Below, in pieces: positions 1-49,243 of a DNA stretch of 49,243 bases. The stretch is taken from the NCBI GenBank assembly GCA_946537255.1, contig CAMNFS010000009.1, forward strand, positions 1-49,243, in the 5' to 3' direction. This DNA comes from an uncultured Erysipelotrichaceae bacterium (lineage in GTDB: Bacteria; Bacillota_I; Bacilli_A; Erysipelotrichales; Erysipelotrichaceae). A program made the translations under genes and the position numbers. The notes under the pieces are model-generated. The model was not told the origin of the DNA. It was given only the letters and a program-made list of their open reading frames with translations, and ran no database searches. How positions within the stretch are numbered: position 1 is the stretch's first letter; the number at the start of each line of letters is the position of its first letter.

Positions 1-54
1 AACCCACGCATGAGGGAGTCAAAGTCCCCTGCCTTACCGCTTGGCTACACCCCA
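1..54 (-). tRNA. tRNA-Gln (anticodon TTG), 3' end cut by window edge
   Basis: Read on the minus strand the stretch starts TGGGGTG, the usual acceptor strand of bacterial tRNA-Gln, continues through a D-arm with AGC..GGTAAGG, and shows a five-pair anticodon stem around the loop CTTTGAC. The central TTG reads the glutamine codon CAA. The variable region and the beginning of the T-arm are present. The rest of the T-arm and the 3' acceptor strand lie outside the window, so 54 of about 72 bases are seen. The stem contains one G-T pair at its outer end, which is normal. Confidence 0.9.
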
Positions 55-101
55 ATAAACCGCAATCCATATTCTAATACAAAGAAAGGGGATTGTGACA
101 C

Positions 102-902
102 TCAGAATAGTCCAAAATGCTTCATGGCCTGATAAATCCCGTCTTCCTCTATATCCGCGGTTACATAATCCGCTTCTCTGCGTACCAATTCCATCGCATT
201 TCCCATGGCAATTCCTGTTCCGCATTCCTTCAGCATGGCCAGGTCATTTTCCGAATCTCCGAATCCATAGGAATCCCGGATATCCTTGCCAAGATACTCC
301 ATCATCTCCCGAACCCCGGTTCCCTTGGTAATTCCTTTCCGGGTCACCTCACATCCGGCCTGCTCAGGAATCTCGCTCAATGTCACGCATTTTTCCACGC
401 CTTCGGGAAGTACGTCAAGAATCCGATCCGCGCGGGAAGATTCAGTGAAGAACAGATCCATCTTCAGAACCGGTTCTCCCCGGTATTCCTGAATCATCTG
501 AATTCCCCTTTTGTTCAGAGCTTCCTCATCATTCTTCAGATACCTCAGCATGCGGGCGTATCCGGGAGGGTTCATCCAGTTACTGTCCTTTGCCTGCATG
601 AAAAGTCCGGTTCCATATTCCCTGGCAAGGTAGATGATCCGTTCTGTATCCGCAAGATCCATCGGATGGCTGTATATTACCTCTCCATGAAACATTCCTA
701 GCCCTCCGGAACTCGACACCATCCCATCGAAAAGATCCGGGTCATAATACTCCTTCATGCCGGAGATATTTCTTCCGCTTGCCAGAAAGAGAAAATGGCC
801 ATTCCGTTTCGCTTCCCAGAGAGCTGTCTCAGCACTCTTTGGAACAGTGAAGGTACGATGGGAAAGAAGGGTATTGTCTATATCGAAAAACAGTGCGCTC
901 AT
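102..902 (-). CDS. Cof-type HAD-superfamily phosphatase
   Basis: A 266-residue HAD phosphatase of the Cof/sugar-phosphatase subfamily (cap type C2), expected to dephosphorylate phosphorylated sugars or cofactors in the cytoplasm. All four HAD motifs are visible: the N-terminal DIDNT with nucleophile Asp7 and Asp9, the FLASGR Ser motif, a Lys in the RKGITKG stretch that also marks the cap exit, and GFGDSENDLAML near the C-terminus for magnesium. The ATG at 902 was chosen because an AGAAAGG site precedes it and the DIDNT motif falls at the expected distance; a longer reading would need a TTG start inside the end of the gene before. It is a paralogue of the HAD protein in the sugar operon at 42.2-43.0 kb: both share a DGMV..GG..EVIY.HPM segment. 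Substrate unknown. Confidence 0.88.
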   Translation of the reverse strand: MSALFFDIDNTLLSHRTFTVPKSAETALWEAKRNGHFLFLASGRNISGMKEYYDPDLFDGMVSSSGGLGMFHGEVIYSHPMDLADTERIIYLAREYGTGLFMQAKDSNWMNPPGYARMLRYLKNDEEALNKRGIQMIQEYRGEPVLKMDLFFTESSRADRILDVLPEGVEKCVTLSEIPEQAGCEVTRKGITKGTGVREMMEYLGKDIRDSYGFGDSENDLAMLKECGTGIAMGNAMELVRREADYVTADIEEDGIYQAMKHFGLF

Positions 903-997
903 AAATACGGAAACCTTTCTGCCAGGAAAGGATAGAACGATTCTGCCGGTTCGGTCAACTGTCACGGGGAAGAAAGAAAAAGCGGAACCCCGCTTCT

Positions 998-1300
998 TCA
1001 AAGATCCTTGCAGTCCGTAATCTTGCGTTTGATGCCGTTGAGAATCACATATCCGGTTTCCGGATCATCATGCACAATGTATCGGGGACCATAGTCCTTC
1101 TGATCCATGGCAGACAGCTTTGGATGCTGGTGATTCTCTTTTCCCTCGCAGGTAATATCCTTTTCCGGGGGAATGACATGTCCATCCGCCGCAATCGTTG
1201 TCCGCTTCTTTTTCAGAGCGGTTGTTATCACTGAAGCAAACACGACAACGATTGCGATCCAGATCAGTGCGGACAGAAGTGAGAACAGAATTCCACCCAT
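998..1300 (-). CDS. Small single-pass membrane protein, partner of SPFH protein
   Basis: A 100-residue protein of no recognised family. Residues 3-28 form one strong hydrophobic segment, followed directly by KKKR, so the N-terminus is probably outside and the rest cytoplasmic. The remaining 70 residues are hydrophilic and hold HVIPPEKD and a YIVHDDPETGYVILNG stretch that looks like a short beta fold. Its ATG begins two bases after the SPFH stop codon, so the two are almost certainly translated together. In many bacteria SPFH genes are paired with an NfeD partner; this protein sits in that place but does not show an NfeD OB-fold that I can recognise. Function unknown. Confidence 0.75.
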   Translation of the reverse strand: MGGILFSLLSALIWIAIVVVFASVITTALKKKRTTIAADGHVIPPEKDITCEGKENHQHPKLSAMDQKDYGPRYIVHDDPETGYVILNGIKRKITDCKDL

Positions 1301-1302
1301 AG

Positions 1303-2223
1303 TTATTTAGAGGCTTCTTTTACGCCCTGCAAAAGACCGACAATCGACTGGATATCAGAAGGAATAATGATTTTGGTTGCCTGTCCCTGCGCGGCTTTTT
1401 CAAACGCTTCAAGACTTTTCAGTTTTACAACCGCTTCATCCGCACCGGCTTCCTTGATCATCCTGAGTCCGTCCGCAGTCGCCTTCTGAACCTGACGGAT
1501 CGCTTCCGCCTGACCTTCTGCTTCCCTGATCTTCTTTTCCTTCTCAGCTTCCGCAGCCAGAATGGTCGCCTGTTTGGCAGCTTCCGCATTCAGGACAGCG
1601 GATTCCTTGCGGCCTTCCGCTTCCAGAATCATGGACTGCTTCTGACCTTCAGCGGTCAGAATCGCGGCTCTCTTTTCACGTTCTGCCTTCATCTGTTTCT
1701 CCATGGACTCCCGGATCGCAGCAGGCGGCTGAATGTTCTTGAGTTCCACTCTGGTGACTTTGATGCCCCATGGATCCGTCGCGGCGTCAATCGTCGCAAG
1801 CATTCTGGAATTGATTGCCTCACGGCTGGTAAGGGTCGCATCCAGTTCCATGTCACCGATAATATTTCTCAGTGTGGTAGCGGTCAGATTCTCCATCGCC
1901 ATGATCGGGTTTTCCACACCGTAAGCATACAGCTTCGGGTCAAAGATCAGAAAATAGACAACGGAATCGATCATCATGGTGACATTGTCCTTTGTAATGA
2001 CCGGCTGAGGAGCGAAATCCGCCACCTGTTCCTTAAGAAGAACTCTTCGCGCAACCCGGTCAGCCAGCGGAATCATAAAATGAATACCCGGCTGCCATGT
2101 CGCACAGTAGCGTCCGAAACGTTCAATGACAAAAGCACTTCCCTGCGGCACAATTCTGAGGCAGGAAACCAGCACCAGCAGAACGATGATGATAATCAGA
2201 ATGACTTCGAATAAAGCAGGCAT
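1303..2223 (-). CDS. SPFH/Band 7 (stomatin, QmcA-like) membrane scaffold protein
   Basis: A 306-residue SPFH (stomatin/prohibitin/flotillin/HflK-C) protein of the QmcA/paraslipin type. Residues 5-25 are an N-terminal membrane anchor. The SPFH domain follows, with the characteristic VIERFGRY and PGIHFMIPL motifs. An alanine/glutamate-rich coiled coil of repeated AEA.K/E units covers roughly residues 170-270, and a conserved IIIPSD tail ends the protein. Such proteins oligomerise in the inner membrane and organise microdomains or guard membrane proteases. The ATG at 2223 has a perfect GGAGG eight bases upstream; a GTG nine bases earlier lies inside that site and was rejected. It is first gene of a two-gene unit with the small membrane protein downstream. 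Confidence 0.9.
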   Translation of the reverse strand: MPALFEVILIIIIVLLVLVSCLRIVPQGSAFVIERFGRYCATWQPGIHFMIPLADRVARRVLLKEQVADFAPQPVITKDNVTMMIDSVVYFLIFDPKLYAYGVENPIMAMENLTATTLRNIIGDMELDATLTSREAINSRMLATIDAATDPWGIKVTRVELKNIQPPAAIRESMEKQMKAEREKRAAILTAEGQKQSMILEAEGRKESAVLNAEAAKQATILAAEAEKEKKIREAEGQAEAIRQVQKATADGLRMIKEAGADEAVVKLKSLEAFEKAAQGQATKIIIPSDIQSIVGLLQGVKEASK

Positions 2224-2328
2224 ACTCTGCACCTCCTTCAGTTACAGTATCAGTATAGCATTTTTTCACCATGCTCATCTGCCGCTCAGGGAAACGGGCA
2301 CCTTTTCATAAGGAGAGTGAAACTGCGG

Positions 2329-2334
2329 TATAAT
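2329..2334 (+). promoter_or_regulatory. Candidate -10 box (TATAAT) for the aldo/keto reductase-like gene
   Basis: TATAAT lies 21 bases before the ATG of the reductase-like gene, in the divergent gap to the SPFH gene. No good -35 is visible at 17 bases (TCATAA), so the match rests on the -10 alone. Confidence 0.4.
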
Positions 2335-2355
2335 GTATCTGAAAGAAGGAATTAC

Positions 2356-3153
2356 ATGGCTTTTACAGGTAACGAAATCGCCCTTCATAACGGGATTCTG
2401 ATCCCATTATGCGGTCTTGACACAATTGAACTGAATAAAAATACCGCCTATGCCGGGATTCGATCCGCTCTGGATAACGGAATCCGTCATATCGAAACCG
2501 CCGCGGATTACGGAATTGAAGCGGAAACAGCCAAAGCGCTGGAGGACTGCAATATTCCGAGGTCCTCGCTTTTCATCACCCTGGAAATCAACGGTCTGAA
2601 AAACACAGACGCCACCATCCGCTCAGCGGAAGCCAGCATCAGAAGACTCGGACTGGACTACATTGATCTTCTTCTGATGGCATGGAATGGAAAAGAACAG
2701 GATCACCCTGACAACCGGGATGTATATACTGCCTGGAAAGCGCTGGAGTCTCTGTACAAATGCGGAAATGCGCATGCCATCGGTATCGTTGATTTCGCTC
2801 CCTGGCAGGTGGAATACCTTCTTCAGGAAGTGGAGATTGCGCCAATGGTAAGTCTCACCGGCATCTATCCCGGACATCCGGATATCGAGATTCTTGAATC
2901 CAACAAAGAACATCGCATTCTTACCATGGCCTACCTGCCCCATACGATTCAGAAGGTCATCTCATCAAAGGAAATCTCCATACTCGCTGAAAAGCATTCC
3001 TGTAAGAATGAGGACATTATCCTGCAGTATCTGTGTCAGAAGGAATGCGCAATTACCACTGTCAATGGAAAACTCTACCATCAGCCCTGTACGCTTTCAG
3101 AAGACGAAATCCGCTTTCTGGATCTGATGAAGGATTACGGCGCGGAATCATAG
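2356..3153 (+). CDS. Aldo/keto reductase-fold protein with degenerate active site
   Basis: A 265-residue protein with the whole aldo/keto reductase barrel pattern (GL..IELN..TAYAGIRSALDNGIRHIETA.DYG, RLGLDYIDLLLM, ALE.LYK.G.AHAIGI). The catalytic tetrad is lost except for tyrosine. The position of the Asp holds Glu47, Tyr52 is kept, the Lys (normally in an IT.K.W segment) is Glu77, and the His (normally L.HW) is Ala109. The cofactor-binding IPKS-like loop is replaced by TTVNG, and SNF by VDF. It therefore probably does not reduce carbonyls; a binding or regulatory role is inferred. The ATG at 2356 follows an AGAAGGA site; an upstream GTG start would be too close to its own Shine-Dalgarno. The gene is divergent from the SPFH unit and has its own -10 box. 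Confidence 0.8.
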   Translation: MAFTGNEIALHNGILIPLCGLDTIELNKNTAYAGIRSALDNGIRHIETAADYGIEAETAKALEDCNIPRSSLFITLEINGLKNTDATIRSAEASIRRLGLDYIDLLLMAWNGKEQDHPDNRDVYTAWKALESLYKCGNAHAIGIVDFAPWQVEYLLQEVEIAPMVSLTGIYPGHPDIEILESNKEHRILTMAYLPHTIQKVISSKEISILAEKHSCKNEDIILQYLCQKECAITTVNGKLYHQPCTLSEDEIRFLDLMKDYGAES

Positions 3154-3245
3154 TCTGAAAATCCCCCGTTTCCAATCTGTTCCGGTTCTTTCATACCATC
3201 TGCCGGAACCAGTATTTCGATAATCTGCAAAGGAGAAAACAGATC

Positions 3246-4505
3246 ATGTCAGAAGAAAAAGTTATCACATTTGAAAAGAGCGGTGTCGTTCTAACGCTGC
3301 CGGAATCTCTCGAAAAGATCAGGGGAGCACTGGATCCGATGCTCGACTTCTGTGAACTGGATACCGGGAATGGAACCGCGATGGGCGTTCTGATGTATTT
3401 CCCCAGAACAGAAGAGGAATTAAATCAACTGAGTGCCATGGTTCCCCAGGGCCAGGAACCGGATGAGGAAGCCATGAAAAAAGCCATGGAGCTGCTCGGC
3501 TCCGGTACCGGGGTGTTTACGGTGATTGGTTTCAATCAGAAGAATACACTGGAATCAGCGCTGAAAATGGTCAATCCGACCGGCAAATCCACTCTGTCTG
3601 AACCGGTACGCATTGGTTCACTGGCGGGTTTTGAGTATGTAGTGGTCACTTCCGATTCCGAAGAAAGCCGAAAAAGAATAGAGGCATTTCCGCCCGATAT
3701 GAAGGAAGAATTCTTCCGGATCCGGGAAGAGCTTCTGAAGAACCCGCAGTGTTTCACTCTGAAGCCGCAGAAGATTGAAGGAAGCGTCACCCTTCCGGAT
3801 ACCGTTGTCTCCTTTGAACTTGAGGATCTTGACGGTAATAAAATCCAATCAGAAACGCTTCTTCAGCAGGCGGACATCACGATCATGGACGTCTGGAGAA
3901 CCTGGTGTCATTTCTGTATTGAAGAATTTCCCGATCTCGATGAGATCCAGAAGAACTGCAGAGACCGCGGGGTCCAGGTAGTCACGGTCTGTGACGACGC
4001 GGAGGATGAAGAGCTGAAGGCCAAGGCAAGGGAACTGACTGAATCCTATTCCTTCCTGACCTTCGGACACTCAGAATCCTTCAATCAGGCCCTGATTTAT
4101 GAAGGCACCCCGACCACTTACTTTCTGAACCGGGAAGGAAAGGTACTGGGCTTTCCCGTAATCGGGAAAAAACCGGAGGAACTGAAGCAGAAACTGAATG
4201 CGCTTCTTGACGGAAACGGTCTGTCCGCTGATCAGGAAAAGCCGCTCAGCCAGCAGGTATACACCGTACTGGTACAGGATCAGAATGAAACGCCCGTGCC
4301 AGGTGTCAAAATCGGATTCTGCAGCGATGCGCAGTGCAATGCCGTTGACACTGACGCATGCGGCAAGGCAGTATTCAAAGGTGAACCGTATGCCTGGCAT
4401 ATTCAGGTCCTGAAGCTTCCAGCAGGATATGAAGATCCTTCCAAAGAAGATCTCTATGCCGAAGAAACCGGCGGCACGATGATTCTTACCCTTCAGAAAA
4501 ACTGA
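3246..4505 (+). CDS. Cytosolic TlpA-like thioredoxin-fold protein with extra N- and C-terminal domains
   Basis: A 419-residue protein in three parts. Residues 1-180 form an unrecognised mixed alpha/beta domain. Residues about 181-320 form a redoxin/TlpA thioredoxin fold with the active-site motif WCHFC (Cys221 and Cys224), the cis-Pro segment EGTPTTYFLN and a helix ending. Residues about 335-419 resemble a small beta-sandwich (VPGVKIGFCSD.QCN...TDACGKAVFKG) like the carboxypeptidase-regulatory-type domains. There is no signal peptide or membrane segment, unusual for a TlpA homologue, so it probably works in the cytoplasm as a thiol-disulfide oxidoreductase (inference). An AAGGAG site precedes the ATG and a clear terminator follows the stop. 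It stands alone. Confidence 0.8.
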   Translation: MSEEKVITFEKSGVVLTLPESLEKIRGALDPMLDFCELDTGNGTAMGVLMYFPRTEEELNQLSAMVPQGQEPDEEAMKKAMELLGSGTGVFTVIGFNQKNTLESALKMVNPTGKSTLSEPVRIGSLAGFEYVVVTSDSEESRKRIEAFPPDMKEEFFRIREELLKNPQCFTLKPQKIEGSVTLPDTVVSFELEDLDGNKIQSETLLQQADITIMDVWRTWCHFCIEEFPDLDEIQKNCRDRGVQVVTVCDDAEDEELKAKARELTESYSFLTFGHSESFNQALIYEGTPTTYFLNREGKVLGFPVIGKKPEELKQKLNALLDGNGLSADQEKPLSQQVYTVLVQDQNETPVPGVKIGFCSDAQCNAVDTDACGKAVFKGEPYAWHIQVLKLPAGYEDPSKEDLYAEETGGTMILTLQKN

Positions 4506-4512
4506 AGATCAA

Positions 4513-4547
4513 CCACTTTCTGATCGTTTCGGAAAGTGGTTTTTTTA
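4513..4547 (+). terminator. Rho-independent terminator of the TlpA-like gene
   Basis: CCACTTTC pairs perfectly with GAAAGTGG across an 11-base loop and is followed by seven T, eight bases after the stop codon. Confidence 0.9.
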
Positions 4548-4588
4548 TTGCTGAGGATCCCATTTCATGAGCCGGTGAGTAAAATGGC

Positions 4589-4810
4589 ATGGAAAGCAAA
4601 ACAGAAAGGTTCAGTGTTAGAATGAATCCATCCACCGCCTGTATGAGGAACATGCAGTCTGCAGGATCCATGACCTTTTCTTACAGCGATCCCCTTCCTT
4701 CAAAGAGCAGGCAACGGGTTTCACTGTATGAATGGGCAGAGAATCCTATGATCTGCAGGGAAACATGGGCGAATCGTCCCTTTTGGAAAGACCTGAATGA
4801 AATGCTATGA
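4589..4810 (+). CDS. Possible 73-residue ORF leading into the SseB-like gene
   Basis: An open frame of 73 codons fills the gap between the terminator and the next gene and ends by an ATGA overlap with that gene's start. The protein matches nothing I know; it is polar with several Met, Ser and Trp and no membrane segment. No convincing ribosome binding site precedes its ATG. The overlap, together with the weak ribosome binding site of the following gene, would fit a short leader cistron that couples translation, but chance openness cannot be excluded. Apart from this ORF I see nothing in the 4548-4806 stretch. Confidence 0.3.
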   Translation: MESKTERFSVRMNPSTACMRNMQSAGSMTFSYSDPLPSKSRQRVSLYEWAENPMICRETWANRPFWKDLNEML

Positions 4811-5991
4811 AAAAGAAACCGGATCTTTTGAAAATACTTGGATATCTTCTTCCATCAACAGGCATCATCCTTTTGATTGCCTGGCCTGAAATACGTCCCG
4901 GCATGATCGGCGTCATCTGCTATTTTTCCATTGTTCTGGGACCTTTTCTGATTCTTTATGCCGACTCCCGCACGAGCGTCAGGCGGAAAACCGCATTTGA
5001 GCTGTCTGTACGCCGGCGCGCGCTGCTGTTCAGTCTGATGACCGTCCTTTATATCATCATTGCCGGGCTGATCATGATCCGGGCGGATCAGGCAGGAGCG
5101 GATATCCGCTCCCTGACCATTCAGATCGGAATCGGGTTTTTCGCCGTTGTCGCAGCCTATCTGCTTCTGATCCATCAGATGATTCAGGAACGCCGCAGCA
5201 GCCGGATTCAGGACAGCGCAATCGGGGAAATGCCGGTATTCGCGAATGAACGACTGTTTACCATGGTCATTGAACACTCAGAAACGAACTCAGCTCTACG
5301 CCTGAAAGGAGTCCTGCACGGATCCGTACAGGCAAATGATGAAGCCTGGGTGATTGAACAGGGAAAAATCCGCAAAACCACGATTCAGGCTGTGGAGGCA
5401 GATGGAGAAAAGACCGTGCTTTCCATCAGCGGAAATGAGAATCCCCGCGGGAAATATGCCATTATCACCAGTATCATTCCCTATCGGTATATCGACTCTG
5501 AAACCCCTGTTGCCAATCCGGAGCTCTTTGCTTTGATCCAGGGCGCAAATGATCATCCCATGACACGTGACTATCTGGGGCATCTGGTCTATATAGCGGC
5601 GCATTGTCGGTATCTGGTGAGAGTCAGAGAACTACCGACGAAAGAAACCTGGTTCAGCCGCTTCTCTTCCTGGCTGTTCAGTTCTCAGGGCTACTATGTT
5701 CCAGAGACTGTCTCCCGAAAGGACGGGGACAATCCTGCCTGTGCCTGCTACAGTGACTGGAATGCCTTTCAGAAGGTTCTTCAGACAGTCAGTGAACCGG
5801 AGCGCCGCATCAGCCGGGCAATGATTTTCACCTTCCAGCAGATTGCCGAAACCGCATTGAAAACCAACGGGGAGATCATCATCAACCCATTCGGACCGGT
5901 CTCCTTCTGCATCAGCACTGAGCTTCTGAAGGAAGTGACAGAAAGTGAAGCATATAAAAAAGAGTTTTCCGGAAGTACGGAAAACAGGTGA
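4807..5991 (+). CDS. Four-helix membrane protein with C-terminal SseB-like domain
   Basis: A 394-residue protein. Residues 8-125 contain four predicted transmembrane helices (GYLLPSTGIILLIAW, GVICYFSIVLGPFLILYA, FSLMTVLYIIIAGLIMI, IGIGFFAVVAAYLLLI). Residues about 150-225 look like a small beta-barrel (LRLKGVLHGSVQANDEAWVI...), similar in outline to translation-factor domain 2. Residues about 235-390 match the SseB N-terminal family pattern, ending in the diagnostic INPFG...F.IS.ELL. SseB-like domains are common in Bacillota next to stress or surface proteins, but their role is not settled. The gene overlaps the preceding small ORF by ATGA and converges on the FadR-type regulator. Topology puts the two C-terminal domains in the cytoplasm (inference). 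Confidence 0.75.
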   Translation: MKKKPDLLKILGYLLPSTGIILLIAWPEIRPGMIGVICYFSIVLGPFLILYADSRTSVRRKTAFELSVRRRALLFSLMTVLYIIIAGLIMIRADQAGADIRSLTIQIGIGFFAVVAAYLLLIHQMIQERRSSRIQDSAIGEMPVFANERLFTMVIEHSETNSALRLKGVLHGSVQANDEAWVIEQGKIRKTTIQAVEADGEKTVLSISGNENPRGKYAIITSIIPYRYIDSETPVANPELFALIQGANDHPMTRDYLGHLVYIAAHCRYLVRVRELPTKETWFSRFSSWLFSSQGYYVPETVSRKDGDNPACACYSDWNAFQKVLQTVSEPERRISRAMIFTFQQIAETALKTNGEIIINPFGPVSFCISTELLKEVTESEAYKKEFSGSTENR

Positions 5992-6001
5992 TTCGTGTAT
6001 T

Positions 6002-6691
6002 TCAGCTTTCCTGATTCTTCAGCAGAAGCTTGTACTGATGATCCAGAAACAGAAGATGATATGACATTGCTGTCTTGGCCTCCGATGCCTTCTGGCGTTT
6101 GATTCCATCCAGAACATTGTAATAATTCCTTACGCCATACAGAAAATCTTTCGGTGAAAGCGTCGCGGCGAAATACCGGATTCCCCGGATCATCAGCGGA
6201 GTCAGCCGCTCCATGACGATATTATGGCTGGCGGCGGCGACCAGACGATAGAACTCACATTCCTCGTCCAGGCATTCCACACCCATATCTACTTTCTGAG
6301 CCATGATCCGAAGCACATTCTCCATCTTCCTGAGATCTTCCTCATCCCGGTTTTCAGCGGCCATGGCCGCGGTTTCCGGCTCCATCATCTCCAGGATCTC
6401 AAGAATATCCTTTGTCAGTTTGTCATGATCCGGAAACAGTTCAAAACCAAACGGATCATCCGGTACACCGTACTTTTCCGAAATATAGGTGCCGCTGCCC
6501 TGACGTATGGAAACGATATTGTGGGACTGAAGAATGCGAACCGCTTCCCGCAGCGTATTTCTTCCTACGCCCAGCATGTCTGTCAGTTCCTTTTCCGTAG
6601 GAAGCTTCTGACCCGGCACATAGCTGTTTCGCTGGATCATCTGCTTGATTTCTTCTGCGGTTGTCTCCGCGAGTGTTCTTTTCCTGACCAT
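6002..6691 (-). CDS. GntR/FadR-family transcriptional regulator
   Basis: A 229-residue regulator. The N-terminal winged helix-turn-helix (residues about 5-72) carries the family pattern: PGQKLPTEKEL..MLGVGRNTLREAVRIL followed by a wing IRQGSGTYI. The C-terminal all-helical FCD ligand domain (about 85-225) has the Asp and two His positions that bind metal in this class (in EFYRLVAAASHN and YHLLFLD). FadR-type regulators respond to small carboxylic acids or sugar acids. No metabolic partner gene is next to it: the neighbours are the convergent SseB-like gene and a TPR-like gene, so its regulon is unknown. A GATGA-TT-TCATC dyad upstream of the start may be an autoregulatory site. Confidence 0.88.
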   Translation of the reverse strand: MVRKRTLAETTAEEIKQMIQRNSYVPGQKLPTEKELTDMLGVGRNTLREAVRILQSHNIVSIRQGSGTYISEKYGVPDDPFGFELFPDHDKLTKDILEILEMMEPETAAMAAENRDEEDLRKMENVLRIMAQKVDMGVECLDEECEFYRLVAAASHNIVMERLTPLMIRGIRYFAATLSPKDFLYGVRNYYNVLDGIKRQKASEAKTAMSYHLLFLDHQYKLLLKNQES

Positions 6692-6746
6692 ACCGTTCTG
6701 CCCTGACTATCTGTTTTCATTGTACATAAAACCTCGCCACTCATGG

Positions 6747-6758
6747 GATGATTTCATC
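6747..6758 (-). promoter_or_regulatory. Candidate operator (GATGATTTCATC) upstream of the FadR-type regulator
   Basis: A dyad with five-base arms GATGA/TCATC around TT lies 56 bases upstream of the regulator's ATG. A TACAAT box on the minus strand (6720-6725) lies between the dyad and the gene. Short GntR-family operators of this size are common, hence the suggestion; it is unverified. Confidence 0.3.
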
Positions 6759-6902
6759 ACAAAAACCATTTTCCTGATCGGATTTTATGAATTTCTCTGA
6801 AAATCAGCCCACCTATTTTCATGAAAAGATGCACGGTAACGATTCCAAATGACTGCCTGCCGTAAAAAATCTGCGTCATCTGTCACATTCTGGAACACAG
6901 AA

Positions 6903-6928
6903 AGAAAAAGCGGACTTTCTGATCCGCT
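6903..6928 (-). terminator. Rho-independent terminator of the TPR-like gene
   Basis: On the minus strand AGCGGA, an eight-base loop and TCCGCT are followed by TTTTTC; the hairpin touches the stop codon of the gene. Confidence 0.8.
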
Positions 6929-7589
6929 ATCCCAGTTTGATTCTTGCCTCGGCCTCAGCAACCTTGTCCATGCGCCCGGCTTCTCTGTAGATCTGTATGA
7001 TCAGTTCAAACAGCACGATCACGTCTTCGCCCGGAGCGTTGAAAGTCTCCACTTCCATCATCCGGTCCGCGAGAGCTTCCGCCTCATCCAGTTTCTTTCT
7101 TGCCGCAAGACAGATCAGGCGTACCACATCCGGGTAAACCTCATCTCTGTTTTCCGCTTTCCACTCATCCAGAAACGCGTCACATTCTTCATATCGTCCA
7201 AGAGCGTTCAGACTTTCCGCAATGCCCTGCTTCGCGCCAAGATACTGAAAACGCTCCTTTGAAGTATCAAAGGTATCCAGAATCCGACGGTTGAACTCCA
7301 GGCGTTCTTCATGTTTTCTGGCATAGACAAGGCCGCTGTCAATATCAGAAAGAACATCATTCAGATCATATTCCTTCTCATAGCTGCGGTCTACCTTATC
7401 CTCCGTAGGCTTATGATCGAGTTTCAATCCTTCAATGACGGAATCCAGCACGGGCCAGATATCCTCCGCAACCTTCACCCAGATCAGGGAAGCTTCCTCA
7501 TCTCTGTCATCTGCCTGCAGTTCGTATGCCTTGGCGATCAGTCCGCCTACTTCTGTCTGCTGTAATGTACTTCGTTCGTGATCATCCAT
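6927..7589 (-). CDS. Uncharacterised helical repeat (TPR-like) protein
   Basis: A 220-residue acidic, all-helical protein with alternating small and large hydrophobic residues in paired helices, for example AKAYELQADDRDEEASLIW, GIAESLNALGRYEECDAFLD and RLICLAARKKLDEAEALAD, as in tetratricopeptide-like solenoids. No membrane segment or signal peptide. It probably mediates protein contacts in the cytoplasm (inference). The ATG at 7589 is the first ATG in frame; the nearest strong AGGAG lies 17 bases upstream, longer than usual, and a more distant TTG has no site at all, so the start is uncertain. The gene is flanked by terminators on both sides and so is a single transcription unit. Confidence 0.6.
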   Translation of the reverse strand: MDDHERSTLQQTEVGGLIAKAYELQADDRDEEASLIWVKVAEDIWPVLDSVIEGLKLDHKPTEDKVDRSYEKEYDLNDVLSDIDSGLVYARKHEERLEFNRRILDTFDTSKERFQYLGAKQGIAESLNALGRYEECDAFLDEWKAENRDEVYPDVVRLICLAARKKLDEAEALADRMMEVETFNAPGEDVIVLFELIIQIYREAGRMDKVAEAEARIKLG

Positions 7590-7651
7590 AAACTGTATTT
7601 CATTTGCTCCTGTGATATCTATTGTATGGTTAAACAGGAAGACTTTCAATT

Positions 7652-7674
7652 AAAAAGCAGATTGACTGCTTTTT
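7652..7674 (-). terminator. Rho-independent terminator of the PucR-type gene
   Basis: AAAAAGCAG pairs with CTGCTTTTT around a five-base loop. The T run on the minus strand follows the stop of the PucR-type gene by 14 bases. Confidence 0.85.
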
Positions 7675-7687
7675 TATGACTCTCATG

Positions 7688-9118
7688 TTATCTGGCCGCG
7701 GTCGGCTGCCGCAGAAGCCTGAATATGCCCAGGGCCAGAATCAGATCCCGTAATTCGGTCATATTTCCAAGATCCATTCCCAGAAGATCCTCTGCCTTCT
7801 GAACCCGGTATTTGATGGTATTGCGATGCACAAAAAGTCTTCCGGAAGTTTCAGTAATCGACATATTCTCGTCAATCAGATAAACCGACAGGGTATCCGC
7901 CAGTTCATATTCCCCGCGGTTCACGCCCAGACGGTCAATGATAGAGCGGGCCCGCTGCTGTTCTCTGCCTCCCTGCATGATCACCCGCCTGCAGTTCTCC
8001 GCGAAAAGCAGCTCTGACAGCAGAAATCCATGGCGTTCAGGAAAAATACGGAACGCATCCGCCATCACATCCCCCATCATTTTCTGCAGATGCCGGATCT
8101 CCACACAGGACTCCGACAGCCTGATACCCCCGACCAGAACCGTCGGTATGCGGTTGGTGCTGCAGTATTCTCCAAGACTCTGTATTTCTCTGATCCGTTC
8201 CCGGTTGCTGGAGGGTTCCTCCTGAACAATCAGAATATCTCCGCCGATCTGTTCCATCAGGCAGACTCTGCCGAAAGAAGAACAGAAATCCCGGATCGAA
8301 CTCATCCACGGAGTCAGGCTCGCGTGATTCCGTGAGTACAGCAGAAAAATGTCCGCGTTTTCCGGAACAGCGATCCGGTTTCTTCTTCCGAATTCCTGAA
8401 TCATGCGGTAATGTCCCAGAACAATCAGATCCGTTATGAAGCGCTGGGCGGCGGAATGGTCATAGGAGGCCGAAATCATTGCGCCCCGGAATGCCAGCCC
8501 GCAGCACTCCAGTGCCCAGTCATCTCTTCTTTCACCCTTCCGCACGCTCATCAATACCGCTGCTTTCCGAGGCAAAAGAATCTCCGTACATCCGGCTGTA
8601 TACTGCTGACCATCCTTCATCAGGGTCCCGGTGGATTTCAGCGTCCTGTAATCAGCTTCATCAAGCGGCTCACTGCCGGCAATGATGTCCGGTTCATCCT
8701 CCTTGAAAAGAATCAGACTGGTTCTGCTCAGCCCGGCAATCCGATGCAGGATTGTTTCCGCCGTTCTGTCCTTTCGGGAAAGAACCTCCGTATAAAGGTC
8801 CATGACCGGATCGGATGTACAGCGCCCGTTCCATTCCTCTTCGCACGCTGCCCCGTCTAAGGAGAGGATCACCGGCACCTCCCCTTTCACAGACAGTTTT
8901 TTATCAACGATAAATCCTGCCGCATTCGGATGATTTTTCATGAACAAGGCATAATCCAGTCCTGTTATGGAACTCAGAATATACACTGTTCCGCATTTTT
9001 CGTCCGTCAGATCGGTTGTGACAGTCCGAACCCAGAGGTTCAGGTCAGATTCCGGATTCAATAGCTCCGCTTCCTTCAGTGAATGCATCGCCAGTAGCTC
9101 TGTAATCGTTTTCACCAT
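7688..9118 (-). CDS. PucR/CdaR-type transcriptional regulator
   Basis: A 476-residue regulator. The N-terminal part (about 1-125) is a PucR-type sensory domain (opening MVKTITELLAM, with a GLDYALFMKNHPNAAGFIV stretch). The middle is a long GGDEF-like or CdaR-type linker without catalytic motif. The last 60 residues are the PucR C-terminal helix-turn-helix: a LADTLSVYLIDENMSITETS segment then LFVHRNTIKYRVQKAE. Such proteins activate purine, glycolate or amino-acid use genes. The ATG at 9118 has GGAGG nine bases upstream; the longer GTG reading has no site. It follows the nickel-maturation operon in the same direction but behind a terminator, so it is separately transcribed; whether it controls that operon is open. 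Confidence 0.85.
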   Translation of the reverse strand: MVKTITELLAMHSLKEAELLNPESDLNLWVRTVTTDLTDEKCGTVYILSSITGLDYALFMKNHPNAAGFIVDKKLSVKGEVPVILSLDGAACEEEWNGRCTSDPVMDLYTEVLSRKDRTAETILHRIAGLSRTSLILFKEDEPDIIAGSEPLDEADYRTLKSTGTLMKDGQQYTAGCTEILLPRKAAVLMSVRKGERRDDWALECCGLAFRGAMISASYDHSAAQRFITDLIVLGHYRMIQEFGRRNRIAVPENADIFLLYSRNHASLTPWMSSIRDFCSSFGRVCLMEQIGGDILIVQEEPSSNRERIREIQSLGEYCSTNRIPTVLVGGIRLSESCVEIRHLQKMMGDVMADAFRIFPERHGFLLSELLFAENCRRVIMQGGREQQRARSIIDRLGVNRGEYELADTLSVYLIDENMSITETSGRLFVHRNTIKYRVQKAEDLLGMDLGNMTELRDLILALGIFRLLRQPTAAR

Positions 9119-9194
9119 TACAAAAAACCTCCATGATGAGACGGAAACAGACGGCGCAGAACGCTGGATCCTCTTTGTGTATTCTACAATGCAA

Positions 9195-9232
9195 TTGTGC
9201 ACTCATACAGTTCTGTGTCCATTCGTTGTGCA
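9195..9232 (-). promoter_or_regulatory. Direct repeat TTGTGCA x2 in the PucR-gene promoter region
   Basis: TTGTGCA occurs at 9195-9201 and again at 9226-9232, 31 bases apart, about three helical turns, just upstream of the PucR-type gene. A minus-strand TAGAAT box (9180-9185) lies next to the first copy. The layout fits paired binding sites on one face of the DNA, but no factor can be named. Confidence 0.3.
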
Positions 9233-9242
9233 TTTGAACAAT

Positions 9243-9270
9243 AAAAAAGAGAACAGAATCTCTGCCCTCT
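9243..9270 (-). terminator. Rho-independent terminator of the hypBB-oxidoreductase-hypA operon
   Basis: On the minus strand AGAGGGCAG pairs with CTGTTCTCT (nine pairs, two of them G-T) over a five-base loop and is followed by six T, eight bases after the hypA stop. Confidence 0.85.
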
Positions 9271-9277
9271 TTCTTGC

Positions 9278-9643
9278 TTATTCCTGATTCATATCTTCTG
9301 TTTCCGCTTCAATCTCACGGATGACGCATCCATTTCCCTTGAGAAGCCATGTCTCCCCGCTGCCACAGAACGGACAGGTGCGTCCGTACTTTACTGTTTC
9401 ATAGGTTTTCCCGCACGCTCCGCAGTACGTGACGGCAGGATCCGTTACCAGCTTCAGCTCGCTGTCCTTCAGAACAGGATGCCGCACTTTAAAGTAATCC
9501 CACGCGTCGGTAAAAAGATCTGTCATGATTCCGGATACTTCTCCGATCTCAAGCGTAACCGAGCCTATTCTGGTGATATGCTGTTCTTCTGCCAGCTCAT
9601 CCAGCGTTTTCGCAAGATGAGTAACAATCCCCATTTCATGCAT
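9278..9643 (-). CDS. hypA: HypA nickel metallochaperone
   Basis: A 121-residue HypA/HybF. The N-terminal MHE carries His2, the nickel ligand. The zinc site is formed by Cys74, Cys77, Cys90 and Cys93 in a CGAC...CPFC pattern. The family-typical EIGEVSGI motif lies at 32-39. HypA takes nickel from HypB and hands it to the large subunit of [NiFe]-hydrogenase, or to urease in some species. The ORF overlaps the preceding oxidoreductase gene by eight bases and is the last gene of the operon, before a terminator. No hydrogenase structural gene, no hypC-F and no urease gene lies in this window, so the target is unknown. Confidence 0.93.
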   Translation of the reverse strand: MHEMGIVTHLAKTLDELAEEQHITRIGSVTLEIGEVSGIMTDLFTDAWDYFKVRHPVLKDSELKLVTDPAVTYCGACGKTYETVKYGRTCPFCGSGETWLLKGNGCVIREIEAETEDMNQE

Positions 9644-12419
9644 TTTTCTTGAACAGGATCTTCAGCTCACGCTGTGCCGCGTAAGCCGCAACCGGAAGAA
9701 TCTTATCCTCACAGCGGACCATATTGGAAGCGTCGGGAAGATCTCTGGAAAGATGAATCGCATCAAATTCACATCTGGTCGTACACAGACCGCATCCGAT
9801 GCACCGGTTGAGATCAACGGTTGTCGCTCCGCAGGAAAGGCAGCGGTTGGCTTCCTTCTTTACCTGTTCCTCGGTGAACGGCAGACGGTCATCCTGGAAG
9901 GTCATCGCGGCTTCCGCGCGCTTTCCAGGCCGCTGACGCTTCGCGCTGTCGAACTGTTCCACAACAATGTCATCCTTGTCAAGCTCGATGAACTGACGCA
10001 GATCCCGTGCGATGGTCTGAGACTGTCCCGGATGCACGCTTCTGTGCATGGACTCACTGGCAAGCTTGCCCGCGGCAATCGCGTCAATCGCAAACCTCGC
10101 GCCGCTGTACACATCGCCGCCGGTGAAAATATCCTTTTCGCCGGTCTGGAACGTTACCGGATCGGCCTGAATGGTTCCATTGCGGTTGAACTGCACGGCC
10201 GTATCCTTCAGAAGATCACCGAGCACAACTGACTGACCGATCGAAAGCAGCAGATTCCGGCAGGTCACTTCGGTTGTCTGTTCCTCATCATACTGCGGAT
10301 TGAATCTTCCATCCGCATCCTTCACGGCTGTGCATTTCTTGAAGACAACCGAACGGACGGTTCCGTTTTCAGAAAGAACTTCCTTCGGTCCCCAGCCGTT
10401 CATCACGACAATTCCTTCCGCCTCAGCATCTTCCACTTCATCCTTGGCGGCAGGCATCTCTTCCCTGCTCTCAAGGCAGATCATCGTCACTTTTCCATCC
10501 GTGATGCGCTTTGCGGTTCTTGCGACATCGACCGCGACATTACCGCCGCCGACAACTACAACATCGCCATGGAGCTTCACATCCCCGTTCAGATTCACTC
10601 TTCTCAGGAAATCCACTCCGGTCTCAATTCCTTTCGCGTCTTCCCCGGGAACGCCGGCCATTCTTCCACCCTGCATGCCGACCGCGATATAGAATGCCTT
10701 GTATCCATCCTGACGCAGCTGCTGGATCGTGATATCCTTTCCAACTTCCACACCGCAGCGGAATTCAACTCCCATCTGTCTCAGAACATCAATTTCCGCA
10801 TCTATGACATTCTTTTCCAGACGGAAGCTCGGGATTCCGTTCATCAGCATTCCGCCGGGTCTCTTTTCCTTTTCAAAGACAGTGACATCATAGCCGCGGG
10901 TACGCAGGTAATAGGCACAGCTCATGCCGGCCGGACCGGCGCCGATGACTGCCATCTTATAATCCGGTCCCCACATGCCTCCGTCATCCTTTTCACAGAT
11001 CGGAACATAGCGGGTTTCCGCGTTCAGCTCCTGCGCCGCGATGAACTTCTTGATCTCATCGATCGCAATCGGTTCATCAATGGTGCCTCTTGTGCAGGCG
11101 TCCTCGCATCTGCGGTTACAGACCGCTCCGCATACAGCCGGGAACGGATTATCCTGTTTGATCAGCTTCAGGGCATCCAGATATCTTCCATCCGCCGCCA
11201 TCTTGACATATCCCTGTACGGCAAGGTGAGCAGGACATGCGGTCTTGCAGGGAGCGGTTCCGGAATCATAGCAGTTGATCTTCGCATCTTCCCGGTAATT
11301 CGGATTCCAGTTATCCGGTGTCCATCTGGTTTCATCCGGAAGCAGGGACAGAGGATAACGGACTTCGCCATGCCGGGTGCAGAGCTTCTGACCAAGCTTG
11401 GCCGCGCCGACCGGGCAGACCTCCACGCATTTGCCGCAGGCAACGCACTTGTTCTTTTCAACATGGGCACGATAGGCGCTTCTGCTCATGTTCGGAGTGT
11501 TGTAAAGCTGCGAAGTACGGAGGGCATTGCATACACCCGGCGCACAGTTGCAGATAGCGACGATCTTGTCTTCGCCGTCAATATTGGTTATCTGATGCAC
11601 AAAGCCATGGCGCTCCGCCCGGGCGAGAATTTCAAGCACTTCATCATATGAAATGTATCTTCCCATATTCCGGTTGACGCAGTATTCCGCCATGTCCCCG
11701 ACACCGATGCAGAACTCTCCGTTGATTTCACCGCTGCCCTCTCCGCGCATGGCCTGCTGCTTGCGGCAGGTACACTGGCCGACCGAGTACTTGTCATATT
11801 TGTTCAGCCAGTGGCTGATATGCTCCACCGATACCGAGGTGCTTTCTGTTTCAATGGCCTTTTCCACCGGAATGACATGCATTCCGACACCGGCTCCGCC
11901 CAGCGGAACCATCGGTGTGACGCCCTCCAGCGGCATCTGTGTCATCAGGTTGAAGAAAGTCGCGAGATTCGGATGCTTTGCGGTCAGTTCATCATTCATC
12001 ATCATGAATTCCGCGGAGCCCGGGACAAAAATCGGCACATTGTACTGAATGTGCTTGTCGGGATTCTCGCGGGTGGTTTCTATCACTCCGACCCAGACCA
12101 GATGATCCAGCATCTTCTGAGTTTCCTCCACGGACATGCCGTTCATCTGGGCAAGCTGTTCCAGATCATAGGGAACTCTTGTCTTTTTGAAGGAAAGCAT
12201 GAACTTCACTTCTTCTTTTGTCAGCACTTCATCCAATGCCCAGTATTCCGGATCACTGGTGTTCAGGGTTCCGGTGAACTTTTTGAGATACCGGTCGGTG
12301 ATCATCGTTCCAAGTTTCAGTACCAGTTTCGCCTTTTCCGGATCAGCCGGAACATAATTGGGATCCTGAACAAAGTCTCTTTCATTGAAAAATCTTTTTT
12401 CTTCTTTTGTAGCGGTCAT
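9636..12419 (-). CDS. GltD-like FAD/NAD(P)H oxidoreductase with several Fe-S domains
   Basis: A 927-residue flavoprotein built of several parts. Residues about 60-125 form a winged-helix-like segment. A Cys-rich region begins near 215 with CTCR and includes CNCAPGVC. Then come a 4Fe-4S motif CVACGKCVEVCP (about 330), the DPYD/GltD N-terminal Fe-S domain (CKTACPAHLAVQGYV...CGAVCNRRCEDAC), an FAD site GAGPAGMSC, an NAD(P) site VVGGGNVAVDVA, and a C-terminal ferredoxin motif CIGCGLCTTRC near 875. The relatives of the centre part are glutamate synthase small subunits and NfnB-type subunits, which pass electrons between NAD(P)H and a partner. Here no glutamate synthase large subunit is present and the gene is wedged between hypB and hypA, so it likely feeds electrons to, or matures, a nickel enzyme (inference). 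AAGGAG precedes the ATG. Confidence 0.82.
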   Translation of the reverse strand: MTATKEEKRFFNERDFVQDPNYVPADPEKAKLVLKLGTMITDRYLKKFTGTLNTSDPEYWALDEVLTKEEVKFMLSFKKTRVPYDLEQLAQMNGMSVEETQKMLDHLVWVGVIETTRENPDKHIQYNVPIFVPGSAEFMMMNDELTAKHPNLATFFNLMTQMPLEGVTPMVPLGGAGVGMHVIPVEKAIETESTSVSVEHISHWLNKYDKYSVGQCTCRKQQAMRGEGSGEINGEFCIGVGDMAEYCVNRNMGRYISYDEVLEILARAERHGFVHQITNIDGEDKIVAICNCAPGVCNALRTSQLYNTPNMSRSAYRAHVEKNKCVACGKCVEVCPVGAAKLGQKLCTRHGEVRYPLSLLPDETRWTPDNWNPNYREDAKINCYDSGTAPCKTACPAHLAVQGYVKMAADGRYLDALKLIKQDNPFPAVCGAVCNRRCEDACTRGTIDEPIAIDEIKKFIAAQELNAETRYVPICEKDDGGMWGPDYKMAVIGAGPAGMSCAYYLRTRGYDVTVFEKEKRPGGMLMNGIPSFRLEKNVIDAEIDVLRQMGVEFRCGVEVGKDITIQQLRQDGYKAFYIAVGMQGGRMAGVPGEDAKGIETGVDFLRRVNLNGDVKLHGDVVVVGGGNVAVDVARTAKRITDGKVTMICLESREEMPAAKDEVEDAEAEGIVVMNGWGPKEVLSENGTVRSVVFKKCTAVKDADGRFNPQYDEEQTTEVTCRNLLLSIGQSVVLGDLLKDTAVQFNRNGTIQADPVTFQTGEKDIFTGGDVYSGARFAIDAIAAGKLASESMHRSVHPGQSQTIARDLRQFIELDKDDIVVEQFDSAKRQRPGKRAEAAMTFQDDRLPFTEEQVKKEANRCLSCGATTVDLNRCIGCGLCTTRCEFDAIHLSRDLPDASNMVRCEDKILPVAAYAAQRELKILFKKNA

Positions 12420-12432
12420 ATGTTCTCCTTCA

Positions 12433-13092
12433 TCATTTCTTCCAGGCTGCGGTCTCCTCCTTCAGCCAGTCTTCCCATTCCTTCATGCCTTCTCCGGTCT
12501 TCGCGCTGAGCGTGAAGATCCGGATTCCGGGATTCAGTTTCTTTGCCCGCTCCTTACATTTTTCAAAATCGAAACGGAAGTACGGTGCGGTATCTGTTTT
12601 AGTAATCACCAACGCGTCACTCTTCTGAAACATCAGCGGATATTTCAGGGGTTTGTCATCTCCCTCCGGTACGGAAAGAATCATGACGGATCTGGACGCG
12701 CCGGTATCATATTCCGCCGGGCAGATCAGATTCCCCACATTTTCAAGAAAGGCGAGGTCTGTCCCTTCAATCCCCAGTTCCATAAGACCCGTCCGGGTCA
12801 TTCCCGCATCCATATGGCACATGCCGTCCGTATGCACCTGGATGGCTTTTGCGCCAAGGGCCTCAATCTTCTCCGCGTCTACTGCGCTTTCAATATCCGC
12901 CTCCAGAACAGCAATATTCAGATCATCCTTCAGATCCAGAATCGTGCGGGAAAGCAGGGTGGTCTTGCCGGCTCCCGGAGAAGACATCAGATTGATCAGA
13001 AAGGTTCCGTTTTCCTTCAGTTTACGGCGCAGTTCCTGCGCATCACGGTCATTGGATTCCGTAACAGAGCGATGCAGTTCAATGACCTTCAT
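12433..13092 (-). CDS. hypB: HypB-like nickel GTPase, copy 1 of a tandem pair
   Basis: A 219-residue SIMIBI-class GTPase of the HypB/UreG group. The P-loop is SSPGAGKTT (37-45), the Cys92-His93 metal pair sits in the usual CHMD switch segment, and the ENVGNLICPAEYD motif is complete. The base-recognition motif reads TKTD in place of the usual NKxD. There is no N-terminal CxxCGC or His-rich tail, so nickel storage is not expected. Compared with its tandem copy it lacks the first Gly of the GSPGAGKT loop and the NKID, so the two have diverged. It overlaps the other hypB by 14 bases and is followed after 13 bases by the oxidoreductase. Confidence 0.9.
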   Translation of the reverse strand: MKVIELHRSVTESNDRDAQELRRKLKENGTFLINLMSSPGAGKTTLLSRTILDLKDDLNIAVLEADIESAVDAEKIEALGAKAIQVHTDGMCHMDAGMTRTGLMELGIEGTDLAFLENVGNLICPAEYDTGASRSVMILSVPEGDDKPLKYPLMFQKSDALVITKTDTAPYFRFDFEKCKERAKKLNPGIRIFTLSAKTGEGMKEWEDWLKEETAAWKK

Positions 13093-13747
13093 ATGCCTCC
13101 ATCCTTTCCGTCAGCCATCTGATCCATTCATCAAACCCCTCTCCGTTTCCGGCGGAAAGCGGAATGACCGTAAGATTCGGGTTCAGATTCCGTGCTCTTT
13201 TCCGTGCCTCTTCCACACTGAAGTCAAATACCGGAAGTACATCGATCTTATTGATGATCATGCAGTCACTGACCTGAAACATCAGCGGATATTTCAGGGG
13301 TTTGTCATCTCCCTCCGGTACCGAAAGAATCATTACCCGGATATTCGCCCCGACATCAAATTCCGCCGGGCAGACCAGATTTCCGACATTTTCAAGAACG
13401 ATCAGGTCCAGATCATCATATCCCATCTCCGTCAGTCCCCGCATGGTCATGTCCGCATCCATGTGGCAGCTTCCGCCGGTATGGAGCTGAATGACCCGTA
13501 CTCCGAGTTCTGATACCGCGGCCGCATCGACATCACTGTCGACATCCGCTTCCATGACTCCGATCCGGTATCGGTCCTTCAATGCCTGAAGCGTCCGGAT
13601 CAGAAAGGTTGTCTTGCCGGCGCCGGGACTTCCCATCAGGTTGATCAGAACAGTGCCCGTTTCCTTCAGCCTGCGGCGGACCTCTTCCGCACAGCGGTCA
13701 TTATCCTCCGTGATCCGTGATTTTGTTTCCGTGATTTTATAATCCAT
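13079..13747 (-). CDS. hypB: HypB nickel GTPase, copy 2 of a tandem pair, first gene of the operon
   Basis: A 222-residue HypB with the canonical P-loop GSPGAGKTT (39-47), Cys94-His95 in SCHMD, ENVGNLVCPAEFD, and the complete guanine motif NKID. It drives GTP-dependent nickel delivery to HypA and the client enzyme. AGAGGA lies eight bases before the ATG. A 19-base palindrome ends 18 bases upstream of the ATG, in the position of an operator or leader hairpin. The tandem arrangement with a second HypB of only moderate similarity is unusual; most genomes carry one. Confidence 0.92.
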   Translation of the reverse strand: MDYKITETKSRITEDNDRCAEEVRRRLKETGTVLINLMGSPGAGKTTFLIRTLQALKDRYRIGVMEADVDSDVDAAAVSELGVRVIQLHTGGSCHMDADMTMRGLTEMGYDDLDLIVLENVGNLVCPAEFDVGANIRVMILSVPEGDDKPLKYPLMFQVSDCMIINKIDVLPVFDFSVEEARKRARNLNPNLTVIPLSAGNGEGFDEWIRWLTERMEAYEGH

Positions 13748-13764
13748 ATAAACGGTCCTCTGCA

Positions 13765-13783
13765 GATTCAGTTTAACTGAATC
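13765..13783 (-). promoter_or_regulatory. Perfect 19-base palindrome upstream of the hyp operon
   Basis: GATTCAGTTTAACTGAATC has nine-base arms around one central base. A second dyad, AACTGA-A-TCAGTT (13775-13787), overlaps it, so the AACTGA half-site occurs in several phases. It lies 18 bases before the first hypB ATG, where a repressor would block transcription or translation. It does not match the NikR site I know; a metalloregulator of the Fur type is possible. Confidence 0.5.
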
Positions 13784-13866
13784 AGTTTTCTTTTGAAAGG
13801 GGTTTCAGAGGGCGGATTCCTGCCTGGACGCGCCGGTTTCCTCATGAAGCGCATGATGAAGCAGGA

Positions 13867-13896
13867 TGGAAACCGTCATATTTTTTTCGGTTTCCA
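13867..13896. repeat. Inverted repeat TGGAAACCG / CGGTTTCCA in the 13748-14067 gap
   Basis: Nine-base perfect arms separated by a twelve-base T-rich spacer. A further GGTTTCC copy lies near 13830. The 320-base gap between the divergent hyp operon and the HTH-Uma2 gene holds this repeat, the 19-base palindrome and otherwise no coding or RNA gene that I can see. The same TGGAAAC half-site recurs, in opposite arrangement, before the SDR gene at 48.5 kb. Confidence 0.4.
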
Positions 13897-14067
13897 CGCG
13901 GATCAATGCACTTTCTTTTCCCCTGTCCGGTTTTCAATTGTCCTGTCTGGAAAGTCCCATGCAAAGGGGATGTCCGGTTATAAACAATGCCCGCTTGACC
14001 GCTTTCAGGGAGGAAGAAAGGATCGGTAACTATGATATGATGGATGAAAGAGGAGAACTTTTCTTAT

Positions 14068-14898
14068 ATGGCACGCGTGAACGCAAATCCAGACAGATTC
14101 AATAAGATGGAATATACGAGACTTCTGAAAAAAGCGAAGGGTGACAGCAGATCTCAGAGGTCTTTTGCGATGGAAGCCGGTATTTCCGTTCCTCACATGT
14201 GCAAAATGCTGAACGGCGTTTTTGATGTCCCTCCTACTCAGACTACCCTCAGGAAAATCGCGACGGTTGCGGTGGGCGGAGTGACCTATGCGCAGCTGAT
14301 GAAAGTCTGCGGGTATGATGTCGCGTCGGAGGAAAAGGAGTTTTATCCAAGTATATACATGACTCCCTCCCAGCCGAAAAAAATCACGGAGCCGCTCCGG
14401 GAGTTCCGGAGCCTTCCCGAAGGAACCCATGCGGAGCTGTATGATTATCAGCTTCATTACCTGAAGACCCCGTCCGTTTCCCAGGTCAGGCTGTGCCGGG
14501 ATATCTATCATGATATCAATAACTATATCAGCCGTACCCGGAAGAACTATGAAATATTTGAAAGTCCCTTCCATGTCTTCCTGAATGAGGATGACGCCAA
14601 GTGTCTGATTCCCTCCATCTGTGTTGTGTCGGATCAGAAAAGCATTCAGCAGGATGGATATTACGGTGCGCCGGATCTTGTGATTGATGTCATAGGTCAC
14701 GGCAACGAAGAGGAAGTATATGGCTCCAAGCTGTTCAAATACCGTGAAAACGGAGTCGGGGAGTATATCATTGTCGACCAACTGCGCAAGGTCGTCTTTG
14801 ACTATGATTTCCGCAGAAAGAAAACGCATGTATTTCATATGCCCTGCGCGGTTCCCGTACAGCTGTTCAACGGTGTCTTCAATATCCGGATCCACTGA
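14068..14898 (+). CDS. HTH-Uma2 fusion: DNA-binding domain joined to a PD-(D/E)XK-like domain
   Basis: A 276-residue protein. Residues about 15-80 form a Cro/C1-type helix-turn-helix (RSQRSFAMEAGISVPHMCKMLNG). Residues about 105-276 follow the Uma2 (DUF820) endonuclease-like pattern: IPSICVVSD, then PDLVIDVIG, then KLFKYRENGVGEYIIVD. In typical Uma2 domains the active site is D...ExK-like; here the acidic residue of the PDLVIEV strand is Asp, and Lys lies in the KLFKY helix, so activity is uncertain. Fusion with a phage-like HTH is uncommon for Uma2. The ATG at 14068 follows GAGGAG by 12 bases; an ATG eight codons earlier has no site. It stands alone and is followed by a terminator. Confidence 0.72.
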   Translation: MARVNANPDRFNKMEYTRLLKKAKGDSRSQRSFAMEAGISVPHMCKMLNGVFDVPPTQTTLRKIATVAVGGVTYAQLMKVCGYDVASEEKEFYPSIYMTPSQPKKITEPLREFRSLPEGTHAELYDYQLHYLKTPSVSQVRLCRDIYHDINNYISRTRKNYEIFESPFHVFLNEDDAKCLIPSICVVSDQKSIQQDGYYGAPDLVIDVIGHGNEEEVYGSKLFKYRENGVGEYIIVDQLRKVVFDYDFRRKKTHVFHMPCAVPVQLFNGVFNIRIH

Positions 14899-14942
14899 AG
14901 TTTCATCTGTCCGGAATACGGAGTCTTCCTTTTTTCCGGAAA

Positions 14943-14993
14943 AAACGGCAGATCCTTCCTTTTCATTCAGAAGATCTGCCGTTTGGTTTTTTC
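14943..14993 (+). terminator. Bidirectional terminator between HTH-Uma2 gene and copper operon
   Basis: AAACGGCAGATC pairs with GATCTGCCGTTT (12 pairs), with T runs on both strands, between two convergent genes. Confidence 0.9.
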
Positions 14994-15011
14994 ATTTCCA
15001 TGCTGTCGGAT

Positions 15012-15260
15012 TCAGAATCCGAACAGTCCCTTTTTCTTTACATCCTCGATCTGATAGCCCGTCATCGTATATCCGGTCGGATCAATGACCTTCCGAAGTG
15101 ATTCCTCACTGATCGCTTCTTCCGAAAGAATCACGGAGTTCTTCTTGGTCCGGCTTGAATTCACTTTCTTCACATTGAAATGACTGCGGATCGTTTCATT
15201 GATATGTGATTCACACATTGCGCACATCATCCCGTCAATTCCGATCGTAATCTTTTTCAT
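15012..15260 (-). CDS. HMA-domain copper-binding protein
   Basis: An 82-residue heavy-metal-associated domain protein with the ligand motif MCAMC near the N-terminus (GMMCAMCESHINETI) and the beta-alpha-beta-beta-alpha-beta pattern of CopZ. A tail of about 15 residues ending KKKGLFGF extends beyond the usual 68. It is the last gene of the copper operon: its ATG overlaps the stop of the copA reading frame as ATGA. It is likely a cytoplasmic copper chaperone or buffer that hands Cu(I) to CopA or CsoR (inference from family and neighbours). The gene ends just before a bidirectional terminator. Confidence 0.85.
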   Translation of the reverse strand: MKKITIGIDGMMCAMCESHINETIRSHFNVKKVNSSRTKKNSVILSEEAISEESLRKVIDPTGYTMTGYQIEDVKKKGLFGF

Positions 15261-15472
15261 TCCGCATGAACTCCTGTCACTTTGTAATCCTTCGCTTCCA
15301 CTGCGGATTTCAGGATCTCATCATCCACCGGTTTCGAAAGAACCGCGACCGCCGTATTCTTTTCATGATCCGCTGAGGCAGATTCAACACCATCCACCGC
15401 TTCCAGCGCTTTCTTTACCGTTGCCTCACAATGACTGCACATCATTCCTTCCACATTCAGAATCTTTTTCAT
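15257..15472 (-). CDS. copZ: Internal in-frame start within copA giving a 71-residue CopZ-like chaperone
   Basis: Inside the copA frame, codon 854 is ATG. A full AAAGGAGG lies eight bases before it, an ideal ribosome binding site. From that ATG the frame reads MKKILNVEGMMCSHC and ends at the copA stop, 71 residues, which is the normal size and layout of the copper chaperone CopZ. So the same DNA can give a CopA with a fused domain and a free chaperone. That both products are made is inference; the sequence shows the site and frame plainly. Confidence 0.6.
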   Translation of the reverse strand: MKKILNVEGMMCSHCEATVKKALEAVDGVESASADHEKNTAVAVLSKPVDDEILKSAVEAKDYKVTGVHAE

Positions 15473-18031
15473 TTTGCTTTCCTCCTTTTTTTCTTTCTGA
15501 TCCAAAGGCTGATATCCTGCCTTTCTTATTGCATCTCTGACTGCGTTCAGATCCACACCTGCATCCATCTCAATACTTACGCGCCCGTTTGTATGATCCG
15601 CTTTGGCTCTGCGCACTCCTTCCACCGCTTCACAGGCTTTTTTTACAGTGGCTTCGCAATGAGCGCACATCATTCCCTCCACCGGCAGTTCCACAAAGTC
15701 GCTTTCCGAAGACTGCACTTTCTTCTCCGTTTCTTTTTCACTGTCAGATGGCAGCGCCTTATTGCGAAGGGATCGGTCATGAGAACCGTCAAAGATATCG
15801 AGAAGATTCAGCCGCAGCGCATTCATGCATACCGTAAAGCTGGAAAGACTCATGGCGGCGGCTCCGATCATCGGATTCATCTTCCACGGAAACAGACCGG
15901 CCGCAAGGGGAATACAGATCAGATTGTAGAAAAACGCCCAGAACAGATTCTCATGAATATTCCGCAGCACCGCCCTTGAAAGCCGGACAGCGGCAGCCAC
16001 ATCGGAAAGCCTGCTGTTCATCAGGACAATATCCGCGCTGTCAATGGCGACGTCCGTCCCCGCTCCGATCGCAATGCCGATATCCGCCTGCACCAGCGCC
16101 GGGGCATCATTGATGCCGTCTCCGACCATGGCGGTGATGCCGCGTTTTTTCAGATCCCGGATGACAGACTCTTTCCCATCCGGCAGTACGTCTGCGATGA
16201 TGGTGTCTACTTCTGCCTGCTTTCCGATCGCCTCGGCGGTCCGGCGGTTGTCACCGGTAAGCATGACCACTTCAATTCCCATCCGGCGCAGCTGCTTTAC
16301 CGCTTTCTGCGTGTCAGGACGGATGACATCCGCAACCGCGATGATACCAAGAAGCTTTTCGTCATCCGCGAAAAAGAGCGGTGTCTTCCCTTCCATGGCA
16401 AGGGTCCGGGACGCATTGATCTTCTGTGCCGGGATATGAATCTTCCCTGATATAAATGCCTCGTTTCCGCCATAAATACGTCTTCCATCCACGATGCCGG
16501 TCAGACCGTTTCCAGGCAGCGCCTGAATGGAAGAGACCTGTTTCTTTTCGACTCCGGTTTCTTCCGCGTATTGCACAACCGCAGCCGCAAGCGGATGTTC
16601 ACTGCCGGATTCCAGCCCGCAGGCAAAGGAAAGAAGTTCCTCCTTCGCATCGGATAACACATCGGTCACCTTCGGTGTACCTTCGGTTATGGTTCCGGTT
16701 TTATCGAGAGCGATGATCTGTACCTTTCCGGCCGTTTCCAAAGACTCTCCGGTCTTGAACAGAATCCCGTTCTTCGCGCCGATTCCGTTGCCAACCATAA
16801 TGGCAACCGGCGTTGCCAGTCCAAGCGCGCATGGACAGGAGATCACCAGCACGGAGATTCCCCTCGCCAGGGCAAATGAAAGCGTCTCTCCATGTATCAG
16901 CCAGCCAATCACCGTGATTATGGAAATACCGATGACCGCCGGCACAAATACACCGCTGACCCGGTCTGCGATTCTTGCGATCGGGGCCTTTGTCGCAGCC
17001 GCGTCACTTACCATCTGAATAATCTTTGAAAGCGTGGTGTCTTCCCCTACCCGGGTAGCCCGGGCACGGATATAACCGCTGGTATTGATTGTTGCGGCAG
17101 ATACCGTGTCTCCCGGGTATTTATCCACAGGAATACTCTCCCCGGTCAGTGCCGACTCATTGACCGCGGTTTCCCCTTCGAGAATCACGCCGTCCACCGG
17201 AATGCTTTCACCGGGTTTGACCGCGAAGATATCACCGATCACAACTTCAGATGCCGGAATCACTGACTCCGCGTCCTCGCGGATGACCGTAGCTGTTTCC
17301 GGAGCCAGTTTCATCAATCCCTTCAAGGCATCAGTGGTACGCCCCTTGGACATGGCCTCCAGCATCTTCCCGACTGTGATCAAAGCAGGGATCATCGCGG
17401 CGGATTCAAAATACAGTTCATTGTGATACAGCGGCATCAGAGCTTCATTCGCGGTTCCATTCGTAATCAGGCAGGTCATTTCATAGAATACGAAGACGCT
17501 CCAGCCAAAGGATACGGAAGAGCCAAGCGCAACCAGCGTATCCATGTTCGGACTTCCATGCAGAAGCGAAGAAAATCCACTGGTGAAGAATCTGTGATTG
17601 ATGATCATAACCACAGCCGCGAGAATCATCTGGGTCAGTGTCAGTCCCAGATGGTTATGAACAAGAAAAGACGGAAGCGGCCATCCAAGCATGTTATGTC
17701 CCATTGTGAGATACATCAGGACAATCAGAAAAAACAGCGACGCGGAAAGACGTTTCTTCAGCTCCGGCGTTTCGTGATCTCTGAGCGCCTCCTCTTCCTC
17801 CGCGTAGGAAAACCCTTTCTTTTTATCACCAGCTCCCTTCAGGGAGGCACCGTATCCGGCTTTTTCAACTGCCCGAATGATTTCAGACGGTGATGCGGTG
17901 CCCTCTACTCCCATGGAGTTGGTAAGCAGACTGACCGAACAGGATGTCACGTCCGGCAGCGCGCTGACCGCTTTTTCCACTCTGGCCTGACACGCCGCGC
18001 AGCTCATGCCTGTTACCGTATATTGTTCCAT
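15257..18031 (-). CDS. copA: CopA copper-exporting P1B-type ATPase with C-terminal HMA domains
   Basis: A 924-residue Cu(I) P-type ATPase. An N-terminal HMA domain has Cys11-Ala-Ala-Cys14. Eight transmembrane segments carry CPC at 399-401, YN and M..S copper ligands near the end. The actuator TGES lies at about 296, the phosphorylated Asp443 in DKTGT, an HP locus HPLAAAV and the hinge GDGINDAP follow. Two more HMA domains sit at the C-terminus, each with CxHC (GMMCAHC and GMMCSHC), a rare place for them. The last 71 residues match a free CopZ with its own ribosome binding site (see the separate entry), so the gene looks like copA and copZ fused by loss of a stop codon. It follows csoR by 13 bases. 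AGAAGGA precedes the ATG. Confidence 0.95.
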   Translation of the reverse strand: MEQYTVTGMSCAACQARVEKAVSALPDVTSCSVSLLTNSMGVEGTASPSEIIRAVEKAGYGASLKGAGDKKKGFSYAEEEEALRDHETPELKKRLSASLFFLIVLMYLTMGHNMLGWPLPSFLVHNHLGLTLTQMILAAVVMIINHRFFTSGFSSLLHGSPNMDTLVALGSSVSFGWSVFVFYEMTCLITNGTANEALMPLYHNELYFESAAMIPALITVGKMLEAMSKGRTTDALKGLMKLAPETATVIREDAESVIPASEVVIGDIFAVKPGESIPVDGVILEGETAVNESALTGESIPVDKYPGDTVSAATINTSGYIRARATRVGEDTTLSKIIQMVSDAAATKAPIARIADRVSGVFVPAVIGISIITVIGWLIHGETLSFALARGISVLVISCPCALGLATPVAIMVGNGIGAKNGILFKTGESLETAGKVQIIALDKTGTITEGTPKVTDVLSDAKEELLSFACGLESGSEHPLAAAVVQYAEETGVEKKQVSSIQALPGNGLTGIVDGRRIYGGNEAFISGKIHIPAQKINASRTLAMEGKTPLFFADDEKLLGIIAVADVIRPDTQKAVKQLRRMGIEVVMLTGDNRRTAEAIGKQAEVDTIIADVLPDGKESVIRDLKKRGITAMVGDGINDAPALVQADIGIAIGAGTDVAIDSADIVLMNSRLSDVAAAVRLSRAVLRNIHENLFWAFFYNLICIPLAAGLFPWKMNPMIGAAAMSLSSFTVCMNALRLNLLDIFDGSHDRSLRNKALPSDSEKETEKKVQSSESDFVELPVEGMMCAHCEATVKKACEAVEGVRRAKADHTNGRVSIEMDAGVDLNAVRDAIRKAGYQPLDQKEKKEESKMKKILNVEGMMCSHCEATVKKALEAVDGVESASADHEKNTAVAVLSKPVDDEILKSAVEAKDYKVTGVHAE
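15481..15488 (-). promoter_or_regulatory. Ribosome binding site AAAGGAGG inside copA
   Basis: Perfect complement of the 16S rRNA 3' end, located inside coding sequence with eight-base spacing to the internal ATG. It overlaps a run of seven A (15486-15492) that contains the slippery heptamer A AAA AAG in the reading frame. Confidence 0.7.
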
Positions 18032-18044
18032 ACCATTCCTTCTT

Positions 18045-18350
18045 TCATTTCATCAGCTTCTGAAGGACACGAACCAGTTCCTCAACGGATTCTTCTCTGC
18101 CCTGACGGATGTCCTCCGCAACACAGCTTCGGATATGAGCCGCAAGCAGCTGACGGTTGAAGCTGTTCAAAGCGGAAGTGACCGCTGATACCTGAATCAG
18201 GATATCAGGGCAGTACATGTCCTCCTCCACCATTTTTTCAATCCCGCGGATCTGTCCCTCCGCCCGGCGGAGTCTCGTCAGAAGATCCTTCTTTTCTTCT
18301 GACGTCCTGTGCTTATGCCGCGTTTCACAGGAACATGTTTCTTTTTCCAT
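18045..18350 (-). CDS. csoR: CsoR copper-sensing repressor
   Basis: A 101-residue CsoR/RcnR-type all-helical repressor. The Cu(I) ligands Cys47, His72 and Cys76 are all in place (MYCPDIL, AAHIRSC), and the DNA-contact helix has RLRRAEGQIRGIEKM. The N-terminus carries extra Cys6, Cys8 and several His, as in some metal-binding homologues. Without copper it binds the operator upstream; copper releases it and the operon is expressed. It is first gene of csoR-copA-HMA, with a classic operator 25 bases before the start codon, so the whole operon should be copper-induced. Confidence 0.95.
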   Translation of the reverse strand: MEKETCSCETRHKHRTSEEKKDLLTRLRRAEGQIRGIEKMVEEDMYCPDILIQVSAVTSALNSFNRQLLAAHIRSCVAEDIRQGREESVEELVRVLQKLMK

Positions 18351-18374
18351 TCTTCATTTCTCCCGGGCTTATCG

Positions 18375-18393
18375 TATACCCCCTGGGGGTATA
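18375..18393 (-). promoter_or_regulatory. CsoR operator
   Basis: TATACCCCCTGGGGGTATA is a perfect nine-base dyad around one base and matches the known G/C-tract CsoR sites. It lies 25 bases before the csoR ATG, on the promoter side. Confidence 0.9.
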
Positions 18394-18515
18394 TGTCAAA
18401 CAAAACACTCTCTCCCCTGCCGCAAAGCCGTTCATGAGATTCACACAGGAAACGCCCGGGTCTGTCCGATCAGAAGTTTCTGAAAAACGGCCCGGAAATT
18501 TTTTTGTTTTTTGTC

Positions 18516-18567
18516 TTGACAGTTCTGATGCAATGAAATAATATAATCTCAGTTAGGCATAACTAAC
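18516..18567 (+). promoter_or_regulatory. Strong promoter with DtxR/MntR-like box
   Basis: TTGACA, a 17-base spacer and TAATAT (or TATAAT three bases on) form a near-consensus promoter. Directly downstream, over the likely start point, lies GTTAG-GCATAA-CTAAC (18552-18567), a dyad resembling the TTAGG..CCTAA half-sites of DtxR/MntR-type iron or manganese repressors. No metal transporter follows. In the 411-base gap between csoR and the DIP1984-family gene the only structures I see are the CsoR operator, this promoter and the hairpin that follows. Confidence 0.6.
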
Positions 18568-18713
18568 CGCTGAACTCAGTCAGAGACAAACTCCTTCTAT
18601 TAATGTTCTCCTGGTCTTTGGCTGCCATCCTTCACAATTGTTCAGCAAATAATACGCCATTCAGGTGTATGAGTATCCTGAAAAAAGTGCCGATCTCCAC
18701 GGCTCTTTTTTCT
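18554..18713 (+). ncRNA. Candidate short RNA or leader under a metal-type promoter
   Basis: The region from the expected start point of the strong promoter to a terminator-like hairpin (AAAAAAGTGCCG pairing with CGGCTCTTTTTT, 18681-18711, one mismatch, then more T) would give a transcript of about 160 bases. It holds no convincing start codon with a ribosome binding site. It could be a small regulatory RNA, or a leader that ends early unless read through into the DIP1984-family gene, or the remains of a lost gene. Confidence 0.35.
18681..18713 (+). terminator. Terminator-like hairpin before the DIP1984-family gene
   Basis: Twelve-pair stem with one T-T mismatch and a seven-base loop, followed by TTTTTTCTTTT. 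Confidence 0.65.
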
Positions 18714-18761
18714 TTTGTATCGTATACTGAAGAAGACACAGCAGAAAGGAACAACTATCAT

Positions 18762-19238
18762 ATGAAACTTGCGGAAGCTCTTCAGGAACGGGCAGATCTG
18801 AACACACGGATTTCTCAGCTCAGGGAGAGGATCAGAAACAATGCCCTGGTTCAGGAAGGAGAAAAAACACCGGAGAATCCCGATGAGCTGATTCATCAGC
18901 TGAACTCCTGCATCAGGGATCTCTGCGGGCTGATTACCCGGATCAATCTTACCAACAGCACGACCTCTGTCAGAGAAAACTCTCTGACCGGGGAAAAAGA
19001 AAAAACACTGACCGAACTGATTGCCGAACGGGATACCCTGACGCTGAAGCTCAGCGTCTACCGGGACATCGTCAGTGAAGCCAGCTCTTCCGTCTACCGG
19101 GCAAGAGGTACGGAAATCAAGGTATTGCCGGCAGTCAATGTTCAGAAGCTTCAGAAGGAAATCGACCAGATGTCCAAACAGCTTCGTCTGACCGACAACA
19201 CGATCCAGGAAACAAACTGGACTACGGAACTGAAATAA
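18762..19238 (+). CDS. DIP1984-family protein
   Basis: A 158-residue, highly charged, mostly helical protein of the DIP1984 family (once called septicolysin-like). The family pattern is clear: MKLAEALQERADLNTRI at the start, an N-terminal coiled coil, INLTNSTTSV in the middle and a second coiled coil with LQKEIDQMSKQLRLTD.TIQ.TNW near the end. Its biochemical role is not established; it has no signal peptide or membrane segment, so action in the cytoplasm is likely. AGAAAGGA lies 11 bases before the ATG. Its position after a metal-type promoter may mean metal control, although a terminator-like hairpin stands between. Confidence 0.85.
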   Translation: MKLAEALQERADLNTRISQLRERIRNNALVQEGEKTPENPDELIHQLNSCIRDLCGLITRINLTNSTTSVRENSLTGEKEKTLTELIAERDTLTLKLSVYRDIVSEASSSVYRARGTEIKVLPAVNVQKLQKEIDQMSKQLRLTDNTIQETNWTTELK

Positions 19239-19466
19239 AAAGGCATCAGAAGGTAGCCTCCGGGGTGGACGTGATCTCTTCCGTATGAGAATGATACGGA
19301 ACTCTGTGCGCACCGCTGGGCAGGTGCTGAATATACGGTTCTGCCCGAACTGTGCATACAGGCAGAATGCATTCGTTACTGTTACTACCATATCGTCGGC
19401 CGGAGGCGAGGGCGGAGTACGGGGCAAAGATACACAGAAAGCCGCAGACAGGTTCTGCGGTTTTTT
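19239..19466 (+). ncRNA. Structured untranslated region, candidate RNA element
   Basis: Between the DIP1984-family stop and the terminator at 19442-19466 about 200 bases without a credible gene show strong pairing. GCCTCCGG (19256-19263) matches CCGGAGGC (19400-19407) as an outer stem. Inside, TTCCGTAT/ATACGGAA (19279-19286 with 19294-19301) forms a perfect eight-pair hairpin. GGGCAG/CTGCCC (19318-19323 with 19341-19346) competes with TTCTGCC/GGCAGAA (19339-19345 with 19361-19367). I do not recognise a known riboswitch, T-box, 6S or SRP consensus. It may be a 3' UTR-derived RNA. Confidence 0.4.
19442..19466 (+). terminator. Rho-independent terminator after the structured region
   Basis: CCGCAGA pairs with TCTGCGG over a five-base loop and is followed by six T on the plus strand. 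Confidence 0.85.
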
Positions 19467-19484
19467 CATGCCGTTTCCAGGTTT

Positions 19485-20054
19485 TCAGCCAAAAAGCCCT
19501 GCATAGCCGGCCACAATACCAAGTACAGCCGACAGAAGAATCAGAAGAATCGGATGCGCCTGTTTTTTCATTCTGAGAAAAAGAACTATTCCGCATATGG
19601 CAAGCGAAAAACCAAACAGTCCGGGACGCACGGACGCGCCATCAGGGAAAAGAACCGCAGATCCGACGGAATACAGCGCGGCGCCGATCAGTCCGATCAC
19701 CGCCGGCCGCAGTCCTGACATGACGCCGGACACCGTCTGAGAAGTCCGGAATCTTTCATAGCCTGCCGCCACAATGGATATGACAAGAAACGATGGCAGA
19801 ACGACACCGGCTGTCGCGGCTGACGCTCCGGCAAATCCGGCCGTCTCTGCGCCGATATAGGTACTGACATTGATCGCAAACGGGCCCGGGGTGCTTTCGG
19901 ACACCGCGATGAAATTCACAAGATCCTCAATACTCATCCAGTTATGACGCACCACTTCCTGCTGAATCATCGGCAGCATCGCGTATCCCCCGCCAAAGGT
20001 AAACAGGCCGATCCGAAAGAAAGTCAGAAACAGCTCAAGAATCCTGATCATCAT
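19485..20054 (-). CDS. chrA: Short-chain ChrA (CHR) transporter half, gene 2 of pair
   Basis: A 189-residue single-domain CHR protein. It starts with the family motif LELFLTFFRIGLFTFGGGYAMLPMI and has six hydrophobic segments and the SESTPGPFAINVSTYIG motif. Short CHR proteins work as pairs of oppositely oriented halves, known from chromate efflux in Bacillus, though many family members likely carry other anions. Its ATG overlaps the end of the sister gene by 20 bases, so the two are made together. Substrate not determinable from sequence. Confidence 0.88.
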   Translation of the reverse strand: MMIRILELFLTFFRIGLFTFGGGYAMLPMIQQEVVRHNWMSIEDLVNFIAVSESTPGPFAINVSTYIGAETAGFAGASAATAGVVLPSFLVISIVAAGYERFRTSQTVSGVMSGLRPAVIGLIGAALYSVGSAVLFPDGASVRPGLFGFSLAICGIVLFLRMKKQAHPILLILLSAVLGIVAGYAGLFG

Positions 20055-20604
20055 CCTTCTTCCTCCTTCCGTTTACTAGATATCCGATCAGACCGCAGGC
20101 CGCAATCACATACACCGCATTGACATTGAACAGCACCGTCAAAAGAAACGAAAGCCCCATCAGGATCATTTCCATCGGTCCCTTCGGACACGCCCGATAC
20201 AGGGAGACAAGACCCTGAAAGATCAGGACCAGTACCGCCGCCCGGATTCCGATGAAGGCATATTTTACCGCCTGTATCTCCTCAAACTGACGGAGCACAG
20301 AGGAAAGCGCAAAAATAATCAGAAAGCTTGGCAGTACCGTTCCGAAAGTCGCGGCAGCCGCTCCGGCTGTACCGGCAGTCTTCTTTCCGACAAATGTCGC
20401 GGCGTTGACAGCGATCGGCCCCGGGGTGCTTTCCGCGATGGCCACAATATCCAGAATATCGCTGTCCGTCAGCCAGTGCCGCCGCGTAACAATCTCTTCC
20501 CTGATTACCGGAATCATGGCGTAGCCGCCTCCGAAGGTAAACAGACCGATTCTGAAAAAAGTCAGAAACAGCTCCATTACCTGATGAGTTCTTGTTTGTT
20601 TCAT
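20035..20604 (-). CDS. chrA: Short-chain ChrA (CHR) transporter half, gene 1 of pair
   Basis: A 189-residue CHR-domain membrane protein, sister of the following gene: MELFLTFFRIGLFTFGGGYAMIPVI at the start and AESTPGPIAVNAATFVG in the middle. Both halves being of equal length and overlapping indicates a heterodimeric transporter. The ATG at 20604 was taken because a longer frame would run into the helicase gene and has no site; AAGGCGG precedes this ATG. The gene lies only 25 bases after the helicase stop, so it may be carried on the same transcript as the TerB-N/ATPase/helicase cassette. Confidence 0.87.
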   Translation of the reverse strand: MKQTRTHQVMELFLTFFRIGLFTFGGGYAMIPVIREEIVTRRHWLTDSDILDIVAIAESTPGPIAVNAATFVGKKTAGTAGAAAATFGTVLPSFLIIFALSSVLRQFEEIQAVKYAFIGIRAAVLVLIFQGLVSLYRACPKGPMEMILMGLSFLLTVLFNVNAVYVIAACGLIGYLVNGRRKKDDDQDS

Positions 20605-20629
20605 AATCCGCCTTTTCGATCCAAATGTT

Positions 20630-22870
20630 TCATGATCCAAGATATTTCCGCCAGCCCAGAACCCGCTTCCGCATGCCTTCGATATCAAGCACTCCCCAGG
20701 CAAATCCCCTGCGCACCAGTTCCGCCGGCACATAACAGTCATATTTCTCAAATACCGGCACTTCATCCGGATAAAGCAGCGTCATCGGGTCGATCTCCTT
20801 CTCTGCTTCCGAAAGAAGGATTTCATAGAACTCCCGTTCCCCTGCCCGCATGGTGAACTGCATGTAATACGGGCGGGCGGAATCCAGCCCATTCAGCCCG
20901 AGCTTTTCCCGGCAGATGATTTTCAGAAACCGCTCCATCGCAAGAAACGCATAACTGCCAAGCCATGGAAACAGAGCCCACATACTGCCGCCAAGATGAA
21001 CCAGCGGCCTCTTCAGCATTCCCGACTTTGCGGCGGTGTCCCTGGCCTCCATCAGCCGGCTTTTCGCGTGTGATCGAAGATAGGGATACATCTTTGTTTC
21101 GCACAGCACCTGCGCCATCCGTTCCAGAATCCGGGTATGAATGTCTCCCGCCACATCCCCGAAATAGGCGGGAATATTTCCCTTTACGAGCGTGCAGTAG
21201 ACATGGTGGCTGCGATGATCCACCTCATCCACTATCCAAACTCTTCCGGCAATCGCGATCTTCTCCCCGACGGGAGGTGGTTTTACAATCGTTCCGAGCT
21301 GTTCGGATCCCGCGTGTACGGTATATTCCACATTCTCCTGAAATACGGCATAGAACTTATACTGATTCACAACCCGCTCGCCGCTCAGGCCAAGGATCAG
21401 GCCTTTGTTTTCCGTCTGAATGATGTGGTCCTCCTTGATCAGATGACGCAGAAGGATCCGGTAATCCTCCTGAGTGATCCTGTGAAAGCAGGAAAGACTC
21501 AGCACTCTTGAGGCAAGCTCTGCCGGTGTCATCTCTCCGCAGGAGGCAAGCGTGCTCATGGTCTGATGATACAGCAGGCTGTAAGGCATCCGATCCATCC
21601 GCGGAGGCTCCACAAACCGTTCTTCCACATACAGCTGCACAAGCGAAATCCCCTGAATGAGATACCAGGGAATGCTTTCCGGAAGAAGCGCCCGTGACTC
21701 TGCGTGCTCTTCCCGCATGACAAACCACATTTCCGAAGGATCCCCCCGCCGTCCGGTGCGGCCAAGTCGCTGCAGAAAGCCGGAAACCGTATAAGGCGCG
21801 TCAATATGAAACGCCCGTTCCAGCCGGCCGATATCAATCCCAAGCTCCAGTGTCGCGGTGGCACAGACGCTCATGCAGGAACTCTCATCCCGCATCTCAT
21901 CCTCCGCGCTCTCCCGGTAAGAGGAGGACAGATTCCCATGATGAATCAGAAAACGATCCGGCTCATGCCGGTATTCGCAATACTGCCGCAGTACCTGACA
22001 CACTTCTTCACATTCTTCCCGGGAGTTTGTGAAAATCAGGCACTTCCTCCCCAGTGTATGTTCAAAAATATACCCGATGCCGGGATCCGCGCCTTCCGGG
22101 GCAGTATCATCCGGTGCTTCCCTCATCATCGCATCCGCTTCTTCTTCCTGCTGTGATCCCGCCTGCGGATCGGAATTGTAGAAGTGCTCCATACTCAGGC
22201 GCCAGACTTCCTTCCCCGGCTCAAACACAGGAATGATGGTTTTCCGTCTGCTTCCTGCGGAAAGAAAGCGGCCGGCCTCCTGGGGATTTCCAATGGTTGC
22301 GGATAAGCCGATCCGTCTTGGGTCAGATCCCGCAAGACGGCACAGCCGTTCAATCAGACAGAACGTCTGAAGCCCGCGGTCCCCTCTGAGAAGGGAATGA
22401 ATCTCATCAATGACAATAAAGCGAAGATCATGAAACAGCGAAGGAATCTCGGAATGTCGGTTGATGAGAAGAGACTCCAGGGATTCCGGAGTAATCTGCA
22501 GAATGCCGGAAGGATGTTTCAGAAGCTTCCGCTTTTTTGACTGGGACGCATCCCCGTGCCATCGGGTGACGGGAATTCCCTGTTCCTGACACAGGATATT
22601 CAGCCGTTCGAACTGATCATTGATCAAAGCCTTCAAAGGCGCAATATAAAGAACGCCGACGCTGACGGAAGGGTTTTCCTCCAGCAGCGTCAGAATCGGA
22701 AAGAACGCCGCCTCCGTCTTTCCGGAAGCGGTGGAAGCGGTCAGAAGCACATTTTCATCCGTATTGAAAACCGCGTCCCCCGCCGCGTTCTGCACAGCTC
22801 TCAGGCTGTTCCACCCGCTGCGGTAAATATAGTCCTGTATAAACGGCGCGTAGCGTTCAAAAACATTCAT
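20630..22870 (-). CDS. Lhr/BrxHI-like SF2 DEAD/DEAH-box helicase
   Basis: A 746-residue superfamily 2 helicase. Visible motifs: Q-like FERYAPFIQDYIY, Walker A TASTASGKTE (Lys51), motif Ib TPES, Walker B DEIH at 155-158, SAT at 190-192, and in the second RecA domain a TATLELGIDI segment and QRLGRTGRRG near 365. The C-terminal half (about 430-746) is a long Lhr-type extension with a winged-helix-like stretch and a GRVWIVDEVD element. In BREX type 2 loci a helicase of this type (BrxHI) sits beside the BrxD ATPase. Here the start ATG overlaps the ATPase stop as ATGA, so the two are coupled. A DNA-processing role is likely; the substrate is unknown. Confidence 0.88.
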   Translation of the reverse strand: MNVFERYAPFIQDYIYRSGWNSLRAVQNAAGDAVFNTDENVLLTASTASGKTEAAFFPILTLLEENPSVSVGVLYIAPLKALINDQFERLNILCQEQGIPVTRWHGDASQSKKRKLLKHPSGILQITPESLESLLINRHSEIPSLFHDLRFIVIDEIHSLLRGDRGLQTFCLIERLCRLAGSDPRRIGLSATIGNPQEAGRFLSAGSRRKTIIPVFEPGKEVWRLSMEHFYNSDPQAGSQQEEEADAMMREAPDDTAPEGADPGIGYIFEHTLGRKCLIFTNSREECEEVCQVLRQYCEYRHEPDRFLIHHGNLSSSYRESAEDEMRDESSCMSVCATATLELGIDIGRLERAFHIDAPYTVSGFLQRLGRTGRRGDPSEMWFVMREEHAESRALLPESIPWYLIQGISLVQLYVEERFVEPPRMDRMPYSLLYHQTMSTLASCGEMTPAELASRVLSLSCFHRITQEDYRILLRHLIKEDHIIQTENKGLILGLSGERVVNQYKFYAVFQENVEYTVHAGSEQLGTIVKPPPVGEKIAIAGRVWIVDEVDHRSHHVYCTLVKGNIPAYFGDVAGDIHTRILERMAQVLCETKMYPYLRSHAKSRLMEARDTAAKSGMLKRPLVHLGGSMWALFPWLGSYAFLAMERFLKIICREKLGLNGLDSARPYYMQFTMRAGEREFYEILLSEAEKEIDPMTLLYPDEVPVFEKYDCYVPAELVRRGFAWGVLDIEGMRKRVLGWRKYLGS

Positions 22871-24198
22871 ATCGTAAACTCCGCGTACCCAGGATCCGCC
22901 TGATCAGAAACCGCTTCCGAAGGCGTGAAGCTGAAGGAATCCGACTCCAGAAGTTCCGACATGGAAAGACCGGGATTCTGATACAGAAGATCCAGAAGCT
23001 CAATAAAATCACGGATGACCTCCCGCGGCGTAATATTCTGATCAGCCCCGATCCGGCTGTATTCCACCCGGATAAAACCGGCAAGATCATCTTCCGTAAG
23101 CCGCAGCGGATAATTGTACAATCCTGCATGCATGGCAGACAGCTTTTCACACAGCACCAGCATTTCCTCTGCCTTAAGCGGCTCAAGACGTATTACAGGC
23201 GCAAGCAGATCTCTTGTCCCAGGCTTCGAAAACCTTCCCTCCGCAAGCCGGGATCGAAGCGCTTCATAACTGTAGATACCACGCCGCCTGTCCTCGAGCG
23301 CCTGCGGGGTTGCGCCCATGAGGATCCCAAGATAGCTGGCTTTGCCCTGCAGGGTATCATTGTACATCGTCAGAATCTTTTCATAATTGTACTGGCGGGT
23401 AATCGTATTGGGTATCTTATAGATATTCACCAGTTCATCAATCATTATCAGCATTCCGGAATACCCGGCCAGGCGGAAGAATACCGCGAACAGTTTCAGA
23501 TAGTCATACCAGTCATCATCCGTAATGATCACATTCACTCCAAGCGCTTCCTTCGCTTCGCTTTTCAGATGGTATTCTCCCCGGAACCAGCGCACAACCT
23601 TTGCTTTTTTCTCATCATCCCCATCCATGCAGGCATGATAATAGGCGGACAGGAGACGGGCAAACTCAAACCCATGAACCAATTCACTGACGGAAGAGGT
23701 TACCGAAAGAATTTTCTCATCCACCGCTTTGATCAAAGCCGGATCCTCCGGAAGAAGGCCGGTTTCCTTTGCCGCTTCCATCTGAACTCCGGAAATCCAG
23801 CGGTCCAGCACCAGGGTCAGCGCCCCGCCTTCCGGTCTTGTGCGGGTAGAAAGATTGGAAATAAGTTCCCGATAGGTCGCAAGTCCCTGTCCGCGGGTTC
23901 CCTGAAGTCTTCTTTCCGGAGAAAGGTCAGCGTCAAGTACAATGAATCCCCGGTCCATGACATAGTTCCGGATCGTCTGTAAAAGAAAGCTCTTCCCGGA
24001 GCCGTATTTCCCGACAATAAACCGGAAGGAAGCGCCGCCTTCCTGAATAATCTCCACATCATGAAGCAGCGCTTCAATCTCATTCTTTCTTCCAACCGTA
24101 ATATAAGGAAGACCGATCCGCGGCACCACGCCGCCCTTCAGAGAGTTCAGAACCGTCTGGGAAATCCGTCTCGGCACTTTTTTCGAAATGTCAGTCAT
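22867..24198 (-). CDS. BrxD-like P-loop ATPase (DUF2791 family)
   Basis: A 443-residue AAA/STAND-like ATPase. N-terminal RRISQTVLNSLKGGVVPRIG and VGR lead to Walker A GKYGSGKS (63-70), a sensor-like DADLSPERRLQGTRG segment and Walker B MIDELVN with Asp254 and Glu255. The C-terminal half holds REVIRDFIELLDLL, as in DUF2791. This family is called BrxD when it sits in BREX type 2 loci and also occurs in smaller islands with TerB-N proteins and helicases. Start overlaps the TerB-N-like gene by eight bases, end overlaps the helicase by ATGA. It may load or regulate the helicase (inference). Confidence 0.85.
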   Translation of the reverse strand: MTDISKKVPRRISQTVLNSLKGGVVPRIGLPYITVGRKNEIEALLHDVEIIQEGGASFRFIVGKYGSGKSFLLQTIRNYVMDRGFIVLDADLSPERRLQGTRGQGLATYRELISNLSTRTRPEGGALTLVLDRWISGVQMEAAKETGLLPEDPALIKAVDEKILSVTSSVSELVHGFEFARLLSAYYHACMDGDDEKKAKVVRWFRGEYHLKSEAKEALGVNVIITDDDWYDYLKLFAVFFRLAGYSGMLIMIDELVNIYKIPNTITRQYNYEKILTMYNDTLQGKASYLGILMGATPQALEDRRRGIYSYEALRSRLAEGRFSKPGTRDLLAPVIRLEPLKAEEMLVLCEKLSAMHAGLYNYPLRLTEDDLAGFIRVEYSRIGADQNITPREVIRDFIELLDLLYQNPGLSMSELLESDSFSFTPSEAVSDQADPGYAEFTI

Positions 24199-26014
24199 TC
24201 CTGTTTCCTCCTGTCAGTGCGGCAATCTCTTCCCGGTAATCCTCCACAAGCGACAGTGTGTCATTCTCACACTGTACCGCAGTATCCCCGATTTCATCCA
24301 TCAGAGCTTCATTGATCGCATCCGCCGCAAGTGAGGGAAGAAGATGTACGCGTTTCAGTATTGGCTCTGCGGGCTGCCCATCCAGCAAAGCTCTCAGTAT
24401 TTCCATCTGTATCTCATCCAGCAATCCGTTTTCCGCTTCGTCAGGGGCTGACTCCTGCTCGACTGGCTTTTCTTCTTCCAGAAGAGAAGCCATCTCTTTT
24501 TTCTCTTCTTCGGAAAGCAGACTGTCCAGTGTCTTCAGGGCATCGGAGCGGATCTGATCAAGACCCCCGCGGTCAATCCGGATGTTTTCCACGGACGCCT
24601 TTTTCAGTTCCTTCTGATCCTGCGCGATCGCTTCATCCGCAAACACCTCCGCCCAGGCGTCTTCCTCCCTGCGCTTCATTCTGCGGCCGGTATTCAGATA
24701 GATCCGAAACTTCCTGTCAAAGGCCGCAAGCAGACTTTTCAGAAGGCTCAGATTGAATTTTCTTGATTCATAACACTGCATGATCCAACTGCCGTTTTCG
24801 CAGATGAATTTCCGACAGAGGTTCAGCTCATACGTTCTGTTTTCTGCTTGTCCCCTGTGCAGGCAGGCCGCACTTCCAAGCGGCCGCCACGCATAGGAAA
24901 TGCATCTTCCGAAAATGCGTTCAAACAGATTCTCTTTTCCCTTACCGGTATCAGAAACCGCCTTACGCCATCCTTCCGCGAACAGACGCATGCCCTGGCT
25001 GCAGTTCAAAACGGGGGATGAAGCAAATCTTCCTTTGACCAGTCCTGTTAACGCATCGAAAACTTCCTGATCCGAATACTCCTGCGGATTTTTCAAAACG
25101 GCAAGGTTATGATCGGTTTCAGCTGTTTCCGGATCCTGAAACAAAACCGCATCCATGGGCGGAACGTTATTCACGATTGCGTATTCGAAACACCATCTTC
25201 GAAGCACCTTCTGCCGCATCCCCGGTCCGCTTTCATCCTTCAGGAAGTACGCATACAGCTCCTGCAGTTTCTGAAAGGTTTCTTTGACGGAATCTGTGTG
25301 GATGCCGTTGAGCAGTTCGGACGCATACAGAAAAACGAAGGTCGGATGACCGGGAATATATTCCTTATGAAAGATGCCGCTGCGCCAGGTAAAATACCCG
25401 CGCAGCTCATTCACGGAAAGATCCTGATATAAGGGAGGAAATGCCGCAGGCATCGCGGAACACAGGTGATCATCCTCATAATCCTTCATGAAGTCCGCCT
25501 GTTTCAGAAACGCCTGTATTCTGCGCGTTCTGTCCCAGCTGATGGTGCTGAAGCGCCGTTTCATTTCCTGAATGCGCCGTGGACCGGAAAGATCCTCAGA
25601 TGAACGCCGAGGTAAAGGAGAATCCCTGTACCATTGTCCTTCCTGTGGTCTTTCCTTATGGAGCACGACCGTATATCCCCGTGGGTCTCCATACCCTGCC
25701 GCCTGATCAAAAAGGCCAAAGACGACCGACTGTTCCAGATCCTGATGAAAACGGACCCCGACCCATTCTCTTCCCTGCATCCGATATGGCAAAGACAGAT
25801 ACGGCGAACGCGTCCCGTTTCCCTTTCCGCACCGGATATCCGCAAGCTCCTGGATTTCTCCGGTACGGGAATCCTGTGTGCGCATCAGCACGGCCAGCCA
25901 TCTTCCGGTTTCAGGGTGAATCAGAAGCGAGTACCCGCGGATTCTTTCCATCCCGTCATCCAGCGGAATGCGGTACTGATTCCATGCGTATTCCACAAGA
26001 TCAGACAGTCTCAT
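24191..26014 (-). CDS. TerB-N-like domain protein, first gene of a helicase/ATPase cassette
   Basis: A 607-residue protein. The region about 200-330 resembles the TerB-N domain (LSVNELRGYFTWRSGIF followed by FVFLYASELLNGI). The first 140 residues form a separate alpha/beta domain (GYSLLIHPETGRWLAVLMR, then QGREWVGVRF and VVFGLFDQA) which I do not name. The C-terminal third is helical and acidic, with coiled coil and a small end domain that could correspond to TerB-C. TerB-type domains are linked to membrane or stress complexes and phage defence in published comparative work. The ATG at 26014 has a perfect GAGGAG five bases upstream; a longer frame has no site. It overlaps the ATPase gene by eight bases. 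Confidence 0.7.
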   Translation of the reverse strand: MRLSDLVEYAWNQYRIPLDDGMERIRGYSLLIHPETGRWLAVLMRTQDSRTGEIQELADIRCGKGNGTRSPYLSLPYRMQGREWVGVRFHQDLEQSVVFGLFDQAAGYGDPRGYTVVLHKERPQEGQWYRDSPLPRRSSEDLSGPRRIQEMKRRFSTISWDRTRRIQAFLKQADFMKDYEDDHLCSAMPAAFPPLYQDLSVNELRGYFTWRSGIFHKEYIPGHPTFVFLYASELLNGIHTDSVKETFQKLQELYAYFLKDESGPGMRQKVLRRWCFEYAIVNNVPPMDAVLFQDPETAETDHNLAVLKNPQEYSDQEVFDALTGLVKGRFASSPVLNCSQGMRLFAEGWRKAVSDTGKGKENLFERIFGRCISYAWRPLGSAACLHRGQAENRTYELNLCRKFICENGSWIMQCYESRKFNLSLLKSLLAAFDRKFRIYLNTGRRMKRREEDAWAEVFADEAIAQDQKELKKASVENIRIDRGGLDQIRSDALKTLDSLLSEEEKKEMASLLEEEKPVEQESAPDEAENGLLDEIQMEILRALLDGQPAEPILKRVHLLPSLAADAINEALMDEIGDTAVQCENDTLSLVEDYREEIAALTGGNRND

Positions 26015-26110
26015 TGTATCTCCTCTTTCTGATTCCATTTCAGACAGGTCAGGTACTGTAATCATATCGCGGGATGAGAAAGAAACAAAGGATCATTCCT
26101 GCCCGCCCTC

Positions 26111-26138
26111 AAAAAAGCCTGAGAGATCTGCCTCAGGC
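26111..26138 (-). terminator. Rho-independent terminator of the GGDEF gene
   Basis: Minus-strand GCCTGAG and CTCAGGC with an eight-base loop, followed by six T. The stem begins inside the stop codon. Confidence 0.9.
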
Positions 26139-27800
26139 TGTTATGGTCTTCGGATCAAATGTTTTCTTGAACACTTCCTTCTGCACGTACATCCGGGAAT
26201 CCGCCCGGTTGAACACATCCGCGGCAGAGTGATCCACCTCATTTTCAAAGACGGCATATCCATACGCTACCCAGGTCTTCCGCCAGTTCGGAGTAAGACC
26301 GGCATTCTCACTGGATTCGACCTCCTCAAACTTCTTCATCAGCGCGTCCCGGTTCTCGTAATCCACGCCGCGGAGAATGACCGCGAATTCATCTCCGCCA
26401 AGCCGGAATACCGGGCTGTGCTTGAATACATTGCAGATGCGGCGGGAAGCGGTCTGAAGGATCGCGTCCCCGCATTCATGACCGAATTCATCATTCACAA
26501 GCTTCAGGTTATTGAGATCAAACACCACAATTCCATATTCCTGTACATGATTCTTTTCCAGATCCCGGATCATCTCTTCATAGGCAGCGCGGTTTTTCAC
26601 TCCCGTCAGGGCATCCTTGTAGGCAAGCGAGGAAACAAAGGACATATGCTGGCGAAGGACCTGGATCGTGTGATTGAAGGCGTCGGTAAGAACCCCGATT
26701 TCATCCTTGGAACGGACCGGAGGCAGCGGAGCATCAAAATTCCCCGCCTCAATTTCCTTGGCCGCCTCCGTAAGCTCCTGCAGCGGCTGAAGCGCCTGCC
26801 TGCTCAGAAACAGGGAAATGCCGGCAAAAATCAGCGTCGTCGTAAGCACAATCGCGATGATATTGCGGATCAGAACATCCTGTGTCTCATTGATTTCCGA
26901 CGCGTTGGCAGTAAGCCAGAGCTTCATTCCATTGCGCAGAGTTGAGAAAGCCATTTTCTTCGTCACACCCCGGAATGAGTAGGAGAGCAGGATATCACCG
27001 CTTTCCTTCTCCTTCAGAACATCCTTCAGATCATTGTTCTTGAGAGTCATGAAATCCCCGATATTGGAACCGGATGGAAGAATGGGATGGTAGTAAACCT
27101 CTCCTGTTTCCGATGTCAGCGCCGCGTACCCGGTTTTCAGCGTCGTCATGTCCGCGACGGTTTTCATCATGGATGAAAAATCAACGTCCACGCCTACGAT
27201 TCCGATCAGCTTGGTTTCCTTATACATCGGTTTGATATAGGAAATCATATAGAGATCCAGGTTTTCGCTGTAATAGGGATTCAGCCATACCGCCTTTCCG
27301 GCTTCAATCGGCATGTAGTAGGACTGGGCATCGCTGGAGTGCGCCCCGGCATCGTCAGAAAGATCATTGAATTCTCTCTTTTCAAACTTTTCATCCATGT
27401 TCCTGCGGCTGTAAAGAAATCCGTTTTCTTTCTTTGCGAAACCGGGATCATACCGCACATAGTAGGAAAACACTCCGGGAACCATCCCGGCAACGTCTGA
27501 AAAGACATCCGCAATTCCTTCGGTGTACTGTCTGCGGTAGTGCTCATTCCCCGCAATCCGGTCATAGGAAAGCAGCTGATCCATCGCATAAACCGACATC
27601 ATTTCAACTGCCTGCTCCGCGCTCCGCAGATTGCCGTCCATATGATCCGAAACATTCTGACAGTTCAGATTCATGATTGCCACCGCACTCTGATCTGCCG
27701 CCTTCTGTGACACCATAATGCTCATCATCCCGATCAACATACAGCCGCAGACAGTCGACAGAACCACCAGCGCGATCATTTTTGTTCGAAGGGAATTCAT
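26133..27800 (-). CDS. Membrane-bound diguanylate cyclase (Cache-HAMP-GGDEF)
   Basis: A 555-residue signalling protein. A transmembrane helix at about 8-32 and a second at about 310-332 enclose an extracellular dCache-like sensor (with YYVRYDPGF, IGIVGVDVDFSSMMKTVADM and a PILPSGSNIGDF loop). A HAMP domain follows (LTEAAKEIEAGNFDAPLP), then a GGDEF domain with the intact signature GGDEF (about 474-478) preceded by DLNNLKLVNDEFGHECGD. So c-di-GMP synthesis in response to an extracellular ligand is expected. No EAL or PilZ gene is near. The ATG at 27800 has an AAGGG only one base away, so the exact start is unsure. Confidence 0.9.
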   Translation of the reverse strand: MNSLRTKMIALVVLSTVCGCMLIGMMSIMVSQKAADQSAVAIMNLNCQNVSDHMDGNLRSAEQAVEMMSVYAMDQLLSYDRIAGNEHYRRQYTEGIADVFSDVAGMVPGVFSYYVRYDPGFAKKENGFLYSRRNMDEKFEKREFNDLSDDAGAHSSDAQSYYMPIEAGKAVWLNPYYSENLDLYMISYIKPMYKETKLIGIVGVDVDFSSMMKTVADMTTLKTGYAALTSETGEVYYHPILPSGSNIGDFMTLKNNDLKDVLKEKESGDILLSYSFRGVTKKMAFSTLRNGMKLWLTANASEINETQDVLIRNIIAIVLTTTLIFAGISLFLSRQALQPLQELTEAAKEIEAGNFDAPLPPVRSKDEIGVLTDAFNHTIQVLRQHMSFVSSLAYKDALTGVKNRAAYEEMIRDLEKNHVQEYGIVVFDLNNLKLVNDEFGHECGDAILQTASRRICNVFKHSPVFRLGGDEFAVILRGVDYENRDALMKKFEEVESSENAGLTPNWRKTWVAYGYAVFENEVDHSAADVFNRADSRMYVQKEVFKKTFDPKTITA

Positions 27801-27958
27801 ACCCTTTTATTGTACCATTCCCCGGTACCCAATCCAATTGTCAAAACACCTGTTATCCCCTTCCTTCTTTCCGTTTCTTCCTGAAACCGGCCGTTTTGTC
27901 GGTAGACATGTTTTCAAAGAATCGTTAAAATTCAATTAGTGAAAGAGAGGATTCAGTG

Positions 27959-28369
27959 ATGTCAGATGTCATTCGTTTCGATGAAAACCCGGAGATTTTC
28001 CAGAATATTGTTCTCTTTTACCGGGCAGATAACGGAAAGCTTCACATTGGAAGCACCAATTACTATAACGGCCGCGGCGTAGCGGACGACTGGCTTTCTG
28101 TTCTTTATGAAGAACCCCTGCCGGAGGAGAATGGCATTATCATGGGCTGGAACTGGCTGGATGACAACAGTGCCCTTATCAATCTTGTCCCGACTGACAA
28201 AGCCGCAACCGGAATTGAAGATTTCCTTTATGCCCACGGGCTGGAGCGGGACTGGAAATCCATCGATTATGTCGTAATCAGAAGCTATCCGGATATTGAG
28301 AAGTATTTTGAAACCAATACGCTCGATAAAGGAAGCGCAATCGGATTCGGAATCAGAAAAACTGCCTGA
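27959..28369 (+). CDS. Uncharacterised conserved-looking small protein
   Basis: A 136-residue soluble protein with no signal or membrane segment, which I cannot assign. It has mixed alpha/beta character and several aromatic residues: LFYRADNGKLHIGSTNYYNG, GIIMGWNWLDDNSALINLVP and a C-terminal GSAIGFGIRK. GAGAGG lies eight bases before the ATG; a GTG one codon earlier is equally open. It is divergent from the GGDEF gene and ends at its own terminator, so it is monocistronic. Confidence 0.65.
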   Translation: MSDVIRFDENPEIFQNIVLFYRADNGKLHIGSTNYYNGRGVADDWLSVLYEEPLPEENGIIMGWNWLDDNSALINLVPTDKAATGIEDFLYAHGLERDWKSIDYVVIRSYPDIEKYFETNTLDKGSAIGFGIRKTA

Positions 28370-28382
28370 TTCCTTCTCCCGC

Positions 28383-28411
28383 AAGCGATGCCGGGCATCG
28401 CTTTTTCTTTT
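28383..28411 (+). terminator. Rho-independent terminator after the 136-residue gene
   Basis: AGCGATG pairs with CATCGCT across CCGGG and is followed by TTTTTCTTTT. Confidence 0.85.
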
Positions 28412-28462
28412 ACGGACTGGGTTTTGGCAGGTTCTGTGGTACAGTAGTTCTGGAGGTAATCC

Positions 28463-29236
28463 ATGGCTCGAATTGTAGTGAAGGTTGGCACCAGCACGCT
28501 GGCGCATCCGGGCGGACGGCTGAATATCCGCCATATAGAAAATCTTGTCAAGGTTTTAAGCGATCTCAAGAATGCCGGACATGAAATCATTCTGGTATCC
28601 TCCGGGGCGATCGGAATGGGAGTCGGCAAGCTGTCCCTTTCTGCCAAGCCGACCGATATGCCTTCCAAGCAGGCTGCCGCGGCAGTTGGCCAGTGTGAAC
28701 TCATGTACGCATATGACCGGCTGTTCAGCGAATACAGCCATACGGTCGGACAGATTCTTCTGACCAGTGAAGACCTCGATCTTCCCGAGCGCAGAGTGAA
28801 TATCGAAAACACCCTGTTTCGGCTGCTTGAATACGGTGTGATTCCGATTCTGAACGAAAATGACACGATTGCGACATCCGAGATCTCTCTTGGAGACAAC
28901 GATACCCTCGGGGCACTGACTGCCGTATACGCCAAAGCGGATCTTCTGATTCTTCTGAGCGATATTGACGGCCTTCTGACCAAAGACCCGCATCTGAACC
29001 CGGACGCGAAGATCATTCACCGGGTTGATGAGATCAATGAAGAGATTGAGGCACTCGCGGGAGGATCCCGTTCCTCACAGGGGACCGGCGGAATGATCAC
29101 TAAAATTCAGGCTGCCAAAACAGCTGTTTCCCACGGAATTGACATGGTAATCTCCAATGGTTCCAAACCGGAACTGCTGTACGATATTGTGGAAGGAAAA
29201 CCGGTCGGTACCCGGTTTATCGGTAAAGGCGCATGA
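28463..29236 (+). CDS. proB: Glutamate 5-kinase (proline biosynthesis)
   Basis: A 257-residue glutamate 5-kinase, the first enzyme of proline synthesis, of the short type that lacks the C-terminal PUA domain found in the roughly 367-residue E. coli enzyme. The amino-acid-kinase core is complete: [20 protein letters not shown], the [19 protein letters not shown] substrate stretch, [13 protein letters not shown] and [12 protein letters not shown]. The PUA-less form may be less sensitive to feedback (inference). GGAGG precedes the ATG by six bases. It overlaps proA by ATGA, first gene of proBA-nanE. Confidence 0.95.
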
Positions 29237-30471
29237 CAACACAGGAAATTCTCACCCTCGCAAAAAAGGAAGCACAGAAAGCGCTGCCTTCCAATGCGGT
29301 ACGCAACCGGGCCCTTGCGGAAATGGCAGACTGTCTTTCTGAAAGCATCCCGGCAATTCTTGCGGCGAATCAGAAAGACTGCGAGCAGTCCCAAGGAAAG
29401 CTGAGTGAAGTCATGATGGACCGTCTGTTTCTGAATGAAGCACGGATTCAGGCCATGGCAGACGGTGTGCGGGCATTGATCGATCTCGATGATCCATGCG
29501 GAAAAACGCTCAGCACCGTCGTCCGTGAAAACGGACTTGTGATTGACAAGGTCAGCGCTCCCATGGGCGTGATCGCGATCATCTATGAAAGCCGTCCGAA
29601 TGTCACAAGTGACGCGGCGGCTCTTGCGGTCAAGGCCGGATCCGCGGTCATTCTCCGCAGCGGCAGAAATGCCTGGGAAAGTGCCCGGGCAATTACGGAC
29701 GCGCTTCAGAAAGGGCTTGAAAAGGCAGGCCTCTGCAAGGACAGAATTCAGCTGATTGAAGACAGAAGCCACGCTTCGGCTGAGGAACTCATGCATGCCA
29801 AGGGCTATGTGGATCTCTTGATTCCAAGAGGCGGCGCCGGTCTGATTCAGACCTGTGTCAGAGAAGCCACGGTTCCCTGCATCGAAACCGGCACCGGAAT
29901 CTGTCATATCTTTGTGGATGAAAGTGCGGATCAGGAAAAAGCGCTTGCCATTATTGAAAATGCCAAGACCAGCCGTCCCTCCGTATGCAACGCGGAAGAG
30001 GTTCTGCTAGTCCACCGGAACATCCTGGAAACCTTTCTGCCAAAACTCCGGCAGAGACTCGACAGAGGCAGGCATCCGGTTGAGCTGCGGCTGGATGAGG
30101 AATGTCTTCGCGTAATACCTGGCGTTCCTGCTTCCGAAACGGATTTCGACACGGAATTCCTGGATTATATTCTGGCAGTCAAGGCAGTCGGCTCCGTAAA
30201 TGAAGCGGTGGACCACATCAATCTGCACGGTACCCATCACAGTGACGCGATTCTTACGGAAGATGAAAGCGCCGCATCACTGTTTGCCCGGCAGGTTGAC
30301 AGCGCCTGCGTCTATGTCAATGCGAGTACCAGATTCACCGACGGCGGGGAATTCGGGCTTGGCTGTGAAATGGGAATTTCAACCCAGAAGCTTCACGCCA
30401 GAGGACCGATGGGTCTTCAGGAGCTCTGCACATATAAATACATCATCCGCGGAAACGGACAGATCCGCTGA
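29233..30471 (+). CDS. proA: Gamma-glutamyl phosphate reductase
   Basis: A 412-residue member of the aldehyde dehydrogenase superfamily that reduces gamma-glutamyl phosphate with NADPH to the semialdehyde that cyclises to pyrroline-5-carboxylate. Motifs for ProA are seen throughout: [27 protein letters not shown], the [10 protein letters not shown] segment, and the catalytic Cys in [11 protein letters not shown], with [16 protein letters not shown] near the end. It starts within the stop of proB and is followed 14 bases later by nanE. No proC is in the window. Confidence 0.96.
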
Positions 30472-30485
30472 AGAAAGGACAGAAC

Positions 30486-31184
30486 ATGAAACGCACAAAT
30501 GAAGAAATTCTGAACGCAGTCCACGAAAAACTGATCGTCTCCTGCCAGGCACTGCCGGAGGAGCCGCTGCACAGCAGTTTTATCATGGGCCGCATGGCCT
30601 ACGCGGCATCTCTTGGCGGGGCCAAGGGCATCCGCGCCAACACGGTGGAAGATATTGAGGAAATACGGAAGAATGTGGATCTTCCGATTATCGGAATCAT
30701 TAAGAAGGTGTATGACGATTATCCCAATGTCTACATCACTCCGACAATGCAGGAAGTAAAGGCTCTTGCGGATATTCACTGCGATATCATCGCCATGGAT
30801 GCCACCTGCCGGACAAGACCGCAGGGAAAAGAACTGAAGGACTTTTTCCAGGAAGCGCGCAGCGCGTATCCTGATCAGCTCTTTATGGCGGACTGCGCCA
30901 GTATTGAAGACGGCATGGCCGCGGCAAAGATGGGATTCGATCTGATCGGAACAACGCTTGCAGGATATACCGAATATACAAAAGGCGTTTCGGTTCCGCC
31001 CTATTCCATGATCAAATATCTGATTCATCACTGCGGAAAACCGGTCGTAGCGGAAGGAAACATCTCCACCCCGGAACAGCTGCGCCACGCGATGGATATG
31101 GGCGCCTGGACCGTCGTCGTAGGATCCGCCATCACCCGTCCCTATGAGATCACCAAAAAATTCGTAAAGGCACTTGAAGACTGA
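30486..31184 (+). CDS. nanE: N-acylmannosamine-6-phosphate 2-epimerase
   Basis: A 232-residue TIM barrel that turns ManNAc-6-P into GlcNAc-6-P in sialic-acid breakdown. The NanE signatures are present: LIVSCQALPEEPLHS at the start, GGAKGIRAN, PIIGIIKK with catalytic Lys, DIIAMDAT..RPRG-like RTRPQG and LIGTTLAGYT, then VVAEGNISTPEQ and the phosphate-binding VVVGSAITRP. The genes for a sialic-acid lyase, kinase and importer are missing here. It lies 14 bases after proA and ends at a terminator, so it is probably co-transcribed with proBA, an odd pairing. Confidence 0.93.
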   Translation: MKRTNEEILNAVHEKLIVSCQALPEEPLHSSFIMGRMAYAASLGGAKGIRANTVEDIEEIRKNVDLPIIGIIKKVYDDYPNVYITPTMQEVKALADIHCDIIAMDATCRTRPQGKELKDFFQEARSAYPDQLFMADCASIEDGMAAAKMGFDLIGTTLAGYTEYTKGVSVPPYSMIKYLIHHCGKPVVAEGNISTPEQLRHAMDMGAWTVVVGSAITRPYEITKKFVKALED

Positions 31185-31206
31185 TTCCATCCGGAATCGG
31201 TTTTTT
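31181..31206 (+). terminator. Rho-independent terminator of proBA-nanE
   Basis: CTGATTCC/GGAATCGG stem (eight pairs, one G-T) with a four-base loop and six T. It overlaps the last codons of nanE. Confidence 0.88.
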
Positions 31207-31236
31207 CTGAAAGAAAGATTCTGATATATTGGAACC

Positions 31237-31821
31237 ATGCAGTATAAAAAAGAATTGAAAGATGAGATTTTCCAGGACTGGCCGGCTCAGTATTACGACC
31301 TCGATCCGGAAACCCGACGCAGCGCCCTTGCCCGCCATATGGCAGATTCGCCAGGCTTTCCCGGTGATGAAAGACGGAAGGAAATCCTGGAGCGGCGGTT
31401 TTCGGGAAAAGGAGATCAGTACTTCTACGCCTGGATGATGCTGAAGGTACTGGCGCAGGAATCGGTCAGTTTTCTGAACCGGAAACGGCATATGGATGAG
31501 ATCCGCAGATACTTCCGTATTTTTGACATGGAACATCCGGATGAGATTCAGATTCAGGAATGGAAGAACTTCGCGGATACCATGATCCGGAATTATTCCG
31601 AGTCCCCTGCCTTCCGGGCGGCAGTATTCGGAATGGGATCTGTCGGAGACCGGAATACCGCCTTCCGCATCGCTTCTGAAATCATAGAGGTCACAGAAAA
31701 AGTTCCCGATCAGGCCGGCATGAAGGAAGCGGTCACTCCCTTTGCCAGCGTCATGAAGGAACAGTTTCTGCGTCTGATACCGGACGCAGAAGAAATACTT
31801 GCAAAGATTCAGTCCAGATAA
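31237..31821 (+). CDS. Uncharacterised helical protein (DUF6553-like)
   Basis: A 194-residue soluble, almost all-helical protein without known catalytic motif. Features include YFYAWMMLKVLAQ, a KKAHM-like RKRHMDEIRRYFRIF segment and a C-terminal EQFLRLIPDAEEILAKI. It resembles a small family of Bacillota proteins that I associate with DUF6553, but I am not certain. The ribosome binding site is weak (GGAACC directly before the ATG), and there is no clear promoter. Its stop codon lies 13 bases inside the coding end of the convergent binding-protein gene. Confidence 0.55.
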   Translation: MQYKKELKDEIFQDWPAQYYDLDPETRRSALARHMADSPGFPGDERRKEILERRFSGKGDQYFYAWMMLKVLAQESVSFLNRKRHMDEIRRYFRIFDMEHPDEIQIQEWKNFADTMIRNYSESPAFRAAVFGMGSVGDRNTAFRIASEIIEVTEKVPDQAGMKEAVTPFASVMKEQFLRLIPDAEEILAKIQSR

Positions 31822-32801
31822 TCCCTGATATTATCCTTTGTCACCTTGCGGTATGGAAGCCGGATGTATTTCTCCCTTTCAGACTTCGAGGTGTTTTTCT
31901 GACTGGCCAGCTCAACCGCCAGAGCAGCCATCGCCTGCGCCTGCCCCTTCTGGTCATTGAATACCGTTCCATACATTTCTCCGTCCGCGACGGCCTTCAG
32001 TCCGTCTGCGGTTCCGTCAATGCCCACGATGACCGGCCAGTCTGCCCGATCTGTACCGGATGCCTTGTAGGCATCAATCGCTCCCAGTGCCATATCATCA
32101 TTGTTGCCCATGATGAGCTCGATCTCACTCTGGTTGGATTCGATCAGAACACTGATGCGGGACTGTGCCTGAGAGCGGCTCCAGTTGGCGGTGATGGAAG
32201 CGATCTTATCAACCTGATAGCCTTTTTCTATCAGCGTATCCACACACTTCTCCGTGCGTACGATCGCGTCCTGATGATTGACTTCTCCTTCCAGGATCAC
32301 ATACTGGATAATCCCGTCCCCGTTTTTATCCAATGACATATCCTGAAATGCCTCCGCCGCGAGTTCTCCCTGCATGACTCCCGACTGCTCCGCGTCAGCG
32401 CCGATATAATACAGTTCCTCCCACTGCATCAGATCCTCTTCCACCAGTTCCCGATTGAAAAAGATTACCGGCACATTATTCTTTTGGGCAAGATCAATGA
32501 TCTTTCTGGGGCTGGTCCGATCCACGAGATTGATACAGATCACATCACAGCCGCCCGTAATCATGGCCTCTGTCTGCTTGTTCTGTGTCTGCTGGGATTT
32601 TGCGGCATTATTGATTTCAAGAGAGATGTTTTCACTGCCGGCCACCGCCGCGTTGAAATCACTCATCAGTTCAGAGATGAAAGTATCGTAGCTGTCATAG
32701 ACGGATACGCCGATCTTAAGACGCTTTTCTTCCGGCACATCCTTTGCCCTGCAGCCCGCAAGTACAACAGCCAGTGCCATGGCCGCGGCCGTTTTTTTCA
32801 T
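31809..32801 (-). CDS. Sugar-binding lipoprotein (MglB/RbsB type)
   Basis: A 330-residue periplasmic-binding-protein type I family member. The signal sequence ends in the lipobox LAGC, so it is exported and lipid-anchored to the outer face of the membrane. The mature part follows the galactose/ribose-binding pattern: KIGVSVYDSYDTFISEL, VICINLVD, GADAEQSGVMQGE, MGNNDDMALGAIDA and VIVGIDGTADGL. No ABC permease or ATPase lies in this block, so it may serve as ligand receptor for the upstream kinase rather than for import (inference). It is last gene of the unit, 12 bases after the sister protein. Confidence 0.88.
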   Translation of the reverse strand: MKKTAAAMALAVVLAGCRAKDVPEEKRLKIGVSVYDSYDTFISELMSDFNAAVAGSENISLEINNAAKSQQTQNKQTEAMITGGCDVICINLVDRTSPRKIIDLAQKNNVPVIFFNRELVEEDLMQWEELYYIGADAEQSGVMQGELAAEAFQDMSLDKNGDGIIQYVILEGEVNHQDAIVRTEKCVDTLIEKGYQVDKIASITANWSRSQAQSRISVLIESNQSEIELIMGNNDDMALGAIDAYKASGTDRADWPVIVGIDGTADGLKAVADGEMYGTVFNDQKGQAQAMAALAVELASQKNTSKSEREKYIRLPYRKVTKDNIRDYLD

Positions 32802-32813
32802 ATCCTTCTCCTC

Positions 32814-33770
32814 CTATCTGATAATCGGAAACAGCATCGTCTCATGCTTGGCACTGTAGAGATTCCCGCGGTCAATCACTTCAAAGGAAACCTCGCGGCT
32901 GACCATCGGAATATTCGGTGCCTGAAGACGGTTGAAGACTTCCATCACTGCCAGATACCCCATCTGAAAATCATCCGGAACAATCATCGCGGAGATGGTT
33001 CCCCGATCAAGATAATAAATGGTCATATCGGAACACCCGATCCCGTACAGCTCCGTATCCTGACTGTTTCTGAGGTCCAGGCAGGCCTGTTCGAGATTCA
33101 TATTATCCAGCGCGACAACGATATCCACTTTCGGGGAAGATTCCGAAAGACTCCCTGAAATATCCGGAATGACCCATACGGGTGTAATGCCATGTTCTTT
33201 CAATGTATTCTCAAAAGCTTCCAGCCGCTTCTGCATCATATCCATGTTCTGATTACCGGACAGAATCCCGATCCGCAGTCCGGATTCTCCCTCGTGATTG
33301 TTCAGAATCACCTCTGCCAGGGAGACGCCGATGGCGTGATCATCCGCAAAGATACCCGCACATGACTGTTCCTCCTGCGCAAAAGTCTCACCGGTTCCGA
33401 TCAGTTCCAGCACGGTTGTGCGGGAGATCTCACTGATCAGATCATCAATGCCGGAGCTGTCTTCCATCTGTACAATCAGTCCGTCTGCGCCCGCGGAAGC
33501 TCTGGTAATCAGATTCATCTCTTCCTTCAGGCTTTCAAAGCGGCTGGTAACCAGATAGTTGAGACTGATATTATAATCATCCGCTGCCTTTTCGATTCCT
33601 GCCTGAAATCTTGCCCAGCGGCTGTTGGTCGAATCACTGACCACCACAGCAACCTGATACCGGTTGACAGGCGGCTCAAGCCCCGATCCGGACACTCTGG
33701 ACCAGATCCAGACCGTAAGCGCAATTCCTGCCAGAATCAGACCATAGGACATCAGATTTTTCCGTTTCAT
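32814..33770 (-). CDS. Membrane-anchored sugar-binding protein
   Basis: A 318-residue type I periplasmic-binding-like protein whose N-terminus (residues 5-25) is an uncleaved-looking membrane segment without lipobox. After it come VAVVVSDSTNSRWARFQAGIEKAADDY, SAGADGLIVQ and GIFADDHAIGVSLAEVIL, and later DIVVALDNM and GIGCSDMTIYYL, so the ligand pocket faces outside. Start overlaps the kinase stop as ATGA, so the three sense-related genes are translationally linked. Likely a sensory partner that presents a sugar to the YesM-like kinase (inference). Confidence 0.85.
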   Translation of the reverse strand: MKRKNLMSYGLILAGIALTVWIWSRVSGSGLEPPVNRYQVAVVVSDSTNSRWARFQAGIEKAADDYNISLNYLVTSRFESLKEEMNLITRASAGADGLIVQMEDSSGIDDLISEISRTTVLELIGTGETFAQEEQSCAGIFADDHAIGVSLAEVILNNHEGESGLRIGILSGNQNMDMMQKRLEAFENTLKEHGITPVWVIPDISGSLSESSPKVDIVVALDNMNLEQACLDLRNSQDTELYGIGCSDMTIYYLDRGTISAMIVPDDFQMGYLAVMEVFNRLQAPNIPMVSREVSFEVIDRGNLYSAKHETMLFPIIR

Positions 33771-35590
33771 GACCTGGTCTCCTTTCCGCCCTCTTCCAGA
33801 AGTCTGCGGGTTTCCTCACTGTAGGGAATTGCAGGAAAACAGATGATGACGATGGTACCTACATCCGGCTCACTTTCAATCCGGAGTCCGTACCGTTCTC
33901 CGAACCAGAGCTGAATCCGTTTGTGTACGTTATACAGTCCAACCCCGCTGCCATGGTGCCTTGCCTTGGACCGGTCCTCCAGCAGCAGATGTTCCACTTC
34001 TTCCTTCGGCATCCCGAAGCCGTTGTCCTCAACGGAAATGTAGATGTCATTTTCATCCTTCCAGTCACGGACAATAATCATTCCATCCTCATCCATGTTT
34101 TTCACACCGTAATAGATCGCGTTTTCAAGAAGCGGCTGAAGGACGAGTTTGACCGTACAGTAGCGGTCCAGCTCCGGATCGGTGTCAAATTTCACCTGGA
34201 AGGCATTGGGGAACCGTACCTGCTGGATATTCATGTAATTTCTCGCGTGTTTCAGTTCATCCTCGATCGGGATGATCGTATTTCCCTTGGAAAGAGAAAT
34301 TCGGAAAATATTCGCCAGCTGGGTAATCATATGCACCGCTTCCTGACTGTGCCCGCTTTCTATCATCCAGACAATGGAATCCAGCGTATTGTACAGAAAG
34401 TGCGGATTGATCTGAGACTGCAGCGCATCCAGTTCCGTCTTCCGTTTTTCCTCCTGCTCGCGGACAATATCCTTCATCAGTTCATTGTTGCGCCGCTGAT
34501 AGTTCTGCAGGGTCTGACCAAGATGCATGATTTCAAGAGATCCCTTTTCAAAGGACTCATTTGTAATCGGATTGGTATCACTCGCCTTGCGGACCGCCTC
34601 ATCCAGTGTCCGGACCGGGCCGGAAATCGAAGACGCGACTCCCCGGTTCACCATGATAATCGCCAGAAACATGACAATCACAACCATGATGACAAACCAG
34701 CGCATCTGACTGACATTGAGGGAAAAGGAAGAGGACGGAATCACCGAAACGAGCTTCCAGCCGGTGTAGGAAACCGTGTCAATAATCACCACCCGGCTTT
34801 CCCCGTTGAACACTTCTTCCGTCACGCCATCATCGTAGTCCCTGACCGCCTGATTGTTTTCATCCAGAATCCCGGCATTGATCTGCATCTGCTTGGGATG
34901 ATAGATAATGGTTCCGTCACTGTCGGTAAGATACATGTACTGTCCGGTCGAATTTCCGGCATTGATATCATCCAGCATCTGAACAATTGTGCTGTAGTTC
35001 ATATCAACCAGAAGCACGCCATTGCGGGGAACGCCGTTGACCGTGATCCGGACCGCTCGGCTCAGGGAAATCACCCAGTAATACCGGTAGTTTGGATCAT
35101 CGAACAGATTCTGCACATGAGGAAGTGAAAAATGAAGATTCTCCACCTCCGCAAACGCCCGGGAGTACCAGCTCTCCTTTGTGACATCAAGCCCCTGCTT
35201 GATCATCGCTCCGGGGGCAGCGGAGACAAGATCACCCGTCAGGCTGAACAGCGCAAGTGAAACAATCCGGCTCTTACCGGATTCATAGAACATGTTCATT
35301 TCCGTATCCACTGTTTCGTCCCTGAAGTCATGTTCCTTGATCACATCATAGTACATGGCATCCGACAGCTGCCGCATATCGGTCAGATAGTCTTCCAGGG
35401 AAACCACGGTCCGCTCCGTGAGCCGCTCCGCGCTTTCCGTCATCATCTGCCGGGATCTGGCCGCGAACTGGGAAAACAGCGCAAAGCCGGTAATCAGAAT
35501 CGCCGCTGCCGCAATCAGGGTAAAGGAAAGCAGAATGGTCGCGTTAATCGAGAGCGGCTGTCCCCCGTCGGTTCTTTTCAGTCTGTTCAT
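33767..35590 (-). CDS. YesM-type sensor histidine kinase
   Basis: A 607-residue kinase. Transmembrane helices at about 17-40 and 293-315 enclose a dCache-like extracellular domain (SLSRAVRITVNGVPRNGVLLVDMNYS). Then HAMP, a His_kinase domain with the phosphorylated His in QINPHFLYNTLDSIVWM, and a HATPase_c domain with N box LVLQPLLENAIYYGV and G boxes DNGFGMP and GSGVGLYN. Such LytS/YesM-family kinases in Bacillota respond to sugars. Its start overlaps the regulator gene by ATGA, and its end overlaps the binding protein gene, which supports a single signalling unit. Confidence 0.93.
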   Translation of the reverse strand: MNRLKRTDGGQPLSINATILLSFTLIAAAAILITGFALFSQFAARSRQMMTESAERLTERTVVSLEDYLTDMRQLSDAMYYDVIKEHDFRDETVDTEMNMFYESGKSRIVSLALFSLTGDLVSAAPGAMIKQGLDVTKESWYSRAFAEVENLHFSLPHVQNLFDDPNYRYYWVISLSRAVRITVNGVPRNGVLLVDMNYSTIVQMLDDINAGNSTGQYMYLTDSDGTIIYHPKQMQINAGILDENNQAVRDYDDGVTEEVFNGESRVVIIDTVSYTGWKLVSVIPSSSFSLNVSQMRWFVIMVVIVMFLAIIMVNRGVASSISGPVRTLDEAVRKASDTNPITNESFEKGSLEIMHLGQTLQNYQRRNNELMKDIVREQEEKRKTELDALQSQINPHFLYNTLDSIVWMIESGHSQEAVHMITQLANIFRISLSKGNTIIPIEDELKHARNYMNIQQVRFPNAFQVKFDTDPELDRYCTVKLVLQPLLENAIYYGVKNMDEDGMIIVRDWKDENDIYISVEDNGFGMPKEEVEHLLLEDRSKARHHGSGVGLYNVHKRIQLWFGERYGLRIESEPDVGTIVIICFPAIPYSEETRRLLEEGGKETRS

Positions 35591-37191
35591 CCTGAGCGCA
35601 TTCCCTGTTTATATTTGGAAGGAGAAACTCCGAACTGTTTTTTGAATACATAGGAAAAGTAATTCGGGTCACTGTAGCCGACCTGGCGGGCAATGATATA
35701 GGTCTTCTCATCCTTTTCCATCAGAATCTCCACGGCCCGCTCCATCCGCACATCGGTCAGAAACGACGTAAAGTTCTTTCCGGTTTCCCGTTTGAATACC
35801 GTTGAGAAATAAGCGGAGCTGATCCCCATCCTGGAACAGATTTCCTCGACATTCAGATTCTCATCCATATAATTTTCATTCACATACTCAATCGCCTTGG
35901 TGACAAAGGACTGGGAAGTATTCAGACGGCGGTCCGCAAGCATCGCCTGCATTGCCAGACATGTCTCTTCCACCCACTGCCTGATTTCTCCCTGATCCAT
36001 GACCTGAACCATGGCGTAGACATCTTCCGTATTGCGGAACACCCGGTCAATATCCAGGCGGTTGTTTTTTGCGAAACGATAAATCTGCGAAACAAGTTCC
36101 ATCACGAAAAACCGGTATTCCTGCACGGAAGAAAGATGTTCCATGGTATCCATACAGCGGTTCACCGATTCCTTCAATTGATCCGCATCCTCCAGCCGCA
36201 CCCGCTTGAATACCTCCTTGAGGGTTTCCTCGCTGTCAGTTTCTCCGTCATCGGTTTCACTCGGAGCGATTTCCGAGATGGAAATTGCCTTGGAAGTACC
36301 GTAGATGACCCGGTAGCTGACCGCGGATCTTGCGCCATTATAGGACGTGGAAATTTCCCGGATATCACGGGTCGGACTGCCGATTCCGATCGTTACGACC
36401 GCTTTGGTCACGGAACAGGCCAGACGGCAGAACTTGTCGCATTCATCGATCACCCGGGTGCTGTCTTCTTCCTTTTCCATCTGTACCAGAATGACCGTAT
36501 TGTTGAGATAGGAAAAATAACGGACATTCCATCCGTTCAGAAGCCGCTCTTCGGCAAGACGCCGTACCGCAACGCCAAGCAGCCTTGCGCTCATTCCCTC
36601 CGGAACATGGGTGGTACTTGTATGAATCAATGCGATCAGAAAAACCGGACCGGTCAGGGAGATCTGTAAGTCTCTCAGAATCGTGCCGGCTTCCTTTTCC
36701 GGAACCCGTCCCTCAATCAAAGAGGCATAAAAACTTTCCTGCATCAGCGGCAGACTTTCATTGTAATAGCTTTCCAGCTTCTGAACGTTCTGCTGTTCAT
36801 CCAGTTCCTTATCCAGTGCCGTCCGGATCCGCGTGAAAATACGCTGCAGTTCCTCGCTGTCCACAGGCTTCAGAATGTATTCCTCCGCGGACAGCCGGAT
36901 CGCTTCCTTCGCATATTCAAATTCATCAAAGCCGGAGAATATGATGATCTTCGTATTCGGCCAGTTCTCCTTGAGTCTTGCGGCAAGCTCAAGCCCGTTC
37001 ATGTATGGCATCTGAATATCCGTCATGACAACATCCGGCTGACTGACCTCCGCAATATCCAGTGCTTCCAGTCCGTTATGCGCGTAGCTTGGCTGGTTGA
37101 ATCCCATGGAATCCCAGTCGATCCTGCGGGAAATCGCCTTCGCGACATCCTCCTCATCATCCACAAGCATCACAGAATACCGTCTATTCAT
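35587..37191 (-). CDS. YesN-type response regulator with AraC DNA-binding domain
   Basis: A 534-residue regulator. The receiver domain (1-120) has the acidic pair DDEED, phospho-acceptor Asp in DVVMTDIQMPYMNG and Lys in ILKPVD. A long helical middle (about 130-420) is a degenerate GGDEF-like region without motif. The C-terminal AraC helix-turn-helix pair is complete, with YMDENLNVEEICSRMGISS and IIARQVGYSDPNYFSYVFKK. The ATG at 37191 lies eight bases inside the end of the preceding small gene; a longer frame has no ribosome site. Probable targets include genes for sugar use not visible here. Confidence 0.93.
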   Translation of the reverse strand: MNRRYSVMLVDDEEDVAKAISRRIDWDSMGFNQPSYAHNGLEALDIAEVSQPDVVMTDIQMPYMNGLELAARLKENWPNTKIIIFSGFDEFEYAKEAIRLSAEEYILKPVDSEELQRIFTRIRTALDKELDEQQNVQKLESYYNESLPLMQESFYASLIEGRVPEKEAGTILRDLQISLTGPVFLIALIHTSTTHVPEGMSARLLGVAVRRLAEERLLNGWNVRYFSYLNNTVILVQMEKEEDSTRVIDECDKFCRLACSVTKAVVTIGIGSPTRDIREISTSYNGARSAVSYRVIYGTSKAISISEIAPSETDDGETDSEETLKEVFKRVRLEDADQLKESVNRCMDTMEHLSSVQEYRFFVMELVSQIYRFAKNNRLDIDRVFRNTEDVYAMVQVMDQGEIRQWVEETCLAMQAMLADRRLNTSQSFVTKAIEYVNENYMDENLNVEEICSRMGISSAYFSTVFKRETGKNFTSFLTDVRMERAVEILMEKDEKTYIIARQVGYSDPNYFSYVFKKQFGVSPSKYKQGMRSG

Positions 37192-37507
37192 ATTTTTCCA
37201 CCATCTTTTTCCAGGAGAGGAAGGTCCATACCGTGACAAGAATGATCTCTGCCAGAGCGACATAGATATTCACCCAGAGAAGAAACGCGTTCAGAACAAC
37301 CCCGATCGAAAAGACCAGAATGATCTTTCCGGCTGCCATCGCGTATTCATCGTGAATCTTCCTGCGGACCGGCGGCTTGTTTTTCCCGCGTACGCATTCG
37401 AGATCCTTCATCACCAGAAGCCTCCAGGCATAGTAGAATCCAATGGCAGAAAGCATGAGGGGAATGCCTGAGGTTGCCATAAATGAATCCAGTGTAAGGT
37501 TCATCAT
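37184..37507 (-). CDS. Small two- or three-pass membrane protein
   Basis: A 107-residue protein with hydrophobic stretches at about 10-32 (IPLMLSAIGFYYAWRLLVM) and at 58-95 (GKIILVFSIGVVLNAFLLWVNIYVALAEIILVTVWTFL, in two helices), joined by a basic loop KNKPPVRRKIHDEY. No known family. The ATG overlaps the stop of the glycosyltransferase as ATGA and has GGGAG just before; an ATG six codons earlier has no site. The gene overlaps the response regulator by eight bases. Being locked between the glycosyltransferase and the sensory genes, it may link envelope synthesis and sensing (speculative). Confidence 0.7.
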   Translation of the reverse strand: MMNLTLDSFMATSGIPLMLSAIGFYYAWRLLVMKDLECVRGKNKPPVRRKIHDEYAMAAGKIILVFSIGVVLNAFLLWVNIYVALAEIILVTVWTFLSWKKMVEKYE

Positions 37508-38676
37508 TCTCTCCCTTCCACGCATGCAGCGTACAGATTCTGATACTGCTGCAGCGTCTTTATCTGATCAAAACACGTCTCCGCCCGACGGCGGCAGTCC
37601 TGGCTGCGGAAGGAACGGTTCTTCTTTTCCCTTGCCAGTACAGTCCGCAGCGCACTGAGATCATGTTTTTCAATCACTATTCCGGTTTTATCATCCACGA
37701 TTTCCGGACTTCCCCCGCTGCGGTAGGTAATTACCGGGGTTCCGCAGGCAAGCGCCTCCATGTTTACGGTCGGAAAGGTGTCCTCCAGGGTCAGATTGAC
37801 CAGAAAATCCGCCCTGCTGTAGTATTCCGCCAGTTCCTTTCGATCTCCTGTCCGTTTCAGCACTTTCACATTCGCGTATTTTTCAAACTGACCGGATCCG
37901 TTTCCGATAACCGTTACGGAAATCGAAGGATCCATCTCAGCGAGCAGCGCGTGCATATCCTCGCTTCCTTTTTCCTTTGTCCAGCTTCCGCTGACAAACA
38001 GAACAGAGAAGCCATCCTGCTTTTCTGCGCAGGGATGAAAAACAGAAAGATCGATTCCGTTATGAATCGTCTTCACCGGCTTTTCCTTCAGAAAGGATTC
38101 CAGAACCCTCTCCCGCAGCCAGTCAGACGGCGTGACAAGGGTCAGCCGCTTTACGGAAGTGAAGCACTCCCGTTTCTTCAGAAACTGTTCCCTGACATTC
38201 TGACGGAACAGTGAAAACGGATAGGCAAACGGATACGGACATGTCTCACATATGGTTCGATACTGCGTGCATCCGCAGCCTTCAAAATGCGGACAGTAAC
38301 CGGTAAAGGACCAGCAGTCATGAAGGGTCCAGACAACCGGAATACCGGCGTCCTTCAGCCAGTCAAACAGTTCTTCGTAATTGACATAATACCCATGCAG
38401 GTTATGCAGATGAATCAGATCCGGGGCGAACTGCTCGATCCTTCGAATCAGCTTTCCCGTTTCTTTCCGGTTGGACAGACCGTTCCGGTTGAACAGAATC
38501 GTATTCAGGGCCGCAATGGCGTTGCCGGAAAACTCCGTAAAGCGAAAGGAGGGAACATCTCCCCGATAGGTTCCCCTGCCATAGCAGATCAATGACTCCT
38601 GCATACGGGCAAGGTCTTCCGTCATCCGGCCGGTAGAACCATTTCCCGCAACAGAATTGACATACAGGACTTTCAT
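37504..38676 (-). CDS. GT4-type glycosyltransferase
   Basis: A 390-residue GT-B glycosyltransferase, family GT4/WcaC-like. It has MKVLYVNSVAGNGSTGRM at the start, DLIHLHNLHGYYVNY and VWTLHDCWSFTGYC in the first domain, TLVTPSDWLRE and TIHNGIDLSVFHP in the second, and the nucleotide-binding end VNMEALACGTPVITYRSGGSPEIV with the catalytic-like EX7E pattern. A Cys-rich loop FEGCGCTQYRTICETCPYP in the middle is also typical of WcaC-like enzymes. It adds a sugar to a lipid- or polysaccharide acceptor, probably at the cell surface. The ATG at 38676 starts the GT fold directly; the longer frame shows no homology. First gene of the leftward block. Confidence 0.85.
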   Translation of the reverse strand: MKVLYVNSVAGNGSTGRMTEDLARMQESLICYGRGTYRGDVPSFRFTEFSGNAIAALNTILFNRNGLSNRKETGKLIRRIEQFAPDLIHLHNLHGYYVNYEELFDWLKDAGIPVVWTLHDCWSFTGYCPHFEGCGCTQYRTICETCPYPFAYPFSLFRQNVREQFLKKRECFTSVKRLTLVTPSDWLRERVLESFLKEKPVKTIHNGIDLSVFHPCAEKQDGFSVLFVSGSWTKEKGSEDMHALLAEMDPSISVTVIGNGSGQFEKYANVKVLKRTGDRKELAEYYSRADFLVNLTLEDTFPTVNMEALACGTPVITYRSGGSPEIVDDKTGIVIEKHDLSALRTVLAREKKNRSFRSQDCRRRAETCFDQIKTLQQYQNLYAACVEGRE

Positions 38677-38700
38677 ATCGTCTTTTATTTTCTCACGAAT

Positions 38701-38743
38701 CCGGAGAATTCTGTATCCCCGCCGCATGGGATACCGGAGAATT
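38701..38743 (-). promoter_or_regulatory. Direct repeats flanking a dyad upstream of the glycosyltransferase operon
   Basis: CCGGAGAATT occurs twice, at 38701-38710 and 38734-38743, 33 bases apart. Between them TATCCC and GGGATA form an inverted repeat over eight bases. A minus-strand GATACAGAAT sequence overlaps the first copy and may hold the -10. It is the plausible control region of the glycosyltransferase-sensor block. Confidence 0.35.
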
Positions 38744-38865
38744 TTACCTGTTTTCTGTAAGAACCCATGCCGGTTATCGGAAGTTCCTTGCTTTCCAGGG
38801 GTCCCTGTCCCTGTGATTCCTTTCAGAAAGCACAGGATTTCCGCGTTTCCTTTTCCGCAAGGCGG

Positions 38866-38871
38866 TATAAT
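38866..38871 (+). promoter_or_regulatory. Candidate -10 box of the aspartate kinase gene
   Basis: TATAAT 20 bases before the ATG. No clear -35 at 17 bases. I saw no lysine riboswitch or T-box in front of it. Confidence 0.4.
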
Positions 38872-38891
38872 TCTTGTCGGAGCGTAATGCC

Positions 38892-40214
38892 ATGAAAACA
38901 ACTGTCGCAAAATTCGGCGGAACCTCGCTTTCTGACGCAGAGCAGTTCCGTAAGGTAAAAGCCATTATTCTCAGCGATCCTTCCCGCAGAATCATTGTCG
39001 CCTCTGCCCCTGGCAAACGGAGTGATGAAGACCGCAAGGTCACGGATCTTCTTCTGGACACATGGGACTGTTTTGAGAAGGGAAAAGACTGGCAGATCCC
39101 CCTGAACAGAGTACAGACCAGATTTGAGGAAATCTGCCGGGGTCTCGATATGAATCCGGATCTTTCCGAAGAATTTGAAGAGATCAGGGAACGGCTGAAT
39201 ACCAAACCGGAAAAAGACTATCTGATCAGCCGTGGCGAATATCTCAACTCCCGCATCCTTGCCGGATTTCTTGGCTTCACCTTTGTTGATCCGGAATGGT
39301 GTGTCTTCTTTGACGAAAACGGACAGCTGAACACGGATCTTTCCCAGCGAATGATGAAAGCCGCTCTGCTGCCGCTTGAAAACGCGGTCATCGCCGGCTT
39401 CTACGGTTCAGACGCATCCGGAAGAATTCACACCCTGACGCGCGGCGGTTCCGACGTCACCGGCAGTCTTGCGGCAGCGGCGGTCAACGCGGACCTGTAT
39501 GAAAACTGGACAGATGTTTCCGGGCTTCTGGCAGCTGATCCAAGAATTGTGGATCATCCGAAAACCGTCCGCTATGTCACATACCGGGAACTTCGTACAC
39601 TTTCCTACATGGGCGCGTCGGTTCTGCATACCGATGCCGTCCTGCCCGTATCGGATCTCGATATTCCCATCAATATCCGCAATACGGATCTTCCGGAAGA
39701 AGAAGGAACGACCATCATCCGTTCTCTTCCTGACGGCGAGATCAAATATCCGATCATCGGTCTGGCCGGGAAGAAAGGAATGTCCGTGATTCAGATCGAA
39801 AAGCTGATGGCAAGTGATGGCGCGGGGTTTACCGCGGTAGTACTGGATATCCTCAAAAGCATGCGGCTTCCGTTTGAACACTGTCTGACCGGAATTGACA
39901 CCGTGACGCTGGTCATCCGCAGTGACCTTCTGAATCCATGCCGGCAAGAGCTTCTGAATCATATCCGGGAGGAACTTTCTCCGGATTATCTCGGGGTCAG
40001 TGATCATCTTTCCATGATCGCGGTCATCGGAGAAAAAGGATCCAACTCCTCCTACGCAAATATCCGGGCGCTGAACTCTCTGACCGATGCCGGAATTCCC
40101 GTCAGTACCATCAATCAGGGGGCCGGAAAGCTGAATCTTCTGATCGGTGTTCCGGAAGAAAAATACGAGGACGCGATCCGCTGTATCTACAGAACGATAG
40201 AAATTGTCAGGTAA
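38892..40214 (+). CDS. Aspartate kinase
   Basis: A 440-residue aspartate kinase, the entry step to lysine, methionine, threonine and diaminopimelate. The opening AKFGGTSLSDAEQFRKV is the amino-acid-kinase signature, with LTRGGSDVTGS for the substrate, ENWTDVSGLLAADPRIV for the nucleotide and TYRELRTLSYMGASVLHTDAVLP. The last 150 residues form two ACT domains (GMSVIQIEKLMASD..., and GSNSSYANIRALNSL..). These are the sites for feedback by amino acids. The ATG at 38892 has GGAG nine bases ahead. It is monocistronic, ending at a terminator shared with the PTS operon. Confidence 0.93.
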   Translation: MKTTVAKFGGTSLSDAEQFRKVKAIILSDPSRRIIVASAPGKRSDEDRKVTDLLLDTWDCFEKGKDWQIPLNRVQTRFEEICRGLDMNPDLSEEFEEIRERLNTKPEKDYLISRGEYLNSRILAGFLGFTFVDPEWCVFFDENGQLNTDLSQRMMKAALLPLENAVIAGFYGSDASGRIHTLTRGGSDVTGSLAAAAVNADLYENWTDVSGLLAADPRIVDHPKTVRYVTYRELRTLSYMGASVLHTDAVLPVSDLDIPINIRNTDLPEEEGTTIIRSLPDGEIKYPIIGLAGKKGMSVIQIEKLMASDGAGFTAVVLDILKSMRLPFEHCLTGIDTVTLVIRSDLLNPCRQELLNHIREELSPDYLGVSDHLSMIAVIGEKGSNSSYANIRALNSLTDAGIPVSTINQGAGKLNLLIGVPEEKYEDAIRCIYRTIEIVR

Positions 40215-40256
40215 GCCTGACTTTTCTTCTGCTCACCTTGGAAATGAAGGAAAAAG

Positions 40257-40295
40257 AAAAAGTGAGAATCCGTATTCAGCGGACCTCACTTTTTT
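40257..40295 (+). terminator. Bidirectional terminator between aspartate kinase and PTS operon
   Basis: AAAAGTGAG pairs with CTCACTTTT around an 19-base top that includes TCCG/CGGA pairing. T runs lie on both strands. Confidence 0.88.
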
Positions 40296-40307
40296 GGAAA
40301 TCAGAAA

Positions 40308-42161
40308 TCAGGCAGCGCGCTTGACATCCTTGTATTCCGCACCGTTTGTCAGGGCAACGATGACAGTATCCGGATGATCCGCAGCCTTGATCTTCGCACG
40401 GTCGAAGGAGAGCAGTTTCTGTCCTGCCTTGACCTTGTCGTCCTGTTTGACAAAGGCGGCAAAGCCATCTCCATTCATCGCTACCGTGTCAACACCGACA
40501 TGGATCAGAAGCTCCATCCCGTTGTCAGCCTTCAGACCGACCGCGTGATTGGTCGGGAAGACCATCATGACAGTTCCGTCAAACGGAGCATAGACAATTC
40601 CTTCCGACGGTTCAATACCGACGGACGGTCCCATGGTTTCCTGCGCGAATACAGGGTCAGGAATATCCTTTGCCGGAATAATCTTTCCATTGACAGGAGC
40701 CTTTACAACACCGGCTTCTGTTTCAAGAGCCCAGGCATCCGGAGCACCGGCTTCCTTAGCGGCAGGCGCAGGCGCGGAAGCAGCGGCTGCTTTTGTGCCG
40801 GCATCCTCTTCCTTCCAGATAATATTCGTAAGAACAAATGCGATACCACCGGAAATCGCAAGGAGAATCGTGTAAACCAGAGGATTGTTGATGGTGAGAT
40901 AACCCGGAATACCGGTGACGCCGTATGCGGTTGCGCCAAGACCGGTAATGGCACCGAAGATGGAACCGACCGCGCCGCCGACCATACCGGCGATGAACGG
41001 CTTGAAGAAACGCATGTTGACACCGAAGATTGCCGGCTCAGTAATACCAAGAGCAGCGGACATGGAAGACGGAATCGCAACGGACTTTGTCTTCATGTTT
41101 GCGGCCTTGAGACCTACCGCAAGGCAGGCACCGAACTGCGCGAAATTGGCGGCAGAGGCAATCGGCATCCAGGTGTTGAGTCCGGATTCCGCAAGCATGC
41201 CTGCTTCGATGACGTTGTACATATGATGAAGACCCATGACAACCGTCCATGGATAGATTGCGCCCATGACGCAGGCACCGATCGGATTGCGTACCAGCAG
41301 CTTCGCTCCCGCAAGAACCCATGTCTCAAGAGTGGAGAAGACCGGGCCGATGATGGTGAACGTAATATAGGAAGTCACAAGGACTGTGGTCAGCGGTGTG
41401 ATGAACAGATCGAGCATTTCCGGCACATGCTTGTGCAGCCATTTCTCGATCTGACACATCAGGAACACCGCCAGCATGACGGGTATGACATGTCCCTGAT
41501 AGCCTACCTGCTTGACCGGGAAAATGAAGATATTCCAGGTAGGAATCGCGCCTTCATAGCTTCCGACCGACCAGGCATTGATGAGATTCGGATGAATCAT
41601 CAGAAGACCGATGACAGCGCCGAGGAAGATGTTTCCGCCGAATACTCTTGCGGCAGAAATGGCAACGATACCCGGCAGGAATACGAATGCCGCATTGGCA
41701 ACCATATCAAGGAATGCGTACCAGTCAGTGCCGGCAAAACCAGGCATTGCCTTACCAAGAGCCTCAACGAGACCCATCATCAGACCGGAAGCGACGATTG
41801 CCGGCAGAATCGGAACGAATACGTCACCGATCGGCTTCAGCAGCTTCTTCCACATCGGCTGCTTTTCAGCAGCGGCTGCCTTGACATCATCCTTGGTCGC
41901 GGCAGTCATGCCGGTGATGTCAAGGAACTCATCGTAGACCTTGTTTACCGTTCCTGTTCCAATAATCAGCTGAAGCTGACCATTGGATTCAAACATTCCC
42001 TTGACCCCTTCAATGTTGTCCAGATACTCCTTGTCGACTTTCGAATTGTCCTTGATGACAAGCCGAAGCCGGGTGGCGCAGTGTGCGGCCTGAGCGACAT
42101 TCTCACGCCCGCCGATATGATCGACGATTTCCTGCGCACATTTCCGATAATCCAGTGCCAT
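40308..42161 (-). CDS. PTS EIIBCA transporter, glucose-sucrose family (probably sucrose)
   Basis: A 617-residue fusion. EIIB (1-85) has the phospho-Cys28 in HCATRLRL. EIIC (about 100-460) holds about ten membrane helices and conserved GLHHMYNVIEAG and GITEPAIFGVNMRF. EIIA (about 490-617) carries the active His in LLIHVGVDTV. It imports and phosphorylates a sugar, using phosphate from HPr. The layout and the amylosucrase-like neighbour point to sucrose; trehalose or another glucoside cannot be excluded. An Ala/Pro-rich linker (about 460-485) joins EIIC and EIIA. GGGAGGG lies ten bases before the ATG. It is the last gene of the operon, 44 bases after the HAD gene. Confidence 0.9.
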   Translation of the reverse strand: MALDYRKCAQEIVDHIGGRENVAQAAHCATRLRLVIKDNSKVDKEYLDNIEGVKGMFESNGQLQLIIGTGTVNKVYDEFLDITGMTAATKDDVKAAAAEKQPMWKKLLKPIGDVFVPILPAIVASGLMMGLVEALGKAMPGFAGTDWYAFLDMVANAAFVFLPGIVAISAARVFGGNIFLGAVIGLLMIHPNLINAWSVGSYEGAIPTWNIFIFPVKQVGYQGHVIPVMLAVFLMCQIEKWLHKHVPEMLDLFITPLTTVLVTSYITFTIIGPVFSTLETWVLAGAKLLVRNPIGACVMGAIYPWTVVMGLHHMYNVIEAGMLAESGLNTWMPIASAANFAQFGACLAVGLKAANMKTKSVAIPSSMSAALGITEPAIFGVNMRFFKPFIAGMVGGAVGSIFGAITGLGATAYGVTGIPGYLTINNPLVYTILLAISGGIAFVLTNIIWKEEDAGTKAAAASAPAPAAKEAGAPDAWALETEAGVVKAPVNGKIIPAKDIPDPVFAQETMGPSVGIEPSEGIVYAPFDGTVMMVFPTNHAVGLKADNGMELLIHVGVDTVAMNGDGFAAFVKQDDKVKAGQKLLSFDRAKIKAADHPDTVIVALTNGAEYKDVKRAA

Positions 42162-42205
42162 GTTGTTTTTACCCTCCCTTTCACATGTATTGAATTATTG
42201 CTTTA

Positions 42206-43024
42206 TCAGAGCCCGAGCTTCCGGAAGCCTTCCGCAAGCCCGTTTTCTGTTACGGACGGAACGACAAGATCACTGATTTTCTTCAGTGCCTCTGCGCCGT
42301 TCGCCATGCATACCGAGGTTCCTACTGTCTCAATCATTGTGAGATCATTCATGGAATCCCCGAAGCCATAGGTATCTTTGATCGGTACATTCAGTTTTTC
42401 AGCAATCATACGAATGCCTCTTCCCTTGTCGAATGCCCGGTTGATCAGCTCGCCGTTGGCACAGTTGCCATGCGCCGCTACTTCCTGAATGACAAAGTCA
42501 TAGCGGTCTCCATACCGTTCCTCTGCCTCCTTCAGCTGATCTCTGCGTTCACACATTATGACGATCTTATAAATCGGCTCCCCGTCATATTCCTTCATCG
42601 GACGGATATGAAGATCCTCACTCAGTGCCCTGCGCCATCTCTCGATTTCCGAATTCACCCCATCCGATTTTTCAAGAAACGCGCCGAGATCTTCATCCCC
42701 GAAGGTCGCGTCTTTTCCTTCAATCGTACAGAATACACCATTCCTGTGGAGAACCTCGAGGGCGCCGTTCAGTTCCTCCTGAGGCATTGGATGATCATAG
42801 ATCACTTCATCCTTCAGAGTCACATATCCGCCAGCCGAAGCGACCATTCCGTCAAATCCGTACACAAGCAGCGGTTCGAGCATGGCCTTATTCCGGCCGG
42901 TGCACAGGAATACGAGATTGCCCTTTTCCTGAGTGCGGCGTATCGCTTCCAGCGCGCTTTCCGGCGGGATGTTTCTGCCGGGTTCCGTCAGCGTGCCGTC
43001 GATGTCGAGAAATATCAGTTTCAT
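42206..43024 (-). CDS. HAD-superfamily (Cof) sugar phosphatase in the PTS operon
   Basis: A 272-residue HAD phosphatase. LDIDGTLTEPG gives the nucleophile Asp at the N-terminus, with CTGRNKAM as motif II, a Lys before FDKGRGIRMIAEKL, and GFGDSMNDLTMIE as motif IV. Its cap domain is of the C2 type. It is a paralogue of the protein at 0.1-0.9 kb. The start overlaps the GH13 stop by ATGA. In the operon it would dephosphorylate an imported sugar phosphate; plant and cyanobacterial sucrose-phosphate phosphatases belong to the same superfamily, but subfamily membership is not proven. Confidence 0.88.
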   Translation of the reverse strand: MKLIFLDIDGTLTEPGRNIPPESALEAIRRTQEKGNLVFLCTGRNKAMLEPLLVYGFDGMVASAGGYVTLKDEVIYDHPMPQEELNGALEVLHRNGVFCTIEGKDATFGDEDLGAFLEKSDGVNSEIERWRRALSEDLHIRPMKEYDGEPIYKIVIMCERRDQLKEAEERYGDRYDFVIQEVAAHGNCANGELINRAFDKGRGIRMIAEKLNVPIKDTYGFGDSMNDLTMIETVGTSVCMANGAEALKKISDLVVPSVTENGLAEGFRKLGL

Positions 43025-44940
43025 TTCTCCTCATCTGCCTTCTTTCTTTTTCTGCGGGGATCCGGCTTTACCTTCAGGATTTCCCGCTTCGGTTCATAGG
43101 AGTGGTACATCCATACAAATCCATGACCCGGAAGCGTCACATGATCCCTGTTCACGGGATTTCCCGTCAGAAGATCAATGTAATCCTCATCTTCATGAAT
43201 CCACGCAGTCTGTTCAATCTCGGAGAAGTTGAACAGTCCGATCAGCTTCTGGCCGCTGTAATACCGGCCGATTCCGAGAATGTGTTCGTTCCATGTCTCC
43301 TTGACCCATACATCCGCGTTTCCGTCGAATACATCATATTTTCTGCGGATATCAATCAGCTGCTTGAGGCGGGAAAACATCTGTCCCTGACGGGTATTGG
43401 GATCGCTGCGCATTGCCGCAAGCTTCCAGTCAAAATCGCCGCGGTGAAGATACCGGGAGTCCTCTGCTTTCAGAGGATTCTCATGATAACTGTAGTCATT
43501 GAGCTGTCCGATCTCATCGCCGGAATACAGGACCGGGATGCCGCTCTGTACCAGCAGAAATGCATGCAGGGTGAGATCCAGGCTTATGGACGCTTCCAGC
43601 TTCCACTCATTCTTCTCATAGACCGCTGCCTCCACGCCGCAAAGACTTGCGGTTGTGCCGCACAGTCTTGCGTCGCCAAGACGCGGATCATCGTTGTAGA
43701 GCTCGCCTCTGCAATCACTTCCCCATACCCTTCCGCGCAGGAAATCATTGAGATATTTCTTGTGAGGAACCTCCTGAATGCCGTCCTTTGCGAGAAACGC
43801 ATAATCCAGTCCCCAGCCGATATCATCGTGGCAGCGCAGATAGTTCAGGAAGGTATATTCTCTTGGAAGCGCCGAAACCGTCTCCATCTGATGTCTCAGA
43901 AGATCCACATTGCCTGTCGCGACCGTGTGCCAGGTGCTGGCCATGGTTGTCACGTTGTAAAGCATCTGACATTCCGGTTTTTCAACCGTACCGAAATACG
44001 GTACCACCTTGCTTGGCTCCATGACCACTTCGCCAAGCAGAAGCGTGCCTGGGGCTACGGCTTCCGCGGCAATGTGCATCATGCGTACGAGCTTATGAAC
44101 CTCCGGAAGATTGCGGCAGTTTGTGCCGAGCGTCTTCCAGATATACGGAACCGCATCCAGGCGGATGATATCCACGCCATTGTTGACAAGAAACAGCATA
44201 TTTGCCGTCATGTCATTGAACACCGTCGGATTCCGGTAGTTCAGATCCCACTGATAGGGATAGAACGTGGTCATGACAATCTTGTGCGTTTCCGGATTAT
44301 AGGTGAAATTACCCGGCGCCGTCGTAGGGAACACCTGCGGAACCGTCTTTTCAAACTCATTCGGAATGTTCCAGTCATCAAAGAAGAAATACCGGTCCTG
44401 ATACTCCTTGTTTCCCTCTTTGGCCTTTCTGGCCCACTCGTGGTCTTCGCTGGTGTGATTCATGACAAAGTCAAGACACAGCGAGATGCCGCGGGAGTGA
44501 CAGGCCTTGGACAGATCCGCAAGATCCTTCATCGTTCCAAGCTTCGGATCCACCTTACGGAAATCACTGACCGCGTAGCCGCCGTCGCTTCTTCCTTCCG
44601 GGCTTTCCAGCAGCGGCATCAGATGCAGGTAGTTCACACCGCATTCTTCCACATAGTCCAGATGCTTTCTGACGCCTTTGATTGTACCCGCAAAGCAGTT
44701 GGTATACATCAGCATGCCGAGCATGTTCTTCCGCTTGTACCATCCGCTGTCTTCCGAACGCTTCTGATCCCATGCCTTCAGATCTCTGGAACGGCTGTCA
44801 CTGAATTCCCTGAGCATCCCGACAAAATAGTCGAAGGCATGTTCATCATGAAACAGTTCCCCGTACAGCCATTTCAGCTCATCGTAGTTTTCTCTGAGCC
44901 GGTGATCAAACTCGGACTCCTTCACTTTTTTTACAGCCAT
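43021..44940 (-). CDS. GH13_4 amylosucrase-like alpha-glucosyltransferase/hydrolase
   Basis: A 639-residue GH13 enzyme. The stretch LMPLLESPEGRSDGGYAVSDF matches amylosucrase and close relatives, with nucleophile Asp in DIIRLDAVPYIW, acid/base Glu in LLLGEVVM and the third carboxylate in RCHDDIGWG. DFVMNHTS and QWDLNY are also typical. Amylosucrase cleaves sucrose, releases fructose and transfers the glucose into an alpha-glucan or to water. There is no signal peptide, so action is intracellular. The ATG at 44940 has AGGTGA four bases upstream. It lies four bases after the fructokinase stop and overlaps the HAD gene. Confidence 0.86.
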   Translation of the reverse strand: MAVKKVKESEFDHRLRENYDELKWLYGELFHDEHAFDYFVGMLREFSDSRSRDLKAWDQKRSEDSGWYKRKNMLGMLMYTNCFAGTIKGVRKHLDYVEECGVNYLHLMPLLESPEGRSDGGYAVSDFRKVDPKLGTMKDLADLSKACHSRGISLCLDFVMNHTSEDHEWARKAKEGNKEYQDRYFFFDDWNIPNEFEKTVPQVFPTTAPGNFTYNPETHKIVMTTFYPYQWDLNYRNPTVFNDMTANMLFLVNNGVDIIRLDAVPYIWKTLGTNCRNLPEVHKLVRMMHIAAEAVAPGTLLLGEVVMEPSKVVPYFGTVEKPECQMLYNVTTMASTWHTVATGNVDLLRHQMETVSALPREYTFLNYLRCHDDIGWGLDYAFLAKDGIQEVPHKKYLNDFLRGRVWGSDCRGELYNDDPRLGDARLCGTTASLCGVEAAVYEKNEWKLEASISLDLTLHAFLLVQSGIPVLYSGDEIGQLNDYSYHENPLKAEDSRYLHRGDFDWKLAAMRSDPNTRQGQMFSRLKQLIDIRRKYDVFDGNADVWVKETWNEHILGIGRYYSGQKLIGLFNFSEIEQTAWIHEDEDYIDLLTGNPVNRDHVTLPGHGFVWMYHSYEPKREILKVKPDPRRKRKKADEEK

Positions 44941-44944
44941 GGAT

Positions 44945-45910
44945 TCACCTGTAAACAACGATAAAGGAATCAACTGCTTCCCGTTCCGGCATGACCCGAA
45001 GCGCGCCCTTCTTCGTCGTAACGATGGAAGCGGCAGCGTTCGCGAAGGTCAGAATCTGAATCAGTTTTTCCTCATCCAGATTTTCCAGTCCATACTCAAG
45101 AACACCATTGAGCACACATGCCCCGAAGGTATCACCGGCACCGGTGGTCTCAATGGTCCCATCCTGCAGGAACGCGGATACCGTTACGGTTGTGTCCCCG
45201 TAATAGGCACGGCTGCCGTCAGGGCCCATGGAAAGGCAGATCAGCTTGATATCATATCTTTCTCTCAGCCAGGCAATTCCTTCATCAAAGTCCTCCTTGC
45301 CTGAGAGCCACTGAATCTCATTGTCACTGATTTTCAGGACATCACAGTGCTGAAGTCCCCATTCAACCTCTCTTTTCGCGTCATCCAGACTTCTCCAGAG
45401 CGGCGGACGGAGATTCGGGTCAAAGGAACGGATCAGTCCTTCCTCTTCGGCGATGCGGACGGCCTTGTGAGTCGCCTTTTTGACCTCTTCATCGGTAAGG
45501 GAAAGCGTGCCGAAATGGAAAATCTTCGCGTCCCGGATCAGATCCTCCTTCACCTCATCTTCTCTGAGCATCATGTCCGCGCCCGGATTGCGGTAGAAGG
45601 AAAAGTCACGGTCCCCGTTCTCCAGCCTGTGGACCAGGGCAAGAGTGGTATGTACCTCATCATCAAAAACAAGGCCGCTGGCATCGATGCCGACTTCTTC
45701 AATCGCATCTGCCAGCTGTCTTCCGAAGCCGTCATTTCCAACTTTTCCGATAAACGCGGTCTTTCTGCCAAGACGTGAAAGCATGGAAAGAACATTGCAG
45801 GGAGCGCCTCCGGGATTCGCTTCAAAAAGCGGATTTCCCTGTTCTGAAATTCCGCTCTGAGTGAAATCGATCAAAAGTTCCCCCAAAGCTGTTACATCAT
45901 AACGTTTCAT
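44945..45910 (-). CDS. PfkB-family fructokinase
   Basis: A 321-residue PfkB carbohydrate kinase. It has the first signature at EANPGGAPCNVLSMLSRLG, the ribokinase-like lid DGFGRQLADA and the anion-hole motif GAGDTFGACVLNG with catalytic Asp near the end. It phosphorylates fructose with ATP, supplying fructose-6-phosphate for glycolysis from sucrose cleavage. GGAGG precedes the ATG by ten bases. It is the first gene of the operon, behind a -10 TATAAT on the minus strand. Confidence 0.92.
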   Translation of the reverse strand: MKRYDVTALGELLIDFTQSGISEQGNPLFEANPGGAPCNVLSMLSRLGRKTAFIGKVGNDGFGRQLADAIEEVGIDASGLVFDDEVHTTLALVHRLENGDRDFSFYRNPGADMMLREDEVKEDLIRDAKIFHFGTLSLTDEEVKKATHKAVRIAEEEGLIRSFDPNLRPPLWRSLDDAKREVEWGLQHCDVLKISDNEIQWLSGKEDFDEGIAWLRERYDIKLICLSMGPDGSRAYYGDTTVTVSAFLQDGTIETTGAGDTFGACVLNGVLEYGLENLDEEKLIQILTFANAAASIVTTKKGALRVMPEREAVDSFIVVYR

Positions 45911-45945
45911 TGTGTATTATCCTCCGGTATTCAACCCTGTACACC

Positions 45946-45951
45946 ATTATA
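45946..45951 (-). promoter_or_regulatory. Candidate -10 box (TATAAT) of the sugar operon
   Basis: Minus-strand TATAAT 36 bases before the fructokinase ATG. The hexamer 17 bases further upstream, TAGTGA, is a poor -35, which would suit an activated promoter. Confidence 0.45.
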
Positions 45952-46036
45952 AACTGACCGTTTCTATTTCACTACTACATTTTATGTCCATTCGCACAAA
46001 TTCCGCTTTTCCAAAAAGAACCGGCAATCGGCGGAT

Positions 46037-46065
46037 TTGTTAGGACAGAAAGAGTGAATTATACT
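46037..46065 (+). promoter_or_regulatory. Promoter of the esterase-acylphosphatase-ATPase unit
   Basis: TTGTTA (46037-46042), a 17-base spacer and TATACT (46060-46065), 20 bases before the esterase ATG. Confidence 0.6.
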
Positions 46066-46085
46066 GAAGAGCGGAGAAAGAACAC

Positions 46086-46862
46086 ATGATTATCGAACAG
46101 TCCATGTACTATCCGGCCGGATCCAGTGACCGGAAACTGCATATCTATCTGCCTGATGATTACAGCACCTCTTCCCAGCGCTATCCGGTGATGTATTTCT
46201 TCGACGGGCACAATCTTTTCTACGATCATTACGCTACCTACGGTACCTGCTGGGGACTGAAAGACTTCATGGATCACTGGCAGAAGAAAATGATTATTGT
46301 CGGAATGGAATGCTCGCACAGAGATCAGGAAAGAATCAACGAATACTGCCCCTATAAGCGCCATTTCTTCGGCGAGACTTCCGATGGAAGAGGAAAGGAA
46401 ACCTTCCGCTGGCTGACGGAGGATATCAAACCGATGATTGACAGGGACTTCCGTACCTGGAGCCACCGGGAAGCCACCGGCATCGCCGGCTCTTCCATGG
46501 GCGGACTTATGAGCATGTACGGCGTGCTGCGCTTCAATCACATTTTTTCCAAGGCCGCGTGTCTGTCCTCCGGTCTTTTCTGGAATATCTCAAATTTCCG
46601 CAGAGATCTGAACGCGGTCACACTGTCCGAGGATACCAGAATCTATATGGGCTGGGGTGAAATCGAAGCCGGCAAGGCCGCGCACAACGGCAATCCGGAA
46701 TTTGACACCCGGGAAGCGCGCAGTACCAGAAAATTTGAAAAGGAACTTCAGGATCGGAACGTCAGAACCTATCTTTACTTTCAGAAAGGCGGGAAGCACT
46801 GTGAGGCAGACTGGGCGAAGCAGGTGCCGGTTTTCATGGACTGGCTCTGGCTTCAGCCATGA
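46086..46862 (+). CDS. Esterase D/Fes-type alpha/beta hydrolase
   Basis: A 258-residue putative esterase. The nucleophile elbow is GSSMGG with Ser137, the catalytic His is in the GGKHCEADW stretch near the end, and YPVMYFFDGHNLF gives the oxyanion part. The family (PF00756) covers feruloyl/acetyl-xylan esterases and enterobactin esterases, so the natural ester is open. No signal peptide: it acts in the cytoplasm. GGAGAAAG precedes the ATG. It is followed after nine bases by acylphosphatase. Confidence 0.86.
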   Translation: MIIEQSMYYPAGSSDRKLHIYLPDDYSTSSQRYPVMYFFDGHNLFYDHYATYGTCWGLKDFMDHWQKKMIIVGMECSHRDQERINEYCPYKRHFFGETSDGRGKETFRWLTEDIKPMIDRDFRTWSHREATGIAGSSMGGLMSMYGVLRFNHIFSKAACLSSGLFWNISNFRRDLNAVTLSEDTRIYMGWGEIEAGKAAHNGNPEFDTREARSTRKFEKELQDRNVRTYLYFQKGGKHCEADWAKQVPVFMDWLWLQP

Positions 46863-46871
46863 GGATCAGGG

Positions 46872-47159
46872 ATGAAAAATAAAAATGGAAAAATCCGGCG
46901 CCGTTTTGTATTCTATGGCGAGGTGCAGGGAGTCGGATTCCGCTGGCAGGCAGTACAGGCTGCCAGTGCCTGCGGAGTGAGCGGATGGGTGCGGAATGAG
47001 TATGACGGCTCAGTCACTATGGAAATTCAGGGATCCAGGGAAGCGGTCAGCGCTGTGATTGCGTTTTTGAACAAAGACCGCTGGATCCGCATCCGCAGTA
47101 TGGAAACAACAGAACTGGAACTGAACACGGAGGAAAGAGACTTCCGGGTTGTATATTAA
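46872..47159 (+). CDS. acyP: Acylphosphatase
   Basis: A 95-residue acylphosphatase of the usual size, hydrolysing carboxyl-phosphate bonds such as acetyl- or 1,3-bisphosphoglycerate. EVQGVGFRW carries catalytic Arg24, and GWVRNEYDGSV carries Asn42. The alpha/beta sandwich is complete. It sits between the esterase and the ATPase with short spacers of 9 and 26 bases. Confidence 0.93.
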   Translation: MKNKNGKIRRRFVFYGEVQGVGFRWQAVQAASACGVSGWVRNEYDGSVTMEIQGSREAVSAVIAFLNKDRWIRIRSMETTELELNTEERDFRVVY

Positions 47160-47185
47160 CTTCGCCATTTTCTACGGAGGCAGGT

Positions 47186-47917
47186 ATGAATGAAGCCTTT
47201 GAACTTTTGATCCGCGGCATCCGGGTGGACTGGAATGAAGTCCCATCACAGAGCTATCTGCGGCGCATTAATGCCCTGAAGCAGCTGAATGAGCTTTCCT
47301 TTGAAAAACCCGTCACTTGTTTCTGCGGAGAAAACGGCAGCGGAAAATCCACCCTTCTTGAAGCGATGGCAGTCGCGTATGGATTCAATCCGGAGGGCGG
47401 GACGATCAACTACGCCTTTTCCACCTATGATTCCCATTCCGGATTCTTTCAGGCAGTCGGGCTGATCAAGGGCGCCCGAAAGGCAAGATGGGGTTATTTT
47501 CTGCGGGCGGAAAGTTTCTATAATGTCGCCACCATGGACGGGGAATACGCAAAGGGTCCTGGCGGAATTGATCATCATTATCACGAAAAATCACACGGAG
47601 AAAGCTTTCTTGCCCTTGTCAGGGATCACTTTACCGAAAACGGTCTCTATTTTCTCGATGAGCCGGAAGCGGCACTCTCCCCTCAGAGACAACTGACCCT
47701 GCTGATAGAAATCTCTCGCTGCGCAAAAGACGGCGCGCAGTTTTTCATCGCTACCCATTCTCCGATTCTTCTGGGCATTCCAAACGCGCAGATCCTGTGC
47801 TTTGATCAGGGAACCATCCATCCGATTGCCTATGAGGAAACAGACAGCTACCGGGTCACTTCCATGTTTGTTAACAGCCGTGAACGCTTTCTGAATCATC
47901 TTCTGTCCAGAGACTGA
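47186..47917 (+). CDS. Small ABC/SMC-like AAA ATPase
   Basis: A 243-residue ATPase with ABC/SMC-type layout: Walker A GENGSGKST (48-56), an SHGESF signature-like stretch, Walker B LYFLDEPEAALSP and a THSPILL switch. Such proteins (AAA_15/AAA_23-like) are found alone or with nuclease partners of defence systems such as OLD/Gabija; here no nuclease partner is present. GGAGG precedes the ATG and a terminator follows. Confidence 0.85.
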   Translation: MNEAFELLIRGIRVDWNEVPSQSYLRRINALKQLNELSFEKPVTCFCGENGSGKSTLLEAMAVAYGFNPEGGTINYAFSTYDSHSGFFQAVGLIKGARKARWGYFLRAESFYNVATMDGEYAKGPGGIDHHYHEKSHGESFLALVRDHFTENGLYFLDEPEAALSPQRQLTLLIEISRCAKDGAQFFIATHSPILLGIPNAQILCFDQGTIHPIAYEETDSYRVTSMFVNSRERFLNHLLSRD

Positions 47918-47932
47918 AGCATGGATATGAAA

Positions 47933-47956
47933 ATCCGCCGCAAAGCGGATCTTTTT
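47933..47956 (+). terminator. Terminator between ATPase and Nudix genes
   Basis: ATCCGC and GCGGAT with a six-base loop, then CTTTTT; the opposite strand also has a T run, so it can serve both convergent genes. Confidence 0.8.
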
Positions 47957-48001
47957 CTGCAGGATGATTGCGGGAAATCTGTCCCGGAAACCGTCTCTTT
48001 T

Positions 48002-48391
48002 TTACAATTCATCAGAAATCCGGTCGATGATCGTCCGATCGGCCGGCAGCCAGTTAACGGAATGCAGTTCATCCCTTGAAAGCCATCTGGCAGATTCGTG
48101 TTCGAGAAGAACCGGACTGCCGTTTGAAATGACAGCCCACCAGCAGTCCATGGAAAGATGAAATTCCGGATACTCATATTCAACAGTTCCGAAAAAGGAT
48201 CGGAGTTCGATTTCCATTTCAAGCTCTTCCCGTATTTCGCGTTTCAGTGCCTGCCGGGATGTCTCGCCTTCCTCGATTTTGCCGCCGGGAAATTCCCATC
48301 CGTCCTTGAATTCCCCATACCCTCTCTGGGTCGCAAAGATCCGGTGATCCCGTGTGATCAGTGCGGCCGCTACCCGGACTGTCTTCTTCAT
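48002..48391 (-). CDS. Nudix hydrolase (MutT-like)
   Basis: A 129-residue Nudix protein that probably hydrolyses oxidised or other nucleoside triphosphates. The box runs from Gly37 to Glu58: GKIEEGE (37-43), then REIREE. The canonical Gly of REUxEExGU is Glu58, a tolerated change. The ATG at 48391 follows AGAGGA by about nine bases; the longer frame upstream is not homologous. It starts MKKTVRVAAALI, as in ADP-ribose or 8-oxo-dGTP hydrolases. Confidence 0.88.
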   Translation of the reverse strand: MKKTVRVAAALITRDHRIFATQRGYGEFKDGWEFPGGKIEEGETSRQALKREIREELEMEIELRSFFGTVEYEYPEFHLSMDCWWAVISNGSPVLLEHESARWLSRDELHSVNWLPADRTIIDRISDEL

Positions 48392-48510
48392 TGGCTGATA
48401 TCCTCTTTCCTTTGTAAAGTATACCGTCTTTCTGTTTCCGGAAAGACGCTTTTCTTTCCCGTTCTTTTCAGTTTTTCTGTCCGGGGATCCATTCATGCAT
48501 AGAATTGTCC

Positions 48511-48550
48511 GTTTCCACAAAATGGAAACCGTACTCTTTTCATATATAAT
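48511..48550 (+). promoter_or_regulatory. Promoter with inverted-repeat operator for the SDR gene
   Basis: GTTTCCACAAAATGGAAAC (48511-48529) has seven-base arms around five bases and overlaps the weak -35. TATAAT is at 48545-48550, 34 bases before the ATG. The place favours a repressor site. Confidence 0.5.
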
Positions 48551-48584
48551 GATAATGTCCAGAAAGAATAAAAAAGGAGGATTT

Positions 48585-49243
48585 ATGGGCAGACTCAATG
48601 GAAAAACAGCAATCATCACCGGCGCCGGTCAGGGACTTGGCCTCGCAATCGCGGAACTGTTCGCAAAGGAAGGCGCGAAGGTCGTAGGAACCGGACGGCA
48701 CGTCGACAAAGTGGAAAAAGCTTTCGCAAAAATTCTTGCGGAACATCCGGACTACCAGATGACTGCCATGCAGCATGATGTCGCAAGCAAGGAAGAATGG
48801 GAAAAAGTCGCGGAGGATACCTTCGCGAAATACGGCAGTATCGATGTGGTTGTAAACAACGCCGCAATCATGGCCATGAAGGGCATTCTCGAGGCAAGCG
48901 CGGAGGAGTTCCTCAATGTCTACAAAACCAACTGTCTTGCCGTCATGCTCGGCATTCAGGCTGTCGTTCCCTATATGGAAAAAGCCGGCAAGGGCTCCAT
49001 TGTCAATATCGATTCCATCGGCGGGCTGACCTCCGGTGATGCGGATGGCGGTGACTCCACCTACAGCGCGTCCAAAGGCGGCACAAGAGCACTCACAAAG
49101 AACGCGGCGATCCAGCTCGCTTCCAGAAATATCCGCGTCAATTCCATCCACCCGGGCGGAATCATGACGGAAATGCTCAAGGCGGTCTATGCGGCAACCC
49201 CTGCTCTTTGGGACAGAGTCAAGGAGACTTCTCCGCTGGCTCC
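48585..49243 (+). CDS. SDR-family dehydrogenase, 3' end beyond the window
   Basis: A short-chain dehydrogenase/reductase, 219 residues visible, cut by the window edge. The Rossmann motif is TGAGQGLG (12-19), then NNAA at 91-94, catalytic Ser144, Tyr160 and Lys164 in STYSASK, and VNSIHPGG at 185-192. It is of the classical 250-residue type and lacks about 30 residues. An ideal AAAAGGAGG precedes the ATG. Which alcohol or ketone it handles is not visible; the nearest relatives are 3-alpha/20-beta-type hydroxysteroid and 3-oxoacyl dehydrogenases. Confidence 0.9.
   Translation, partial: MGRLNGKTAIITGAGQGLGLAIAELFAKEGAKVVGTGRHVDKVEKAFAKILAEHPDYQMTAMQHDVASKEEWEKVAEDTFAKYGSIDVVVNNAAIMAMKGILEASAEEFLNVYKTNCLAVMLGIQAVVPYMEKAGKGSIVNIDSIGGLTSGDADGGDSTYSASKGGTRALTKNAAIQLASRNIRVNSIHPGGIMTEMLKAVYAATPALWDRVKETSPLA

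Follow-up and report, generated by a model that had tools for sequence, protein, structure and literature searches.

Gene organization of the locus

The genes encoding a response regulator, a sensor kinase and two binding proteins (SBP1 and SBP2) are all located on the minus strand of the window, the 49,243-nucleotide stretch of DNA analyzed here. The ORF and Pfam checks place them at the coordinates given in a preliminary description of this DNA, and two further genes are coupled to their 5' side. In the direction of transcription, the features are the following:

37504..38910, minus strand: GT4-like glycosyltransferase, the first gene of the coupled run here (ORF list, Pfam, junction)
37184..37507 (longest frame from 37525), minus strand: ORF113, small membrane protein, coupled 5' of the regulator (ORF list, junction)
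35587..37191, minus strand: YesN-type response regulator with REC and AraC-type HTH domains (Pfam; the ORF is open from 37263, and the start was set at 37191 on the basis of the junction with ORF113)
33767..35590, minus strand: YesM-type sensor kinase of 607 aa, composed of a TM segment, a dCache ectodomain, a second TM segment, His_kinase and HATPase (Pfam; AlphaFold2 and Foldseek of the ectodomain)
32814..33770, minus strand: SBP1, membrane-anchored GanP/XylFII-like binding protein in which the sugar pocket is lost (Asp to Gly245, Gln to Pro; Pfam, structure-database matches, alignment)
31809..32801, minus strand: SBP2, MglB-like lipoprotein with an intact glucose/galactose pocket, the proposed sugar receptor (Pfam, NCBIfam, alignment)

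The regulator/kinase and kinase/SBP1 junctions both consist of the sequence ATGA, with 4-nt overlaps at 35587-35590 and 33767-33770, respectively, and the gene of the lipoprotein SBP2 follows that of SBP1 after a gap of 12 nt which contains a ribosome-binding site. The genes and their coupling in a minus-strand operon are therefore those which had been described. The start of the regulator gene (37191) lies inside the 3' end of ORF113 (37184-37507), a gene omitted from the preliminary description, and ORF113 in turn overlaps the stop of the glycosyltransferase gene. These overlaps extend the coupled unit to at least six genes. In most relatives, the glycosyltransferase gene lies outside the conserved module. 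No Pfam or NCBIfam family was matched by ORF113, and no permease or ATPase genes were found beside the module in the window.

Conservation of the module

A scan of named genomes with two kinase peptide patterns yielded 79 loci, a sample biased toward kinases carrying those motifs. The kinase-SBP1-SBP2 arrangement is intact in 58 of these loci, and the four-gene order is found in Erysipelotrichaceae, Lachnospiraceae, Butyricicoccaceae, and Clostridiaceae, a recurrence which makes the arrangement more than a matter of chance. As in three-component systems, a sensing SBP gene is thus coupled to those of the kinase and the regulator (4-nt overlaps; 58/79 loci), and the earlier suggestion that the two binding proteins form a pair is supported as a reading.

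The 58 intact loci and the window make up the 59 two-SBP modules compared below, while 11 of the 79 loci, or 12 with L042, form a one-SBP group; the sensor and transporter sets were defined by gene order. In other loci, SBP2 is split into two frames (L083 and L099), cut (the L048 locus ends inside it) or located on another contig (L075), and the contigs of L055, L074, L110, and L126, which end too early for SBP2 to be judged, were not counted. The kinase is uncommon in the family to which the window belongs, where 4 of 145 genomes have it at E <= 1e-80.

Genes resembling mglA or mglC were identified within about 9.5 kb and on the same strand in 45 of the 59 modules (upstream in 27, downstream in 16, and on both sides in 2), and this neighboring transporter usually comes with a third binding protein. 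Some of the remaining 14 modules lie at contig ends, L104 and L111 carry mgl genes on the opposite strand, and in L056 the mglB with its repeat site (see below) apparently lies further upstream on the contig of the kinase, judging from contig positions. The Solobacterium relatives L049 and L051 carry the genes in the order mglB-mglA-mglC-ORF113-regulator-kinase-SBP1-SBP2, which suggests that the window's module and the mgl operon of its genome were once adjacent. The three genes upstream of the L057 module encode two hybrid kinases and a GGDEF protein. The sole glycosidase among the scanned neighbors is a GH9 in L060, so that the gene neighborhood does not fix the sugar.

The mean pairwise identity, calculated for the 34 loci carrying all the genes, is 0.60 for the kinase core, 0.51 for the kinase ectodomain, 0.50 for SBP2, 0.48 for the regulator, 0.66 for the transporter MglB, and 0.31, the lowest value, for SBP1. 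SBP2 and the ectodomain are therefore conserved alike, and SBP1 diverges the fastest.

The sugar-pocket residues of SBP1

SBP1 belongs to the Pfam family Peripla_BP_4 (E 4.5e-21). Its N-terminus forms a membrane helix (residues 3-28 in the model) and lacks a lipobox, and SBP1 begins with a membrane helix in all 59 two-SBP modules. The fold is intact in the single-chain model (pLDDT 92.6). Among the solved structures closest to it in sequence and fold are those of the sensor-type proteins GanP, XylFII, and AraP, in line with the three-component-type sensing by an SBP-coupled YesM/YesN pair that had been proposed. With SBP1 as a single sequence, and likewise by fold, the best match is GanP (6gt9, 6gq0); the family profile of SBP1 gives as its top sequence match a Clostridium phytofermentans binding protein, 3brs. 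The GanP and AraP proteins of Geobacillus stearothermophilus belong to the GanPST and AraPST systems.

The pocket positions of SBP1 are given here in what we take to be the residue numbering of the ribose-binding protein (RBP). Gly stands at the D215-equivalent in 59/59 two-SBP modules and also in 7 loci outside the 59 whose kinases belong to the same clade, whereas 12/12 one-SBP modules, GanP, and XylFII have Asp there; the sequence context (GFD versus LYGxG) leaves the alignment there hardly in doubt. The Gln equivalent to Q235, the Asp equivalent to D89, and the Arg equivalent to R141 are present in 2/59, 17/59, and 38/59 two-SBP modules, respectively, as against 12/12 in each case in the one-SBP group, which is small (n = 12) and less diverged (SBP1 mean identity 0.41 versus 0.28 in the two-SBP group), so that some of its invariance is to be expected; the fixed Asp-to-Gly change is not so explained. 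In the two-SBP modules, the Q235-equivalent ranges over Pro, Ser, Thr, Trp, Ile, and others, and the D89-equivalent over Gly, Asp, Glu, Val, and Asn. A D103A mutant of XylFII has been crystallized (title of entry 5xsd), the numbering of which would fit the D89 position if the chain carries a four-residue tag.

Judging from these alignments, SBP1 has lost its sugar-pocket residues. Going by sequence alone, it does not behave like the XylFII- or GanP-like protein which binds the inducing sugar in a three-component system (Asp to Gly in 59/59; Gln kept in 2/59), and because of this loss it is less likely that the two proteins sense different ligands, as had been put forward, than that they divide the labor between them. 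The invariant Gly at the Asp position could reflect a new function of SBP1 rather than mere loss. A pocket-less SBP1 was also found to be kept in a genome having MglB but no SBP2 (L071), and SBP1 likewise persists in one having neither (L088); SBP1 may therefore work without SBP2 in some lineages.

The pocket of SBP2

SBP2 also belongs to Peripla_BP_4 (E 1.5e-47), and since BLASTP gave no significant match between SBP1 and SBP2, the two proteins are not close copies. The SBP2 of the window carries the lipobox LAGC. A pattern search identified a lipobox in 44 of the 59 SBP2s, the remaining ones looking membrane-anchored or ambiguous. SBP2 can be aligned over its full length with MglB structures (8fxu, E 9.4e-72), but scores only 228 bits (E 1.5e-67) with NCBIfam NF011924, below the 420-bit cut-off of this family, and is thus not classed as an MglB equivalog. 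A triple-domain SBP2 was considered for three Butyrivibrio loci on account of high profile scores, but these were due to a C-terminal extension containing DUF3298, and the idea was dropped.

The alignment of the 59 sensors was read using what we take to be the residue numbers of the E. coli GGBP. The positions equivalent to D14, N91, H152, D154, R158, N211, and D236 are invariant (59/59), those equivalent to F16 and W183 are kept in 58/59, and N256 is kept in 40/59, with Cys in its place in 12. The pocket residues are also visible in the alignments to solved MglB structures. On this evidence SBP2 keeps the glucose/galactose pocket, complete with the ligand-contact residues of an MglB; it is not encoded together with MglA and MglC as the binding protein of a transporter, the transporter mglB being a separate gene.

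The kinase ectodomain

In the kinase, Pfam identifies dCache_1 at aa 52-283, followed by His_kinase and HATPase. The ectodomain was modeled as a single chain with AlphaFold2 (pLDDT 89.4), and the Foldseek matches of this model are dCache ligand-binding domains, mostly those of chemoreceptors; LuxQ is absent among the 50 matches listed. Based on Pfam and Foldseek, the kinase therefore has the dCache (double-PDC) type of ectodomain characteristic of LuxP-LuxQ-type systems.

The mglBAC transporter and its operator-like repeat

The genome to which the window belongs (2.44 Mb, 129 contigs, 100% complete by estimate) contains a full mglB-mglA-mglC set on an 11.5-kb contig, C69. The earlier statement that the system has no transporter holds for the immediate surroundings of the module, where none was found, but was ruled out for the system as a whole by this mglBAC set, at the mglB of which the sole repeat copy described below is located, and mgl genes are present beside the module in most relatives. 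A whole-genome search with SBP2 (E <= 1e-20) matched only SBP2 itself and the C69 MglB, which show 34% identity. A tree calculated from 98 SBP2 and MglB-type proteins places 42 transporter MglBs in a single group with full support, in which the C69 MglB stands beside those of L049 and L051, and the window's SBP2 groups with the sensors, apart from the transporter MglBs; the remaining exception is L111, on a very long branch, and the sensors are not shown to be one clade. Tree labels were checked by gene order: L084_11, L105_6, L108_21, and L109_11 are Butyricicoccus sensors, L042_SENS is the transporter MglB of its locus, and L122_SENS comes from a one-SBP locus whose second binding protein is unrelated. 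The low identity and the separate clade rule out that SBP2 is a stray copy of the transporter MglB. As in three-component systems, the transporter is served by an SBP distinct from those of the module. According to the preliminary description, a genomic ABC transporter depending on the two binding proteins would speak against their sensory role; since the mglBAC transporter has its own MglB, of a clade other than that of SBP2, this objection does not bite.

Both in C69 and in relatives, mglB is preceded by a direct repeat of about ten bases with a 21-bp spacing, which is followed by a TATAAT-like sequence. Such an arrangement would be expected of a promoter under an AraC-type activator. When up to 3 mismatches are allowed, the genome contains 1 site, just upstream of the C69 mglB, and 0 in the reversed-pattern control; as the pattern was written after the C69 promoter had been inspected, the presence of the repeat there is not independent, whereas its uniqueness in the genome is. 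No copy was found within the window, including the region upstream of the module operon. In 27 related genomes there are 28 sites, 24 of them just upstream of mglB (one each in 24 genomes) and 4 elsewhere. Among the 8 genomes of which the mglB upstream region was unseen when the pattern was written (L048, L050, L053, L055, L056, L057, L060, and L117), 7 have the site at mglB. No copy of the repeat was detected in the genomes of L055 and L078, and a congener (L069/G102) having both the module and mglB carries it only in a version with 6 mismatches.

In the family sample of 145 genomes, MglB was detected in 37 (E <= 1e-60), 35 of which lack the kinase, and the repeat was found at up to 2 mismatches in 0 of these 35; the family genomes with a pattern match are the window's own, G024, and G091. 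Its absence from genomes having MglB but not the kinase indicates that the repeat follows the module and not mglB as such. What may point to control of the transporter by the regulator is a sequence pattern, which occurs only at mglB in the genome of the window and tracks the module.

Proposed mechanism and alternatives

The features read from the DNA, namely gene coupling, co-conservation, the pocket kept in SBP2 and lost in SBP1, the separate MglB, and an operator-like repeat present at mglB only, are consistent with a two-SBP sensor in which SBP2 would receive the sugar and SBP1, devoid of a pocket, would act as an adaptor to the kinase, with mglBAC being activated in trans. We give this reading a probability of roughly 0.6. 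The lipoprotein SBP2, with its MglB-type pocket, would bind D-galactose and/or D-glucose, and SBP1, a GanP/XylFII-type anchored protein placed on the dCache ectodomain of the kinase, would read the open or closed state of SBP2, the contacts and the direction of signaling being presumed. The kinase would then phosphorylate the AraC-type regulator, which would bind the 21-bp-spaced direct repeat and switch on the unlinked mglBAC of C69, whose own MglB would feed the permease.

The intact fold of SBP1 (pLDDT 92.6) and the former Asp position, which is Gly in 59/59 modules as if under a new constraint, would also suit a sensor with two inputs, in which the cleft of SBP1 has been rebuilt for another ligand, probably not a hexose, and the kinase integrates this input with that of the galactose or glucose bound to SBP2. 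In a conserved new pocket, the other cleft positions would not vary as widely as the Q235- and D89-equivalents do, and no protein of the module is less conserved than SBP1, so that we regard this alternative as rather unlikely. The rapid divergence of SBP1 (0.31), while SBP2 and the ectodomain are held, might instead mean that SBP1 is a remnant, now decaying, of a GanP-type sensor of the ancestor, and that the dCache domain is contacted only by SBP2, in the way LuxP docks on LuxQ; the ectodomain is of the dCache type, the class on which LuxP acts according to PMC8534201. SBP1 is nevertheless present with its membrane helix in all 59 two-SBP modules, which belong to several families, and L071 has kept SBP1 and lost SBP2, the opposite of what decay predicts; this makes the remnant improbable. 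It seems more improbable still that SBP2 is a second binding protein of the Mgl permease and that only SBP1 senses, as in the usual one-SBP systems. Its resemblance to MglB (NF011924, E 1.5e-67, although its 228 bits fall short of the 420-bit cut-off) would favor such a role, but the MglB that serves the transporter falls in another clade, SBP2 is encoded 12 nt from SBP1 in a coupled operon, and it is SBP1 that lacks the sugar-pocket residues.

The more specific version of the sensor with a receptor SBP2 and an adaptor SBP1 is a stacked pair, in which a sugar-loaded MglB-type SBP2 would signal through SBP1, a fixed adaptor or "pseudo-SBP", and which would be widespread in gut Firmicutes and undescribed in the literature searched. 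This is tentative, its odds being a little short of even. If true, it would mean that a receptor-type binding protein has been turned into an adaptor, and that a kinase can change to another sugar receptor while its own ectodomain stays as it is. It would provide a testable circuit for the sensing of extracellular galactose or glucose in bacteria of the rumen and gut (Solobacterium, Butyrivibrio, Oribacterium, Lacrimispora), and calls for caution, since many genes annotated as encoding binding proteins of ABC transporters may encode signaling proteins.

Comparison with known systems

In the literature searched, from which subscription papers are mostly missing, we found no kinase with two separate sensing SBPs, one of them pocket-less. 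In the XylFII-LytS-YesN system of Clostridium beijerinckii (D-xylose) and the CuaDSR system of Ruminiclostridium cellulolyticum (cellobiose), a dedicated sensing SBP exists alongside a separate transport SBP, according to PMC10384115. As in these systems, a sensing SBP is combined here with a YesM/LytS-type kinase and an AraC-type regulator, another SBP serving the ABC transporter, and SBP1 matches XylFII by sequence and fold. In contrast to both, there are two SBPs in the sensing unit, of which the XylFII-like one is devoid of the pocket Asp and Gln which XylFII has kept. GanP is the best match of SBP1 and binds glucose-galactose according to its PDB title, which agrees with the sugar class proposed here; unlike GanP, in which the pocket residues are kept, the present sensor has its sugar pocket in the second, MglB-like protein. 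SBP2 resembles the MglB of MglBAC in aligning with it end to end and in keeping the pocket, but differs from it in grouping with the sensors and not with the transporter MglBs, and in fixed differences such as Asp94-Arg95 and His176-Gln177.

In LuxP-LuxQ of Vibrio harveyi, a periplasmic binding protein acts on the double-PDC (dCache) ectodomain of a kinase, and in BvgS two flytrap domains of unequal roles are present in one kinase, as stated in PMC8534201. The kinase analyzed here shares a dCache ectodomain with LuxQ, but is accompanied by two binding proteins instead of one; it would share with BvgS two unequal flytraps in one sensor, which are separate proteins here and fused to the kinase there. 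The combination of one sensing SBP with a separate transport SBP is already established, and the two-SBP sensor with a pocket-less partner is, on the best reading of the sequences, a probable variant of the known SBP/two-component sensors.

Genes adjoining the sensor module

The regulator of the module is directly preceded by ORF113, a small membrane-protein gene that overlaps its start, and four genes of the window are considered here:
37184-37507 (-), ORF113-type membrane protein
31237-31821 (+), DUF6553 gene, convergent with SBP2, the MglB-like lipoprotein gene
26133-27800 (-), diguanylate cyclase (dCache-HAMP-GGDEF), a few genes away from the module
1-54 (-), partial tRNA gene, truncated by the contig end, so that the window starts inside it

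The ORF113 family consists of membrane proteins about 100 aa in length, which gave no match upon comparison with Pfam and NCBIfam. Members were also identified at other kinase loci in related genomes (L049, L051, L052, L056, L061, L065, L069, L125, and others). Among the 56 modules tested that carry both binding proteins, a gene of this family directly precedes the regulator in 24, all of them on the Solobacterium/Butyrivibrio/Oribacterium side. These proteins are possibly a further component of the sensor. At the opposite end of the module, the DUF6553 gene overlaps the 3' end of SBP2 by 13 nt, and DUF6553-like genes occur at the module end in several relatives.

Variants of the binding proteins and the kinase

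In Oribacterium sp. WCC10 (L071:11921-13502), the transporter genes mglBAC, the regulator, the kinase and the pocket-less SBP1 are all retained; SBP2 is absent from the whole genome searched and has been lost. In three Butyrivibrio loci (L052:12856-15759, L053:5514-8372, and L054:12921-15779), SBP2 is extended at its C-terminus by about 600 aa, and part of this added stretch is DUF3298/PdaC-like. A 728-aa protein with a tandem pair of binding-protein domains adjoins mglA at another locus (L107:3415-5601).

One module is adjoined by a hybrid kinase of 1123 aa (L057:2497-5868) with HisKA, HATPase, receiver, DegV, and Hpt domains, the last being a weak match; the presence of DegV within a hybrid kinase looks unusual.
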